60,713 nucleotides of DNA, taken from positions 1 through 60,713 of the forward strand of contig JAVHLK010000021.1 of the NCBI GenBank assembly GCA_031082285.1. Direction: 5' to 3'. Shown here one piece after another: positions 1-60,713 of this stretch. Origin of the DNA: Desulfomonilaceae bacterium. Lineage in GTDB: Bacteria; Desulfobacterota; Desulfomonilia; Desulfomonilales; Desulfomonilaceae. Each line of letters begins with the position of its first letter. The stretch's first letter is position 1. The translations under genes and the position numbers were made by a program. The notes under the pieces were generated by a model. That model was not told the DNA's origin. It worked only from the letters and a program-made list of their open reading frames with translations, and made no database searches.

Positions 1-36
1 ACGTTGCCGGAGCATGGCACTTGCGCCCGCCATTGC

Positions 37-1929
37 TCAATCTCGGTATTTCTTGGTCAGAGACCGAATGTCGGTTTCGGTGAATTCTACTCCGTGTTCC
101 TCCATGAGTTCCTTCTCAATCTTCAGGAGCTCTTCAAGCCGGATGTCGGCCCCGAAAACACCCTGCATCTTGTTCTTCTTGTCTCGCAAGGGTGCCGACA
201 CCGTGATGCACAGGGCGCCCGTAAATCTGGAAGTAAACGGCCCGACTACGTGGACCTTGCCGTCTTTGACCGGCTTGATGAACCAGGGACGATCCGAGAA
301 ATCTTCATGGGGCCCGATGTCCAAAAACTTGGACTTCTCCGAGATGTCCGTAATGTTCGCGGTCAGTTTCTTTCCGTCCATATCCGCCACATAGCAATAT
401 TGAATAAAGGGATATCTCTTGATGAACTCCGTCATGGCCTTTTCCATGTCGGCCACTTTGCCTGAACTCATCGCCCGATTGCCGGTGAACTGCTCCACGA
501 TCTTGAACGCCATCTCCCGCGCAATGAGTTTCATACGGTCCCAGTCGGAAATGAACACTTCGGGCATGTGGCGCTTGACCAGTTGCGTCATTTCCTTGTC
601 CGACATGGAAGTGACCCGACCCTGGTCATACTGTTCCGTAATCTCATCGTAAATCTTGGATACCGCCGGATGGTTCTTGTCGATCGACTCTTCCCCGGTT
701 ACCTCCATCTTGGAGTTTACCCAGTGGGCGATGCCGGCCATACCGGATTTGTCCGTAATGTTCACAATAGGGGGACGTCCAAGGATCAAGGCGGTGTCAA
801 AGATGTTGTAGATTTCCTCGTTCTTCAACGCTCCGTCCACATGGATCCCCGCACTGGTGGCGTTGAACGCCTTGCCCACCAAGGGATAATTTTCCGGAAT
901 GTGATGTCCCAGTTCGCGCTCGAAATATTCGGCCATTTCAGCGATCGCCAACGTGTTCATGCCGTCGTCGTGCCCTCGCAGGGACATGTACTCAATCATG
1001 AGGGCTTCAAGAGGGGTGTTTCCAGTACGCTCACCGATTCCCAGCAGTGTTCCGTTCACGGTCGAACAGCCGAAGAGCCACGCGTACACGGCATTGGATA
1101 CCCCCTTGTGGAAGTCGTTGTGACCGTGCCATTCGAGTAAATCTTCCGGAACATTTGCGTCGAAGGTCATGGCTCGGATGAGTTTCGGAACACTCCTTGG
1201 CAGAGCGGATCCCGGATAGGTGACTCCGAATCCCATGGTATCGCACAGACGGATTTTCACGTCGATTCCGGACTCCTCTCGGATCTCCATCAGCTTTTGC
1301 GCCAACGGTACGCAGAACCCATAGATATCCGCCCTGGTAATATCCTCAAAATGGCACCGCGGGATGATTCCCTTCTCGATGGTCGCCCGCACCATGTCCA
1401 CATACTTCTCCATGGCTTTGCGTCGGTCCAGTCCCATTTTGAGAAAGATGTGATAATCGGACACGGAAGTCAGAATTCCGGTTTCCGTCAAGTTCATGGC
1501 ACGCACATTGGCCAGATCCTTTTTCACCGCGCGAATCCAACCGGTAATAATCGGATAGGGATAGCCCTTTTTCTGACAGACCTCCACCGCCTTCCGATCT
1601 TTCTTGGTATAGAGAAAGAATTCGGACTGACGTATCATTCCGCGACTCCCGGAGAGCTTGTGCAGGAAGTCAAAAAGCGTGGAGATCTGATCCACGGTGA
1701 ACGGCGCCCTCGCCTGCTGGCCGTCGCGGAACGTCGTGTCGGTCATGAGGAAGATCCGCGCCGGATTGATGGGCAGGATCGCGAAGTCAAAGTCGACCTT
1801 GGGTACCTCCGTATACGGGAAGATGTTCCTCAATAGGTTGGGTTCGCTTACCTCTCGAAGGGATCGCTCCTTGTGAAACTTATTAAATTCGTGGTACAAA
1901 ACTCCTTTTTTGGGATCCCAGGTGGCCAT
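37..1929 (-). CDS. Re-citrate synthase-like DRE-TIM metallolyase with C-terminal Cache-like domain
   Basis: The protein has 630 residues. Residues about 55-400 form a DRE-TIM (isopropylmalate/homocitrate synthase) barrel: the DTTFRDGQQ motif lies at 64-72 and the metal-binding HGHN at 268-271, followed by a GERTGNTPLE segment. The fold condenses acetyl-CoA with a 2-oxoacid. Length and sequence style resemble the oxygen-sensitive Re-citrate synthase described from Syntrophus, so oxaloacetate is the likely acceptor; this is by family knowledge, not proven here. Residues about 460-605 look like an extracytoplasmic-type PDC/Cache sensor fold (DRPWF, then GPFTSRFTG and GVFGADI), odd in a protein with no signal peptide or membrane segment. 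The ATG is preceded by GGAAGGAG at good spacing. The alternative is a homocitrate or citramalate synthase. Confidence 0.8.
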   Translation of the reverse strand: MATWDPKKGVLYHEFNKFHKERSLREVSEPNLLRNIFPYTEVPKVDFDFAILPINPARIFLMTDTTFRDGQQARAPFTVDQISTLFDFLHKLSGSRGMIRQSEFFLYTKKDRKAVEVCQKKGYPYPIITGWIRAVKKDLANVRAMNLTETGILTSVSDYHIFLKMGLDRRKAMEKYVDMVRATIEKGIIPRCHFEDITRADIYGFCVPLAQKLMEIREESGIDVKIRLCDTMGFGVTYPGSALPRSVPKLIRAMTFDANVPEDLLEWHGHNDFHKGVSNAVYAWLFGCSTVNGTLLGIGERTGNTPLEALMIEYMSLRGHDDGMNTLAIAEMAEYFERELGHHIPENYPLVGKAFNATSAGIHVDGALKNEEIYNIFDTALILGRPPIVNITDKSGMAGIAHWVNSKMEVTGEESIDKNHPAVSKIYDEITEQYDQGRVTSMSDKEMTQLVKRHMPEVFISDWDRMKLIAREMAFKIVEQFTGNRAMSSGKVADMEKAMTEFIKRYPFIQYCYVADMDGKKLTANITDISEKSKFLDIGPHEDFSDRPWFIKPVKDGKVHVVGPFTSRFTGALCITVSAPLRDKKNKMQGVFGADIRLEELLKIEKELMEEHGVEFTETDIRSLTKKYRD

Positions 1930-2254
1930 GGTTGATCTCCTTCCAAAACGATTTCTAAGTATCCTGTTTCCTTACTACGGGCACATGTTGGCGATCGTTC
2001 GAGATTGCCGTGGGCCTACGCACCCCGAAGGACAAGATCGACGATGTCTTGGCCGGGAGCGTAGAGAATCAATCTCAAAGCGACACATGTCTGACCGAAC
2101 CGAGGAACGAGAGTACAAGGTCCGGTATCGAACGTAATGAATAATTTGACGAGCGTGCGTTGCCGCTCCCGCCGATGATCGCCGCGGGGCCCCGACAACA
2201 CGGACGACCTCCCGGTCATCCGTGTGCACCCCACGATGAGGTGGGTGCAAGCGC
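1930..2254. other. intergenic space between aspS and the Re-citrate-synthase-like gene
   Basis: No convincing gene is seen. It must hold the aspS 3' end signal; an imperfect stem (TGCACCCCAC against GTGGGTGCA, one bulged C) lies at 2225-2249, without a T run. Confidence 0.5.
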
Positions 2255-4048
2255 TTATGCCTTCCTAACCGTCTTAAGCCCCAGTTCCTTGAGTTGTTCG
2301 GGCCCCACCGGGGTCGGTGCCCCCGTCAGGAGACAAGTTGCCTTCTGGGTCTTGGGAAACGCGATCACCTCACGTATCGACTCCGACCCCGTGAGAAGGG
2401 CAACGATTCTGTCGACGCCGAAAGCGATACCGCCGTGCGGCGGCGCCCCATACCGGAGCGCTTCCAGCAGGAAACCAAACTTCTCTTGAGCTTCCGCTTC
2501 CCCCAGGCCCAAGACCGAGAAGACTCGGTCTTGTATGTCGCTCCTGTGTATCCTCATGCTTCCCCCGCCAATTTCCGCGCCGTTCAGCACGAGGTCGTAG
2601 GCCCTCGCTCGGACGGACTCGGGGCTCCTTTCCAGATGATCCAGATCTTCCTCTCTGGGAGCCGTAAAAGGATGATGCATTGCCTTGTATCGTTTCTCAT
2701 CCTCGTCGTACTCGAACATGGGAAAGTCCGTTATCCACACGAACCGATATTCATCGTCGGCAATTTCATTGAGTTTACGTGCCAGACTGTTTCGTAGGTT
2801 GCCGAGCACGTCGTTGACCACTTTGGCCGAATCCGCGCCGAAAAGAATCACATCGCCCGGAACCGCCGCCGTATGGCGGTTTATCGACGAGCGTTCTTCG
2901 GGTGACAGGAACTTCGCGATGGGGGACTGCCATTCCCCGCCTTCTTTAATCCTCGTGTACGCGACCCCTTTGCCTCCGTAAACCACTGCGAAATCACGCA
3001 GATCGTCCAGGTCCTTCCTCGAGAGCCGCTCTCCCTTGTGAACGGTCAGGGCCTTGACAATGCCGTTGTTCTCAACCGCGGAACGGAATACGCCGAATTC
3101 GGTGGATCGAACGATCTCGGTGATATCGCGGAGTTCCATTTCAAAACGAAGATCCGGTTTGTCCAGACCGTACCTGTCCATGGCCTCTCGATACGGCAGT
3201 CTGAGAAAAGGCCGCGGTATCTCCCTGCCGAGTATTTCGCGGAAGACCAGGATCATAAGTCTCTCCACGATGTCGAAAAGGCGATCTTCCTCTATGAATG
3301 ACGTCTCCATGTCCAGTTGCGTGAACTCGGGTTGTCGGTCCGCCCGCAAGTCCTCATCACGGAAGCAGCGCACTATTTGATAGTACCGCTCGAAGCCTGC
3401 AACCATGAGCAACTGTTTGAATATCTGGGGCGACTGGGGCAGCGCGTAGAAACGACCCGGCATGGTGCGACTCGGCACAAGGTAGTCGCGGGCGCCTTCC
3501 GGAGTGCTTGTGGTAAGGAAAGGGGTTTCCACATCCACAAACTCTTCATGATTCAGAAACTCCCGAACAAGGGCATTGAACTTGTGCCGGACCAGAAGAT
3601 TGGTCCCGGCCCCGCCCATGCGTCGTAGATCCAGGTACCGATAGCGGTAACGCACCGCGTCGGTGGGAGGCGTCTCGTCATCCAGAGGAAACGGCGGAGG
3701 TTCGGAACGGTTGAGGACTTTCAGTTCGTCCACGAAAATCTCGATGGACCCGGTGGCCATGTCCGGGTTCAGAGAATCGTCGGGACGTCGGCGAACCACG
3801 CCCTTGGCGGCAAGTACCCACTCCGGTCTCAGTGAATGGGCGCGCTGGTGGACTTCGGGAGCGTATTCAGGATTGAACACCAGTTGGACCAGACCGCGGC
3901 GATCTCTCAGATCGACGAAGATGACTCCGCCATGGTCTCGCCGTCGCAGCACCCAACCCATGACAAGAACCTGTTTATCCACGTCTTCTTCACGGATCTC
4001 AGTGGAAAGATGCGTTCTCTCCCATCCGTCCTGCGCATCGGGTTTCAA
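2255..4048 (-). CDS. aspS: aspartyl-tRNA synthetase
   Basis: Charges tRNA-Asp (and possibly tRNA-Asn if the enzyme is non-discriminating) with aspartate in the cytoplasm. The 597-residue protein has the bacterial AspRS layout: an N-terminal OB-fold anticodon domain beginning WERTHLSTEIREEDV, a class II catalytic core with FRDEDLRADRQPEFTQLD (motif 2), an inserted GAD domain, and motif 3 near GGIAFGVDRIVALL. The start is a TTG whose last two bases and next base overlap the hisS stop (TTGA). AGGAG lies about 8 bases upstream, which supports this start. It is co-transcribed with and translationally coupled to hisS. Confidence 0.95.
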   Translation of the reverse strand: MKPDAQDGWERTHLSTEIREEDVDKQVLVMGWVLRRRDHGGVIFVDLRDRRGLVQLVFNPEYAPEVHQRAHSLRPEWVLAAKGVVRRRPDDSLNPDMATGSIEIFVDELKVLNRSEPPPFPLDDETPPTDAVRYRYRYLDLRRMGGAGTNLLVRHKFNALVREFLNHEEFVDVETPFLTTSTPEGARDYLVPSRTMPGRFYALPQSPQIFKQLLMVAGFERYYQIVRCFRDEDLRADRQPEFTQLDMETSFIEEDRLFDIVERLMILVFREILGREIPRPFLRLPYREAMDRYGLDKPDLRFEMELRDITEIVRSTEFGVFRSAVENNGIVKALTVHKGERLSRKDLDDLRDFAVVYGGKGVAYTRIKEGGEWQSPIAKFLSPEERSSINRHTAAVPGDVILFGADSAKVVNDVLGNLRNSLARKLNEIADDEYRFVWITDFPMFEYDEDEKRYKAMHHPFTAPREEDLDHLERSPESVRARAYDLVLNGAEIGGGSMRIHRSDIQDRVFSVLGLGEAEAQEKFGFLLEALRYGAPPHGGIAFGVDRIVALLTGSESIREVIAFPKTQKATCLLTGAPTPVGPEQLKELGLKTVRKA

Positions 4049-5298
4049 GACTCATCTCCTTGCAACAACTTGACAATGCCGTCGATTCCCACGGTCGTCT
4101 GATCTTTTGTTCGCATGTCTCGTATCGTGACCTCCCGGCGTGCGAGTTCATCGTCTCCAATCATAATCACCTTACGTGCTCCGATTTTGTCGGCAAGCTT
4201 CATTTGGGCCTTGAGGCTCATGGGAGAGTATCGCGTCTCAACCGAGATCCCGTTACTCCGAAGCATATTGACCACGGTCAGTCCCATGGGTCCGGCACCT
4301 TGGCCGAGCAACGCGACGTACACATCTATCCGTCGACGGAACCGCGGGTGGTCATCGGGAATCCCCATGGATAACCGCTCCAGTCCTATGGCAAACCCTA
4401 TTCCCGACGCGTCCGGACCTCCCAAATCCTTCAGCAGGTTGTCGTATCTTCCCCCACCCCCTACGGCCTTCGATCTGCCTAGTTCCTCGTGTACGATCTC
4501 AAATGCCGTCCGTGTATAGTAGTCGAGTCCCCTCACCATCCGCGGTTCCAGCCGGTTCGGGATCTCCAAGATCTCAAGGGCTTCCCTCACCTCCCGGAAA
4601 TGCTCTCGACATGGTTCATCGAGACTGTCGGTTACCAGCGGCGCGTCTTTGACCATGTGCGCGCACTCGGGAACCTTGCAATCCAATATTCTCATGGGAT
4701 TGGCTTCCAGGCGGCGCCGACAGTCGGAACACAAGTCCTTGGTACGATCCTTAAAAAACGTCTGAAGCAACTTCCGGTATTCGGCCCGGCAATTCGGGCA
4801 GCCGACCGAGTTTATTTCCATCATCAAACCCGTGGCCCCGATGTCGGTCATGATTGAATACGCGGCGGCAACTGCCTCTGCGTCGGTATACGGGGAATCG
4901 TCTCCGAGGATTTCCGCGTTCACTTGAAAGAACTGGCGATATCGACCTTTTGACGGCCTCTCTCGGCGAAACATGGGCCCGATACAGTACAATTTCAGCA
5001 GAGGATCCTTGCGCAACAGAGAGTGTTCCACCACGGCTCTCAAGACTCCGGCAGTGGCCTCCGGTCTCAGACTCAGTGATTCTCCGCCTCGGTCCTCAAA
5101 TGTATACATCTCTTTTTCAACTATATCCGTCACCTCACCGATTCCCCGCTGAAAGAGCTCGGTTTTTTCCATGATGGGTGGAATGATCTCACGGAAACCA
5201 AATCGTTCGAGACTCTCCCTCGCCGTGGACATCATAAACGCCCACTTGCGGGTCTCGTCCGGCAGTATGTCGTGGAATCCTTTCACCAACGTGATCAT
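4045..5298 (-). CDS. hisS: histidyl-tRNA synthetase
   Basis: Attaches histidine to tRNA-His. The 417-residue protein begins MITLVKGFHDILPDE, the usual HisRS N-terminus, so the ATG at 5298 is preferred over an in-frame start 26 codons upstream. Class II motif 2 (YCIGPMFRRERPSKGRYRQFFQ), the HisA motif region LVRGLDYYTRTAFE (here MVRGLDYYTRTAFE) and the GGGGRYD loop are all visible, followed by a C-terminal anticodon-binding domain. The stop TGA overlaps the TTG start of aspS, so the pair forms one operon. Confidence 0.95.
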   Translation of the reverse strand: MITLVKGFHDILPDETRKWAFMMSTARESLERFGFREIIPPIMEKTELFQRGIGEVTDIVEKEMYTFEDRGGESLSLRPEATAGVLRAVVEHSLLRKDPLLKLYCIGPMFRRERPSKGRYRQFFQVNAEILGDDSPYTDAEAVAAAYSIMTDIGATGLMMEINSVGCPNCRAEYRKLLQTFFKDRTKDLCSDCRRRLEANPMRILDCKVPECAHMVKDAPLVTDSLDEPCREHFREVREALEILEIPNRLEPRMVRGLDYYTRTAFEIVHEELGRSKAVGGGGRYDNLLKDLGGPDASGIGFAIGLERLSMGIPDDHPRFRRRIDVYVALLGQGAGPMGLTVVNMLRSNGISVETRYSPMSLKAQMKLADKIGARKVIMIGDDELARREVTIRDMRTKDQTTVGIDGIVKLLQGDES

Positions 5299-5353
5299 GG
5301 TCCTTCCTCTCTCACAACCCGCGCGGGTGGACCCTTCCGCAGGCAAAGCTATT

Positions 5354-5383
5354 ATTCTATGTCCAACCGGCCTCAAAGGTCAA
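5354..5383 (-). promoter_or_regulatory. candidate sigma-70 promoter for hisS-aspS
   Basis: On the minus strand TTGACC is followed by 18 bases and TAGAAT, ending about 55 bases before the hisS ATG. No competing gene lies between. Based on consensus match only. Confidence 0.5.
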
Positions 5384-5562
5384 GTATGCCTTTGATCAGT
5401 TCAAGACTTTTCCATTCCGGCACACCGACCGAGCAATACAGTCCGGGTGCTTTGCCGAAAATGGTGCGTGAGGACTGACCAAAACGACGTGGTTCCCAAT
5501 CGGAGGGGTGTTCCGAAAGACTCTTCTCGATGAAGTAAGGAAGCGGGCGATTCGACGACGCG

Positions 5563-6300
5563 TTACTTATCGAGCCCTTTTCTGCGTTGTAAAGTTGCCT
5601 TTGAGATAAGGCCCCTCTGGTACAATTTCGTCAGAAGACTCTGCAGACCTTTCCTGGAAAGCCTGTATTTGCGCATGATCTGCATGTCGCTCATGTTGTC
5701 CGCAATGTCGCTCAAGACATCCGCCGCGTTAACTACCGTCTTGTTCGAAGCCAACCCCTCAAGACTCTCTGTGATTTGGCCCGATTCGACGCCGAGTCGT
5801 TCGGCGAGAGCCTTGCGCGAGATCAAGCCTCTGTGGAGGAGCTTTCGAAACATACTGGCAAGTCCTTTCTCCGACAGCCCGTGCTTCTTCATGATGTCCT
5901 TATCGGATAGGGTTGCCAGGTCTTCAAGAATCCGTCGAGCACTCAGCACAGGTTTGTGTAAGGATACGTCGTTCAAGACCACCGTGATATTGGAGACATC
6001 GACGCAGGGCTCGATGGCCGGGTCCACGTTCACGAAGCGAACATGTAAGCCTCGCTTTTTGATGTCGGCATAATACCTGGCGAGGTGAACGGTAAAATCA
6101 TCGCATACCGATTTTACTCCATCGAAATCGATCAAGATGCCTTTCCTGGGGTTTGTACTGAGCCACTCGACCGTCGTGTCCATGAATTCCTCAACATGGT
6201 AATCTTCCACCTCGGGAGTCTGTATTCTCAACCTGAAGAACCGGGATTCCTCCACCAATGATATCGCGAACTCGTCATCAACGTAGAATCGGGGGGCCAT
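5563..6300 (-). CDS. STAS-like domain protein with two tandem helix-turn-helix-like repeats
   Basis: The function is not recognised. Residues about 1-110 have alternating strands and helices (ILIDFDGVKSVCDDFTVHLARYYADIKKRGLHVRFVNV) resembling a STAS/anti-sigma-antagonist fold. Two copies of a roughly 45-residue module follow: one contains DKDIMKKHGLSEKGLASMF then LLHRGLIS, the other MQIMRKYRLSRKGLQSLL then LYQRGLIS. Each looks like a short HTH of a type I recall as common in deltaproteobacterial signalling proteins. A related single module occurs in the gene at 59783-60103. An adaptor or DNA-binding regulator is plausible. The ATG has AAGGTG six bases upstream. The gene stands alone between hisS and metW. 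Confidence 0.75.
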   Translation of the reverse strand: MAPRFYVDDEFAISLVEESRFFRLRIQTPEVEDYHVEEFMDTTVEWLSTNPRKGILIDFDGVKSVCDDFTVHLARYYADIKKRGLHVRFVNVDPAIEPCVDVSNITVVLNDVSLHKPVLSARRILEDLATLSDKDIMKKHGLSEKGLASMFRKLLHRGLISRKALAERLGVESGQITESLEGLASNKTVVNAADVLSDIADNMSDMQIMRKYRLSRKGLQSLLTKLYQRGLISKATLQRRKGLDK

Positions 6301-6567
6301 GATTCACCTTCAGAAGCAACGGAACGATACGCCACCGCGCTTCACGTTGCGAGTGACGTGACGGTTCTGCCGAAAGCCGGGCTCTTCGTATTGCCGGGCA
6401 GCGATCCGTCGAGAATTTGCGGGGGAACCGCATGGTTGGTCAGACACTAGGGGGTGGCCGGCCTTCACGAGCACATCTCCCCCCTCCCCTTTGCAGCGAG
6501 GGGCGGCGTGGCGCTTTCTTTCTTGAAAGCCCGGGAACCGGACCCGTATTATCGGTCATCGTTTTTC

Positions 6568-6592
6568 GGCAATAGCTATATAAGCTATTGCC
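6568..6592. promoter_or_regulatory. perfect 10-bp inverted repeat with 5-bp loop
   Basis: GGCAATAGCT, loop ATATA, AGCTATTGCC. There is no T run after it on the minus strand where transcription is expected, so an operator or RNA hairpin is as likely as a terminator. It lies between metW and the HTH-repeat gene. Confidence 0.5.
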
Positions 6593-6702
6593 TCGACTTC
6601 ATCAAGACAAAAGGTCCGATCGACTCAACGGAACGGTTGTCCACATCGTATTCTTGACCGCGCTACGTCTCTCTGAGTGCACCGTTTCCCGAGTACGGTA
6701 TC

Positions 6703-6764
6703 GAATTCACGGTTAACTTCCCTGCTTTGGTAGCGCCGGCCTTCCCGCGTTCCGCGGGATTTCT
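6703..6764. repeat. dispersed intergenic repeat, copy 1
   Basis: A 24-bp stretch at 6732-6755 (starting AGCGCCGGCCTTCCCGCGTT) occurs exactly, inverted, at 30537-30560. In both copies CGAATTCACG lies 20 bp before it at the same spacing, so the repeat spans at least about 55 bp. The 3' part can fold (TCCCGCG/CGCGGGA). Confidence 0.7.
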
Positions 6765-6868
6765 GCTCCGAGAGCGCCCGGCAGCGCCGGGACGTTACCG
6801 AGCGTTTACGGGAATGCGTGACCGTATTTATGCCATGGAGCACTAAGTCGGGATGTCGGTCGTGGAGT

Positions 6869-7486
6869 TTACGTTGCGGAAATGAGGCAGCAACCCCATT
6901 CCGCCCTTCGGTTGGCCAGCAGGGCGTCTTTCACCGGCACGTTGTCGATTATGTGTATTTCCTTTTCGATCTTGGCCCCCAACTTACGGATGAACTCCCG
7001 GAAATCACTGATTGTCAGCCGATGGACATCAGGAGTCTTGTACCACGGGTCGGGATGGGTCTCACACACCGGCGTACGTCCGGTAATCATGTAGCGCAAG
7101 ACGATCTTCCAGTGCCCGTAATTCGGAAAGGTAATTATGGATTTGGAACCCACTCGGAGCATTTCCCGCACTACTCTTTCGGGATTCATGAGCTGTTGGA
7201 GCGTCCGGCTCAAGATCACGTACTCGTAGCTCAGATCCGGAAACCCTATAAGACCTTCATCGAGGTCCAAACCCATCACGCGAATCCCTCTCTCTATGCA
7301 ACGGATCACCTTCTCCTGGTCCAATTCCACTCCACATCCTTCCACGTCCTTCTCGTCCCGAAGCTTCTGAAGCAGCGTGCCCGTGCCGCACCCAAGGTCG
7401 AGGACTCGGGTTCCGGGAGTGATCAGGTCGGATATGACGTTGAACCCTATTTGAAACTCATGAAAAGGGGTCTTGATATCATCCAC
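6869..7486 (-). CDS. metW: MetW-type SAM-dependent methyltransferase-like protein
   Basis: The 205-residue protein belongs to the MetW family, which accompanies MetX in methionine biosynthesis in many bacteria. The methyltransferase nucleotide-binding motif VLDLGCGTGTLL is near residue 28, followed by GVELDQEKV and the family signature ITFPNYGHWKIVLRYMITGR with WYKTPDVHRLTISDF. The start is GTG, one base after the metX stop, with GGAG upstream, so metX-metW is a tight operon. MetW's exact reaction is uncertain; it is thought to support MetX activity. Confidence 0.9.
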   Translation of the reverse strand: MDDIKTPFHEFQIGFNVISDLITPGTRVLDLGCGTGTLLQKLRDEKDVEGCGVELDQEKVIRCIERGIRVMGLDLDEGLIGFPDLSYEYVILSRTLQQLMNPERVVREMLRVGSKSIITFPNYGHWKIVLRYMITGRTPVCETHPDPWYKTPDVHRLTISDFREFIRKLGAKIEKEIHIIDNVPVKDALLANRRAEWGCCLISAT

Positions 7487-7487
7487 C

Positions 7488-8666
7488 TCAGCGTACTCCG
7501 TTCAAATACCCCCTCACAATCCGGGTCAAGTACGGCATTCCCGCATTCACGAGAAACGAATCGTGACCGTAAGGGAGGTCGAGTTCCACGAACGACACGT
7601 CCTTCTTCTCCGCCTGCAACGCACGAACGATGTCCAGGGACATTGCCGTGGGATAGAGCCAGTCGGAGTTGAATGAAAGCACCAGTACTTTTGCGGATAT
7701 CTTGCCGAACGCGTTGCGCAGCCCCCCGTACGTTCCTTCCATATCGAACAGGTCGATGGCCTTGGTGATTATCACGTAAGAGTCCTCGTCGAAACGCTGC
7801 ATGAAGCTGCTCCCCTGGTGTTCCAGGTACGACTCCACCTCGAACTCGCCGCCTTCCGTTCCGTTCTCGCCGAGACTGTAGCGATAGCCGTTCATGTCTT
7901 TGAGTTTCAGCTTTCTGCCGAACTTCACTTCCATGGTTTCTTCGGAAAGATAGGTGATGTGGCCGATCATACGGGCCACCGCAAGTCCCCTTCCCGGTCT
8001 ACGCGTTGCGCTGTTCTCATCTGCCGGCCCGCACACGCGGGCCGGATCGCTATAGATCGCGTTTCGTCCTACCCAGTTGAATGCAATGCCTTGGGGAGAA
8101 AGCCGAGCCGTCGCCGCGATTACTATGGCCGATCGGATCGCGTCCGGATGGCTCACCGCCCACTCGAGGGCCTGCATTCCGCCCATGGAACCTCCGATAA
8201 CGTTATGGAGGCGCTCGATACCCAGGTGCTTCACGAGCATGGCCTGCACGTTGACCATGTCCCCAATGGAGATGCGCGGGAACGATGGTCCATAGGGCAT
8301 TCCGGTCGACGGGTCGATGCTCCGCGGACCGGTCGTGCCCTTGCAGCCGCCGAGGCAGTTGGAGCAAACCACGAAGTACTTGTTTGTATCGATCCCTTTT
8401 CCCGGGCCTACCATCGCGTCCCACCAACCGAGTCGTCCCGTCTCGTCTGTCCCCGCCACATGCGCGTCCCCGGAGAGGGCATGGAGGATCAAGACCGCGT
8501 TGTCCCGGGTTGGAGAAAGAGTGCCGTACGTTTCGTACGCGACCGTCAACGGGCCGAGAAAAAAACCCGTCTCCAGCGTGATTCCGTCGAATTCGGCATA
8601 CTGCGTGTCAACACGGCCGTAACGGCCGTCGGAGTCCGCGTATTCTCTCACTGCGCGCTCCTGCAT
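7488..8666 (-). CDS. metX: homoserine O-acyltransferase MetX
   Basis: Transfers an acyl group (acetyl, or succinyl in some members) to homoserine, the first committed step of methionine synthesis. The 392-residue alpha/beta hydrolase has the nucleophile motif GGSMGGMQALEW with Ser160 and the C-terminal FNSDWLYP Asp and YGHDSFL His of the triad. The start ATG at 8666 gives the normal length and is preceded by GGAAGAGAGAGG; the much longer open frame upstream (to 9107) overlaps the next gene and is not protein-like. It is followed at one base by metW. Confidence 0.93.
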   Translation of the reverse strand: MQERAVREYADSDGRYGRVDTQYAEFDGITLETGFFLGPLTVAYETYGTLSPTRDNAVLILHALSGDAHVAGTDETGRLGWWDAMVGPGKGIDTNKYFVVCSNCLGGCKGTTGPRSIDPSTGMPYGPSFPRISIGDMVNVQAMLVKHLGIERLHNVIGGSMGGMQALEWAVSHPDAIRSAIVIAATARLSPQGIAFNWVGRNAIYSDPARVCGPADENSATRRPGRGLAVARMIGHITYLSEETMEVKFGRKLKLKDMNGYRYSLGENGTEGGEFEVESYLEHQGSSFMQRFDEDSYVIITKAIDLFDMEGTYGGLRNAFGKISAKVLVLSFNSDWLYPTAMSLDIVRALQAEKKDVSFVELDLPYGHDSFLVNAGMPYLTRIVRGYLNGVR

Positions 8667-8865
8667 CGTGCGCCTCTCTCTTCCTTCATGAATCCACTCT
8701 CGGGCCCTGCCGACCGTCTTGGGCTTCGGTCGTTCCTTGGGACGCCGGGGCCCCGGCTGAACAGCCGCGGGCCGCTCTCCGGGTGAACCATCACAGTTTA
8801 TACCAAATGCTCCCTCAAAGAAATATCCCGGCACTTGTTCCAGTGAGACCGTTCGGGATCTTCCC

Positions 8866-10365
8866 TCATCTCCGGCCCTCAGTGTCGGTAAATTCGGGGA
8901 GCCGGGGTTTCTCGCCGCAAAACGAAACCAAAGCTTTCTCCAGGGGATCGCGACGACCCGCGGACGCCATCTCCTTGAGGAACTCTCCTGCTTCGGGTTT
9001 CTCAAACCAACCCATGCCGAAGCGCATTTCAATGAACTGCCGCAGGACGTGGGCCCCTCCCCAGGCCATGAGGTAATCCAGGGCATAGAAGTCCGGTTCC
9101 ATGTCAATCAGGTACCCCACCGGTTCATACACGAATCCGGTCGCGTCTTCAAGATGACGGCAATACGGCTCCGGATTCTTGATTTCACCACTCTCGTGCA
9201 GTTCCTTTTCCGCAAGAAATTTTCCTATGTGACGCCGTATCAGGCATAACTTCTTCGTTCGGAACAGTCCGGCCAGTTCCTTGGCTTTGTCCGACGGCAT
9301 CCCCGCGATTTTGGTGAGCCAGTACTCGTTTTCGACAAGGTCTTGGAAGAAAAAGGCATACGTCTCATCCAAGGCAGGCGATCTGTACAGGCGTCGGTAT
9401 TCGACGGGCAAATTCGGATTGAAGTGGGAGATGAAGTACGCGTGCCCCATTTCGTGCAGCAAGGTCTCGGCGTCGATCAGCCCTCCCACGGGGTTGACCA
9501 GGACATGAACCTGGCCGGGTACTTCCACACCAATACAGATCCCGTTGGGGTTCTTGGTTGAAGAGACGGTCAGGTCAGTAGTCACGTCGGTCCGCGCAGA
9601 CAAGACAAACCCGAGCCCCTGGAAGGTCCGGTGAATCAACTCTCTCAGATCCGACACGGAGAAGTACTCGTCGAAACGCCTGATCCTCACCAAATAGAGC
9701 GCATGGTACCGGCTCAGGTGAGAGAAGGGTCTTCCGATGATCTCCTCGACCCACGGGACAATTCCCGCGAGGTAGGCATCTTTGGTCGTATCCAAGTACC
9801 TCCTCATGATGCCGGCCGTCTCATCGAAGTCGACCTGTTTCTTGGCCTCCGCATAGCGGACGTAATTGTCGTATCCGAACCGTTGAGTGACCGTACGGAC
9901 GGTCAGTTCAAGCATACCCAAGAGCATGGGATTGATGATGCCCTTGAGAAAGATGGAATTCTCTTTCTGCATCGCTTCCCGTTTGTCGAAATCAGCCTGG
10001 GCCTGGAGCCACGGGACCACCTCCAACGCGGGGATCTTTTCTCCCCCAACGTGCATTCTGCCTCGTTCCATGTAAAAGCGCAGCATGTCCCCGAGGGAAG
10101 CCGTCTCCTCTTCCACGACCAGATCCATGCACGCAAACATGATGCGTTCAATTCTCTCGGCTTCTTCGGTACTGCCCGCGGACTTCATGGATTTTCGCAG
10201 GAACTCCAATGTCTTGGGCCGCAGCGGTGCCGGACGGGACTGCAGGATGTCCAGTGTATTCAGAGCCGAGGGGGTTCCCATGAGCTGGTCCACGGTCATA
10301 CGCGCCAGCTCGCGGTGAACCGCGTCGATCTGTTCCATCACAATTTCCACGGTCAGTTGACTCAC
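8866..10365 (-). CDS. M3-like zinc metallopeptidase (oligopeptidase/carboxypeptidase fold)
   Basis: The 499-residue, mostly helical protein has the gluzincin signature HEMGH at 304-308 and a third-ligand Glu at 333 (LDETYAFFFQDL), the spacing seen in M3 peptidases. No signal peptide is visible, so it is probably cytoplasmic and trims peptides. The family is usually longer (about 550-680 residues); here the N-terminal part is diverged. The start is GTG with GGGAGG at good spacing. It lies 200 bp upstream of metX in the same orientation, but a functional link is not evident. Confidence 0.8.
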   Translation of the reverse strand: MSQLTVEIVMEQIDAVHRELARMTVDQLMGTPSALNTLDILQSRPAPLRPKTLEFLRKSMKSAGSTEEAERIERIMFACMDLVVEEETASLGDMLRFYMERGRMHVGGEKIPALEVVPWLQAQADFDKREAMQKENSIFLKGIINPMLLGMLELTVRTVTQRFGYDNYVRYAEAKKQVDFDETAGIMRRYLDTTKDAYLAGIVPWVEEIIGRPFSHLSRYHALYLVRIRRFDEYFSVSDLRELIHRTFQGLGFVLSARTDVTTDLTVSSTKNPNGICIGVEVPGQVHVLVNPVGGLIDAETLLHEMGHAYFISHFNPNLPVEYRRLYRSPALDETYAFFFQDLVENEYWLTKIAGMPSDKAKELAGLFRTKKLCLIRRHIGKFLAEKELHESGEIKNPEPYCRHLEDATGFVYEPVGYLIDMEPDFYALDYLMAWGGAHVLRQFIEMRFGMGWFEKPEAGEFLKEMASAGRRDPLEKALVSFCGEKPRLPEFTDTEGRR

Positions 10366-10639
10366 GTTACCTCCCTATGAGTGCGAGAACCTGCGAACGG
10401 ACCCGCCTCCGTGTTCGCATTGCGCCGCACCACGCATGCATCACGTCGCACCGGAGCAGTGCTGCAGCGCGTCGGCAAGCGATGGCGTGGGCACACATCC
10501 CTGACTTCGACAGGTATAAAATCACACTGAAGTGATTGCAAGGCAAGTATACGTGTCCGGAACTCTCTGCCGGTGGGAGACTAGCGAGTTCCCGGATGGG
10601 CGGACGCGGTCTGCCGACCGGTCCCTCGAGCGGTCGTGA

Positions 10640-10828
10640 TCAGGCCCATTTGGCGCGCTGGCCGGAATAGTTCCTTTGGCCGTTGTTCTTGCGATTATTA
10701 GGTCTGTTCTGATTGTTGTACCGATTTTTCTTGTTCATGAGACAATCCCACGAACAGTAACCGTACTCCGAATATGTCATTGTTGGTGATGCGACATATT
10801 CCTTGCCGCATGTTTTGCATCTTTCCAA
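10640..10828 (-). CDS. small four-Cys zinc-ribbon-like protein
   Basis: The 62-residue protein has C4-x2-C7 and C25-x3-C29, a likely zinc site, and a basic Asn/Arg-rich tail (KKNRYNNQNRPNNRKNN) that could bind nucleic acid. The start is TTG preceded by an excellent AGGAGG at 7 bases, the main reason to call it. Nothing is known of its role, and it is transcribed alone, away from the peptidase gene by about 270 bp. Confidence 0.65.
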   Translation of the reverse strand: MERCKTCGKEYVASPTMTYSEYGYCSWDCLMNKKNRYNNQNRPNNRKNNGQRNYSGQRAKWA

Positions 10829-11717
10829 AACTGTTCCTCCTTTGAACGGCTTAGCTATTCCAACCGTTTTCTGAACTTATTTGTGACGCCGTTACGAAAA
10901 CGCAATCGGCTTACCTGATCGTTTTTTAATGCGGACAGACACCGCTGTATAGTCCCGTCGATCGTCAATGTCAACGATTTTTGCACTCCATGCACGACTC
11001 CACGCCGGCGAAGGGACGAATGCCCGATCCGAAAAACCTCTCTTCCCGCCGGCGACCGAACGCAGCGCACTCTGCGTCAGTCGTGCACAAGACCCACCCG
11101 CGAGTGTCATCCCTATTTGAACGCTGCAGGATTACCCTGTAATCCGGAAAAGACCGTTACGTGGAATTCGAGATGCCGTTACCTTACGCGGTGGTCTTCA
11201 GTCGACTTCATGGCCGACTGAATCCATTACTTCAAAATTCCGCATTCATCCCCATCGTCTCATTGGAGCCAAGCGGCCCCGGAGGGCACCGATTGGTGTT
11301 TCCTTCGCACTTCACGGCCACTCGGTTCCTACTGTCAGACACCCGAGACGTGAAGTGGTTCGCCGATCGGAAGATGATTCGAGTCGTTATCTGAGTCTGG
11401 TGTCTTAGCCTACCACAGACCGCTTACACCCCTTGAGTCGAACGTACCATTCGGTGGTCAATTACCACGGCCATTTACCGGGGTCAAGCTAAGTTGAGGG
11501 GGGCTCTTCGAATTTTCCGACCTTTTCGTAAAGGCCTCTTATTGTATTTAACACCTGTTGTCCCACTTGTCAAACCCCCACCTTCACTCACGAGCAACAA
11601 ATTCGGAATCTCCTGATCTCCGAGGAGAAACAGGCGTCAAATCAAATCTTTTTGACTTTCGTCACCCTATTCTTTATGGTATACGACTGCCCCATTGGCG
11701 ACTCGGAAGATTACGGC
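10829..11717. other. 889-bp region without a supported gene
   Basis: Short open frames on both strands have no ribosome binding site and look random. One GTG-started 77-codon frame at 11161-11394 (+) cannot be excluded but has no recognisable feature. The last 200 bp are AT-richer and probably hold the promoter of the lipoprotein gene. Confidence 0.5.
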
Positions 11718-12128
11718 ATGATCCATTACAGCAAACTGCTCGGCATCTCTGTTGCATGTATGGTCCTTATGTCATGCACTTATGCCAAGTACCTCAAAGG
11801 AGGTATCTACAAGGATCTCGATATGGATCTTACCATTGTCGGTTTACAGCAAGATCCCGCCAAGTACCTCAACAAGGACATTGTCTTCTCGGTACGATAC
11901 TACAAGAAAGGCAATCTGCCGTGTCCCCTTGGAGACGATTACGTGAATTTCATCATAATGGATCGCGTAAGCTATATTACCCTCGACAAAGTTTGGATGA
12001 AGACGGACAAAGCGGACGTCCTGGATAGCCTCAAAGAGGCTGAGACAATAGTCATGAGAGCCAGAGTCTTCAGGGTCGACAGCAAGAAGGACCCGAACCT
12101 CGAAGCGTTGGAAATTGTACCGGAATAG
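11718..12128 (+). CDS. small predicted lipoprotein, unknown function
   Basis: The 136-residue protein starts at ATG 11718 (MIHYSKLLGISVACMVLMSC), giving a short basic N-terminus, a hydrophobic stretch and a lipobox-like LMSC at about residue 20, so it is probably exported and lipid-anchored. The rest is rich in predicted beta strands (DLTIVGLQQDPAKYLNKDIVFSV is not longer than part of one strand pair) and could be an OB-fold-like domain. No family was recognised. It stands alone; metG follows about 250 bp later. Confidence 0.7.
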   Translation: MIHYSKLLGISVACMVLMSCTYAKYLKGGIYKDLDMDLTIVGLQQDPAKYLNKDIVFSVRYYKKGNLPCPLGDDYVNFIIMDRVSYITLDKVWMKTDKADVLDSLKEAETIVMRARVFRVDSKKDPNLEALEIVPE

Positions 12129-12376
12129 ATCCGTGGGGTACGGAATGAGGTCCTTGGGATCTCACTAAATGCGAACCGACGGACCGAGCGCGAATGGGCC
12201 CGCCCACGCGTTTACGCGTACGGGTCGCAACGGCGGCCCGTAAGACCGGCCAACGGCGCGCCGAAACCGATTCCCGCGGGTACCCAGACGATTTCACGGC
12301 ACCGGACATTCCCCGGCATTCCATTGAAACGACTGTTGATCGGCGGAGTGAATCGCCGCCGATCGGGAGAGACCAA

Positions 12377-14410
12377 TTGAGGAGAATCCTAGTTACCAGC
12401 GCGCTCCCCTATGCAAACGGGGACATCCATATCGGCCACCTCGTAGAGTATATCCAAACGGACATCTATGTCCGATTCCTGCGGCTCACCGGACGGGACG
12501 TGATCTATATGTGCGCATCGGACGCGCACGGCACCCCAATAGAGATTAACGCGGCCAAGCGGGGCATCACTCCCCAAGAGTTGGTCGAGACGTTCCACCA
12601 AAGACATGAGGACGATTTCTCGCGGTTCGAAGTCGGGTTCGACGAGTTTTACACGACCGATTCCCCCGAGAACCGGCACCATTCGGAAACCATCTATCTG
12701 CGCGCAAGAGAGAAGGGCCATATCGACACGAAGGACATAGAGCAGTACTACTGCACCGCGTGCAAGCGATTCCTTCCGGACCGGTACATCAGGGGGACCT
12801 GCCCAAAACCCGAGTGCGGGGCGCAGGACCAGTACGGCGACGTGTGCGAAGTATGCGGCGCGACCTATCGCCCCACCGAACTCCTTGATGCGCACTGTGC
12901 CGTCTGCGGGGCGGTCCCGGTTCTTCGCACATCGAAACACTTCTTCTTCAGGCTCCGGGACTTCAATGAATTCCTCATCGACTGGACTTCACACCCCAAT
13001 CGGCTTCAGGACGAAGTCCGGGCTTATGTGCGCAACTGGATCGATCAAGGTTTGCAGGATTGGGACATTTCCCGCGACGGGCCCTATTTCGGCTTCAAGA
13101 TCCCCGGCGAAGAAGACAAATTCTTCTATGTCTGGTTGGATGCGCCCATAGGATACATCGCAGCCACCGAACACTATTGCCGACAACGAGCGGACCGGGA
13201 TGTCGGAGACTACTGGCTGGACCACGACGCGGATGTTGAAATACACCATTTCATCGGTAAGGACATCATGTATTTCCATACCTTGTTCTGGCCGGCCATG
13301 CTCAAGGCCGCTCAGTACAGGACTCCCGACACGGTACACGTTCACGGGTTCCTGACCGTGGATTCACGCAAGATGTCCAAGAGCCGCGGCACGTTCATCA
13401 CGGCACGGCAATTCGCCGACGCGCTGAGTCCGTGGTACTTGCGCTACTACTACGCCTCGAAACTCGGCAATTCAATCGATGACCTGGATCTCAACGTTGA
13501 AGAATTCGTCAACCGGACGAACGCGGAGCTGGTCAACAACATTACCAATCTGATAAGTCGGACGATCGGATTTCTCAATAAGCGGCTGGATTCCCGCATC
13601 GGCGTGTTGCCGGAAGACGTCTGCGGACCGGGCAAGGCCATACGGCAGATCCTGGACGTCGATGTTCCCGCATGCCGTGACGCGTATGAAAAGCTCCAGT
13701 TCGGCACCGCAGTGCGGCATATCCTTTCCATTTCCGATATCGCCAACAACTACATCCAGACGCACGAGCCCTGGGCGGCCATCAAGGACGATCCCGAGTC
13801 GGCGCGAAACATCCTCACCTTCGCGGTCAATTGCGTGAAGGTCATCGCCGTCTTGCTCAAACCCATCGTCCCTTCATATTGTGGAAAGATCGAGGAGATG
13901 CTCGGCCTGGGGGATCTCACATGGCACGATGCCGCGTTCGATCTTGAGAACCGCGACGTCGGCACCTTCGAGAAACTTCTCGACCGTCTGGAGCCGGGTG
14001 CGTTCGAACGCCTCATTGAGATGAGTCGCCAAAGCCTGCAGGAGGCTGAACACGCAGCCCAGCCGGCCGTGCCGGAATTCAAGGAGCAGATCACCATTGA
14101 GGAATTCTCGCGCATCGACCTCAGGGCCGGTAAGGTCATCGCAGCTGAAGCCGTGGAAGGATCCGACAAACTTATCAAGCTCGAGATGGACCTGGGACGC
14201 GAGAGCCGCACCGTTTTCGCCGGTATAAAGGAATCGTACGCACCTCAGGACCTTCTCGGGTTGACGCTCGCGGTCGTGTGTAACCTGAAGCCCAGGAAAA
14301 TGCGTTTTGGCGTGAGTCAAGGAATGGTCCTCGCCTCGGAAGACACATCCGGCAGGATCGTGGTCTGTCGGCTCCACGACGGCGTCCCCGCGGGGACGCC
14401 TATCAGGTGA
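12377..14410 (+). CDS. metG: methionyl-tRNA synthetase with C-terminal tRNA-binding domain
   Basis: Charges tRNA-Met. The TTG at 12377 is chosen because it directly starts the family N-terminus (RRILVTSALPYANGDIHIGH) and has GGGAG about 7 bases upstream; the frame is open 61 codons further but that part is not protein-like. The 677-residue protein has the class I HIGH motif at 18-21, a four-Cys-pair zinc knuckle region (CTACKRF, CGAQDQYGDVCEVCGA, CAVCGA), KMSKS at 332-336 and an EMAPII-like tRNA-binding domain from about residue 575 (IDLRAGKVIAAEAVEGSDKL). Confidence 0.95.
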   Translation: MRRILVTSALPYANGDIHIGHLVEYIQTDIYVRFLRLTGRDVIYMCASDAHGTPIEINAAKRGITPQELVETFHQRHEDDFSRFEVGFDEFYTTDSPENRHHSETIYLRAREKGHIDTKDIEQYYCTACKRFLPDRYIRGTCPKPECGAQDQYGDVCEVCGATYRPTELLDAHCAVCGAVPVLRTSKHFFFRLRDFNEFLIDWTSHPNRLQDEVRAYVRNWIDQGLQDWDISRDGPYFGFKIPGEEDKFFYVWLDAPIGYIAATEHYCRQRADRDVGDYWLDHDADVEIHHFIGKDIMYFHTLFWPAMLKAAQYRTPDTVHVHGFLTVDSRKMSKSRGTFITARQFADALSPWYLRYYYASKLGNSIDDLDLNVEEFVNRTNAELVNNITNLISRTIGFLNKRLDSRIGVLPEDVCGPGKAIRQILDVDVPACRDAYEKLQFGTAVRHILSISDIANNYIQTHEPWAAIKDDPESARNILTFAVNCVKVIAVLLKPIVPSYCGKIEEMLGLGDLTWHDAAFDLENRDVGTFEKLLDRLEPGAFERLIEMSRQSLQEAEHAAQPAVPEFKEQITIEEFSRIDLRAGKVIAAEAVEGSDKLIKLEMDLGRESRTVFAGIKESYAPQDLLGLTLAVVCNLKPRKMRFGVSQGMVLASEDTSGRIVVCRLHDGVPAGTPIR

Positions 14411-14449
14411 TTGCCGGCGGTCCGAGTGCGGCTGGACCGGACTTTGGTC

Positions 14450-14542
14450 CCAAACCTACGTACGCAGCGGAACCGGGATGACGGGCAGGGACGCCCGTCC
14501 CACGAAGACCCCAAACGTACGTGCGCAGCGGACCCGGTTGAC
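14450..14542 (+). repeat. two direct copies of a 32-bp repeat
   Basis: Copies at 14450-14482 and 14511-14542 share CCAAAC, TACGT, CGCAGCGGA, CCGG and TGAC with few mismatches, period about 61 bp. They lie just after the metG stop. Confidence 0.6.
14480..14499 (+). terminator. possible metG transcription terminator stem-loop
   Basis: GACGGGC, loop AGGGAC, GCCCGTC, 70 bp after the metG stop. There is no T run, so it may only be a stem or aid rho-dependent ending. Confidence 0.35.
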
Positions 14543-14867
14543 GTTCATATGAAAGCCGATCTTGGGGGCAGTTTCTCCGCACGGCTTCCCATCCGATACT
14601 TGTGCGAGCATATGGAAAAAACTTGCACCGCGGCCGCGTTAAAAGTAGAATCGCCTATGCCTATCAATCTTACCTTGGACTAACCGTAACAAACCGGACG
14701 GAGCATTCCGTCACGTTCGATCGAGGTTCTATTCTTGGCGCTCACTGCCGTACTTGGCCGTTCAGGCCGCGTTCCTATCGTTTCAGTCCATCAACCCCTT
14801 TCCGGCGGATGCTCGGGAAAAGGGGAGAAACCGTACCGGTAACACTACAACACGGAGGGAGATGCTG

Positions 14868-16247
14868 ATGACGGTAAAGATTTTTCTCAATGAGGACGAG
14901 ATTCCCCGCCAGTGGTACAACATTGCCGCGGACATGCCAACTCCAATGCAGCCGCCTCTACATCCGGGAACCGGCCAACCGATTGGCCCGGAGGATCTCG
15001 CCCCGGTTTTTCCCATGAACCTTATCGAACAGGAGGTGAGCCAGGAACGGTGGATAGACATCCCCGACGAGGTCCTGGACAAACTCCTCATCTGGCGTCC
15101 CTCTCCTCTTTACAGAGCAGTGAAGTTGGAGCAGCATTTGCAGTGTCCGGTCAAGATCTATTACAAGAACGAGGGAGTGAGCCCGGCCGGGAGTCACAAG
15201 CCCAACACGGCCATTCCGCAGGTCTATTACAACAAGGTGTTCGGTATCAAGAGAATTTCCACTGAGACGGGAGCGGGCCAGTGGGGCAGTGCACTGAGTT
15301 TTGCGTGCAACCAGTTCGGGCTCGAAGCCAAGGTCTATATGGTCCGCATAAGTTTTGAGCAGAAGCCCTATCGAAGGCTTATGATGAACACCTGGGGAGC
15401 TACGTGCATTCCCAGCCCCAGTACGGAAACCGAAGCAGGCAGGTCAATCCTCGCGAAGGACCCCAATTCTCCCGGAAGCTTGGGCATTGCCATCAGCGAG
15501 GCGGTTGAAGACGCGGTGACGAGCGAGGCCCAGGGCCGCCCCTCGACACGGTACTCTCTTGGAAGCGTGTTGAACCACGTCATGCTTCACCAGACCATTA
15601 TCGGCCTGGAGGCGAAGAAACAGCTCAAGATTGCCGGCGACTATCCCGACATCGTCATTGGATGCGCCGGTGGAGGCAGCAATTTCGCAGGCTGCGCGTT
15701 CCCCTTCCTGGCCGACAAGATCGCGGGAAAGGAAATTCAAGTCATCGCGGCCGAGCCGTTCTCCTGTCCCACCATGACCAAGGGGATATTCGCCTACGAT
15801 TTCGGCGACACGGTTCAGATGACCCCTTTGCTCCCCATGCACACCCTGGGGCATTCCTTTATCCCGGCACCCATTCACGCGGGAGGCCTTCGCTATCACG
15901 GTATGGCGCCCCTGGTAAGCCAATTGATTCTCGACGGACTCATCGAGCCGAGGGCCATTCATCAGCTGGAGACTTTTAACGCAGGAGTAACCTGGGCCAG
16001 GACAGAGGGCTTTATCAGTGCTCCGGAGACAAACCACGCCCTGGCGGCGGTGATTCAGGAGGCTAAGAAAGCCAAGGAAGAAGGCAAGGAGAAGACCATT
16101 CTCGTAAACTGGAGCGGACACGGCCTTGTAGACCTTGCCGCGTACGACGCGTTCTTCCAGGGCAAACTGACGGATTACGAAATGCCTCAAGACGAGATCA
16201 ACGAAGCGCTCAAGGCCCTGGAAGGATTTCCGAAACCCAAGATGTAA
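14868..16247 (+). CDS. trpB: tryptophan synthase beta chain, TrpB2 type
   Basis: PLP enzyme condensing indole with serine to tryptophan. The 459-residue protein has the longer TrpB2-type N-terminus (about 60 residues before the common core), the PLP lysine in GSHKPNT (K111) and the phosphate-binding GCAGGGSNFAG loop. ATG 14868 is preceded by GGAGGG at 9 bases; an ATG two codons earlier is too close to the ribosome binding site. No trpA or other trp gene is adjacent, as is usual for TrpB2, which may act as an indole-salvage enzyme. Confidence 0.93.
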   Translation: MTVKIFLNEDEIPRQWYNIAADMPTPMQPPLHPGTGQPIGPEDLAPVFPMNLIEQEVSQERWIDIPDEVLDKLLIWRPSPLYRAVKLEQHLQCPVKIYYKNEGVSPAGSHKPNTAIPQVYYNKVFGIKRISTETGAGQWGSALSFACNQFGLEAKVYMVRISFEQKPYRRLMMNTWGATCIPSPSTETEAGRSILAKDPNSPGSLGIAISEAVEDAVTSEAQGRPSTRYSLGSVLNHVMLHQTIIGLEAKKQLKIAGDYPDIVIGCAGGGSNFAGCAFPFLADKIAGKEIQVIAAEPFSCPTMTKGIFAYDFGDTVQMTPLLPMHTLGHSFIPAPIHAGGLRYHGMAPLVSQLILDGLIEPRAIHQLETFNAGVTWARTEGFISAPETNHALAAVIQEAKKAKEEGKEKTILVNWSGHGLVDLAAYDAFFQGKLTDYEMPQDEINEALKALEGFPKPKM

Positions 16248-16460
16248 AATGTGACGAAGGCTCCCTCGAATGTCTCCGGTCATGCCGGTGAGACTATTCG
16301 TCAAGGATTCGGCGGAGCCGCGTGCGTAGGGAGTCCAACTCTTACTATGGGTGAATGAACCGGCGTCGCATCGCTCGAAACGATGCCGCTTGAGCCGAAG
16401 CCGGGGGATCGCGGATTCCGCGGTTCCCCCTCCTTCCCCGAGGGAACAAACGAGATTCGA

Positions 16461-16766
16461 ATGTCAAACTCCGATCCGCATCCGACCTACGAAGAAAAGG
16501 AGATACGCTGCCCAAAGCTGGGCGGGCCGGTGAATTTCGAATACTGCCGGCTTGAGCAATCCGACATGCCATGTTCCCGGGCGCTCACCTGTTGGTCCGT
16601 TCACTTCGACGTGGAAGCCTTCTTTCGGGAAGGCCTCACATCGGAAGACTTTGAGCGATGCTTCTTGACAGCCCCCCCGTCCAAGGTGGCGACTCTTCTC
16701 GAACTGGTGGAACGAGCGCGCAAGATTGCCGAAGATAAGAACGCCAAGAACAAAGAATTCCCCTGA
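16461..16766 (+). CDS. conserved-looking four-Cys protein of unknown function
   Basis: The 101-residue protein starts at ATG 16461 (MSNSDPHPTYEEKEIRCPKL). Four cysteines, C17, C29, C38 and C44, sit in a compact segment with Gly and Trp (CPKLGGPVNFEYC, PCSRALTCW), suggesting a zinc or Fe-S site; the rest is helical. I recall similar short proteins in Desulfobacterota but cannot assign a role. No clear ribosome binding site is seen. It could be cotranscribed with trpB 213 bp upstream. Confidence 0.65.
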   Translation: MSNSDPHPTYEEKEIRCPKLGGPVNFEYCRLEQSDMPCSRALTCWSVHFDVEAFFREGLTSEDFERCFLTAPPSKVATLLELVERARKIAEDKNAKNKEFP

Positions 16767-17095
16767 GCCCCAGGACGAGCGCCCCCGCCTGAATACACGG
16801 ACTTGAACGCGTGAGCCTGCCCGCAGGGTCGCGTTTTCTCCGCGAACACCGTCACTCCCTTCCTCAACGCGGTCGCATGGTGCGCAGGATGCCGCCAACG
16901 AAGGCACCCTGCTCGACACGGAAAGGCCGCGCCGCGCGAAGCGACGGTGGAGCCCTCGCAGAGAGAAGTTGTCTCATCGTTCGTACCATGTTAGCGTGAG
17001 GACATAGCCCAGCGTGTGCCTGCAATTCTCGTAGATGAACGCTTCATACGCCTGTGAACCGGGCGCACGCGCACCCTTTCAAGGAGAGTTACGGT
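16767..17095. other. 329-bp intergenic region
   Basis: Only a small CCTGC-CC-GCAGG hairpin is seen; no gene or clear promoter. Confidence 0.4.
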
Positions 17096-18511
17096 ATGCG
17101 GGGACGAGCGGGGGACGATATCATGTCCGACGGCATTGACGATCAAATCAGACGCAAGATGGAATCGAGGGGGATCGGGACTCCACACATTGAGCGCTTT
17201 CTACAGATGGTCCGCCGGGTCCGCGCGGACGATGCGGCCCATGTGCCTTTGTCCGGAGTGAGTGCACCCGACGCGGATCTGCTCTTATCACCCCCCTCGA
17301 ACGCGGAAGATTTGCGGGCATTGCACGACCGAGGCGTCTCGTTGTTGTCACAGGCCGTGGTGATCAAACTGAACGGCGGCCGGAGCACCACGATGGGGGG
17401 AGAGGTTCCAAAGGGAGCGTTGACAGCCAAGGACGGTCTGTCGTATCTCGAAATCATCATTCACCAGATGAGATGCTTTGAACGCCAATGGCAGGTTCAC
17501 GTGCCGCTGGTTTTGATGAACAGCTTTTTCACTCACGCGGCGACCATGGAGATCGTGAACCGAGCGGACTTTCCCGTGCTCACCTTTCTCCAGAATCCGG
17601 TCCCGCGCCTTGTTGAAGACACCCTTGCCCCCCTGTCCACGGGGACGGACGAAGATTGGGCTCCTGCAGGTCATGGCGACGTGTACACCGGACTCCTCTT
17701 GTCGGGCCTGCTGGAAAAACTTCGATCCGAAGGTCGACGGTGGGCCTTCATATCGAATCTCGACAATCTCGCCGCCCACCTGGACCCGTTCATTCCCGGA
17801 TTGATGGAAAGAGACGACATTGAATTCCTCCTTGAAGTCACGGACAGGACGGCACACGACAGAAAAGGCGGAACGCTGGTGGTTCGCAACGGCGGACTGT
17901 ATCTCTTGGAGATCGCTCAGGTGTCGGACGCGGACAGAGACCTGTTCATGGATGTGAACCTTTTCAGAGTGTTCAATACCAACAACGTGTGGGTGGATCT
18001 CGACGCGCTCGACCCGGTCGTGCGCGGGAATTCACTCGACCTCCCCATCATCCGGAATCGCAAGACCGTGGCAGGCACGCGGGTGATTCAGCTTGAAACA
18101 GCCATGGGAGCCGCCATCGGTTCGTTTGATCGATCCAGGGGGCTGAGGGTTGGGAGGGACCGGTTCTTCCCCACCAAGAAGGTTGAGGACCTTTTTGTTC
18201 TCCAATCGGACGCGTGCGTTCTGGATTCCCTGTTCCGACTGAGGAAGAACCCGGAACGGTCCGAGTCACTGTCCCATCGCCCTGCAGTGTCCTTCAGCCC
18301 GGAGTTTCTCGATTCGCCCCTTCGGATGACCGATCGTTTCGCCGATCCTTCTTCGGTATCTCTGGTTGACGCTGAATCGCTTTGGGTATCCGGTGACGTG
18401 TTCTTTGAACGGGATGTGAAGATAGAAGGCAACGTGAAGATCGTCCCCCCGCCGGCCACGCGTTTGACAATCCCGTCCGGCACGGTCCTTGTTGACGGCG
18501 AGTACCCATGA
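17096..18511 (+). CDS. UDPGP-family nucleotidyltransferase (UTP-glucose-1-phosphate uridylyltransferase-like)
   Basis: The 471-residue protein belongs to the eukaryotic-type UDP-sugar pyrophosphorylase family: KLNGG near residue 91 followed by TTMGGEVPKGAL, then FVLMNSFFTH-like (VLMNSFFTHAAT), PAGHGDVYTGL and a C-terminal left-handed beta-helix (GDVFFERDVKIEGNVKIVPP). The nucleotide loop reads NGGRSTTMG where the family normally has NGGLGTTMG. ATG 17096 has AGGAG at 9 bases. The next gene is a phosphohexomutase, 147 bp downstream, so the pair could make UDP-glucose or a related UDP-sugar from hexose-6-phosphate. Confidence 0.85.
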   Translation: MRGRAGDDIMSDGIDDQIRRKMESRGIGTPHIERFLQMVRRVRADDAAHVPLSGVSAPDADLLLSPPSNAEDLRALHDRGVSLLSQAVVIKLNGGRSTTMGGEVPKGALTAKDGLSYLEIIIHQMRCFERQWQVHVPLVLMNSFFTHAATMEIVNRADFPVLTFLQNPVPRLVEDTLAPLSTGTDEDWAPAGHGDVYTGLLLSGLLEKLRSEGRRWAFISNLDNLAAHLDPFIPGLMERDDIEFLLEVTDRTAHDRKGGTLVVRNGGLYLLEIAQVSDADRDLFMDVNLFRVFNTNNVWVDLDALDPVVRGNSLDLPIIRNRKTVAGTRVIQLETAMGAAIGSFDRSRGLRVGRDRFFPTKKVEDLFVLQSDACVLDSLFRLRKNPERSESLSHRPAVSFSPEFLDSPLRMTDRFADPSSVSLVDAESLWVSGDVFFERDVKIEGNVKIVPPPATRLTIPSGTVLVDGEYP

Positions 18512-18658
18512 CGAGGCACGCGGCGGTATCGACGCGAGACGGGCCGGAAACACGCGCCTTGCGTCCGCCCGCGGCGTTCTATATCTTTGAGCGCATGGGC
18601 TTTCGCGATGAATGGTGCGGGCTGCCGGTGAAAATATCTTGACGTGAAAGGAACGGTC

Positions 18659-20032
18659 ATGACGGACTCGATACGGAAGAGGCTGAACAGCTTCAAGGCC
18701 TATGACATACGGGGGCGGATTCCCGATGAATTCAACGAGGAGATGGCGTACGACATAGGACGAGCCTACGCCACGTTGGTATCCCCCTCCAAGGTGTGCG
18801 TGGGAAGGGACGTACGCCTCTCCAGTGAAGCCGTTTCAGCTGCCCTGGCAAAGGGTCTCAACGATCAGGGTTGTGACGTGGTAGACATTGGTCTGTGTCC
18901 CACCGAGGAGGTCTACTTCGTCACGTCGCACATGGTTCTGGCAGGGGGGATCATGGTCACGGCCAGCCATAACCCAATGGACTACAACGGCATGAAATTG
19001 GTGAGGGAAGAGTCGCGGCCCATTAGTGCGGATACCGGACTCAAAGACATCGAACGAATCGTGATCGAGCGGAGTTTCAGCCCCGAGGCCGCGGTCCGCG
19101 GCTCAACGCAACTGGTTGATACTAAGGACGCATTCATCGAGCATCTCATGAGCTACGTCGACCCATCGAAGATCAAGCCTTTCAAGGTCGTGATGAATTG
19201 CGGCAACGGATGCGCAGGTCCGATCCTCAACAAGCTCCAAGCGCGGCTGCCGATCGAGTTCCTGACCATGTTTTCCGAACCGGACGGAACCTTCCCGAAC
19301 GGTATCCCCAACCCAATTCTTACGGAGAATAGGGGAGTTACGGCAAAAGCCGTGCGGGAACACAAAGCGGATCTGGGAATTGCATGGGATGGAGATTGCG
19401 ACAGATGTTTCTTCTTCGATGAACGGGGCGAGTTTATTGAGGGGTACTACATCGTAGGTTTCATGGCACAGGCATTCCTTCAAAGGGCCCCCGGCTCGAA
19501 AATCGTGCATGACCCGCGTCTGATCTGGAACACGGTGGAAATGGTGAAGGAAGCGGGCGGCGTCCCGGTAATAAGCAAGGCAGGCCACGCGTTCATAAAA
19601 GAGCGAATGCGCCGGGAAGACGCGGTATACGGCGGGGAAATGTCCGCGCACCACTACTTCCGCGAATTCGCCTACTGCGACAGCGGAATGATCCCCTGGC
19701 TCCTCATGGTGCAAATCCTCAGCATGCAGGACCGGCCTTTGTCCGATATCATTCAGGCTCGCATGAATCGCTATCCGGTAAGCGGAGAAATCAACAGGCA
19801 GGTTTCTGATCCTCACGGTGCGCTTGCCGGGGTTGAGGACCATTATAGGCCCTTGGGCCCTGCCGTCGATCGCATCGACGGACTGAGCATGGAATTCGGC
19901 GATTGGCGATTCAACCTGAGACCGTCAAATACCGAACCGGTCATACGGTTGAATGTAGAGGCTCGGGTAGACAGGAGACTTCTCGAAGAGAAGACCGCGG
20001 AAATTCTCGACCTGATCGAGAGTCTGGGTTGA
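18659..20032 (+). CDS. phosphomannomutase/phosphoglucomutase
   Basis: Interconverts hexose 6- and 1-phosphates. The 457-residue alpha-D-phosphohexomutase has all four active-site loops: phosphoserine loop TASHNP with Ser103, metal loop DGDCDR (Asp244, 246, 248), sugar loop GEMSAHH and phosphate loop RPSNTEPVIRL near the end. The length equals AlgC/ManB-type enzymes. ATG 18659 has AAAGGA upstream; a GTG five codons earlier is less likely. Works with the upstream uridylyltransferase. Confidence 0.93.
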   Translation: MTDSIRKRLNSFKAYDIRGRIPDEFNEEMAYDIGRAYATLVSPSKVCVGRDVRLSSEAVSAALAKGLNDQGCDVVDIGLCPTEEVYFVTSHMVLAGGIMVTASHNPMDYNGMKLVREESRPISADTGLKDIERIVIERSFSPEAAVRGSTQLVDTKDAFIEHLMSYVDPSKIKPFKVVMNCGNGCAGPILNKLQARLPIEFLTMFSEPDGTFPNGIPNPILTENRGVTAKAVREHKADLGIAWDGDCDRCFFFDERGEFIEGYYIVGFMAQAFLQRAPGSKIVHDPRLIWNTVEMVKEAGGVPVISKAGHAFIKERMRREDAVYGGEMSAHHYFREFAYCDSGMIPWLLMVQILSMQDRPLSDIIQARMNRYPVSGEINRQVSDPHGALAGVEDHYRPLGPAVDRIDGLSMEFGDWRFNLRPSNTEPVIRLNVEARVDRRLLEEKTAEILDLIESLG

Positions 20033-20257
20033 TGCGGGGTTTGTCTCTTCTCGGTTGCCCCCGTCCCCGCACGATCCGACGGGCTCAGTGAGCGCGGGAG
20101 CCTCATTCCCGCCCTGGTCGGGCGTGTAGGCTCGCCGCATGCTCAGATGATGTTTCTGATGACTTTGATACTATGATGATTGCCGGAAAGGTAAGGCCTC
20201 GTGTGATTCTTGAGGCGAAGGACGCCTCGGCGCAGGACAAGAGGCGGACACGAGTAT

Positions 20258-20440
20258 CTAAACCCGCATTGAAAGGTCGATGACGTGACCAGAGGGATTG
20301 ATCCAGACCATGAAACTGGAAGGCTTCCGTTTCTTTGCCCGCGTTCGTATTTCATTGAGTCGGGACGGGGGAAGGTCTACGGGGGTGGTTTTGAGGAAGC
20401 GGTTGAGTTCACGAAGGTTCTTGAAGTATTGAATGGTCAT
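20258..20440 (-). CDS. small 60-residue protein, unknown
   Basis: MTIQYFKNLRELNRFLKTTP and a basic C-terminal half with no recognised domain. The support is an ATG with AGGAG at 8 bases and a protein-like composition (helix, then basic strand region). An open frame lies opposite, so it could still be chance. Confidence 0.45.
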   Translation of the reverse strand: MTIQYFKNLRELNRFLKTTPVDLPPSRLNEIRTRAKKRKPSSFMVWINPSGHVIDLSMRV

Positions 20441-20549
20441 CGGAACGTCTCCTGTGGAAGATATTGAGAGCCGGGGGGAACCGGCGAAGCACGGTGATAC
20501 ATGAATCCCCTACACTAACATGAGCGGGCACCCCGTGCAAGACCAAATT

Positions 20550-21950
20550 TCAGACGGTTTTCTCAGCGGACGGAAGGGGCTTCGAGCCGTCTTCGGACTG
20601 CGTTTCCGCGCTCGGCTGCGCGGTCGTCTTCGATCCGCCATAGCTGCTGAGCTGTTTCGTGGTCGCTTCCAGGCGTTGAACGAGAGTCTGAATGAATACG
20701 TGGTAGAATTTCACCTTGAGATCGGGACTCTCACGCTCCAAGACCTTGAAATCGAGTTTCAGCACCAGACACGGCTCCTTGGCTATGACATGGGCCGTGC
20801 GGGGGGTCTTGTTGATGGCCCCCATCTCACCAAAACACGCTCCCTTGGTGAGATCCGCGATGCTCCTGTTGTTCTTGATCACCCGGACCCGTCCGTACAA
20901 CAGGATGAAGAATGTGGTGTCCACGTCGCCTTCCCGAACGATCACCTGGGACTTGTCATAGCGAATGAAGGTCCCATAGCGAGTGATCTCCACAATCTCC
21001 TTTCTACTGAAGCTGTGGAAGAACTCGATGGGTTTCAGGAGGTCGGCTTTACGTGTGGCCTTGATGTCACGAACCTGGACGGACTTGCCTTGCAAGACCT
21101 GATCGATATCCGCGGCAAACTCCCGCCCGTTCCGGTATCGGAGTTCCGGCTCTTTTTCCAGCGCCTTCTGGATGATACGGTCCAGGCTTGGGGGAAGTTT
21201 GGGATTGAAGGTCAGTAGGGAGGGTGCGGGAGCATATCGGATGTTCTCCATGAGCTCGTAGAGGGTTCGCCCCATGAAAGGCCTACGGCCGACCAGGAGC
21301 TCGAAAAAGACCACTCCAAGCGAAAAAAAGTCGGTTTGTGGAGTAAGTTTCACCCCTTTCGTCTGCTCCGGAGACATGTAACTGGGGGTGCCCATGACCT
21401 GAAGGTCGCTCGTGGTCGATCGAGTGAGCACAGCAATACCGAAATCCGTGATCTTGATCCGGTCGTCTCCGGTGAACATCAGGTTGGCGGGTTTGATGTC
21501 TCTGTGGATGACTTTTCGAGAATGGGCGAAATCCAATGCCACACAGGTCTGCCGTACCAGATTCATGACCTTGGTGTGGGACAAAAGAGTATCGGCCTTA
21601 TTGTATGACGTGAGGTTCTTGCCGTCGAGCAGCTCCATTGCGATGAAGCAGTAATCCCCATCCTGTCCCACATCGAAAACGGTCACGATGTGCGGATGAA
21701 TGAGGTTCCCCGCGATACGCGCCTCCTCGAAAAACTTGTCGATGATGAACTTCAGATCCTTTTTCTCATAGACCAGATCAAAACGCCTGGTCTTCAAGGC
21801 GACGAGGCGACCGATCATTGGATCTCGCGCACGAAAAACCTCCCCCATGTTTCCGCGACCCAGAGTATCCAGAATTTGGTACCTCCCTATGGAGGGGACA
21901 CCTTTGGATTCCTGCAAGATGCTTCTCAATGTGTCTTCTGACGGATTCAC
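20550..21950 (-). CDS. Ser/Thr protein kinase fused to a cyclic-nucleotide-binding domain
   Basis: The 466-residue protein has a Hanks-type kinase at about 24-290 with the glycine loop GRGNMGEV (30-37), Lys53, HRDIKPAN (catalytic Asp151), DFG at 169-171 and the activation segment GTPSYMSPEQ, all intact. A cNMP-binding domain follows at about 310-425 with the phosphate-binding cassette FGEMGAINKTPRTA retaining the Arg that binds the cyclic phosphate. A Ser-rich tail ends it. No membrane segment is seen, so it is a soluble kinase probably gated by cAMP or cGMP. The start is GTG with GGGAGG. Its target is not evident from neighbours. Confidence 0.92.
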   Translation of the reverse strand: MNPSEDTLRSILQESKGVPSIGRYQILDTLGRGNMGEVFRARDPMIGRLVALKTRRFDLVYEKKDLKFIIDKFFEEARIAGNLIHPHIVTVFDVGQDGDYCFIAMELLDGKNLTSYNKADTLLSHTKVMNLVRQTCVALDFAHSRKVIHRDIKPANLMFTGDDRIKITDFGIAVLTRSTTSDLQVMGTPSYMSPEQTKGVKLTPQTDFFSLGVVFFELLVGRRPFMGRTLYELMENIRYAPAPSLLTFNPKLPPSLDRIIQKALEKEPELRYRNGREFAADIDQVLQGKSVQVRDIKATRKADLLKPIEFFHSFSRKEIVEITRYGTFIRYDKSQVIVREGDVDTTFFILLYGRVRVIKNNRSIADLTKGACFGEMGAINKTPRTAHVIAKEPCLVLKLDFKVLERESPDLKVKFYHVFIQTLVQRLEATTKQLSSYGGSKTTAQPSAETQSEDGSKPLPSAEKTV

Positions 21951-22026
21951 GGTCCTCCCTACTTCCGAAGGTCGGCTCGGGGTTCGGCAACGACCGCGCG
22001 CGGCGTGTCCGATCTCTCTGCATCCT

Positions 22027-22032
22027 ATTATA
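22027..22032 (-). promoter_or_regulatory. candidate -10 element for the kinase gene
   Basis: A perfect TATAAT on the minus strand about 75 bases before the GTG start. No good -35 is seen at 17 bp, so an activator may be needed. Confidence 0.4.
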
Positions 22033-22178
22033 TCTGAAAAAAGCCCGACAAAGAAGCAATGTTCCCGCCGCAGTAACGAAGATCCGTTTCAACCCGTGGC
22101 CTGAGCCGGAAGTCCATTCTCTTGTGCACGCGGGTCCGCCTTCCACGGCCGCTTGTGTCCCGGTCGAGGCCGGGGGGC

Positions 22179-22207
22179 TTTGCAGTTTCGATCCGAAAAT
22201 GTATACT
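22179..22207 (+). promoter_or_regulatory. candidate promoter with long leader to cooT
   Basis: TTTGCA, 17 bases, TATACT. It would give a leader of about 245 nt before cooT. Confidence 0.4.
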
Positions 22208-22332
22208 GATAACCTGCATCGGTCATGGGAAACGAAGCACTCAGTACTGCGCAACGTAGGTGCGGTCACGTTTCTCGGACCGCCGGAGAATGCCGTGGGT
22301 CGCACCCCCGCCGGTACGTCTTGAACCACGTT

Positions 22333-22390
22333 ATTGCGAGGAGCACGGCCCCCCGGGACAACGCGCTGAGGCGACCATAGCCGCAACACA
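22333..22390. repeat. member of the ATTGCGAGGAGC intergenic repeat class (diverged)
   Basis: Begins TTATTGCGAGGAGCACGGCC, like the loci at 32731 and 47283; the right half has decayed. Confidence 0.4.
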
Positions 22391-22460
22391 TGCGCGACCG
22401 TGTGTTGGAAATGACGTGGCGAGTGAAGCTCAGGACAAGCCACAACGAGGATATGCAAAC

Positions 22461-22649
22461 ATGTGTGAATCAAGAGCGTATGCGATCGAGAACGGCAACG
22501 AGCGTCTGATCATGGAGAGTGTCTGTTTGGTCAGGCCTCAAGAGGATTCGGTCTTGCTGAGAAGCCTCTTCGGGGAAGAGACGGTAATCCGGGGAACGTT
22601 GAAGGAACTGGACCTCACCGGACATAAGATCATAGTGGAGGTTCCATAG
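22461..22649 (+). CDS. cooT: CooT-family nickel-binding protein
   Basis: The 62-residue protein begins MCES, continues with VCLVRPQEDSVLLRSLFGEE and ends with GTLKELDLTGHKIIVEVP, the full CooT pattern. In this family Cys2 binds nickel in a small dimeric beta protein linked to maturation of CO dehydrogenase. The ATG at 22461 is preceded by GAGGA at 9 bases. No cooS, cooC or cooJ is next to it here, so it is an orphan copy that would serve a nickel enzyme elsewhere. Confidence 0.85.
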   Translation: MCESRAYAIENGNERLIMESVCLVRPQEDSVLLRSLFGEETVIRGTLKELDLTGHKIIVEVP

Positions 22650-22826
22650 TCGCGCGCGGGCACGCTCCGGGACTATCCGTTCCCCGGTCGCCGGCACTTG
22701 CCGCCTTCTTTGTCCGAAACACGGACGCGGCCGGCCACGGCAATCGGGGATTTCTGCATTGAAGGCCCGGAAATCATACACGAAATGACGGTCGGTATTT
22801 CCGCCGACCGCGGCGGACTTTTCTCC

Positions 22827-22856
22827 TTGACACGAATTCTGGAGCTTTGTTAAAGG
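22827..22856 (+). promoter_or_regulatory. candidate promoter for the HNH gene
   Basis: A perfect TTGACA, 18 bases and TAAAGG; the -10 is poor. It ends 56 bases before the ATG. Confidence 0.35.
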
Positions 22857-22911
22857 GTATACGAGGCTACCAGGCAAATTCTCGAATCTTCTACAAAGAG
22901 GACGTGAATAC

Positions 22912-23427
22912 ATGGCATCCCTGGAGGCGGTTATCGTCGTTAATGCCGGTTATGAGTTTCTGGGACTGGTTTCGTGGCAAAGAGCCATGACGATGGTCTT
23001 CACCGGGAAGGTCGAAGTCGTGAAGGAGTCGGACAAGATCGTCCAGACCGTAACAAGGACCTTTCGGGTTCCCGCGGTGATACGTCTTCTCAAATTCATT
23101 CGTAGAATCTATCGACGCGAGGTCCCGTTTTCCCGTAAGAACGTCCTCGTCCGTGACTCGTTCGTGTGTCAGTATTGCGGTGGAGAGTACTCGGCCGGCG
23201 ACCTGACGATCGACCACATCATTCCCAAGGTTCAGGGAGGGTCCAACGAATGGACGAATGTAGTCACCTGCTGCCGTACGTGCAACATCAAGAAAGGCGG
23301 AAGAACGCCGCGGCAGGCAGGCATGCACCTTATTCGTAAGCCATTCAAGCCGACGATTATGGAATTCCTCAATCTCTACTTGAGGCGACGGTTCGGCATG
23401 GATCTCACCGAAATTCTTCAGTTCTAG
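22912..23427 (+). CDS. HNH endonuclease
   Basis: The 171-residue protein has an N-terminal part with VVNAGYEFLGLVSWQRAM, typical of a widespread HNH subfamily, and the HNH core CQYCGG, LTIDHIIPKVQGG (catalytic His), SNEWTNVVTCCRTCNIKKG with two CxxC zinc pairs. It likely cuts DNA, but the biological role of this subfamily is unclear. ATG preceded by AGAGGACG. It stands alone with its own promoter. Confidence 0.88.
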   Translation: MASLEAVIVVNAGYEFLGLVSWQRAMTMVFTGKVEVVKESDKIVQTVTRTFRVPAVIRLLKFIRRIYRREVPFSRKNVLVRDSFVCQYCGGEYSAGDLTIDHIIPKVQGGSNEWTNVVTCCRTCNIKKGGRTPRQAGMHLIRKPFKPTIMEFLNLYLRRRFGMDLTEILQF

Positions 23428-23698
23428 TTCCACCATTCGGCTTGCCCGGCCGGTCGGCATCCCTATCCGCGCACCCTCTCGTGTCTGCGGTGGATCCGGT
23501 ACGAGCACCGCGGCTCAGGGGTAATTCACGCGAAAAATGATCGTGCAACGAGTGTGTTGCCCCCGGGAAGAAGCTTTCAGGAACCATGAAGATTGCGGAC
23601 AACTTAGGATGGGACGGTCACGAATCGCGCAGTTCGGACCGCCTCAATGGAAAGTTCGGGAGATTTTCAGAAAGATTCGGATAAACGCGTTTTTTCAT

Positions 23699-23726
23699 TG
23701 ACACCCGCGCACACTGTGATATGAGG
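23699..23726 (+). promoter_or_regulatory. candidate sigma-70 promoter
   Basis: TTGACA, 16 bases, TATGAG. It sits in front of a terminator with no ORF between. Confidence 0.5.
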
Positions 23727-23766
23727 GGGTGCACTTCTCAACATACTTTTCCATCCCAGTGGAACA

Positions 23767-23804
23767 CACGTAAACGGCCATTTAGATGCCGTTTTCGTGC
23801 TTTT
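23767..23804 (+). terminator. intrinsic terminator hairpin
   Basis: CACG, a T:T mismatch, AAACGGC, a nine-base loop, GCCGTTT, T, CGTG, then CTTTT. Eleven pairs followed by T residues; with the promoter upstream it would make a transcript of about 70 nt. Confidence 0.55.
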
Positions 23805-24227
23805 GGGGCAAGGTGGTCACCCCGAGAGCCCCTCACGATGTCGGCACCGACACCTCACCGAAACATATCGACGGCCGGACCGGTCCGCAGGTCTTGCGTC
23901 ATCAATCCCACGTCCAACCTCCGTCAGTGTTTAAATAATATATGGAGTTTGTTGTCAAGAGTTTTTCGTAGCTTTTTAAATATTTGTTATCTTTTCCGAG
24001 AAAGGATGTCATGTAAATCTCATGACTGGCTTTAACACTCTGGGCGGTACCACCCAAGTTCCGTTTTGACTTCGCGGTCTCTTTGTGCCTTGGTAGTCTG
24101 ATCCATCCACGGAAGAGAGCATCGCATCGAGCCCGTGGAGCGTCGACTCATTTCCGTTCGGGCTTCCCAACGAGCAGGATCCCGTCGGATCTTGCCCGGA
24201 CACTGTGGGATAAGGAGAGGAACAACG

Positions 24228-25808
24228 TTGACTGTTGAACAACGCAACCCATTTGTGGAGATCATGCCTGCCGTGCAAGGAATCTTTACGAAGAGACGCG
24301 CCGTTGTCCTCGCGTTGGTCGGTGTGGCGGGATTTTGCCTGATCGTCAACTCGTCGTGGAAAGTGACCCCGGACAGCGCGCTCTACCTGGAGCTCGGGGA
24401 ATCGTTGGCCCTCGGTAAGGGATATGTGTTCAACGGTGAGAGACACACATATGTGCCCCCCGGCTATCCGGGGATGATTGCGCTGATCGTGAAGGCATTC
24501 GGGACCGGCTTTCTGAATTACCGGATTCTCACGGCAGTCCTGGGAATCCTCACCGCCTTTGCAGGGTGGCTCCTGACGGCTCGGCTGTGCGGTCGGGACA
24601 TCGCGTTCATTGCCGGGGGGCTGTTCGCAATCAATCACACGCTTCTTCACAATGCCGCGTTCACGACCTCCGACGTGCCCTTCGCTCTGGTGTCGCTCTT
24701 GGCTCTCAACGCAGTCGTATCGGCAGGCGGCGGGAGCAAGCGCGTATTCTGGACCATTTTCGCAGGGTTTCTCTTGGGCCTTCCCGCGCTCATTCGGGTC
24801 AACGGATGGGGAATACCACCGGCCGCCGCGATCTACCTCTTCACTTCATGGACGGACCGCGCGTACTCGCGTCGTGCAGTATGGATAGGGGTGGTCTTGC
24901 TCTTATCGGTGACGCCCGGATTGCTGTGGGAACTGTACAAGGCGAACATTCCCGGGTCTTTCCACGAGGGGTCCTATCTGACTGCCGTCGGCGGCCGAGA
25001 CGTGTACGCGCAGATCCACATCATCCTGCATTCCGCATGGGGATATGTTGCCGAAACGAGCGAAGCCCTTTCCGGCCTCACGCTCAAGACCGGAGTCCTG
25101 GAACTGGTGATACTCGTTCCGGTCGTGATCGGGATGGCCGCTGCCTGCCTCAATGGGGAACGATTCTTTCTCTCGTTGACCGTCATCCAATTCGGCGGGC
25201 TGTTGCTCAGCCCTGCCGGAAGTCGGTACATCATCCTCCTGTTGCCGGGGCTCTATGTGTTTTTTTTCTTCGGTATTACCAAGTGTTGGGGATGGATTGC
25301 CGGGAGGGCCCGTACGCGCCGACCAATTGCGGTTTCCACAAGGAGGGTGATCGTCGGAACATTCATTGCGTGTGCCGTGTTCAATGTGGGCCATAACATG
25401 ATTACCATTGTGGGGGCCCGATCCGCGCTCGAGCACGAGGGAGCGGAGTCGTCCAGGGACCTGCCCTTTTTCGAGGCGTCCAGGTGGCTGCGCGCAAACG
25501 CCCCGGACGCGGTGATCCTGACGATGCATCCTCGAGCGCTGCGCTATTTATCCGGTCTCCGGACCGTCGAACTCGTCCGTTCAGGATTTCCCGAGCATGA
25601 GGTCTGGGTGAACGAACAGGACAAAATCCGTGACCTCGTTACGCGAACGAGTCCCACATTCTTGTTCTCGGACTCCAAGAACCGGGAACAGTACCGTCAC
25701 GTCATGGCCGCGATCGAGAGCCTGGGCTGGGAGGTCCGGGAGATCGCCCAAGTCGGGTCGTCAGACCGTTTTCGGCTTTGGATGATACGGCGGCAAAGTT
25801 CTCCTTGA
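24228..25808 (+). CDS. GT39/ArnT-like membrane glycosyltransferase
   Basis: The 526-residue protein has about ten membrane helices and the GT-C/PMT-type N-terminal pattern (PDSALYLELGESLALGKGY, then YVPPGYP in the first periplasmic loop), with a soluble C-terminal domain from about residue 430. Such enzymes move a sugar from a polyprenyl-phosphate donor to a periplasmic acceptor. The TTG at 24228 is preferred (AAGGAGAGG at 7 bases). It lies in a group with an SGNH hydrolase-like membrane protein, which may act on the same surface glycan. Confidence 0.8.
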   Translation: MTVEQRNPFVEIMPAVQGIFTKRRAVVLALVGVAGFCLIVNSSWKVTPDSALYLELGESLALGKGYVFNGERHTYVPPGYPGMIALIVKAFGTGFLNYRILTAVLGILTAFAGWLLTARLCGRDIAFIAGGLFAINHTLLHNAAFTTSDVPFALVSLLALNAVVSAGGGSKRVFWTIFAGFLLGLPALIRVNGWGIPPAAAIYLFTSWTDRAYSRRAVWIGVVLLLSVTPGLLWELYKANIPGSFHEGSYLTAVGGRDVYAQIHIILHSAWGYVAETSEALSGLTLKTGVLELVILVPVVIGMAAACLNGERFFLSLTVIQFGGLLLSPAGSRYIILLLPGLYVFFFFGITKCWGWIAGRARTRRPIAVSTRRVIVGTFIACAVFNVGHNMITIVGARSALEHEGAESSRDLPFFEASRWLRANAPDAVILTMHPRALRYLSGLRTVELVRSGFPEHEVWVNEQDKIRDLVTRTSPTFLFSDSKNREQYRHVMAAIESLGWEVREIAQVGSSDRFRLWMIRRQSSP

Positions 25809-25838
25809 AGGATTTCCGGTGACCGACGAGATCGAGTA

Positions 25839-25847
25839 TGATATAAT
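25839..25847 (+). promoter_or_regulatory. extended -10 promoter element
   Basis: TG-A-TATAAT, 30 bp after the glycosyltransferase stop. No ORF follows closely. Confidence 0.4.
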
Positions 25848-26336
25848 AACAATGGTTCGCCCCGCGTTGGCCTTATGATAATTGATCGGGGCTTGTTTGC
25901 CCACATGTGATGCGAGTCCGATTACGTTGCCGCCCTTGAGGCGAAGCACGCGGTGCCTCGTGCCCCCCGGCACGGAGGTATCACGGCCCACGGTCTGACT
26001 AATGATGGTTTGGTGAAATTCCAAGGAGCGGTCAATCCGCGAAACAGTTCGATGAGAAAAGGACCTCTTCCATGCCGAGTCGAGACGCTCTCGTGTCTCC
26101 GAGGCGGTCGCACCGGTGTTTCCGTGATCGAGGACGGATCTGCCGGTCGGTTGACGAGTGTCACGCGTTGAGCTTGCTTGTACCGGTTAGCCCGCTCTCC
26201 ATATTTTTTCGTTAATGGGTCAACTTTAGTGCTTGACAACCACACGCGGTTTTGATCAAAGGTCTTGCATCACTGGGATCAACACTAGATATTTCCGTTC
26301 CGGCACACAAAGCTGTAGCTTAATGCCTGAACGACA

Positions 26337-26345
26337 TGATATAAT
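26337..26345 (+). promoter_or_regulatory. extended -10 promoter for the SGNH-like gene
   Basis: TG-A-TATAAT about 55 bases before the chosen ATG at 26400; no -35 match, as extended -10 promoters allow. Confidence 0.5.
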
Positions 26346-26399
26346 TGGCTGAACGCGTATGTGCTTCCGCCGCGAGACGTTTTTGGGGAGTTCGGAAGG

Positions 26400-27908
26400 A
26401 TGAGGAACGTCCTGAGAGCATTGTTGCCGTTTGTCACCACCGTGGTTCTTTTTCTGGTCCTTTTCAACAACTTCAACGGAGGGCATCTGATCCTCGCGGC
26501 TCTCGTCGTACTGAACCTGCTCGTACTCGTCGTGCCCGCGTATGGAACGTCCGGAGATATACGTTCCGACAGCCCCAAGGTAGTCGCCATATGCTGCACC
26601 GCCGCTCTGGCCACCATGCTGGCAATCGAGTCCTTTTTCCCGGTTTTGATGCCCCGAGAGTATTCTCAGATCAGGGAGTTGACCAAGCACCTTGTGGATG
26701 AGGATGCACCGCCCCCGGCAGGGGCCTCCATCGTCTTCACCAATACCGATCAAAAGAGACGGGATACCGGGCAAATCCGTAAAGGGTATGACGGCGGCAC
26801 CAGAGAGTGGCACACTCCAGGCGGGAGGTTTGCCTATTACGGGTACGATCCCAATCTGGGAGCCCGGTATGTCAACCTGTTCCATTGGAACTCTCACGGG
26901 TATTACGATCACGACTATTGCGGCGAGCAATTCGGGGATGTCCGCAGAATCGTCATTATAGGCGATTCCTACGTCGAAGCGGTTCAGGTACCCCTGTCAC
27001 GGAGTTTTCATAAATTGGTCGAAAAGACTCTCAACGAGAGTTCGGCCCGGTTCGGCGGATCAAACGTGCAGGTCGTTGCGCTGGGAAATTCGGGAACGGG
27101 ACAAGTGGAACACCTCAAGGTTTTGGAGAGTCGGGCGATGGAGTATAAGCCCGATGCCGTGGTCTTCGCGCTCAGCAGCAACGATTTCTGCGATGACGAC
27201 CCCGGTTTGAAACGAGATCTCGTCTTGGCTTCCGGAACCGTAACTCCGCTTATTCGCCGCCTGGCTGCTCACGGATACTATGCCCTCGCCTTCGCGGTGC
27301 GGCGCATGGACGATCTGCAAAGGAATAGAATCGGCATCTGCCCCGAGCTTCTCCAGTGGTCCCAAGAAGATATTCCCAGAGTAGAGGCCGGATGGGAACG
27401 GACGCTGAATGCAATTCTCGAGGCCCTCGACTTCTGCAAAGCCAGGGGAATGGGATTTCTCCTCGTGTACCTCGGCAGCGACCTGGAGGTCAAACATGCA
27501 GTGGATCCGGCGGGCACGGTGGCACGACTCAGGGCAATGGGCGGCCCCCACGCTCAAGTGAAATGGGATCTCACCAAATCGATTCGAAGAGTGGACTCAT
27601 TCTGCCGCGAACACGGTGTTCCCGTGATTTCCCTCTTGGAGCCGCTAAGCGAGGCGCAACGGACGACCGGCCAACAGGTGTTCGGAGACCATTATACGAT
27701 GTTCGGCCATGAGGTGGCCGCGCAGGTGCTCAGCTGTGCGCTGCAACCTGCAGTTGCATCCGGGGCTCTCGAGGCCCGTGCACTCAGCCAATGCACCGTC
27801 CTGGATCTCGGGAGACGGGCCGCACCGCTGGGAGTGGTAAGCATACCTGAAACTCGGCCCGTGGCAAAAGTCGTGCCCGCGTCCAGCCGCGGACTTGAGA
27901 CCCGATAA
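26400..27908 (+). CDS. membrane-anchored SGNH/GDSL hydrolase-like protein
   Basis: The 502-residue protein has three N-terminal membrane helices (about 10-26, 28-47, 63-83) and a soluble SGNH domain: block I IIGDSYVEAVQ with Ser190, the Gly of ALGNSGTGQ, the Asn of LSSNDF and the C-terminal DHYTMFGHEV Asp/His pair. Such proteins often add or remove acyl groups on extracellular polysaccharides. ATG 26400 has GGGGAG at 9 bases; a TTG further up is less likely. It follows the GT39-like gene and precedes a PfkB kinase. Confidence 0.8.
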   Translation: MRNVLRALLPFVTTVVLFLVLFNNFNGGHLILAALVVLNLLVLVVPAYGTSGDIRSDSPKVVAICCTAALATMLAIESFFPVLMPREYSQIRELTKHLVDEDAPPPAGASIVFTNTDQKRRDTGQIRKGYDGGTREWHTPGGRFAYYGYDPNLGARYVNLFHWNSHGYYDHDYCGEQFGDVRRIVIIGDSYVEAVQVPLSRSFHKLVEKTLNESSARFGGSNVQVVALGNSGTGQVEHLKVLESRAMEYKPDAVVFALSSNDFCDDDPGLKRDLVLASGTVTPLIRRLAAHGYYALAFAVRRMDDLQRNRIGICPELLQWSQEDIPRVEAGWERTLNAILEALDFCKARGMGFLLVYLGSDLEVKHAVDPAGTVARLRAMGGPHAQVKWDLTKSIRRVDSFCREHGVPVISLLEPLSEAQRTTGQQVFGDHYTMFGHEVAAQVLSCALQPAVASGALEARALSQCTVLDLGRRAAPLGVVSIPETRPVAKVVPASSRGLETR

Positions 27909-28128
27909 TACCGCATCCGCGATTCCCCACCAGGGACCCATTACCGGAGGCATGCGGCATCGCGGGATTCCGCGGTTCCGGAACGGTGTCGCCACCCATC
28001 GGATCGGAACTTTTCCCGTCGAGCATTGGTCTCGCGGATCAACTTCAGGCTCTTGTGCGGAACGCTGGTCGGCGCGACCGAGTAGTGCAACCGAGAATCC
28101 ATCCAACAATCCCAAGGAGATTGAATCA

Positions 28129-29163
28129 GTGAGGCTCCATGCAATCGGTTTCGGCGCGCTTAACCTCGATGAATTCTGGGAGGTTCCGGCGGAGTTTCTC
28201 TCGGCTCACGGATTACGACTCGGCGAGGAATACGTGAGAGACGAGGCATGGTTTCACTGCGTCTACCCTTCCCTTGCAAAGGAAGCGGAGATGAAGGCGC
28301 TGGACCCGGGAGGTTCGGCCGCCAACGCAATGGCCGCCCTGCGACGCATGGGATTTCACACGGGATTCTACGGAGCAACCGGTGGGGACGGTGTCTCGAG
28401 TTTGCGGCTGGGAGAACTTGGATCCGAGGACGACCTGAGAATCCGGATTACTCCGCATCCAGCGGGCAGATGTCTTGCCCTCATTGACAGAGACGACCAC
28501 TCGAAGGACCGTTCATTGGTGATATTGCCCAACGCGAACGACCTTGCGGGAAGCGGTACGCCCGACATCACGTATTTCGAGCAGGCACGGTGGGTGCATA
28601 TGACATCCTTCGTGTCGCCCGACTGTTTGCGTGCCCAGACGGAGGTGGCTCGGCAACTCGCCCGAACGACCCGCCTGAGTTTCGATCCCGGGGCCGTGTA
28701 TTGCCGACTGGGCCTTGATAGGCTCTCGCCCATCTTGAGAAGGACGGACGTATTGTTCGTCACCGAGGACGAGCTGGAGGTGTTGACCCACGAAAAGGCT
28801 CAGGACCCCGCCGCGGGAATTCTGTTTGAGATCGGGGTGTCCATCGTCGTCATCAAGATGGGGGATCGCGGCATCATGGCCGTGAACGGCCACGGGTCGA
28901 TCCGTCAACCTGCCGTCAAGCCTGCTTTGGTCAAGGACCGCACCGGCGCGGGAGACGTAGCTGCTGCAGGTTTCCTGGCAGGGATGATTTTGTCGATGGA
29001 CCTGAAAGAATGCCTTCACCTTGCGGCTCTGTGCGCTTCGAGAAGTATAGAAGGGTACGGCAGAAGCACGTACCCGGACAGAGCATTCGTCGAGACCTTT
29101 CTTAAGGATCGAGAAATCCATCCTTCCCGACGTGCTCCCCTTTCACTGCGGCATGACCATTAA
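28129..29163 (+). CDS. PfkB-family carbohydrate kinase
   Basis: The 344-residue protein has the N-terminal GGSAANAMAALRRMG signature, and the C-terminal RTGAGDVAAAGFLAG motif with the catalytic Asp. It phosphorylates a sugar, nucleoside or similar alcohol with ATP; the substrate is not readable. GTG 28129 is chosen (AAGGAG at 9 bases); the frame is open 78 codons upstream but that stretch is not protein-like and overlaps the previous gene. The canonical DTTGAGD is changed to DRTGAGD here. Confidence 0.88.
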   Translation: MRLHAIGFGALNLDEFWEVPAEFLSAHGLRLGEEYVRDEAWFHCVYPSLAKEAEMKALDPGGSAANAMAALRRMGFHTGFYGATGGDGVSSLRLGELGSEDDLRIRITPHPAGRCLALIDRDDHSKDRSLVILPNANDLAGSGTPDITYFEQARWVHMTSFVSPDCLRAQTEVARQLARTTRLSFDPGAVYCRLGLDRLSPILRRTDVLFVTEDELEVLTHEKAQDPAAGILFEIGVSIVVIKMGDRGIMAVNGHGSIRQPAVKPALVKDRTGAGDVAAAGFLAGMILSMDLKECLHLAALCASRSIEGYGRSTYPDRAFVETFLKDREIHPSRRAPLSLRHDH

Positions 29164-29464
29164 CCTCGTACGAAGAGCGCTTCGTTCTTGGACCCCTCGT
29201 TTGGAGCGAAACTCAGTAATCTCCCCGGCGCTGGGACGGGCGAGTGCCGAGTCTCCCCCGCCTCGTAAGGACACACCCGATTCGACACGCGGCTCGGCGC
29301 TGAATTCATGTTCCGCGCAAAACTATTGCGTTGCTTTTGGCCCGAAGTTCCTTACACTGGGAATGTAGGGATTTGCAATGGTGAAGCCACGCCGCCGTTG
29401 TGGGCTGCCCGAGGGGACGTGGTTTCAGCGCCCCCGGCATCATCGGTACGAGGGAGGATTAAGG
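29164..29464. other. 301-bp intergenic region
   Basis: A weak CGAAG/CTTCG hairpin with a TTCTT tail just after the kinase stop may be a terminator. Nothing else is seen. Confidence 0.35.
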
Positions 29465-30466
29465 ATGGAGAGAACGCCCAGGAGGATATTTGTCAGCGAC
29501 TGTGAAGGTCCGATCACCAAGAACGACAATGCCGCGGAACTGGCCGATGCGTTCATTCCCAAAGGCGATCGTTTTTTCGGCAAGATAAGCCTCTATGACG
29601 ACTACCTGGCCGAAGTGGTTCGCAAGCCCGGTTACAAGGCGGGAGACACGCTCCGTCTCATCCTTCCATTCTTTAAGGCCTTTGGCCTCGATGACAACAA
29701 TATGATCAAGTTCTCGCGGCGCAACATCGAAATGATCCCCCAGGCCGACTGCATGTTGCGGGAGATCCTCGATATTGTTCCCGCGTACGTGGTGAGCACC
29801 AGCTATTCTCCGTACATTCGGGCGGTCTGCGACGCGCTGGGCTTTCCCGTCATGAATACCTATTCGACAGCGGTGAGCCTTGACAAGTACGAGCTCATCC
29901 AGTCCGAAAAAAAGCTGCTGAGGGAACTGCACGCTCGGATCGTGGATCTTCCGGACTTCTCAATACCCGCTCACGCTTCGTCGGCCGACGATCTGAGCGA
30001 AGCCGACAGAGCTACCGTCCGTGTATTGGATGAAATATTTTGGACCACGTTGTCCTCCATGCGCATCAACCGCATGATCGAGGAAGTCAACCCCATCGGC
30101 GGCCGCGAAAAGGCTATGGCCATTGAAAAGATAAGAGATCGGGAAGGCGCGGACCTGCGAGACGTTTTCTACGTCGGCGACAGTATCACCGACGTCGAAG
30201 CCTTCCGACTCGTCCGGTCCGGCGGGGGAATGGCCCTCTCCTTCAACGGTAACGACTGGGCGGTGAGAGAAGCCTCCTTTGCAGTGACCGCCCAGACGGC
30301 ACTTCCCATCGGTTGGCTCGCCATGTTGTTCGTCAACCAGGGCACACGAGGATTTCAAGATCTCATGATGGGTGAGATCTCCCCGGATTCAACGCAGAGA
30401 ATAGCGGACATGAGCTGCCGGGTGAGAAAATCGGTCAGGACGGAGAAGATCGGAAGTCTGGGATAG
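29465..30466 (+). CDS. HAD-superfamily protein related to EhaR
   Basis: The 333-residue protein opens with IFVSDCEGPITKNDNAAELADAF and PKGDRFFGKISLYDDYLAEV, and has PGYKAGDTLRLILPFFKAFG. This pattern is that of the HAD-like protein named subunit R of the methanogen Eha hydrogenase operon, which also occurs in some bacteria. The nucleophile motif is DCEG, and motif IV is VGDSITDVEAF, so phosphatase or phosphotransferase activity is possible; the substrate is unknown. ATG 29465 follows GGGAGGATTAAGG. It is not next to any hydrogenase gene. Confidence 0.75.
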   Translation: MERTPRRIFVSDCEGPITKNDNAAELADAFIPKGDRFFGKISLYDDYLAEVVRKPGYKAGDTLRLILPFFKAFGLDDNNMIKFSRRNIEMIPQADCMLREILDIVPAYVVSTSYSPYIRAVCDALGFPVMNTYSTAVSLDKYELIQSEKKLLRELHARIVDLPDFSIPAHASSADDLSEADRATVRVLDEIFWTTLSSMRINRMIEEVNPIGGREKAMAIEKIRDREGADLRDVFYVGDSITDVEAFRLVRSGGGMALSFNGNDWAVREASFAVTAQTALPIGWLAMLFVNQGTRGFQDLMMGEISPDSTQRIADMSCRVRKSVRTEKIGSLG

Positions 30467-30527
30467 GCCGAGCATCGGCGCCGCCCCGTCCCGATTTCTG
30501 CGCGGGATGCCGGGGGGGTCGCCCAGA

Positions 30528-30596
30528 GGAGATCTTGCGGAACGCGGGAAGGCCGGCGCTGCCGTGGCGGAAATAATTGGCGTGAATTCGACGCCG
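30528..30596. repeat. dispersed intergenic repeat, copy 2 (inverted)
   Basis: Bases 30537-30560 are the exact reverse complement of 6732-6755, and CGTGAATTCG lies at the same 20-bp distance as in copy 1. It lies between two convergent genes. Confidence 0.7.
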
Positions 30597-30634
30597 TATT
30601 GACCAAACGGCTCATTAGTCGGGAGAACGCGTGC

Positions 30635-32065
30635 TCAGTAGATGTACGGCACGAATTTCCACGTCCGTTGTCGATACTCGTCGTATTCGGGGAAGCGGTC
30701 GGCCAGGATGCGCTCCTCTTTCTCGGACTTCACCACGTAGAGCACGGAAAAAGTCAACCAGAGGGGGACGCTTGCAATACTTCCGAACAAGAGGAGGTAC
30801 CCCAGGAATATCAGTATCAGACCGGTATACATGGGATGACGCACGAGTGAGTAGATGCCCGTGGTCACAAGCGTTCCGCTCCGTCTCGGCGCTGCGAACA
30901 CGCGGAAATTTCGGCCCAGTGAGCGCAAGCTCATGAGCGCGGCAATAATGCCTATCAATCCGATGCCCCCGGCTGCAATCTGCTGTACGGTCGAGACCTG
31001 CACGTGTCTCAGTGAGTGTTCCAACGGCGCGATAATCAGGATCAACGCCTGGCACAAGATGTATCCGACTGAGATTCCCCTCACGTCCTCTCCCCGGCGT
31101 TGCGGGTCGCGATGGGGTCTCGACAGGCTGAACGGCCCCTCACTTCGTCGGCCTCTTTCCAGAAGTACGAGGTACAGGATCCCCCAGTTGAGGTTGTACA
31201 CCGTCTCGAACCCCAATTTGCGAAGCATCACCGCTACGGTGGGCGAACGGTGACCGGAAAAGCATGTCACGAGTACCGGACGGTCCTTGGGCTTGTCGCG
31301 CGCGGCCTCCACTATGCCTTTTCCCCACGGAAAGCTCTCCGCTCCCTGCAATCTGTTCCAGTAGAATTCGGGTTTCGTACGAACGTCGACGATCCACGTA
31401 TCTTCGGGCAGACTCGTGAGCTTCCACGGCGCCAACGGACGTGCCCCGGCTGCAACGGTAACGATCTCGGTACCCAAGATCAGGTGGAGCAGGAGAAAGA
31501 ACTTGCTTGTACCCGGCCCTTCAAGGCCGTTCATGAGGTGTTCCCGTCGGACTCGTCGAACAATGAGCACGGTCTGCAGTACGTAAAGACAGGCCGCGAT
31601 GCCCGAGAGGAGCCGGGCGGAACTACTCCCGGTGACGATGCACAGAGCAACCAGTCCGAGTAGAAACGCAGTGGTGAGTGGATGAATGATCTGAACCGCG
31701 TGGACTCGAGCGAAAAGATGTCCATCGCGCGTGATGGAAGGAATGAAGAGGAAATAGCTCAAGAGGCTGCCGACAGACACGACAAAAAGGAACACCCCCG
31801 GTACGGCAACCGCGATCACGCCGATCAGCTCCACGCCGGTCAACTGCCGGGCCGTGAAGCCGGTTTCCACGAGGGCCGCTACGACGGCGCACGCAGTGAC
31901 GACGTAAAAGAGAACCGGCAGCAGACGGCTCTCTTCGAGCTTTTCCTGAAGTGTGCCTGAATTATGGGCTGGTCCGTTAACGATTGCGATCGCCCTCCCG
32001 AATCCCTTGACGGGGTTTTCAGCATCATTACGGCACATGGCCTCGAGCTTCAAGCCGTGAGACAT
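30635..32065 (-). CDS. membrane protein with central rhodanese domain and C-terminal isoprenylcysteine-methyltransferase-like domain
   Basis: The 476-residue protein has about five membrane helices in residues 50-210, a rhodanese domain at about 215-305 with WIVDVRTKPEF and the active-site loop CFSGHRS (Cys268), then a four-helix ICMT/PEMT-type module (345-476) ending GIYSLVRHPMYTGLILIF ... EERILADRFPEYDEYRQRTW. ICMT/PEMT modules methylate lipids or thiols at the membrane; rhodaneses carry persulfide sulfur. The combination suggests sulfur or thiol chemistry at the membrane, but this is inference. No ribosome binding site is seen before the ATG at 32065, so the start may lie further in. Confidence 0.75.
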   Translation of the reverse strand: MSHGLKLEAMCRNDAENPVKGFGRAIAIVNGPAHNSGTLQEKLEESRLLPVLFYVVTACAVVAALVETGFTARQLTGVELIGVIAVAVPGVFLFVVSVGSLLSYFLFIPSITRDGHLFARVHAVQIIHPLTTAFLLGLVALCIVTGSSSARLLSGIAACLYVLQTVLIVRRVRREHLMNGLEGPGTSKFFLLLHLILGTEIVTVAAGARPLAPWKLTSLPEDTWIVDVRTKPEFYWNRLQGAESFPWGKGIVEAARDKPKDRPVLVTCFSGHRSPTVAVMLRKLGFETVYNLNWGILYLVLLERGRRSEGPFSLSRPHRDPQRRGEDVRGISVGYILCQALILIIAPLEHSLRHVQVSTVQQIAAGGIGLIGIIAALMSLRSLGRNFRVFAAPRRSGTLVTTGIYSLVRHPMYTGLILIFLGYLLLFGSIASVPLWLTFSVLYVVKSEKEERILADRFPEYDEYRQRTWKFVPYIY

Positions 32066-32122
32066 GGCTCATGCGATTGGGACACGCATCATATGTGTCG
32101 TGTTCCCCCCTATCGTCTCAGA

Positions 32123-32323
32123 CTACCGGTTTCTCATCCGTCTCAGCTTCTTGAGCAGTCTCTTTCGGGCTGCCATCGCTTTCCTCTTGCGCTTCACGCT
32201 CGGTTTCTCATAGGCGCGTCTTTTCTTGGTCTCGGTGAGAACACCCGATTTCTGAACCTGTTTCTTAAATCTTCTCAACGCGTTCTCAAATGGTTCATCT
32301 TCCTTCACATAGACTCCCGGCAT
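32123..32323 (-). CDS. rpsU: 30S ribosomal protein S21
   Basis: The 66-residue, very basic protein begins [20 protein letters not shown] and has the [18 protein letters not shown] segment of bS21. ATG preceded by AAAGGAG at 7 bases. Transcribed with the downstream gene only 57 bp away or alone. Confidence 0.96.
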
Positions 32324-32484
32324 ATAGGTCTCCTTTCCTGTTCCCGGAATTGTGATGACACATATCCGTCATTGGGCACCGCGATCGAGTACGGAACCGG
32401 TTCGCACACCACCCCGCAGGCTCCCGGTCGCACGTGTCTACTCGTTTGTGTAAAATTGGCGTACACGGCCCCCTGACGGGACCG

Positions 32485-32512
32485 TTGACAGCTTGAGGTC
32501 TCAGTATAAGAT
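32485..32512 (+). promoter_or_regulatory. candidate plus-strand promoter without a gene
   Basis: TTGACA, 16 bases, TAAGAT. A short AGGG/CCCT hairpin with TTTTT follows at about 32560-32578, so a short antisense or small RNA is possible. Confidence 0.4.
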
Positions 32513-32730
32513 TGCAGCTATCCTGGCTGGAAGTATCAGATCCCTTCTACAGGACGTTTCAGGGCACTCACCCTTTTTCCAACGAAACGCCCCTCGAAAT
32601 CACGTCTGAGTCGCGCTTCTCCTGCATGTATGCTTGGTGCGCACTCTAATCATTTAAAATAAACCACATGAATGCGCTCGTCAATAGAAATTCACCTGTC
32701 CGCGTATCCGTTCACGTACGCGCGGCAAGC

Positions 32731-32815
32731 CGTCATCCCGAGGAGCGATCCGACGAAGCAATCTCTCCGTCCGCGCGGTCAAGGCAACCGGATTGCTTCG
32801 CTCGCAACGGCGAAT
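32731..32815. repeat. imperfect inverted intergenic repeat of the GAAGCAATCTC type
   Basis: CGTCATCCCGAGGAGCGA ... GACGAAGCAATCTC and, in the other half, GGATTGCTTCGCTCGCAACG can pair. I have seen near-identical repeats scattered in many bacterial genomes; related loci here are near 22333, 46700 and 47283. Confidence 0.6.
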
Positions 32816-32840
32816 TGGTCGTTGAGTTCCTCCCCCCGGT

Positions 32841-33596
32841 CTATCGGTCGGATTCGGACAAACGTGACACATCTGCCTGCACGTCTCTGTCTTGAAAGAA
32901 TCCCGGATCGTCAAGATAGCGGGTGAGCGTCTCCCACTCGTCGATGTTCATGACCTCCTTCAGGAGAGGAAGTCCGACCGTTTTGAACGGTATGAGGCTC
33001 AAGAGATCAACGCCCGCGCGTTCCGCGGCTTCGTGCCCCCCTTGCTCTCGGTCAAGCACCACGAGGACGGTGCGGCACTGCACGTCCGTCAGATTTCTCC
33101 TGTCGACCTCATGCCGAACCTGTTCGAGAGCAATCTCCTTGCTGTCGAACCGGGTCACGAGATCGTCAACGAGCGCGATTCGATCCCCGGATGCCACTTC
33201 CCCCTCAAGCAGAGCATGCTCCCCATAGGACGATATGGCATCGCGTAGGGATTCCACGGATTTCACGTTCTCCATCTTCCGGGTGAAGCCGGCGGGAATC
33301 CCCCCGGCAACGGACATGCCCGCGGCGATGGGTACCCCGGCCATGGCAATTCCGATGACCTTCGTGATGTCCGGACATTCCTCACGTACCAGCCTGCACA
33401 TGGCCGTGCACACTTTTCGAAAAATGTCCGGGTACGAGACCAGCGGTCTCAACTGGATGTACAAGGGACTGTACAACCCGGAAATCAATGTCCAGCCTTC
33501 CGGTTTGTCCCGATGGAAGGTCCGAATCATCCGGTTTTCGTACAAGAGCTTCACTATCTCACCGGCCGCGTTCCTCTTTTCCTCTACCCATGACAT
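32841..33596 (-). CDS. orotate phosphoribosyltransferase-like protein
   Basis: The 251-residue type I phosphoribosyltransferase starts MSWVEEKRNAAGEIVKLLYE and has SGLYSPLYIQLR, the AMAGVPIAAGMS loop and the PRPP motif IALVDDLVTRFDSKE. OPRT joins orotate to PRPP in pyrimidine synthesis. The PRPP loop normally reads DxxTTGGS; here it is DLVTRFDS, so substrate use may differ. ATG 33596 (AGGAG at 10 bases) is preferred over an in-frame start 28 codons upstream. Confidence 0.8.
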   Translation of the reverse strand: MSWVEEKRNAAGEIVKLLYENRMIRTFHRDKPEGWTLISGLYSPLYIQLRPLVSYPDIFRKVCTAMCRLVREECPDITKVIGIAMAGVPIAAGMSVAGGIPAGFTRKMENVKSVESLRDAISSYGEHALLEGEVASGDRIALVDDLVTRFDSKEIALEQVRHEVDRRNLTDVQCRTVLVVLDREQGGHEAAERAGVDLLSLIPFKTVGLPLLKEVMNIDEWETLTRYLDDPGFFQDRDVQADVSRLSESDR

Positions 33597-34042
33597 GGAC
33601 TTGTTTCTCCTCAAGCCGATCGCTCGTGATGCCCGCGCGCTCGTGGGACCCGAGACAATGATCCTCCGACACTTCCTCACAATCGATAATGGAAAGCTGA
33701 ACGGTCACGCAAAACCGACAAATTGTCAAGTCAATTACCCGGAGAATTGTATGCACATACTCTTGGGCGAAACGAATCAATCTCGTTGATTTGACTACGC
33801 AAGAAAGGAGACATTACTTCTTTTCTCCGTCCTCCGGAGTAACGACGTGCAGCGATTGCCGGGGCTGTGCGAGCCGGTACAAGCATCGGTAAAGATCGAC
33901 GCCGCGCGGGGCCGGCCGCTTTCGCCATGTAGCCGTAGACGCTTTCGTCACCTGCTGTGGCCGCGGCTCGTTGACTAACAGGTCGATCTATTGTAAATCT
34001 ATAGCTCTTAACCTCGACTATCCCAAGTTTGGCAGGTAATCT
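33597..34042. other. divergent intergenic region
   Basis: 446 bp between the OPRT-like gene and the reductase-dehydratase fusion. GACAA-A-TTGTC, a small operator-like palindrome, lies near 33716-33726. Confidence 0.4.
33971..33999 (+). promoter_or_regulatory. candidate promoter for the reductase-dehydratase fusion
   Basis: TTGACT, 17 bases, TAAATC, ending 43 bases before the ATG. Confidence 0.4.
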
Positions 34043-35632
34043 ATGCTCACTGGCAAGAACATTCTCATCATCGGCGCGAGAGCCGGCGGATACGGAGCAT
34101 CCATTGCACAGGCCGCCGCGAGGGCCGGCGCCCGCGTTTTCGGTACTACGCTGGTCCCGGAAGATCAGCGCGAACGAGACTTCTTCAATGAAATCGAGAC
34201 AACCCTCATCGATGTGCCGCTCAGATTCGACATCGAAAAACGCGACCGCGTCTTCGAAGCCCTCACCGCCATCGAGGACCGCCTCAAGGCTCACGGCGTA
34301 GCCGGGCTGGACTCGGTAATCCACACGGTAGCCGGAGGCTTTCCGCGCCAACCTTCGGTCATGAAGGCAGTGGGGGATATTCTTAAGGGAAAACACACGT
34401 TCGTCGACATGGCCACCGCGGTCAAGAGAAACGTCTATTACGTGAATGCAGGATCCTTCGGCGACATCATGGAGGGATTGCCGAATCTGACCGATGATTC
34501 CACGCAGTATCTCGCGCTTACCTATCGGGGTGAGCTGCCGTACTTCATTTCCCACACGAAGAAGAACCTGGAGCACATAGCGCTTCGTGCATCCCGCAAC
34601 GGCAAGAACACGGTTGTTGCGGCCCTTCCCGAAGCCTGGACGCAATCATCGCAGTTCTTCACCGGAATAGAGATTGCCGTTCTCCACAATTATCTCAAAT
34701 ACTTGAAAAACAGAACCTCTGTTTCGGAAGACCTGGCGGACCGCTATGCCGTGATGGTGGAAGCCCTCGGCAAAGAGGAAGGGCTCGATCGGCTCGTCGA
34801 CGACATGCAAGGCTTTTTCCAACAGGACTGGTCTCGTATCGACCACGACTCGGACTTGGCGGAACTGTCTCGGGTCGTTCGTACCCTTTTCGCACGTTTG
34901 CGCAATGAAGGAACGTTTCCGATCCTTCGAAGGTCCGTTGAGATCATTTCGGATTTTGTCCGGGACGCTTCAGGAGTCATCGTTGTCCGTGAGGTTGTTG
35001 CCGGGCGTCGATATCAGTCCGGAGACGTGCGCCAGGTTCATTACGCAGATCTCCTTGGGCACACCACCATTCACAACGCCAAACCGCGCGAAAAACCCCC
35101 GATGAAATCGGTCGTCACGCGCAAGTGGGTGGAGTACGACAGGGACGATATCCGCCAAACACTGAGCATGTACGGGGAGAATTTCCTGTTCGTAGATAAG
35201 GTTGTGGCAGAAGCCGGCGAGGTCGTGGACGGGAAGATGGGCTTTGGTCGGTATACCGTTCCCACGCCGGAAGAGAACCCCATTCTCAGGGACCATTTTG
35301 TGGGCATGCCCCTGTTCGGCGGACATCTACAGATGGAGGCCGTGGCTCAGTTCGGCACCTTCATGATGTTACAGGCCCTCAGGGGGAAGAAACTGTTCCC
35401 CATCTTGACCGGAACCGAGTTTCCCGATCTCAACACCATGGCCCCTCCGGGCGAGACCCTGACCATGGTCGGGACGATCAGGTTCCGCGACAAGAGGGAT
35501 CTCGTCCTCGAGGCATTCATCGAGAATCGCTATGCTCGATCCAAGGGACTGATTCGCGGTATGATCCTTAACGAGCGGGTGATTCGTAAGATGCTGGGTA
35601 CCTTTATGTCGGGAAACCAAAACAATGGTTGA
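34043..35632 (+). CDS. FabI-like Rossmann domain fused to FabZ/FabA-like hotdog dehydratase
   Basis: The 529-residue protein has an N-terminal Rossmann domain, ILIIGARAGGYGASIAQAAA, with a SDR/enoyl-reductase-like Tyr167-x6-Lys174 (YFISHTKKNLEH) spacing as in FabI. From about residue 365 to the end it is a hotdog dehydratase: DHFVGMPLFGGHLQMEAVAQ carries the catalytic His418 and Glu432 positions of FabZ. This would put the dehydration and the enoyl reduction steps of fatty-acid elongation in one chain. Whether both halves are active is unknown. Start ATG with GGCAGG upstream. No other fab gene is near. Confidence 0.75.
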   Translation: MLTGKNILIIGARAGGYGASIAQAAARAGARVFGTTLVPEDQRERDFFNEIETTLIDVPLRFDIEKRDRVFEALTAIEDRLKAHGVAGLDSVIHTVAGGFPRQPSVMKAVGDILKGKHTFVDMATAVKRNVYYVNAGSFGDIMEGLPNLTDDSTQYLALTYRGELPYFISHTKKNLEHIALRASRNGKNTVVAALPEAWTQSSQFFTGIEIAVLHNYLKYLKNRTSVSEDLADRYAVMVEALGKEEGLDRLVDDMQGFFQQDWSRIDHDSDLAELSRVVRTLFARLRNEGTFPILRRSVEIISDFVRDASGVIVVREVVAGRRYQSGDVRQVHYADLLGHTTIHNAKPREKPPMKSVVTRKWVEYDRDDIRQTLSMYGENFLFVDKVVAEAGEVVDGKMGFGRYTVPTPEENPILRDHFVGMPLFGGHLQMEAVAQFGTFMMLQALRGKKLFPILTGTEFPDLNTMAPPGETLTMVGTIRFRDKRDLVLEAFIENRYARSKGLIRGMILNERVIRKMLGTFMSGNQNNG

Positions 35633-35921
35633 CTGATTCCCTCCGGTCCGGTATCGAATGACTGACGGCACAAGGAACGACTCACGTGCCGATCTCGATT
35701 CCCCAGGCTCTGAATGGGGGAATCCCCTTCGTTACCTGTTGAACGATTGTTCTCCGCGTAGGATGTGCCCGGTCGCGACCGAGGCCTCCGAACTTCAGAC
35801 ACGGAGCCGAGTCATTCGGCATACGATACCAGGTAGGCGGTAATCGTACCGGCAACAACCGCCGTGAATTCACCTCACGTGATCTTGAGTGTTCCGAGAC
35901 GACTCGGAATAATGGCGCGTC

Positions 35922-37013
35922 ATGAACTCATCCCGTTGGGACACCGGCAAAACCGAAGCCAAGCTTGTGGAACTCGAGGCGGTGCTTCGAGGCATCGGCA
36001 ACCAGCGCCTCCTTATCCTCTGCCACAACAACCCCGATCCCGATACGATCGCGAGCGCCTACGGATTCAGTTTTCTGCTCAGCAAGAGATTCGGCATCCG
36101 TAGCGTGCTGGGGCACGGCGGCGTGGTTACGCGGGCCGAGAATAAGGCTATGATCCAACGGCTGAGAATCAACATCACAAAGATGTCCAGGCTCGTACCC
36201 TCTCGCTACTTCGGCATTGCCGCGGTGGACTCACAACCGGGTACGGGCAATAATCTCCTTGCATCCAGAGGCGTGCTTCCTCTCATCGTCATCGATCATC
36301 ATCCGCTCCGAAAACTCTCGCGCAAAGTGGAATTCTACGATATCCGACCTACCTACGGTGCGACATCCACGATCGTCACCGAGTATCTCGTTGCAGCGGA
36401 CATCACCCCGACACGCCGGGTCGCCAACGCATTGCTGTACGGACTCAAGACCGACACGCATTCATTGGTCAGAACGTCATCGCCGAATGATTTCAAGGCG
36501 TTCAATTTTCTCTCACCGCTCACCAACCCCCGCGTCCTGGGCTATATTGAGAAGCCTTCCTTGGACCTGGAATACTTTGACGATCATCACCGCGGCCTGG
36601 CTCACGCGGTCCTGTATCGGGACGTTGCCGTGTCGTGCCTCGGGAAGATCCATACCGAATCCATTATTCCGGAACTGGCGGACCTCCTTCTGCGTATTGA
36701 CGGCGTCAGTTGGTCGCTGTGCATGGGAGAACTCAACGACCTCATGATCATATCCCTGCGCTCGACCTCCAGGAAGTACCGAGCCGGCACGGTGATCCGC
36801 CGACTCATCGGCAAGTCCGGCTTTGCCGGGGGCCACAAGGAGATGGCGGGCGGGCAGGTGCCCCTTTCCGGAATGAACTCCGGCGAAAAGGAGGAACTCC
36901 GCAAACGACTCGTCGAAAGGTTTCTCAGGCTTATCGATCGCCGCAATTGTGTTCCCAAACGCCTCGTCAATTCCGCAGAGCCTGCCGGCGAGGAATGCGA
37001 CGCGGAATTGTAG
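35922..37013 (+). CDS. DHH/DHHA1 phosphoesterase (NrnA-type or related)
   Basis: The 363-residue protein has DHH motifs HNNPDPDTIAS (35-45), VDSQPG (Asp103), DHHP (125-128) and a C-terminal DHHA1 domain with GGHKEMAGGQV. Bacterial homologues degrade nanoRNA, pAp or cyclic dinucleotides. Start ATG has no strong ribosome binding site. The family could not be narrowed further from sequence alone. Confidence 0.88.
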   Translation: MNSSRWDTGKTEAKLVELEAVLRGIGNQRLLILCHNNPDPDTIASAYGFSFLLSKRFGIRSVLGHGGVVTRAENKAMIQRLRINITKMSRLVPSRYFGIAAVDSQPGTGNNLLASRGVLPLIVIDHHPLRKLSRKVEFYDIRPTYGATSTIVTEYLVAADITPTRRVANALLYGLKTDTHSLVRTSSPNDFKAFNFLSPLTNPRVLGYIEKPSLDLEYFDDHHRGLAHAVLYRDVAVSCLGKIHTESIIPELADLLLRIDGVSWSLCMGELNDLMIISLRSTSRKYRAGTVIRRLIGKSGFAGGHKEMAGGQVPLSGMNSGEKEELRKRLVERFLRLIDRRNCVPKRLVNSAEPAGEECDAEL

Positions 37014-37569
37014 TCCACCTAGTACTCTTTTTCCCAAAGACAATACCACTCCGACTGATCGTTCCCCTCAACCGCCGACGGGCAGGATACGAGAATGAAT
37101 CCTTCCGCTTCATCCTGCATCCGTATCATCATCAGAGGTTACGTATGAGCGTACTCCTCAAGTTCGGACCATGAGTTCCGGGCAGAAATCCGGCGGCGTT
37201 GCACAGTCCCCGCGTTCTCGCGGCGGTCTCAAGAAGCGCTGATGGGGAGTCGACGAATCGCGAGGCCATACCGAACCGTGAATATTCAATGGTAACTGTT
37301 GGTTGGATGAACGGAAATGTACTCGGAGGGCATGAGGTCTCTTCCGAGTGCTTTTCACGATGACTGCCCTGTGAGCCGCTGACAAGAACGGCCGCCTGAA
37401 GACTGGGAGGCTCGGCTCGTCCCACCGCATGCGTGCACGTCGGCCTCCAGCTCACGATTGAAAGCCGCGGTTCCGGGCGCTGATGGGGCTTGACATCCAC
37501 GCGGATACCGGATAGGATTCGTCGCTGCGCTGCGGAAAAGCCAACTTGTTGATTTTTAAGGAGGTAGGT
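37014..37569. other. 556-bp intergenic region upstream of the HU gene
   Basis: No gene. A near-consensus promoter lies at 37490-37518 just before the HU gene. Confidence 0.5.
37490..37518 (+). promoter_or_regulatory. strong sigma-70 promoter of the HU gene
   Basis: A perfect TTGACA, 17 bases, TAGGAT (4 of 6), giving a 5' leader of about 45 nt with AAGGAGG before the ATG. Confidence 0.7.
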
Positions 37570-37848
37570 ATGACAAAAGCAGAGCTTGTGGCAAAGATAG
37601 CCGGCGAGGCCGAAATATCTCAGAAGGCTGCAGACCTGGCCCTAAGAGCCATCGTTGGTTCGATTCACGAGTCCCTTACGGGAGCCGACGGGTCCATCCG
37701 TATTCCCGATCTTGGAACCTTCAGGATATCCCACAGGAAGGCCCGCACCGGGGTGAACCCCAGAACCGGGGAAAAAATGGAAATTCCCGCGGCGGATGTT
37801 CCCGCGTTCACCGCGGCCAAGGCCCTGAAAGACGCGGTGAAGGACTAG
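37570..37848 (+). CDS. hup: HU/IHF-family DNA-binding protein
   Basis: The 92-residue protein begins MTKAELVAKIAGEAEISQKA and has the HU beta-arm (RKARTGVNPRTGEKMEIPAA) and the PAFTAAKALKDAVK C-terminus. It bends and compacts DNA as a dimer. ATG 37570 has AAGGAGG; the in-frame TTG eight codons earlier lies before that site. High expression is suggested by its promoter. An imperfect AGCAGCC/GGTTGCT stem just after the stop may end the transcript. Confidence 0.95.
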   Translation: MTKAELVAKIAGEAEISQKAADLALRAIVGSIHESLTGADGSIRIPDLGTFRISHRKARTGVNPRTGEKMEIPAADVPAFTAAKALKDAVKD

Positions 37849-38478
37849 CAGCCGAAATACCAGGTTGCTGCAGACAAGAGCACGACAGAGATCGTCGCAG
37901 GCGTTCCGAAGAACTGAAATTTCCGGTTCGTACATCAGAGAAGATCGTGACCAGGGTTCGTGAAACGCCGATCGAATCGCTTGCTTGAGGAAACCGAATC
38001 GAGAGATCGGGGGCTTCGGATTCATTGAGGTGAGGGAACATCACGGCTCTGCAGGCGGAAATCCCATGACCGGAAAGAGAATCCGAGTGGAAGACAAGAG
38101 GTTTTCCTCCTTCAAAGCGGGAAAAGATCTGCGAACCACGGTTGATCACGCATGACTCAATCGAGACGGTCCGCGATCGGCCGCCCGACTGTCCCGCGCA
38201 CTTCTTCTGCCCGTACAGGGTTCAACATCCACATTTCAGTTGCCGAAACCTCGTTCGACACACAGGAACCAGGACAGGGACGATCCAGACTTCGTTCCCG
38301 TCCTGGTGACGCCATCCCGGACATGCATGCCCCCGTTCCGTTCCGAAACCGTCACCGAGGACTGATGCCCGTATGGCAACGATCATTCGCGTGAAGGATA
38401 TCGGATCGACTTCCATTAGGCATTTTACCGGTCTTGCGTGTATAGTAGTGGGGTGAACTCGAACTCCTCCCGAGGTTG
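37849..38478. other. 630-bp intergenic region between hup and the hybrid kinase
   Basis: The first 40 bp carry a possible terminator stem for hup. No gene is supported; a TATAGT near 38440 could serve the kinase gene. Confidence 0.4.
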
Positions 38479-41400
38479 ATGAAAGAAATGACGGACGCGG
38501 TATCGAGGACCTGCGGACCCATGAGTCAACTCGACGAGCTGCATGGAAGAATCGCGGAGTTGGAAAGGTCTCAAGCCGACTTGAGATGTCGCATCGCCGG
38601 CCTTGAGAATTCGGAGAAGAGATTCCGGGGCGCGTTCGAATTCTCTCCCAATGCCATAGCGATCCTGGACGAGACGGGTACCATCGTTTCCATGAACCGA
38701 TCATGTGAGAGCACTACCGGGTACTCGCAGGATTTCGCGGTCGGGCGGAACTTCGCCTCCCTCATATTGGGACCGGAAAATACGGATTTCAATGAACGCG
38801 TGGTCGACCGGGTGTTTTCCGGCGAGTCCTTTTCGGACCTCCCGCTCACTTTCGTGTGCCGCACGTGGGAAATTCGGCGGATGCGCTCTCGTGCGTACCC
38901 CGTGACGGACGAGAGCAACCGCGTAACCGCATGCGTGCTGACCAACGTCGATATAACCGACAATCTGCATACTGAGGCCGAACTTGCTGCGGAACTGAAG
39001 AAGTTCCGGGCATTGTACGACGTGGCCGTGGCCATGACGGCTGAAAGGAGTCTGGACGAGAATCTCTCTTTGGTGGTGGATAAGAGCCGTGAACTCCTCG
39101 GGGGTGACACGTCGTACATTGCCCTGCGCGACGAGGAACGCGAAGAGGTCTACATGCGCACATTGTCGGGAATCCGTACCGAGGCCTTCAAGAATATGAG
39201 GATCCCCATAGGGGCAGGTCTCGGCGGCAGGGTCGCATTGAGCGGAAAGGGCGTGATCGTCGAAGACTACTTTCAGGAAGTCGGCCCTCTGTTGCACACG
39301 GTCGTCCGTGCCGAGGGCTTGATATCGGGCATAGCCGTTCCCATTCAAGTGGGACAGGTCAATTTAGGAGTCCTTTATGTGTTCAATCGTGACAAGTCTA
39401 GGTTTTCCACGCCGGATCTTGACACGTTGTCGCTTCTGGGGAATCTTGCCGCGGTCGAAATCACTCGAAAACGCGCGGAAAGGGAGTTGCAGCGTGCTCG
39501 CGACGATCTCGAGAAACGGGTGACGGAACGGACCGCGGACCTTAGAGGCGTGAACCGGAAACTGCTTCTGGAAATCGCTGAACGCGAGCGTGTGGAGGCC
39601 GCGCTTCGCCAAAGCGAACGTATGATGAACAACATCTTGTCCGCGTCCCCCGTCGGCATCGCCTACCTTGAACAGGGAAAGCTCAAGTGGACCAACCAGA
39701 TCATGGCACGGATGTTCGGGTACACTAAGGAACAGGACTATTTGGGCAAACCTCCCGCGGAATTCTACTATCACGAGGAAGATTTCCTACGGGCAAGAGA
39801 ACTGTTCAGACAATGTGTAACCGATGCCAAGCCGGCCGAGATCGAGGCACTGTTCGTGCGCACCGACGGAACCACCTTTCACGGGCAGCTCAAGACGAGC
39901 ACACTCGACCCGGGCCGACCGGACTCCGGGGTCATCTCCACTATTTCCGACGTTTCGGCCCGACGTATAGCTGAAGATCGCGTGCGGGAAAGCGAAGCAC
40001 GTTACCGAACACTGGTTGAAGAGAGCTTTGACGGCATATTCATCCAGAAGGGAGGGAAGATCGCGTTCGTCAATTCCCGCTTGTGCGAAATGCTCGGATA
40101 CGCACGAGGCGAGTTGGAAGGACGGGATGCCGGACTTATCTGTCGCGAGATTGAAGAAACGATTGACCAACCGCGTTCATCCTCTTCGGACGGCAATCCG
40201 GTTTCTTCTCAGTTCGAGGTCACGCTTCGGCGCAAGGACGGAACGGCGTTTGACGCGGAGATCAACGGTCGAACCGTGAGCCTGGGTTCGCGGCCTGCGG
40301 TACAGGTGTGGGTCAGGGACATTTCGGAACGAAAGAGAGCCGAACAGGCCTTGAGAGAGTCGGAAGAGAAGTACCGTACCATCGTGAACGGTCTCGAGGC
40401 GGTCTACTATGAAGTCGATCTTCACGGGACCTGGACCTTTCTCAATGAGTCCACGGCACGAGTCTTCGGCTATCCCAAGGAAGAAATGATCGGTCGAAAC
40501 TACCGGGAGTTTGTCGACGGGCACGCTATCGACGAGTGCTTCAGAGCGGTGAACCGGGTATTCAGAAGCGGCAAGCCCGCGGGAGTCTGTTCCGTCAAGG
40601 TGAGGACGAATTTCGGCCTCGACCGCCACCTGGAGTTCTCGGTGACGCCCATTAAGGATTCGAGCGGACGCATCACCGGCTTCCGTGGAATCTGTCGGGA
40701 CGTTACCGAGCGTAAACGAGAGCAAGACGAATTGCTGAAGATCGAGAAGCTTGAATCCATTGGTGTCTTGGCAGGAGGAATAGCTCACGATTTCAACAAC
40801 ATCCTCACGGCCATCGGTGGGAACATCTCATACGCGAAGCTCTTTCTCAAGCCGGGCGATAAGTCGTACAAACGGTTGTCCGAAGCGGAGAAGGCCGGTA
40901 ATCGCGCTCGGCAGCTGACTCAACGCCTGCTCACTTTCTCCAAAGGCGGATCGCCGGTAAAGAAATCCGTATCGGTATCCGACATCATCGAGGATTCATG
41001 CTCTTTTGCGCTGTGGGGTTCCAATGTTCGCTGTGAGTATTCCATCGCCGAGGACCTGTGCGCCGCGGACGTGGACGAGGTGCAGATCGGCCAGGTCATA
41101 GCCAATCTGGTGATCAACGCGGACCAGGCCATGCCGGACGGGGGAATCATTCACATCACGGCTCTGAACCTCGATGTCGTCCCCGAAGACGGGCTGCCGC
41201 TGCAACGCGGCCGCTATGTTCGCATATCCGTGAAGGATCAGGGAACGGGTATTCCTCGAGAGATCCTGCCCAAGGTGTTCGATCCCTACTTTACGACGAA
41301 ATCGGAAGGCAGCGGTTTGGGTTTGGCCACAGCCTACTCCATTGTAAAAAGTCACGGCGGTCTGATCACGGTGGAATCGAAACCGGGCTTCGGCACCACG

Positions 41401-41862
41401 TTCCATGTGTACGTTCCCGCTGCGGAGGATTGTCCGGTGGAGAACCGAGATACGGAGGAGAAAGTCGGATCGGGGTCCGGCAGAATACTCCTGATGGACG
41501 ACGAGGAGGCCATTAGGGATCTGGCCGGCGAACTCCTGGGCATGCTCGGCTATGAAGTTGTCACCGCGCAGGACGGAGCTGCCGCGATCGAGCTGTACCG
41601 AAGTGCCAAGGATGCACTGAGACCCTTCGATGCAGTGATCCTGGACATGACAGTACCCGGCGGCATGGGCGGAAAAGATGCAATAAAGAGGTTGATCGAA
41701 ATCGACCCGGACGTAAAGGCAATCGTCTCGAGTGGGTATTCAAACGATCCCGTCATGTCACGCTATCAAGATCACGGCTTCAGTGGTATGGTGGCAAAGC
41801 CGTACACGGCCCTGGAACTGAACCTCACATTGAAGAAAGTACTCTCCGCCGACCGTCGGTAA
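38479..41862 (+). CDS. multi-PAS/GAF hybrid histidine kinase with C-terminal receiver
   Basis: The 1127-residue protein has a short coiled coil (about 15-45), a PAS domain (about 45-170), a GAF domain (about 190-335), a coiled coil, three more PAS domains (about 375-500, 500-620, 625-745), a HisKA/HATPase core with the H-box GIAHDFNNILTA (His770) and SEGSGLGLATAYSI, and a receiver with DMTVPGGMGG (Asp1056). No membrane segment, so it senses cytoplasmic signals. The receiver lacks a DNA-binding output, so the phosphate is passed to another protein. ATG 38479 follows TTG; the start is uncertain by a few codons. Confidence 0.93.
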   Translation: MKEMTDAVSRTCGPMSQLDELHGRIAELERSQADLRCRIAGLENSEKRFRGAFEFSPNAIAILDETGTIVSMNRSCESTTGYSQDFAVGRNFASLILGPENTDFNERVVDRVFSGESFSDLPLTFVCRTWEIRRMRSRAYPVTDESNRVTACVLTNVDITDNLHTEAELAAELKKFRALYDVAVAMTAERSLDENLSLVVDKSRELLGGDTSYIALRDEEREEVYMRTLSGIRTEAFKNMRIPIGAGLGGRVALSGKGVIVEDYFQEVGPLLHTVVRAEGLISGIAVPIQVGQVNLGVLYVFNRDKSRFSTPDLDTLSLLGNLAAVEITRKRAERELQRARDDLEKRVTERTADLRGVNRKLLLEIAERERVEAALRQSERMMNNILSASPVGIAYLEQGKLKWTNQIMARMFGYTKEQDYLGKPPAEFYYHEEDFLRARELFRQCVTDAKPAEIEALFVRTDGTTFHGQLKTSTLDPGRPDSGVISTISDVSARRIAEDRVRESEARYRTLVEESFDGIFIQKGGKIAFVNSRLCEMLGYARGELEGRDAGLICREIEETIDQPRSSSSDGNPVSSQFEVTLRRKDGTAFDAEINGRTVSLGSRPAVQVWVRDISERKRAEQALRESEEKYRTIVNGLEAVYYEVDLHGTWTFLNESTARVFGYPKEEMIGRNYREFVDGHAIDECFRAVNRVFRSGKPAGVCSVKVRTNFGLDRHLEFSVTPIKDSSGRITGFRGICRDVTERKREQDELLKIEKLESIGVLAGGIAHDFNNILTAIGGNISYAKLFLKPGDKSYKRLSEAEKAGNRARQLTQRLLTFSKGGSPVKKSVSVSDIIEDSCSFALWGSNVRCEYSIAEDLCAADVDEVQIGQVIANLVINADQAMPDGGIIHITALNLDVVPEDGLPLQRGRYVRISVKDQGTGIPREILPKVFDPYFTTKSEGSGLGLATAYSIVKSHGGLITVESKPGFGTTFHVYVPAAEDCPVENRDTEEKVGSGSGRILLMDDEEAIRDLAGELLGMLGYEVVTAQDGAAAIELYRSAKDALRPFDAVILDMTVPGGMGGKDAIKRLIEIDPDVKAIVSSGYSNDPVMSRYQDHGFSGMVAKPYTALELNLTLKKVLSADRR

Positions 41863-41920
41863 TACGCCCTACCGCGTGACGCCGGGTTGCGCACATACCG
41901 CGACGAACCGGGAGACCGAA

Positions 41921-43042
41921 ATGATTATTGGAATTCCCAAGGAGATCAAAGAGGACGAGTACAGAGTCGGCATTGTACCTGCCGGTGTGCGTGCCCTGAA
42001 GGAGCACGGCCATCGGATACTCATCGAGGAGGGCGCAGGGGAAGGTTGCCGCATTTCCGACCAAGAATATGCCTACGCGGGAGCCGAAATCATCCCCGAC
42101 AAGGCCGAAGTGTACGCAAGGGCCCGGATGATCATGAAGGTCAAAGAGCCTCTCAGGGCGGAGTACGATCTTCTCCGGCGAGATCAGATACTCTATGCAT
42201 ATCTGCATCTGGCACCGGCGGCTGAACTCACTGCGGCCCTTCTGGAAAGAGGAGTTATCGGCGTTGCGTACGAAACGATTCAGACGGGAGACGGGTGTCT
42301 CCCCCTTCTCGCGCCGATGAGCGAAGTGGCGGGCAGGATGGCCGTCCAGATCGGCGCGCATTTCCTGGAAAAGACTCAGGGCGGCAGAGGCGTGCTTCTC
42401 GGAGGGGTTCCCGGAGTACGGCGGGGACGGATCACCATTATCGGGGGAGGCGTAGTGGGGCGGGCGTCCACAAAGATAGCCGTGGGCATGGGCGCGGACG
42501 TGTATGTGATCGATGTGGACCACAACCGCCTGCAACATTTTGACGACATGTACGGGAATCGGGTGACCACTTTGATGTCCAACCAGGACAACGTACTGTT
42601 CAGTGTGGTCAATTCCCACCTCGTGGTGGGAGCGGTTCTTATCCCGGGCGCTCGGGCTCCTAAACTCGTGACAAGGGAAATGATCGGAGCCATGAAGGCC
42701 GGCACGGTCATCGTCGACGTTGCCATCGACCAGGGAGGCTGCATAGAGACTTCCAGGCCCACGACACATCAACATCCCACGTACGTCGTGGACGATGTCA
42801 TACACTACTGTGTTCCCAACATGCCCGGCGTTGTGGCGAGGACTTCGACCTTTGCCTTGACCAATGCCACCCTTCCCTACGCGTTGAAGCTCGCAAACAA
42901 CGGTTTCGAGTCGGCCGTGGCCCGAGACTATGCCCTTGCCAAAGGCGTAAACGTGTATAAAGGGTGCGTAACGTATGAGACGGTGGCCCTGTCTCTGGGG
43001 TACGCATACACTCCGTTGGTCGACTGCCTGACGGCCGCTTGA
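41921..43042 (+). CDS. ald: alanine dehydrogenase
   Basis: Interconverts alanine with pyruvate plus ammonia using NAD. The 373-residue protein starts MIIGIPKEIKEDEYRVGIVP, has the catalytic-site RxxK/His region (AYLHLAP), the NAD fold GGGVVGRASTKIAVGMGADV and the C-terminal MPGVVARTSTFALTNATLPYA signature. ATG 41921 follows GGGAG. The start just upstream gives 15 more residues without homology. Confidence 0.96.
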   Translation: MIIGIPKEIKEDEYRVGIVPAGVRALKEHGHRILIEEGAGEGCRISDQEYAYAGAEIIPDKAEVYARARMIMKVKEPLRAEYDLLRRDQILYAYLHLAPAAELTAALLERGVIGVAYETIQTGDGCLPLLAPMSEVAGRMAVQIGAHFLEKTQGGRGVLLGGVPGVRRGRITIIGGGVVGRASTKIAVGMGADVYVIDVDHNRLQHFDDMYGNRVTTLMSNQDNVLFSVVNSHLVVGAVLIPGARAPKLVTREMIGAMKAGTVIVDVAIDQGGCIETSRPTTHQHPTYVVDDVIHYCVPNMPGVVARTSTFALTNATLPYALKLANNGFESAVARDYALAKGVNVYKGCVTYETVALSLGYAYTPLVDCLTAA

Positions 43043-43318
43043 GTCTCTCCAGACGACGGCGGAGATCTCAGGACCTATTTTCACAAGTTCGGCGACATGT
43101 TTTCGACCGCTGGAGATTGCCAAGCGCCGCGCCCTCGCACTCACACACGCGAAGCGTCTTTGCGAGAAGTGAAATCCGGTGGCCCCCGGAAACGCAATCT
43201 CGTCGCCCCGGAATCGGCTGCCGTTTTCAGGCGACCGCGTACCAAAAGATGGTCCGGAGGGTCGCAACATCCGTAAAATCTCGGTTGGGCGTCACACCAA
43301 TACCAGGAGGGAGTTTTC

Positions 43319-44986
43319 ATGGAAAAGATTTGGCTCAAATCATATGCTCCGGGCGTCCCGGAGACGGTGGACTTTGTGGACATGACTCTGCCCGAGGCTC
43401 TTGCCAAGACCACGGCAACGTATCCCGAGAACCCCGCGCTCGTCTTTCAGGGGACGACGGTTACCTACGCGCAACTTACCGACCTGGTTTCCAGGTTTGC
43501 CGCATCGCTGAAGAATCTCGGCGTGAAGCCCGGAGACAGGGTCGCGCTTCTCCTCCCCAACCTGGTCCAAACCGTTGTGGGGACGTATGGAGCATTGTGG
43601 ATGGGGGCGATTGCAGTACCGAACAACCCGCTGTACACGGATCGCGAGCTGGAACACCAATTCAACGATTCCGGAGCTCGAATCCTCCTCTGTTTTGACA
43701 CCCTCGTTCCTCGGATGCTGCAGATCAGAAAACGCACGGGCATCGAAAAGATCGTCTCCTGTCACATTCGCGACTACCTTCCGTTTCCCCTGAAGCAGCT
43801 GTTCCCCTTTGTGAAAAGAGATCTTCACTTGAAGACCCCGTCGGCCCCAAACGTCTATGAGTTCATGGACCTGGTGAAAGGCGGCGAACCTCTCGGTAAA
43901 CCTCATAAAGCGGACATGGACGACACCGCGGTGATCATCTACACCGGCGGAACCACCGGCACGTCCAAAGGAGTGGAACTCACCCATCGGAACCTTTCGT
44001 ACAATTGCCAACAGGCTAGAGCATGGATACCCAACTTCCTGGACGGGAAGGAAGTGAATCTTGGCTGCCTGCCGTTCTTCCACTCATACGGAATGACCGG
44101 CGCCATGAACATGTCCATCTTCTACGGGTGGTGTGATGTGCTCATCGCGAAGCCCGAGGCAAAGGCCATACTGGAATCGGTCGACAAGTACAAAGTCAGC
44201 TTCATTCCAGGCGTACCGACATTGTTCAACGCGATGATCAACGATCCGGACATCAAGAAATACGATCTTTCGAGTATCAAGGCCTGTCTGTCCGGTGCGG
44301 CTCCGCTGGCGATGGAAACCATTCGAGGTTTCAAGGACCTCACCGGAATTCTCCTCATGGAAGCGTACGGTCTCACCGAAACCAGCCCGTGCACCCACGG
44401 AATCCCCTTCGGCGGCAAAGAGAAGCCGGGCTGCATCGGTCTGCCCGTGCCCAACACCGAGGTGAAGCTCGTGGATGTGGACGATTATACCAGGGAAATC
44501 ACCGAGTTTAACGTACCGGGAGAAATGTGCATCAAGGGACCGCAGGTCATGAAAGGGTACGTCAACAGGCCCGAGGAGACCGCTGCCGTGATCAAGGACG
44601 GATGGCTGCTCACCGGCGATATCGCCACGGTGGATGAAGAGGGGTATTTCCGCATCGTCGACCGCAAGAAGGATATGATCATCACCGGCGGCTTCAATGT
44701 GTACCCGCGAGAAATCGATGAAGTGCTCTACGCGCACCCAAAGATCAAGGAGGCTTGCGCGATCGGCATCCCCGACAGCCATTCGGGTGAGCGAATCAAG
44801 GCATACGTGGTGCTCAAGGACGGTGAAACCTCCAATGTGATCGAGATCCTGGACTATTGCCGGGAGAAATTGACCCGCTACAAGGTACCCAAGGAAGTCG
44901 AATTCGTCTCGGACTTGCCCAAGAGTGCGGTGGGGAAGATCCTCCGCAAGGAATTGCGCCGAATGGAGCTGATCAAGAAGAAGTAG
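43319..44986 (+). CDS. fadD: long-chain acyl-CoA synthetase (AMP-forming)
   Basis: The 555-residue adenylate-forming enzyme activates a fatty or aromatic acid as acyl-CoA. It has the P-loop YTGGTTGTSKGVELTHRN, A4/A5 regions PGVPTLFNAM and MEAYGLTET, and the A8/A10 motifs DGWLLTGDIATVDEEGYFRIVDRKKDMI and KSAVGKILRKELR with the catalytic Lys. ATG has AGGAGGGAG. It follows ald in the same direction. The acid chain length cannot be read from the sequence. Confidence 0.93.
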   Translation: MEKIWLKSYAPGVPETVDFVDMTLPEALAKTTATYPENPALVFQGTTVTYAQLTDLVSRFAASLKNLGVKPGDRVALLLPNLVQTVVGTYGALWMGAIAVPNNPLYTDRELEHQFNDSGARILLCFDTLVPRMLQIRKRTGIEKIVSCHIRDYLPFPLKQLFPFVKRDLHLKTPSAPNVYEFMDLVKGGEPLGKPHKADMDDTAVIIYTGGTTGTSKGVELTHRNLSYNCQQARAWIPNFLDGKEVNLGCLPFFHSYGMTGAMNMSIFYGWCDVLIAKPEAKAILESVDKYKVSFIPGVPTLFNAMINDPDIKKYDLSSIKACLSGAAPLAMETIRGFKDLTGILLMEAYGLTETSPCTHGIPFGGKEKPGCIGLPVPNTEVKLVDVDDYTREITEFNVPGEMCIKGPQVMKGYVNRPEETAAVIKDGWLLTGDIATVDEEGYFRIVDRKKDMIITGGFNVYPREIDEVLYAHPKIKEACAIGIPDSHSGERIKAYVVLKDGETSNVIEILDYCREKLTRYKVPKEVEFVSDLPKSAVGKILRKELRRMELIKKK

Positions 44987-45050
44987 GTCGAGCCGTCATG
45001 CCCTCAGGCGTGAGGAGGGGCGGCACCTTCATGGTCGGCCCTCGCCTATC

Positions 45051-46421
45051 CTATTTTCTCGACATGATGCGGGAAAACGTCTCTTTTGCCGGTTTGGGCA
45101 GTCGTTTCAGCGCGCCTCCGGGAACTAGAGCTCCCAGTAACGGCCAGAGCAGCCTTGAGAAACGTTGTGCCGATGCGAAAAGAGGCCGGTGTCGCGCAGC
45201 AAGTGCAAAGGCACTCATACCGGCTCTTTCGGATCCCGGCGTGAGCTTCCGCTCGACCCTCTGCTCGCGCAATCTCCTGATGAGCCGGACCAACGGTACC
45301 TTGACCGGGCAGGCCTCCGCACACGCACCGCACAAGGTACCGGCTTCCAACAGCGGATGCGCCCGGGTAAGCCCTTCGAGTTCGTTGGTCAGGATTATCC
45401 CCATGGGACCGGGATACGTTGACTGGTACGCGTGCCCGCCGACGACCTTGTACACGGGGCACACGTTCATGCATGCACTGCAGCGTATGCACTTGAGAAT
45501 CTCTCGACACTCGCCTTGAAGAATCCGCGACCTGCCGTTGTCCAACAGGACGATATGGAGTTGCTCCACGAGCGATCCGTCGCGGACCTTTCTCGGGCCG
45601 GTGACGATCGACAGGTAGCTGGACAGCGCCTGACCCGTGGCCGACCTCGGCAGGAGTCTTATGAACGTTGCCAAGTCGTCGAGATTTGGGATCATCTTCT
45701 CAATGGTCAACACCGCCACGTGGATCTTCGGCAGGGTGGTGACCATCCTGCCGTTCCCTTCGTTGGTGAATATCGCAAGGCTCCCGGTTTCGGCCACCGC
45801 AAAGTTCGCTCCGGAAATCCCCGCATCCGCGGACAGAAAGACCTTCCTGAGAACCCGGCGAGCTATCTTCGTGAGGACTTCGGGGTCGTCCGAGTAGTCC
45901 ACGCCGAGTTTCTCCGCAAAAAGGCGTCCGACTTGCCTTCTGTTCTTGTGGATGGCCGGTGCCAGGATGTGAGAAGGGGACTCGCCCGCCAATTGGACGA
46001 TGTACTCACCTAAATCGGTCTCCACCACCTCCATGCCGTGCGATTCCAGGCGCTCGTTGAGCCGTATTTCTTCCGTAACCATGGACTTGGCCTTGACGAT
46101 TCTCCGTACGCCTCTGTCCTTCAATATGTGAAGGATGATGTCTCCGGCCGCGTCCGCATCGTGAGCCCTGTACACAATGGCTCCCGCACGCGTTGCGTTC
46201 TCGGAAAATCTGTCGACGTATTCCGGGAGGTTGTCGATCACCTTCAATCTGACGGCCGAAGCCTTCTCTCTCCAGACGTCCATGGGTACCGATGCAACTC
46301 CTGCGGCCCGTTTGGTCGCAAAGACGTTCACGGCCGTGTGCATCGCATCCCGCAACGAAGCGTCTCTCAGGGCCTGAGCCGCGTTCTTTCGGAAATTCAA
46401 GACCATATTGTCCCTCTTCAT
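45051..46421 (-). CDS. LutB-like iron-sulfur protein (L-lactate oxidation or related)
   Basis: The 456-residue protein matches LutB-type proteins: a long LUD domain (MKRDNMVLNFRKN through DNMVTTLPKIHV-like region) followed by two [4Fe-4S] ferredoxin motifs (CIRCSACMNVCPVY and CGACAEACPVK) and a C-terminal tail. In LutABC it oxidises L-lactate with LutA and LutC. Neither partner is next to it here, so it may act with proteins elsewhere. ATG 46421 follows GGAGG; a GTG-like start 15 codons further up is less likely. Confidence 0.85.
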   Translation of the reverse strand: MKRDNMVLNFRKNAAQALRDASLRDAMHTAVNVFATKRAAGVASVPMDVWREKASAVRLKVIDNLPEYVDRFSENATRAGAIVYRAHDADAAGDIILHILKDRGVRRIVKAKSMVTEEIRLNERLESHGMEVVETDLGEYIVQLAGESPSHILAPAIHKNRRQVGRLFAEKLGVDYSDDPEVLTKIARRVLRKVFLSADAGISGANFAVAETGSLAIFTNEGNGRMVTTLPKIHVAVLTIEKMIPNLDDLATFIRLLPRSATGQALSSYLSIVTGPRKVRDGSLVEQLHIVLLDNGRSRILQGECREILKCIRCSACMNVCPVYKVVGGHAYQSTYPGPMGIILTNELEGLTRAHPLLEAGTLCGACAEACPVKVPLVRLIRRLREQRVERKLTPGSERAGMSAFALAARHRPLFASAQRFSRLLWPLLGALVPGGALKRLPKPAKETFSRIMSRK

Positions 46422-46833
46422 GTGTCCTCCGCCGACGAAAACGGACCTGTCGTCGTCCGCGCGCATCGGCCGTAGGAAACCGGCCCACTACCGATGAAAA
46501 GACGGCGTACATACGGTTGCGCATTTCTGCGAGCCGAGTTTGCTTTCTCGTGATGTCTCGGACGCGTGAATTTGATGCACGATGGTAGCCGCAATGACCG
46601 TTGCCCGTCAAGCTCCCTCTGCGGCCGTCACGATGTGACGCCGCGCTCGCGGGTAATCATACCAACCATAGTGTCGCTCCTTGAATACTGAGGGTACCAT
46701 CACGCTTGTGATTGCGAGCCCGACCGAAGGGAGGGCACGGCAACGCCGGCCTTTCATGAGGCATCGAGCGCGATTCGTGGAGGGGGGAGCGGCTTCGGCA
46801 AGGAGGTCCGTGATGCCGGCATGAGGCATCGTT
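46422..46833. other. 412-bp intergenic region upstream of the LutB-like gene
   Basis: Contains an ATTGCGAGCCCGACCGAAGG-type repeat at about 46700-46760, with a CATGAGGCATCG direct repeat at 46756 and 46819 (62 bp apart). No gene. Confidence 0.45.
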
Positions 46834-47118
46834 TCAATCCGCGGAATTGTCTTGGTTGGACACGTTTTCGACCGCGTCCCATGTGTTCCGCGAGTCGGGG
46901 CCTTTGGAAAGTCGGTGGTATTGCCACGCGAGATGGCATTGGAGGATGACTTCTTCAACCCAATCCCTCAATTGGCTCATTTCACCGTGGTTTCCGTTGG
47001 CTTCTTCCCTCTCCGCGCCCTCTTTGACCACACCGTCGACCTGCATCAGGAGTTCAAAAATTCTGTTGAAGCATTGATGGGCCTTGATCTGAAACTCTTC
47101 CGTACTAGAAAATTTCAC
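46834..47118 (-). CDS. small helical protein, unknown
   Basis: The 94-residue protein is almost wholly helical (EEFQIKAHQCFNRIFELLMQ and HGEMSQLRDWVEEVILQC). The start is GTG with AAAGGAAAG upstream at about 8 bases. No domain was recognised; a short helical partner or regulator is possible. It stands alone, with repeat DNA on both sides. Confidence 0.55.
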   Translation of the reverse strand: MKFSSTEEFQIKAHQCFNRIFELLMQVDGVVKEGAEREEANGNHGEMSQLRDWVEEVILQCHLAWQYHRLSKGPDSRNTWDAVENVSNQDNSAD

Positions 47119-47445
47119 GGACCGTCTTTCCTTTCAGTTCCGTCTTTCACGGCACATCGTCGTCGATGCGTAACGGTTAACCGACGAACCTGGTCAACTT
47201 GGACATCGGACACGTGTCGTCGACACCATCATAGGAACGGCAAAAATCCCGACTTCCGGCCGCCAATCCGATTCATGGGTTCGGCCGCAGATTTTTTCGC
47301 CGGCGAGATTGCCGTCCCGCGGGGCGCAGCGCTCCGCTCCTCACAAAGACATCCCCTTAAGGCGTCCTTGTGCGCCCTGCGCGGACCGCGGGATGAAGCA
47401 ATCTCGGCGGCGCGCCGGATCCCGAAACCGTGTCCGCGAGACGAA
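47119..47445. repeat. intergenic region with an inverted GAGATTGC/GCAATCTC repeat
   Basis: At 47283-47420 GGCGAGATTGCC ... CGCTCCGCTCCTCAC and, about 90 bp on, GGATGAAGCAATCTCGGCGG could fold back. This is the same repeat class as at 32731-32815. No gene is seen. Confidence 0.55.
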
Positions 47446-47982
47446 CTACGCGTCGCCGTTGAGGAGTTTCCATCGCCCGTCGGGGATCTCCAGTTCGCCG
47501 AGAATATCTTTGGCTTTCTCATTGATATAGAACTCGTCGGAGCTTTCGGGTCCTACGAGTACGAGCGGACCGTGAAACCTGTGTGCGAACTCCTCTATGG
47601 TGGTGGTGCCCCCAAAGTCGGCTCCTTTGGCGTTATAGCCTACCACGAGCACCTGGTAGTCGCCCCTCCTGAAGCACTTCTTCAGTTCCCATTCACTGCT
47701 GCCTTCGCACAGACGGAATCCCACATCCACCGAATCGCCCAACCGCTCATCATACGCCATGCGCAATTCCTTATCTTTTTCCGCTATGATTTCGGGGGTA
47801 ACTGGAGCCGTCTTGGTCTTTTCCGCATCGACAAAAACCATATCCCGCCGAATTGCATACGGAGACTCAAGGAATTGAAAAATGTTGAGTTTGGTATTGT
47901 GTTTCCTTGCCAGGGAGAGCGCGTAATCAAAGGCCCAGTCTCCCTGTCTGGAAAAAATGGCACAAAGTCCTATTCCCTGCAT
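47446..47982 (-). CDS. UspA-like universal stress protein
   Basis: The 178-residue protein has an alpha/beta core (MQGIGLCAIFSRQGDWAFDYALSLARKHNTKLNIF, then VLVVGYNAKGADFGGTTTIEEFAHRFHGPLVLVGPE) like Usp proteins, with a degenerate ATP loop (normally G-x2-G-x9-G). ATG has AGGAGGG at 4-5 bases. It is the last gene of the response regulator-kinase-Usp operon, 44 bp after the kinase stop. Confidence 0.75.
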   Translation of the reverse strand: MQGIGLCAIFSRQGDWAFDYALSLARKHNTKLNIFQFLESPYAIRRDMVFVDAEKTKTAPVTPEIIAEKDKELRMAYDERLGDSVDVGFRLCEGSSEWELKKCFRRGDYQVLVVGYNAKGADFGGTTTIEEFAHRFHGPLVLVGPESSDEFYINEKAKDILGELEIPDGRWKLLNGDA

Positions 47983-48026
47983 GGTTCCCTCCTATGGATA
48001 TCGTAATCTCTTTTTCGTATCGCCGT

Positions 48027-50267
48027 TCAGACTGCCGCTTTAAGGCCGTCGTCGGTGTTCGCCGACTTCAATGGAATTTCTATGGTGAACGTGGTTCCGT
48101 GTCCCGTGGTCGACTCCACATGGATCTCGCCCCCGTGCTCTTCAACGACCTTTCTCGTGATAACCAGTCCCAAACCGGTCCCCTTGCCTCCCTTTGTCGA
48201 ATAGAACCTGTTGAAGAGCTTCTCCTTGACTTCCTGAGGCATGCCTGAGCCATTGTCGCTCACCTGGAGAAAGAGGCGTCCCGACTCTATGCACCCGCCC
48301 ACGATGATCCTGCACGCCCGGCCGTCATCTCCCTTTCGACAGGCTTCCAACGCGTTGGACACCAGGTTGGAAACCGCGGAGTGGATACCCGCGGGATCGA
48401 GCAAGCACTTGCCCAGCTTCGAATCGAACGCTCGAGTAAGTTCGACCCCGTCCGAACGGGCTCTCGACTCATACAAATCACAGATCTCGTGAAGCAGTTC
48501 GCCGGGATCGACTTCCTCATACTCGGGTTCTCTCCCCTTGGACGCATAGAGAATCCCTTTGACAAGATCTGAGATCTTCTCGACGTTGTTCTTGACCATG
48601 TCCCAGCCCACCCCGAGTCTGTCTTGCCTGCCGTGCTTCAGTCCGGAGTCCACCACGTAAACTCCTCCTTGTAGGCCGCAAAGAATGTTTTTGATCGTGT
48701 GGGACATGCCGGCTATGGTCTCACCAAGGACCGCGAGTTCGCTTTGGAGACGTTTGATTTCCGTTATGTTCGTGCTCATCTCCATGACCGCGGTTATGTG
48801 CCCGGTTTCGTCTCTTACCGGTGCCGTGTACACCACTATGTTCGTCGCCTCGCCGTTTCTCCGCCAGGTCTCCTCCGAATGGTGCGTCCGTCCGTCGGAA
48901 AAAGTCTTTTCCACAGGACAATTGCTGCACTTGAAATCCTGCTTCTTGTACACTTGGAAGCACTTCTTGCCCGTGTGCTCTCCAAAGTCGCGATCGAAAA
49001 GCGTGTTGGTCTGCACTATGTTGAAATCTCTGTCGACAACCGTCAAATAGCAGGGCGCGTTCTCAAAGAGATATCGATATTCCTGCTCCTTCTTCTCCAA
49101 TTCAAATTGCAGCCGCTTCAATCTCGTCACGTCCACGGACATCTCCAAGACTTCCGATACCTGCAACCATTCGTCCAGAATCGGCGATGTCTTCACGATT
49201 ACGTACGCTTTCCTGCCGTTGACGGTCCAGACTTCTTCCGACTGGTGGGACACTCCGTCGGCATAGGTCCGCTCAACCGGGCAGTTCACGCATTTGGACT
49301 CCAATCCCTTGTATCCGGCATAACAATGCTTCCCCACCTGTTCGCCGAACGTGTTCCGAAAGGCCTTGTTGGCCCTGACGATCCTGTAGTCCTTACTCAC
49401 GACGGTAAGGTAGCAGGGAACATCGTCAAAGAGCGCCTTGTACATCTTTCGACTGGCTTCCAACTGCTTCGTCCGTTCGTTGACCTCACGACTCATTCGG
49501 TCGAAGGCCCGCTCGAGTTGCGACATTTCGTCACCACCCGTAGTGGGGCGAGTGGGATTGTACTCGCCACGAGCCATCCGTGCCGCGTTTTGTTGGAGTT
49601 TCCTAATTCCCGGATTGACCAGGAAAACCACGGCGAGTCCGCTCATGGTCGAAATCGATAAGAAGAGCACGATTGCAAAGATAATCGTATTGCGGCGGCT
49701 GTTCGAAATCTCCTTCTTGACGCTCGCCAAACTGAGTTTCACTTCCAGCAATCCCAGCGTTTTTTCGCTCGCGGGGTGTGCGTGGCAACTCGCCGTGGAA
49801 CAACTCTCGGTGTTAAGAATAGGGTTCGCCACCCGGAGCGATCTACCGTCTTCGGAGATCTCGTGACGGACGCGATGACTCGCAAGCAGTCCTACGATCT
49901 TGGGATCGACGTCGTCCTCGGCCACCAGCCGAGCCGAACCGGACCCGCTCGTATAACGGAGGCGTCCTTTGCCGTCGTACAGGTTGATCGCTTCGATATT
50001 CTCTTCACGGACGATGGCTTGAAGGATCTGTCGGATCAGCTCCCTGTCCTTGGTCATCATGCTGTTCCAGATCGCGGCCTTGATCACCCCGGAGTCCTTG
50101 ACCGCTCCCCGAATCATGCGATTGATCAGGTTCTGCTCGTGGGTCAGGATACTGTGATACGAAAACGCCAGTAATGCCATAAACATGATAAGACCAGCGT
50201 AAAAGCTGAGCTTGAAGCTCAGACTGCTGGTAAACTTCTTGAGCAAGTGCGCTAAGATATTCAGCAT
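48027..50267 (-). CDS. membrane sensor histidine kinase with CX4CH heme-like motif and two Cys-rich PAS domains
   Basis: The 746-residue protein has membrane helices at about 21-40 and 195-217 bounding a periplasmic sensor with CSTASCHAHP at 156-165 (CX4CH, a possible c-type heme site), a HAMP at about 217-270, two PAS domains (about 275-395 and 396-510), then the H-box GMSHTIKN with His523 and a HATPase ending GKGTGLGLVITRK. Each PAS has Cys at the same positions (C285, C315, C326, C329; C406, C436, C447, C450), ending CxxCPVE. It is in an operon with a response regulator and a Usp protein. A redox sensor is likely. Confidence 0.85.
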   Translation of the reverse strand: MLNILAHLLKKFTSSLSFKLSFYAGLIMFMALLAFSYHSILTHEQNLINRMIRGAVKDSGVIKAAIWNSMMTKDRELIRQILQAIVREENIEAINLYDGKGRLRYTSGSGSARLVAEDDVDPKIVGLLASHRVRHEISEDGRSLRVANPILNTESCSTASCHAHPASEKTLGLLEVKLSLASVKKEISNSRRNTIIFAIVLFLSISTMSGLAVVFLVNPGIRKLQQNAARMARGEYNPTRPTTGGDEMSQLERAFDRMSREVNERTKQLEASRKMYKALFDDVPCYLTVVSKDYRIVRANKAFRNTFGEQVGKHCYAGYKGLESKCVNCPVERTYADGVSHQSEEVWTVNGRKAYVIVKTSPILDEWLQVSEVLEMSVDVTRLKRLQFELEKKEQEYRYLFENAPCYLTVVDRDFNIVQTNTLFDRDFGEHTGKKCFQVYKKQDFKCSNCPVEKTFSDGRTHHSEETWRRNGEATNIVVYTAPVRDETGHITAVMEMSTNITEIKRLQSELAVLGETIAGMSHTIKNILCGLQGGVYVVDSGLKHGRQDRLGVGWDMVKNNVEKISDLVKGILYASKGREPEYEEVDPGELLHEICDLYESRARSDGVELTRAFDSKLGKCLLDPAGIHSAVSNLVSNALEACRKGDDGRACRIIVGGCIESGRLFLQVSDNGSGMPQEVKEKLFNRFYSTKGGKGTGLGLVITRKVVEEHGGEIHVESTTGHGTTFTIEIPLKSANTDDGLKAAV

Positions 50268-50340
50268 AATTGGCGAGTTCTCGTCCGCGGCCCAAGAGCG
50301 TGTCTCGATATGCTCTTGAGCCGCAGAGTCCGAGGGGATG

Positions 50341-50730
50341 CTACCCGATGGCTTGCCTGACGGCGTTTAAGAGCATCTCCTTGTCAACGGGTTTCTCAAT
50401 GTATGCTTCCGGGGCTTTAATGGAACGCTCATGTACCCACTTTTTGAAATCCATGCTGGGCACGTCGTCCTTCCCGAATCCGGTTACCATGACGACCGGG
50501 ATATCAGCCACTTCCGGATCCTTTCTCAGCTCGCGATACATCTTGATCCCGGTCTTGTTGGGCATGAGAAGGTCAAGGCTTATCAAATCGGGCTTCTCCG
50601 ATTTGACCTTGTCAAGACCTTCCTCCCCGTCCACGGCCGTGACTACCTCGTACCCGTTGTCCTCCAAAAGCGTGGAAAGGAACGTGACCATGTCCGGCTC
50701 ATCATCGATGATCAGCACCTTCTTTGCCAT
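50341..50730 (-). CDS. single-domain response regulator (CheY-like)
   Basis: The 129-residue receiver has Asp9/Asp10, the phosphoacceptor Asp53 (SLDLLMPNKTG), Thr in VMVTGFG and Lys in EKPVDK. No output domain, so it acts by protein contact. ATG 50730 has AGGGAGG at 6-9 bases. First gene of the operon with the sensor kinase 74 bp downstream. Confidence 0.95.
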   Translation of the reverse strand: MAKKVLIIDDEPDMVTFLSTLLEDNGYEVVTAVDGEEGLDKVKSEKPDLISLDLLMPNKTGIKMYRELRKDPEVADIPVVMVTGFGKDDVPSMDFKKWVHERSIKAPEAYIEKPVDKEMLLNAVRQAIG

Positions 50731-51012
50731 GACAAACCTCCCTGTTTCCAAATGTGTTCTCTAGAGTCCGGTTCTGTGTCGAGACTCGAGCCCCGGCCGG
50801 CCCGGTACCCCATCTCACCCTTCGAGTTCGGGTGGACGGGTACAATGAGACCCTTTCTTCCGATCCGAAGACACCTCGGGGCTCGTACGAGGCTATCACA
50901 GTTGTCCCAGCGATGATAGTCCTACCGGCCGGCTATCGGAGGGTTCCCGACCTGGTGCGCCTCGAGAGGCCGGAGATGGCGGAACGTGCGTCTTCGAGTG
51001 GGACGTCTCCGT

Positions 51013-52398
51013 CTATGCGATAACGATGGCCTCCGACAGGAGCTCGGCCAGGTTCATGACCTTTGCGTGAATCTTGTAGTGCTCGCAAATCTCCTTCAAC
51101 TGGTCGGTGCAGTTGTGGCATGACTGCAGTACCACCGTTGCTCCAGTGGCCCGTATTTCATCGGCCTTGATCTTTCCGGCGGCAATGCGCCGAGGCGAGA
51201 ATTCCGGCATGGCAAGCGCGCCCCCGCCGCCGCCACAGCAGAAACTGTTCTCTCGATTGTGCTCCATTTCCCGAAAGTCATTCACCGCGGCGGTGATGAC
51301 CGTCCTGGGTTCTTCCCATACGCCTCCGGATCTCGCGATGTTGCACGAGTCGTGGTATGTGAAAACATCTCCGTCCCACGCGGACTTGTCGAGCTTGATT
51401 CTGCCCTCCTGAATCAGCCGGGCGAACAACTCCATTACGCTCGTGATCTTGAAAGGGACTCCTCCCAGCCAGTTCGGCAGTTCCCACCTCAGCCCCCGGT
51501 ACCCGTGGCCGCACTCGCCGGACAGCAGGTACTCGCAGTCCAACCTCTTCATCTCGTCGAAGATCCAAGACGCGAACAGTTTGGCATCCTTATCAATGCC
51601 GTTGAACATCGCATAGTTGGTCAGGTCCCAGTAGCGGGAAGAGATGGTGAAGTCGACACCGGCCGCATTCAGAACTTTTGCCGTCGCCTGAATGGTCAAC
51701 GGATAATACTTTGGTTCCCTTGGATTGAGAGTAAGAAAGTACTTCGCGCCTCTCTTGTCCAGCGGTATGGTGTAGTTCTCGCAGCCGTCCTCGTCCTGGA
51801 GCTCTTCTTCAATCCATTCGATGGTCTCGACGAACTCATCGTGCGGAACCGCCATGTTGTTGCCGGCATTGTAGTGGGTGTCGATGGTGTCCTGGAGATG
51901 CTGCGGTATGCGGCCGGCCTCGCACATGATGCCGCGGGCCGCGCGGACCAGCATACCGTAGTCGACTCCCATGGGGCAATTGAACGTGCATCGGCGACAC
52001 ATGGTGCAGCCGCCCCACAACTTGTCGTACATTTCTTCGGCAAGTTCCTTGGTCAACGGCTGAGCGCCGACGAATGAGGGGAACACCTTGGCCATCCAGT
52101 CGTACCGATACTTGTACCACTTTCGAAAACGGTCCGCCTTGTAGGCCGGAAGCAGCTTCTTGTCTTCGGGTATGGATTGGGTGTAGTGACAAGCCTCCGA
52201 GCACATCCCACAGTGAATGCACCCGGCCAATGATGTTGCCACAATCCGATTTAATTTGCTCGGCAGAAGCTCTTCCATCTTCTGAAGAACCTCCGGTGTG
52301 AACCCTTCCTTGATGGGCCACTTTCTCCCTTCCTGTGTCCCGAGCTTTATTGGTTTGGTATCCTCTTGTTTTGCTTTGAATTCTGCCGGATCGGCCAT
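51013..52398 (-). CDS. HdrD-like Fe-S oxidoreductase subunit (CCG domains)
   Basis: The 461-residue protein has two [4Fe-4S] motifs (C60xxC63xxC66xxxC70 and C131xxC134xxC137xxxC141) and two cysteine-rich CCG modules (SGECGHGYRGLR with C296; HDSCNIAR and NSFCCGGGGGAL with C352, C387, C388; QSCHNC with C427, C430), like HdrD, DsrK and TmcB. These pass electrons between a membrane quinone module and cytoplasmic thiol or flavin partners. ATG at 52398 follows a GGAGGAGA-type site. The next gene upstream encodes the membrane partner. Confidence 0.88.
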   Translation of the reverse strand: MADPAEFKAKQEDTKPIKLGTQEGRKWPIKEGFTPEVLQKMEELLPSKLNRIVATSLAGCIHCGMCSEACHYTQSIPEDKKLLPAYKADRFRKWYKYRYDWMAKVFPSFVGAQPLTKELAEEMYDKLWGGCTMCRRCTFNCPMGVDYGMLVRAARGIMCEAGRIPQHLQDTIDTHYNAGNNMAVPHDEFVETIEWIEEELQDEDGCENYTIPLDKRGAKYFLTLNPREPKYYPLTIQATAKVLNAAGVDFTISSRYWDLTNYAMFNGIDKDAKLFASWIFDEMKRLDCEYLLSGECGHGYRGLRWELPNWLGGVPFKITSVMELFARLIQEGRIKLDKSAWDGDVFTYHDSCNIARSGGVWEEPRTVITAAVNDFREMEHNRENSFCCGGGGGALAMPEFSPRRIAAGKIKADEIRATGATVVLQSCHNCTDQLKEICEHYKIHAKVMNLAELLSEAIVIA

Positions 52399-52432
52399 CG
52401 TATCTCCTCCAAAACGTGTTTTCTCTTGCTAA

Positions 52433-53110
52433 TCAGTTTCCACGGACGTTCCTGTTCAACACGCCGCGGCCCCCGAAAATCTGGCCGTACATCACCCGGC
52501 CGAAAGGATACAGGACGTAATGAGAGATCTTGCTGAACGGAACATACAGAAGGAAGAAGGTGGTCATCAGGAAAAAGATCCACATCCATCCGGTCTCAGG
52601 TCGACCCTGAATCCACAAGTACATGGTGACAAACCCCACCCCGAAAAAGACCGTCATCAGGGTTATGGCAAAATAGTCGTCCGGACTGCTGATAATGCGA
52701 ATTTCCGGTACCGTAAAGCGGCGATAAATGCGGCGCAGACCGATAAGAAACGCCAGTCCCATGAAGACCATGATGACTTTGGACACGAGCGGTGTCATCA
52801 ACCACGGCGTCAGCGGAATAAGGAACGTGGAGCCGATGGTAAGCGCGACCGCAATGTGGAAAATCACAAACTCAGTATAAAAATACATGTGATTCCGGGT
52901 ACTCTCCATTCCCCACGGCCTCAGGACATTGGCCAAGGAATGCACGGCCCCCGCATAGCGGTCCCCCTTAAGCTCCGCCTTTTCCGGCGGCCCGGGTTTC
53001 TTCATGAGTTGATAGATCTTCATGGCATACAAACTCGCCATGAAGAGAAGACAGACGTATTGTACCGGTTCCTGCAGTATGTACAATGCGTGGCTCACGG
53101 TGTTCTCCAT
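52433..53110 (-). CDS. NarI-like membrane cytochrome b subunit
   Basis: The 225-residue protein has about five membrane helices and His residues in VIFHIAVALTIG and SKISHYVLYPF suited to bind b-type heme, like NarI, DsrM and the HdrE side of membrane heterodisulfide reductase. It precedes the HdrD-like gene by 34 bp. ATG has AGGGAGAGAG. The pair looks like a split version of the fused FeS-quinone oxidoreductases seen in syntrophs and would link menaquinone to a soluble electron partner. Confidence 0.85.
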   Translation of the reverse strand: MENTVSHALYILQEPVQYVCLLFMASLYAMKIYQLMKKPGPPEKAELKGDRYAGAVHSLANVLRPWGMESTRNHMYFYTEFVIFHIAVALTIGSTFLIPLTPWLMTPLVSKVIMVFMGLAFLIGLRRIYRRFTVPEIRIISSPDDYFAITLMTVFFGVGFVTMYLWIQGRPETGWMWIFFLMTTFFLLYVPFSKISHYVLYPFGRVMYGQIFGGRGVLNRNVRGN

Positions 53111-53966
53111 GGTTTTTCTCTCTCCCTTCGAAGTTCGGTTATTCCGAGTTCCTTAACGCGGGCTGCCGGCGGATTCATGCCGCCCCGTCTCTCCCACAAG
53201 ACTGCGATCGGCCGCATAAATCGAGTGACTCACTGTGACAAATGGGCGTCTCGTCAATTTTGTACCGTAGTTCTCGTGTCAATTTGAAAAGTCAGTGTCA
53301 GGATATTGTCCTTCACTGTGGAAGTCAAGAACTATTTGCCTCAACGACCACGATACTTGATCTGGCTGTTCAACTCTAATGAAGCGCAAAACCAGACGTT
53401 ATCGACACTTTTGATCTGGTGAAATGAACACGCGGCTCTGTAAAAAATCGGCCTTGATCATCAAACGTGTCCGCCAAGCGCGCCGCGGGTATCTTGAGCA
53501 ATCAACGAGAAATTGAAGAAGCCTCTGCCGGCCCACTGATTCGTTTGTTCCTGTCTCCGAAGGACTCGAGACCATGGTGGAGAACGCGGGCCTTCCATAC
53601 GGATACCGTGGCGTCTCGAGGGCATGTGTTTTTTCTACACACGAACACCATGCCGAGGCGTCAAATGTTCACATAAGAGTTGGCCTAACTATTTGATTAT
53701 TGGAGGTGCACGTGAGACATGAGTGAATTTGGCGCATTCCGCTCACCCGCGAAGAGCCTCCCGAGGCATGCCCAACCGGCGGGCCTGCAGCGTATCTCAC
53801 CGGACTCATTGATCTTATTGTTTTTTTCCGCGAGATTGGTCGAGTTGGCACCAAAGTTGCTCAGTACTCATGCAACAGTCGAGAGGTTCAAGACTTCAGT
53901 CAACAGGCGCCTGTTACGGGCTGACCCGGCCCTGTTCCCCCCAACCAACATGACAGCCGCGCCAAC

Positions 53967-53991
53967 CGCAGGGGCGTTGTACGCCCCTGCG
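53967..53991. repeat. REP-like perfect hairpin
   Basis: CGCAGGGGCG, loop TTGTA, CGCCCCTGCG. Similar AGGGGCGTACGCCCCT palindromes are common dispersed repeats in some genomes; only this copy is complete here (a half-like AGGGGCGCA lies near 60313). Confidence 0.55.
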
Positions 53992-54133
53992 CAATATGTG
54001 CCCCGCTTACGGCCTACAGACTGTCCTCTTCTTACTCCCTTTTCCAATGCATCCCCGTAAGACCCGACGACCATGGCAAACGTTTCGATTCTCGAACTTC
54101 CCGCTTGCGAATTGCCGGCCCTTGGCATAGTAT

Positions 54134-54206
54134 TGACCGGGTGGTCATAAACCTGATCAAACCGACGCATCAGAAAGATAAATGATCGGTGACCATACGG
54201 TCATAA
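54134..54206 (+). promoter_or_regulatory. twin palindromic operator upstream of the ubiD-ubiA genes
   Basis: TGACC-GGGT-GGTCATAA at 54134-54150 and TGACC-ATAC-GGTCATAA at 54190-54206. Both share the TGACC/GGTCA inverted halves, a four-base spacer and the TAA tail, 56 bp apart. They lie 83-155 bp before the UbiD start, so a dimeric regulator of the menaquinone operon could bind both. Confidence 0.6.
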
Positions 54207-54288
54207 GATGGTTCTTGCCGTCGGTTTCGGGTGAACGATCCTGAACACCGCCACAAATCATCTGCACAAAAGGGGGCCATGTAACCCA

Positions 54289-55722
54289 ATGCCTTTTGAC
54301 GATCTTCAATCACTGGTGCGCGTCATGGAACGTTCCGGCAGGGTGCTCAGAATCGATGAACCTCTGAGTCCCCATCTCGAGATTGCCGAAGTGTCGGATA
54401 GAGCGGTCAAGACCGGCGGCCCCGCGTTACTCTTTGAAAACCCCAAAGGATTCGAGTTCCCGGTGCTTACTAACGTATTCGGCTCCCTCGACCGTACCGC
54501 AACAATCTTTGGCGTCGACGATCTGAACAGCCTGGGAGCGAGGTTCGAAGAGTATCTGTCCATGGATGCCCCGTCGGGCCTGATGGACAAGATCAAGCTG
54601 ATCCCGAAACTCAAGGACCTTGCATACGCGTTCCCGAAGAGAGTCAAGGATGCCCCCTGTCAGGAAGTGGTTCTGACCGAAGGATTCGACTTGCGAGAGC
54701 TTCCGGTCCTGACATGCCGGCCGGGGGACGGCGGCCCTTTCATCACTCTGCCGGTGGTCGTGACTCATGATCCCGAAACGGGAAGACGCAACGTGGGGAT
54801 GTACCGCATGCAGGTCTACGACGACCGGACCGCGGGAATGCACTGGCACGTTCACAAGGGCGGAGCCGCTCACTTTCGGAAGGCACGCGAAAGGCTGCCG
54901 GTCGCCGTAGCGCTGGGCCCGGACCCGATCACCACGTACGCTGCCACCGCACCGCTTCCCGATAACATGGACGAACTCATCCTTGCCGGCTTCCTGAGGA
55001 GGCGACGGGTCGAGGTCGTTAGGTGCGTCACCTCGGACCTGGAAGTTCCCGCACAGGCTCAATTCGTTCTGGAAGGGTACGTCGTTCCGGGGGAAACCAG
55101 AATCGAAGGCCCTTTCGGCGACCATACGGGTTATTATTCGCCCGCCGAGGAGTATCCGGTCTTTCACGTCGAAGCGGTCACTCGGAGGAAGAATCCCATC
55201 TATCACGCTACCGTCATGGGACTCCCTCCCATGGAGGACGCGCTGTTGGGAAAAGTGACCGAACGACTCTTCCTTCCGCTCATCAAGAGTCAGCTCCCCG
55301 AGATCGTGGACGTAAACCTACCCGTGGAAGGGGTCTTTCACAACCTTTGCTTCGTGTCCATCGACAAGCGGTATCCGGGGCACGCGTACAAGGTTATGCA
55401 CGCGCTGTGGGGCCTCGGACAGATGATGTTCACCAAGATGATTATGGTCTTCGACCGCGACGTGGACGTCCAGAATATCAGCCGGGTGCTCTTTCATTTT
55501 GGGGCCAACCTCGATCCCGGACGGGATCTCTGTTTGGTGAAGGGACCGTTGGACGCGTTGGACCACGCGTCGGCATTGCCCAATTTCGGCGGAAAGCTCG
55601 GATTCGACTGCACGCGCAAATGGCCGGAAGAGGGGCACACGAGGGAATGGCCGAGGATCGCAGCGATGAGCAGCGAAGTGAAGGCACGGATTGACCGGAT
55701 ATGGGACAAACTCAACATCTGA
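54289..55722 (+). CDS. mqnL: UbiD-family decarboxylase (probable menaquinone synthesis)
   Basis: The 477-residue protein is a UbiD (prenylated-FMN) decarboxylase: LRELPVLTCRPGDGGPFIT, GMYRMQVYDDRTAGMHWHVH and the active-site segment EGPFGDHTGYYSP are all present. In the futalosine pathway of menaquinone synthesis a UbiD-like enzyme removes the carboxylate from the prenylated naphthoate; the next gene, a UbiA homologue overlapping by 22 bp, fits that step. It could also serve ubiquinone or another prenylated compound, but quinone use in this lineage favours menaquinone. The ribosome binding site AGGGGG is 12 bases away. Confidence 0.82.
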   Translation: MPFDDLQSLVRVMERSGRVLRIDEPLSPHLEIAEVSDRAVKTGGPALLFENPKGFEFPVLTNVFGSLDRTATIFGVDDLNSLGARFEEYLSMDAPSGLMDKIKLIPKLKDLAYAFPKRVKDAPCQEVVLTEGFDLRELPVLTCRPGDGGPFITLPVVVTHDPETGRRNVGMYRMQVYDDRTAGMHWHVHKGGAAHFRKARERLPVAVALGPDPITTYAATAPLPDNMDELILAGFLRRRRVEVVRCVTSDLEVPAQAQFVLEGYVVPGETRIEGPFGDHTGYYSPAEEYPVFHVEAVTRRKNPIYHATVMGLPPMEDALLGKVTERLFLPLIKSQLPEIVDVNLPVEGVFHNLCFVSIDKRYPGHAYKVMHALWGLGQMMFTKMIMVFDRDVDVQNISRVLFHFGANLDPGRDLCLVKGPLDALDHASALPNFGGKLGFDCTRKWPEEGHTREWPRIAAMSSEVKARIDRIWDKLNI

Positions 55723-56579
55723 AGGTGGACGACCGTACGTTCAGGCGACTGCTGTCGTTGGTGAGGATCGAGCATACGCTGCTCGCGCTGCCGCCGGCTT
55801 TAACCGGCGCCATCTTGGCGGAACGGGGGCTGCCGGGCACGAGAACTCTCCTGCTGACTGCGCTGGCCTTTGCCGCGGCCAGGACGTGCGCCATGGCCTT
55901 CAATCGGCTGGTCGACCGAGATTTCGACGCGCTCAATCCTCGCACATCGAACCGCGAACTCCCAATGGGCCTTGTCCGCGTCGCCGGCGTTCGGTTACTG
56001 ACCATTGGTTCCGCATTGGTGTTCTTTCTCACCGCGTGGGGGCTCAACGACCTCTGTCTCGTCCTGTCGCCCATCGCGCTCATGATCTTGCTCGGCTACT
56101 CGTACACGAAACGGTTCACCTGGTTGTGCCACCTGTTCCTCGGGGTGTGCCTTGGCTTGGCTCCAGTAGCCGGCTGGTTGGCCGTCACCGCGACGTTTGC
56201 TTGGGTTCCGGTGATTCTGGGGCTCGGGGTCGTCTTCTGGGTCGCGGGATTTGACATTATTTACGCGTGTCAGGATGTGGACTTCGACCGGGAGGCCAAA
56301 CTCCATTCATTGCCGGCGCGGTTCGGCCCGACCCACGCACTCCGCTATGCAGCCGTTTCACACGTATTGGCTTTCGGCCTCTTCGTGCTCACCGGCATTG
56401 CTGCAGAACTCGGGTGGTTGTTCTATCTGTTCATCTTGATCACAGGTTGGTTGCTGCTTTACGAACACCGTCCGGTCCGGCCGACAGACCTGACCTACCT
56501 GGACCCGGCGTTTTTCAAGGTAAATTCTCTGGTGTCGGCGAGCCTGCTGCTGTCTGTCTCTATTGGGCTCATGAGTTGA
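55701..56579 (+). CDS. mqnP: UbiA-family prenyltransferase (probable menaquinone synthesis)
   Basis: The 292-residue, eight- or nine-helix membrane protein has the first Asp-rich motif NRLVDRDFDALNPRTSNRELP and the second CQDVDFDREAKLHSLPARFG, which bind Mg and prenyl diphosphate. It attaches a polyprenyl chain to the naphthoate ring (MqnP step of the futalosine route). The start ATG overlaps the UbiD gene by 22 bp, so the two are translated together. Confidence 0.85.
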   Translation: MGQTQHLKVDDRTFRRLLSLVRIEHTLLALPPALTGAILAERGLPGTRTLLLTALAFAAARTCAMAFNRLVDRDFDALNPRTSNRELPMGLVRVAGVRLLTIGSALVFFLTAWGLNDLCLVLSPIALMILLGYSYTKRFTWLCHLFLGVCLGLAPVAGWLAVTATFAWVPVILGLGVVFWVAGFDIIYACQDVDFDREAKLHSLPARFGPTHALRYAAVSHVLAFGLFVLTGIAAELGWLFYLFILITGWLLLYEHRPVRPTDLTYLDPAFFKVNSLVSASLLLSVSIGLMS

Positions 56580-56722
56580 GTAGGACTCGGCAATCTTGAC
56601 GTGCGGCAACGACCATGCCCTTCCATTTCATCTGGCGAAGAGCCGTCTGGCTGTGATACTGTTCACCCGTGTTTAGATCGTTCCATTGATGAACGACTAC
56701 CCATATCGTGGTGACTGCCTTA

Positions 56723-58228
56723 ATGAATAGACGATCAAGCGGCATACTCCTTCACCTGACTTCGCTGCCTTCCCGCTTCGGCATCGGCGATCTGGGGCCG
56801 TCCGCGTACAAGTTTGCGGATTTTCTATCTGAAACCGGACAGCGGCTCTGGCAGATCCTGCCCGTGAATCCTCCACGGCCGGATCACTACTCGCCGTACC
56901 AGAGTCCGTCCGCGTTCGCGGGGAATCCGTTGCTGATAAGTCCGGAGCTTCTTGTATATGAAGGATTGCTCGACGAGAGTGATGTCCAAGGGTCTTTCGA
57001 GTTTCCTCCGGATCGAGTCGATTTCCCGGCCGCGGTTGCATTCAAGAATGGAGTCCTGGAGCGAGCGTATCGCTCGTTCGCACGGAACGGCAAGCCTGCG
57101 GAATATGAGCAATTCTGCACGGAGTCCGCATACTGGCTGGATGATTTTGCCCTGTTCGTCGCGTTGGAGGAACGCTATGACGGCCACGTATGGAACCAAT
57201 GGCCCGAAGATCTGCGTGATCGACGTCCGGAGTCCCTTCTGCGCGCCAAAGAAGATCATCGCGAAACGATCGAGAGAGCCAAGTTCTTTCAGTACATCTT
57301 CTACAGGCAATGGAAGGCGTTCAGAGATTACTGCAACGGCAATGGGGTGCGCATCTTCGGTGATATTCCCATTTACGTCGACTTCAACAGTGCCGATGTC
57401 TGGACTCATCCCCACATGTTCAAGCTCGACGATCAGAAGTCTCCTCTTGTCGTCTCCGGTGTTCCTCCGGACTATTTCAGTGAGACCGGCCAGTTGTGGG
57501 GTCACCCTATCTATCGGTGGGATGCCTTGGAGGAGACGGGCTACGAATGGTGGATGGAGCGGATCGGGCACAACTTGAAGCTGTGCGATCTGGTGAGGAT
57601 CGATCACTTCCGCGGATTTGTCGGACACTGGGAAGTGCCGGCAGGAGAGAAGACCGCGATGCACGGAAAGTGGACGGCCGGTCCCGGCTCGCACTTCTTT
57701 CGGGCCGTCTTCGACCGATTTCCGGAGCTTCCCATCATCGCGGAGGATCTCGGGGTGATTACCCCGGACGTTGTCGAGGTGATGGAGGAGTTTGATTTCC
57801 CGGGTATGAAGATTCTGCTTTTCGCGTTCGGAGACGACCCCGCAACAAATCCGTACATCCCTCACAATTTGGTGCGAAACTGCGTTGCCTACACCGGGAC
57901 TCATGACAACAATACTGCTCGCGGCTGGTTCGAGGATGAGATCTCGGAGGAGGAACGTCGCCGCGTTCTCAATTATATCGGTCGCGAGGTGCCGCCGGCG
58001 GAAATCCACTGGGAACTCGTACGAATGGTCATGATGTCGGTTGCCGACACCGCGGTCTTTCCCCTGCAGGACGTGTTGGGGCTGGGCTCGGAAGACCGGA
58101 TGAATATGCCTTCGGTCCCGAACGGCAATTGGCGTTGGAGGCTTAGGCCTGAAATGCTTACCGATGAATTGCGATCGAGACTCTTGGCAATGACCCAAAC
58201 CTATGGCCGCGCCGCTGCTCTTAGGTGA
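56723..58228 (+). CDS. malQ: 4-alpha-glucanotransferase (amylomaltase)
   Basis: The 501-residue GH77 enzyme moves alpha-1,4-glucan segments between chains. It has RSSGILLHLTSLPSRFGIGDLG, the nucleophile region RIDHFRGF, the acid region IIAEDLGVITPDV and GTHDNNTARGW, all in the family order. ATG 56723 (MNRRSSG) gives a normal N-terminus; a GTG five codons earlier is possible. It follows ubiA by about 140 bp and could belong to glycogen or storage-sugar use. Confidence 0.93.
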   Translation: MNRRSSGILLHLTSLPSRFGIGDLGPSAYKFADFLSETGQRLWQILPVNPPRPDHYSPYQSPSAFAGNPLLISPELLVYEGLLDESDVQGSFEFPPDRVDFPAAVAFKNGVLERAYRSFARNGKPAEYEQFCTESAYWLDDFALFVALEERYDGHVWNQWPEDLRDRRPESLLRAKEDHRETIERAKFFQYIFYRQWKAFRDYCNGNGVRIFGDIPIYVDFNSADVWTHPHMFKLDDQKSPLVVSGVPPDYFSETGQLWGHPIYRWDALEETGYEWWMERIGHNLKLCDLVRIDHFRGFVGHWEVPAGEKTAMHGKWTAGPGSHFFRAVFDRFPELPIIAEDLGVITPDVVEVMEEFDFPGMKILLFAFGDDPATNPYIPHNLVRNCVAYTGTHDNNTARGWFEDEISEEERRRVLNYIGREVPPAEIHWELVRMVMMSVADTAVFPLQDVLGLGSEDRMNMPSVPNGNWRWRLRPEMLTDELRSRLLAMTQTYGRAAALR

Positions 58229-58621
58229 GTCCTCCCCGTCGCACGCAGTGTGGAGGAGAGAACTTTCGCCACGAGAGTGCCCACACGCTTAAGAACGCTG
58301 GTTTCCGGGCACGTGAAGTGCGTTGTCTCACGTACGCGAACATTGTGACGGCACATGACTTACGTTCCCCGCCCCCCAGGGCTATGTCATAGTGGGACAT
58401 CACTTGCAGCAATAACATGGTGGGACTAAGCCGCTTCGAGGCCGTATGGCTCATGGTGGCTGATTGAGCAACAAATTGCTCTTCCCACTTGGGCTGTTGT
58501 TCGAATTCCGGAATTCCTAATTCCGGGGATACCATACTTATTTTCGAACCGGGGGTGAGGATTGACTTATTGGCATATGGGCAAGGTCTTTTCCCGGCTT
58601 CTCAAAAATGCGAACCGCTGG
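58229..58621. other. 393-bp intergenic region with REP-like motif
   Basis: Contains a perfect 14-bp palindrome GAATTCCGGAATTC at 58504-58517 and a REP-like GGGGATACCATACTTA at 58519-58545. No gene is supported. Confidence 0.5.
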
Positions 58622-58918
58622 TCAGGCACGGTCCCGCCAGGTTGTTGGATCGCGCTTGGTGTGGAAGACGGCCAGAACTACTACGCGTTGCGGCTCAACC
58701 GTATAGAAAACAGAGTATGGAAACCGACGTACAGTTGCCCGGCGAATATCTTGGAATACCGTCGCGTACATCTCCGGCCTGGTCTTGATTTCGTCGAAAA
58801 CCGCTTGTACGTGTGCGACAAAATCAACACCTAGTCCTGGCTTCCGTCGTTCATACCAATCGAATGCTTCGTCAAATTCGGCCTGGGCGTCCCGTCGCAG
58901 GAAGACCTTTACGCTCAT
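58622..58918 (-). CDS. RelE/ParE-type toxin
   Basis: The 98-residue protein has the plasmid-stabilisation fold (FLRRDAQAEFDEAFDWYERR, then FPYSVFYTVEPQRVVVLAVFHTKRDP). Family members cleave mRNA on ribosomes or block gyrase. Its ATG overlaps the antitoxin stop by 4 bases, so it is the toxin of a pair. The flanking DNA holds REP-like motifs, fitting a mobile accessory region. Confidence 0.85.
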   Translation of the reverse strand: MSVKVFLRRDAQAEFDEAFDWYERRKPGLGVDFVAHVQAVFDEIKTRPEMYATVFQDIRRATVRRFPYSVFYTVEPQRVVVLAVFHTKRDPTTWRDRA

Positions 58919-59145
58919 CGCTCGCTTCTCTCCAAGGCCTGCGCTTTAACATCCTCCCACGGGACGACGTCTTTGGGGGAGGCTCGATGAGCTTTCAAGC
59001 GCCGCTCCAGTTCCTCCTTCTGAGGTTCTGTCAGATCAGGTTGACCCGCCTCTGAAGTGATGCCGGCCCAAATCGCCTCTACAAGGCGGATGCGTTCATC
59101 GATACTCAGCGAGTTGATCTCAGCCAAGGTGTCGGGAATGTCCAT
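58915..59145 (-). CDS. antitoxin of a RelE/ParE module (TIGR02574-like)
   Basis: The 76-residue, acidic, helical protein (SIDERIRLVEAIWAGI and EPQKEELERRLKAHRASP) is the usual addiction-module partner of short RelE-like toxins. ATG preceded by GGAGGATTC. It overlaps the toxin gene by four bases, with antitoxin first. Confidence 0.85.
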   Translation of the reverse strand: MDIPDTLAEINSLSIDERIRLVEAIWAGITSEAGQPDLTEPQKEELERRLKAHRASPKDVVPWEDVKAQALERSER

Positions 59146-59339
59146 GAATCCTCCATGTGCAATAGTGGATCGAGTATAGGTACCGAGTCCCGGGCACTAC
59201 CGCAGCATACCAGATTGCCACAAACTTGTGCAGCTGAGGAATGAGGAATGCGGGGCAGGCTTGACACAGGTGTTTTTGTGTCAGGTTTTCTCTTGCTCTC
59301 TCAAATTCTGCAGTCAGAAAATGAGGTCCTCCCGCATTC

Positions 59340-59560
59340 GCGCATTGGGGGATACCATACTCATTTTGTGTGGTATTCTTAGGGCTTTTCGGGCGGGGTT
59401 TATGGCGTCACATCGTCCTACCCATGCACGATGCCGGCTTTGCAACGAACTCATCATCTCCCAACGGTCCGTCTGTACGCTCATGCCGCCGAAGTGCTTC
59501 CTCGTTGCGTTGCATTCGAGGTTCTCCCGGAGCACCCGGCACGTCAATCTAACTGTAAGC
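59340..59560 (-). pseudogene. decayed REP-associated tyrosine transposase C-terminus, copy 1
   Basis: On the minus strand from about 59500 the frame reads EALRRHERTDGPLGDDEFVA, then KPASCMGRTM, a stop, RHKPRPKSPKN. This is the C-terminal signature of RAYT (Y1) transposases (HERTGRPLG ... RKPGPK). The in-frame stop and absence of the HUH core show it is a remnant. A REP-like motif GGGGATACCATACTCA lies at 59346-59368. Confidence 0.65.
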
Positions 59561-59870
59561 TGAGAATACCACGACTTCTCGTCCAGATCACGATTATGTA
59601 TGGTGTCCCCGGAATTGGGGCGATCGGCGAGCCTTTCGGGCCGGGTTTTCGGCGACGTATCGACCTGCCCAAGCTAGACTCCAGCCTCGTGATGAAGGAA
59701 TTTTCTCCCAACTGTCTGCCTGTACGCTCGTGCCGACGAAGCGCTTCGCACTCAGTGTCCGAAGACCGGCCCGACCGGGAGATCACCTCCCGCTGATTCC
59801 TCGTTGCGTTACATGGCGTCGTACTCCCGGAGCTACTACGCGTGCCGATCCGGCCATGGTCCGAGAACAC
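59544..59870 (-). pseudogene. decayed REP-associated tyrosine transposase C-terminus, copy 2
   Basis: The frame reads EALRRHERTGRQLGENSFI, TRLESSLGRSIRRRKPGPKG, an intact C-terminal RAYT signature, but the catalytic HUH and Tyr region is missing. It lies about 248 bp from the same motif of copy 1, so the two are tandem duplicates. REP-like TATGGTGTCCCCGGAATT at 59597-59616 and TATGGTGTCGCCGGAATT at 59900-59918 run opposite to the motifs at 58519 and 59346. Confidence 0.65.
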
Positions 59871-60103
59871 CGGAGGTTCTCGTCCAAATCACGACTTATG
59901 TATGGTGTCGCCGGAATTTTGAACGGTTTTGGTTGATCCGGTTCCTGCCTGGGGAGTTCTTCAGGCCGAAGTAGCTTGGCACTTACGAGCTGGTCGAAAG
60001 CCTTGCGGAATTGCCCTTCTGATATCTGGTAGTGTTTACGGATCTCATCCACCGTTACGCTGGAGTGTATATCGGCGACGAGATTCCGAGCGTTGATCTT
60101 CAT
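59783..60103 (-). CDS. small HTH-like protein with repeat-derived C-terminus
   Basis: Residues about 1-55 (MKINARNLVADIHSSVTVDE, then IRKHYQISEGQFRKAFDQLV) match the HTH-like module seen twice in the 5563-6300 gene. ATG 60103 follows AGGGGGG. From about residue 57 the frame enters the REP/RAYT repeat (KIPATPYISRDL), so the original 3' end was replaced or truncated by the repeat. The real protein may have ended earlier, or this chimera may be expressed. Confidence 0.6.
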   Translation of the reverse strand: MKINARNLVADIHSSVTVDEIRKHYQISEGQFRKAFDQLVSAKLLRPEELPRQEPDQPKPFKIPATPYISRDLDENLRCSRTMAGSARVVAPGVRRHVTQRGISGR

Positions 60104-60436
60104 GATTGCCCCCCTGAACGTTACGGGAATACGTGATTCTAAGGTGTGGAGCGTGAGAGAGTCAACTGGTTCTTTCGAGTTCCGGGTCTTTGACACTTGG
60201 ACGTGTTGCCATCTCCAAGACTGTCATTTGCCCAGCCGGCCGTCAAAGCTATCAACGTTTATGAGGGTAATGCGGGTCGGGCGAAATAGTGGTGAGGGTG
60301 TATGATCGCGTAGGGGCGCATGGGAAAATATGGGGTTGTGGGGCGTGAGGATCAGTGATAGATCATTCCATTGCCCCATCTTCTCTAGAGACTTTGTTTC
60401 GTTTGAGGTTGGACAGATAACCCAGTGGGAGAGATT
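60104..60436. other. 333-bp intergenic region
   Basis: No gene; it separates the HTH gene from the ORF leaving the window. Bases 60300-60436 become AT-richer. Confidence 0.4.
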
Positions 60437-60713
60437 ATGATGAATTCGCTAAGCTTCCAGCGGCTTAAGGTTAATCTGAAGGACAGTTTCGATTTGATAG
60501 TGCCGAACCCCGTAGTTTTTGGGTGGCGGGAGAGGCAGTTCCGAAGCTTGACAAAGAGAAATCCGATTCTCAGCACATTGCTATTGGAATTAGAAAGGGA
60601 ACATGGAAACGTGGTGGAAAAGACCAAAGAAGTTCTCAGTCAGCAACAGATCGACGTGTATGGGACGTTCTACAACGAGATTGACAAACAAGCAGCTGCA
60701 TCGTTGACCGTGG
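60437..60713 (+). CDS. partial ORF running off the window edge, unknown
   Basis: From ATG 60437 (or ATG 60440, with GGGAGAG about 6 bases before) the frame stays open to the last base: MMNSLSFQRLKVNLKDSFDL then IVPNPVVFGWRERQFRSLTK, a helical, acidic-basic region and ends TAAASLTV-like (KQAAASLTV). Codon use and base content are AT-richer than the rest of the window, which suggests recent transfer. No family was recognised. Confidence 0.5.
   Translation, partial: MMNSLSFQRLKVNLKDSFDLIVPNPVVFGWRERQFRSLTKRNPILSTLLLELEREHGNVVEKTKEVLSQQQIDVYGTFYNEIDKQAAASLTV

Follow-up and report, generated by a model that had tools for sequence, protein, structure and literature searches.

A FabMG-type enoyl reductase joined to a FabZ-type dehydratase in Desulfomonilaceae, with a probable role in type II fatty-acid synthesis

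The Desulfomonilaceae possess a protein in which an enoyl reductase domain of the FabMG type is followed, within the same chain, by a dehydratase domain of the FabZ type. In the window that was analysed here, a 60,713-nucleotide stretch of a Desulfomonilaceae genome, this protein of 529 aa is encoded by an intact open reading frame that begins with ATG (34043..35632, + strand). The fusion is real: sequence profiles, AlphaFold models and the alignment columns that it has in common with stand-alone FabMGs agree on it. Its sequence, its conservation and its predicted structure thereby bear out the original prediction of a reductase and a dehydratase in one chain, since the N-terminal half matches SDR models and the FabMG fold, and the C-terminal half matches the FabZ hotdog fold. 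Textbook type II fatty-acid synthesis employs one enzyme per step, with dehydratase and enoyl reductase normally being separate proteins. In the open-access literature, no description of a FabMG-FabZ or FabI-FabZ fusion was found, and as far as checked, FabMG-FabZ appears to be a new two-domain architecture built from known enzyme families.

The N-terminal domain comprises residues 1-340 (34043..35062, +). Pfam SDR models match the first 100 residues, and the FabMG family PF22046 matches residues 94-262 at 6.4e-10 with 38.8 bits, which is over the cut-off of 27. As stand-alone FabMGs score 640-690 bits on the same model, the N-terminal half has to be regarded as a remote member of this family. 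NCBIfam gives weak SDR matches for this half, and none of its FabI equivalog models comes near its cut-off, while the best sequence neighbour in the PDB is the FabMG structure 6ki9. A full-length AlphaFold2 model, built on an alignment of 14 relatives, has a mean pLDDT of 79.8, with low-confidence loops near the active sites (residues 98-126, 166-168 and 420-424). When this model was used in Foldseek, the top three hits were FabMG structures and the next ones belonged to FabI and FabZ, and VIA-align superposed it with FabMG 6kia over 328 residues (Z 27.8, rmsd 3.5), an alignment that includes the SDR core and the long projecting helices typical of FabMG. FabI is of the same superfamily and has the same predicted reaction, but its structural scores reach 23.7 or less, and its Rossmann loop and Tyr-Lys spacing are different. 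The initial designation of the reductase half as FabI-like thus needs to be revised, as Pfam, PDB neighbours, alignment and fold scores all place it nearer to FabMG.

Conserved positions point in the same direction. An alignment of 14 fusions and 8 stand-alone FabMG proteins, the latter taken from other families of the phylum, has 39 invariant columns, including G11, G15, G16, Y17, H94, AGG 97-99, P101, R102, Y161, Y167, K173, E177, P196, E197, S202 and S203, and with them the motifs HxxAGGxPR and PExxTxSS. G11, G15, G16 and Y17 belong to the Rossmann loop GARAGGYGAS (residues 11-20; 34073..34102, +), which was correctly recognized from the beginning. The catalytic pair had originally been given as Tyr-x6-Lys, but this was off by one, as it relied on the non-conserved Lys174; the conserved predicted pair is Tyr167-x5-Lys173 (34541..34561, +), which has the FabMG spacing and aligns with Y260/K266 of FabMG. 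Without these two residues, FabMG does not complement an E. coli fabI(Ts) strain, and it is only for the soil FabMG that such complementation and enoyl-ACP reductase activity have been published (PMC9260719). Similarities to FabMG extend over about 330 aligned residues, and differences lie in the low identity of about 20%, the shorter N-terminus, the absence of central insertions, and the attached dehydratase. The N-terminal half is therefore best described as a divergent FabMG-type enoyl-ACP reductase whose activity is predicted from sequence and model.

A variable linker (residues 341-361; 35063..35125, +) with a mean pairwise identity of 34% leads to the C-terminal domain (residues 362-522; 35126..35608, +). 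Here, the sequence models respond weakly: a Pfam FabA/FabZ match at residues 380-447 is below threshold, and the FabZ matches in NCBIfam reach 21.3 of 155 bits (TIGR01750) and 25.6 of 113 bits (PRK00006). As these equivalog scores are not reached, we name this half FabZ-like. Its best sequence neighbours in the PDB are FabZ proteins, and the domain, when modelled alone (residues 349-529, pLDDT 80.9), adopts a FabZ-type hotdog fold that aligns with E. coli FabZ over 141 residues (Z 16.6, rmsd 2.8), with a lower score of 13.4 for FabA. His418 (35294..35296, +) aligns with the catalytic His in the GHFP motif of 1z6b, and Glu432 (35336..35338, +) with the catalytic Glu, which follows 14 residues later just as in FabZ; both positions had been assigned correctly in the original prediction. 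In comparison with the FabZ structures 6n3p, 3d6x and 3az8, the hotdog with its central helix and the HF...LQMEAVAQ signature are shared, whereas the identity of only about 20%, the position as C-terminal part of a fusion, the scores far below the cut-off, and the sequence GGHLQME in place of the PGVLQxE of FabZ are not typical. We regard the C-terminal half as a FabZ-type hotdog dehydratase, again with an activity that is predicted.

The exchange of PGV by GGH and the low FabZ scores could also be taken to mean that one domain alone is catalytic and the other structural or regulatory. We consider this very improbable, as His418 and Glu432 as well as Tyr167 and Lys173 are invariant in the relatives from 14 species, and the catalytic regions of both domains are about equally conserved, with mean pairwise identities of 67% for residues 1-222 and 70% for residues 362-522, against 46% in the helical part (residues 223-340).

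How does this architecture relate to known systems? A FabZ domain located C-terminally to another enzyme is found in LpxC-FabZ fusions (NCBIfam PRK13188), but there the partner is a lipid A deacetylase and not a reductase; PRK13188 matches our protein with 24.3 of 465 bits in the FabZ region only, and Pfam gave no match to an LpxC deacetylase domain at the N-terminus. Dehydration and enoyl reduction are also combined in one polypeptide in type I FAS/PKS systems, but these carry KS, AT, ACP and KR in addition, and their DH and ER domains are of other families and in another order. A further consideration concerns the substrates, since some SDR enoyl reductases (FabV/TER group) also reduce enoyl-CoA, and the fusion might accordingly convert 3-hydroxyacyl-CoA to acyl-CoA in a reverse beta-oxidation or a fermentation. 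That fatty acids and CoA metabolism sustain these organisms, as indicated by PMC7773648, would fit such a function. We nevertheless hold it to be improbable, because the closest solved relatives of the two domains, FabMG and FabZ, are both ACP enzymes, and neither a thiolase nor an acyl-CoA dehydrogenase occurs among the conserved neighbours.

The fusion is present in all 18 Desulfomonilaceae genomes without any second copy, at 57-65% identity, although in three of them (G009, G012, G017) it is divided between contigs or truncated where a contig ends; the genome of the window has 5.6 Mb and is 99.9% complete. Outside the family, no match was found in 24 genomes of the sister family, and a profile search of 247 genomes of the phylum gave full-length matches in Desulfomonilaceae only, with the others being single-domain matches. 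Weak FabMG matches in two genomes (G255 and G296) were judged to be due to chance, as they lie in a long ORF beside an apparent RNA polymerase gene. A single-sequence scan of 84,980 species detected no relative, plasmids gave no match, and an alignment query returned 14 public loci whose titles are of the Desulfomonile type or name related deltaproteobacteria; as this query used two family-specific peptides, distant fusions could be missed by it.

The gene neighbourhood is conserved as well. Upstream and divergent lies a phosphoribosyltransferase-like gene (32841..33680, -), which is pyrE-like but below cut-off, and downstream a DHH/DHHA1 phosphoesterase gene (35922..37013, +; PF01368/PF02272), each of them syntenic in 12 loci. 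In the complete genome G005, the fusion gene adjoins rpsB-tsf-pyrH-frr-uppS-cdsA-dxr-like genes, the names being read from the sequences. An own promoter had been suggested for the gene, but a promoter scan found no sigma-70-like promoter upstream, and only the divergent upstream neighbour hints at a separate transcription. Rfam gave no match within the window. That the gene is isolated from the fab cluster holds true, as this cluster is located on another contig (G000:C243).

With respect to function, it is most relevant what the remaining fatty-acid synthesis genes can and cannot provide. NCBIfam was used to check FabD, FabG, ACP and FabF of the window's genome. FabF exceeds its cut-off in 16 of the 18 family genomes, and in the five Desulfomonilaceae genomes that were inspected there is a fabD-fabG-acpP-fabF-glyA cluster that contains neither a dehydratase nor an enoyl reductase. 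The FabZ model, which responds in 9 of 14 control genomes, exceeds its cut-off in none of the 18 Desulfomonilaceae genomes, where its sole weak matches are the fusions, and a broader FabA/FabZ superfamily model likewise finds the fusion alone in this family. A BLAST search with E. coli FabI, for which an approximate query sequence was used, detected a convincing FabI in one of the 18 genomes (G005; 42% identity), which was then confirmed as FabI. Its gene (L134:7191-7979) is located away from the fab genes, between a glycogen phosphorylase gene and a gene for a 739-aa protein without NCBIfam match. Within the class, nothing exceeds the cut-off of the FabK model, and for FabV no match was obtained, nor did the control give one. 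FabK-like proteins well below the cut-off exist in several Desulfomonilaceae genomes, including that of the window; two that are far below it are encoded at L127:1498-2442 and L129:1498-2445. The FabK-like gene of G008 may well be catabolic, as an acyl-CoA ligase-like gene lies on one side of it and an enoyl-CoA hydratase-like gene on the other.

Most simply, these findings can be read to mean that the fusion supplies both missing type II steps. We think it probable that it is a bifunctional enzyme which works in type II fatty-acid synthesis as the general partner of the individual FabD, FabG, ACP and FabF proteins; its likeliest role would be to dehydrate and reduce the intermediates of membrane fatty-acid synthesis in general. 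Mechanistically, the C-terminal hotdog domain with His418/Glu432 would dehydrate 3-hydroxyacyl-ACP, and the N-terminal reductase domain with Tyr167/Lys173 would convert the resulting trans-2-enoyl-ACP to acyl-ACP, using NAD(P)H that is presumably held by the GxxxGGYG loop. By analogy with FabZ, in which the active site is shared by the hotdog dimer, the fusion should dimerize through its C-terminal domain. The coupling of both steps, possibly with channelling of the intermediate, would pull the reversible dehydration towards the product. It is even possible, and we propose this tentatively, that Desulfomonilaceae replaced FabZ and FabI by the fused FabMG-FabZ, which then would be the sole essential dehydratase/enoyl reductase of their type II membrane fatty-acid synthesis.

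The position of the gene outside the fab cluster and the FabK-like proteins in several genomes of the family count against a general role. The confidence in a housekeeping function is further limited by the fact that the family has type I FAS/PKS-like synthases with ER, KR and DH domains of their own. In each of the 18 Desulfomonilaceae genomes, one or more large proteins, typically of about 2,600 and 3,500 aa, include a FabK-like ER domain, and two such proteins of G005 also hold KS, AT, ACP, KR and DH domains. In another sulfate reducer that lacks fabA and fabZ, a synthase of this kind has been put forward as the core fatty acid synthase (PMC3098273). In Desulfomonilaceae, giant synthases are encoded at L132:8674-16599, L133:384-10958, L130:5408-13447 and L131:2-7177; those of about 2,640 aa have the order FabK-like ER - KS - AT - ACP - KR - DH, and those of about 3,520 aa the order ER - KS - AT - ACP - KR - DH - phosphopantetheinyl transferase. 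The fusion could therefore be a working dehydratase-reductase of a side pathway, e.g. for the tailoring of acyl chains for these synthases, for pimeloyl (biotin) or for another acyl precursor, with the bulk of membrane fatty acids coming from the large synthases or via an unrecognized dehydratase.

The sister family (f2) adds weight to this alternative. It also has a fabD, fabG, acpP, fabF cluster (L174, L175, L176, L177), but FabA/FabZ was not found in 23 of its 24 genomes, the remaining one giving a partial match, and the fusion is missing as well. Presumably some unrecognized dehydratase exists there, and as the sister family does without FabZ and without the fusion, such an enzyme may exist in the class, perhaps also in Desulfomonilaceae, which limits the confidence that the fusion fills the gap. 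A side pathway nevertheless appears unlikely to us: the large synthases, with ER, KR and DH of their own, could do without the fusion, the separate fabF-acpP-fabG-fabD genes are retained and have no other visible partner, and the fusion occurs no less universally than the housekeeping genes that surround it. For related reasons, we do not favour the specialized lipid, polyketide-like or cofactor pathway that had originally been considered; it is less likely than the general role, as the fusion is universal, single-copy, placed among housekeeping genes in G005, and supplies the activities that the fab cluster lacks.

If the general role in type II synthesis applies, a universal fusion that fills the fabZ/fabI gap would explain how these sulfate reducers complete elongation, and it would correct genome annotations that list these pathways as incomplete. 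A DH-ER unit would then exist outside type I synthases, offering a natural system for the coupling of dehydration and reduction, and the little-known triclosan-resistant FabMG family would be extended. The wider puzzle would be the sister family, which is without FabZ yet also without a FabMG-FabZ replacement.

As a side observation, the window also encodes, at 30635-32065 (- strand), a 476-aa membrane-type protein with rhodanese and ICMT/PEMT-like methyltransferase domains, which is conserved at this location in 8 relatives.
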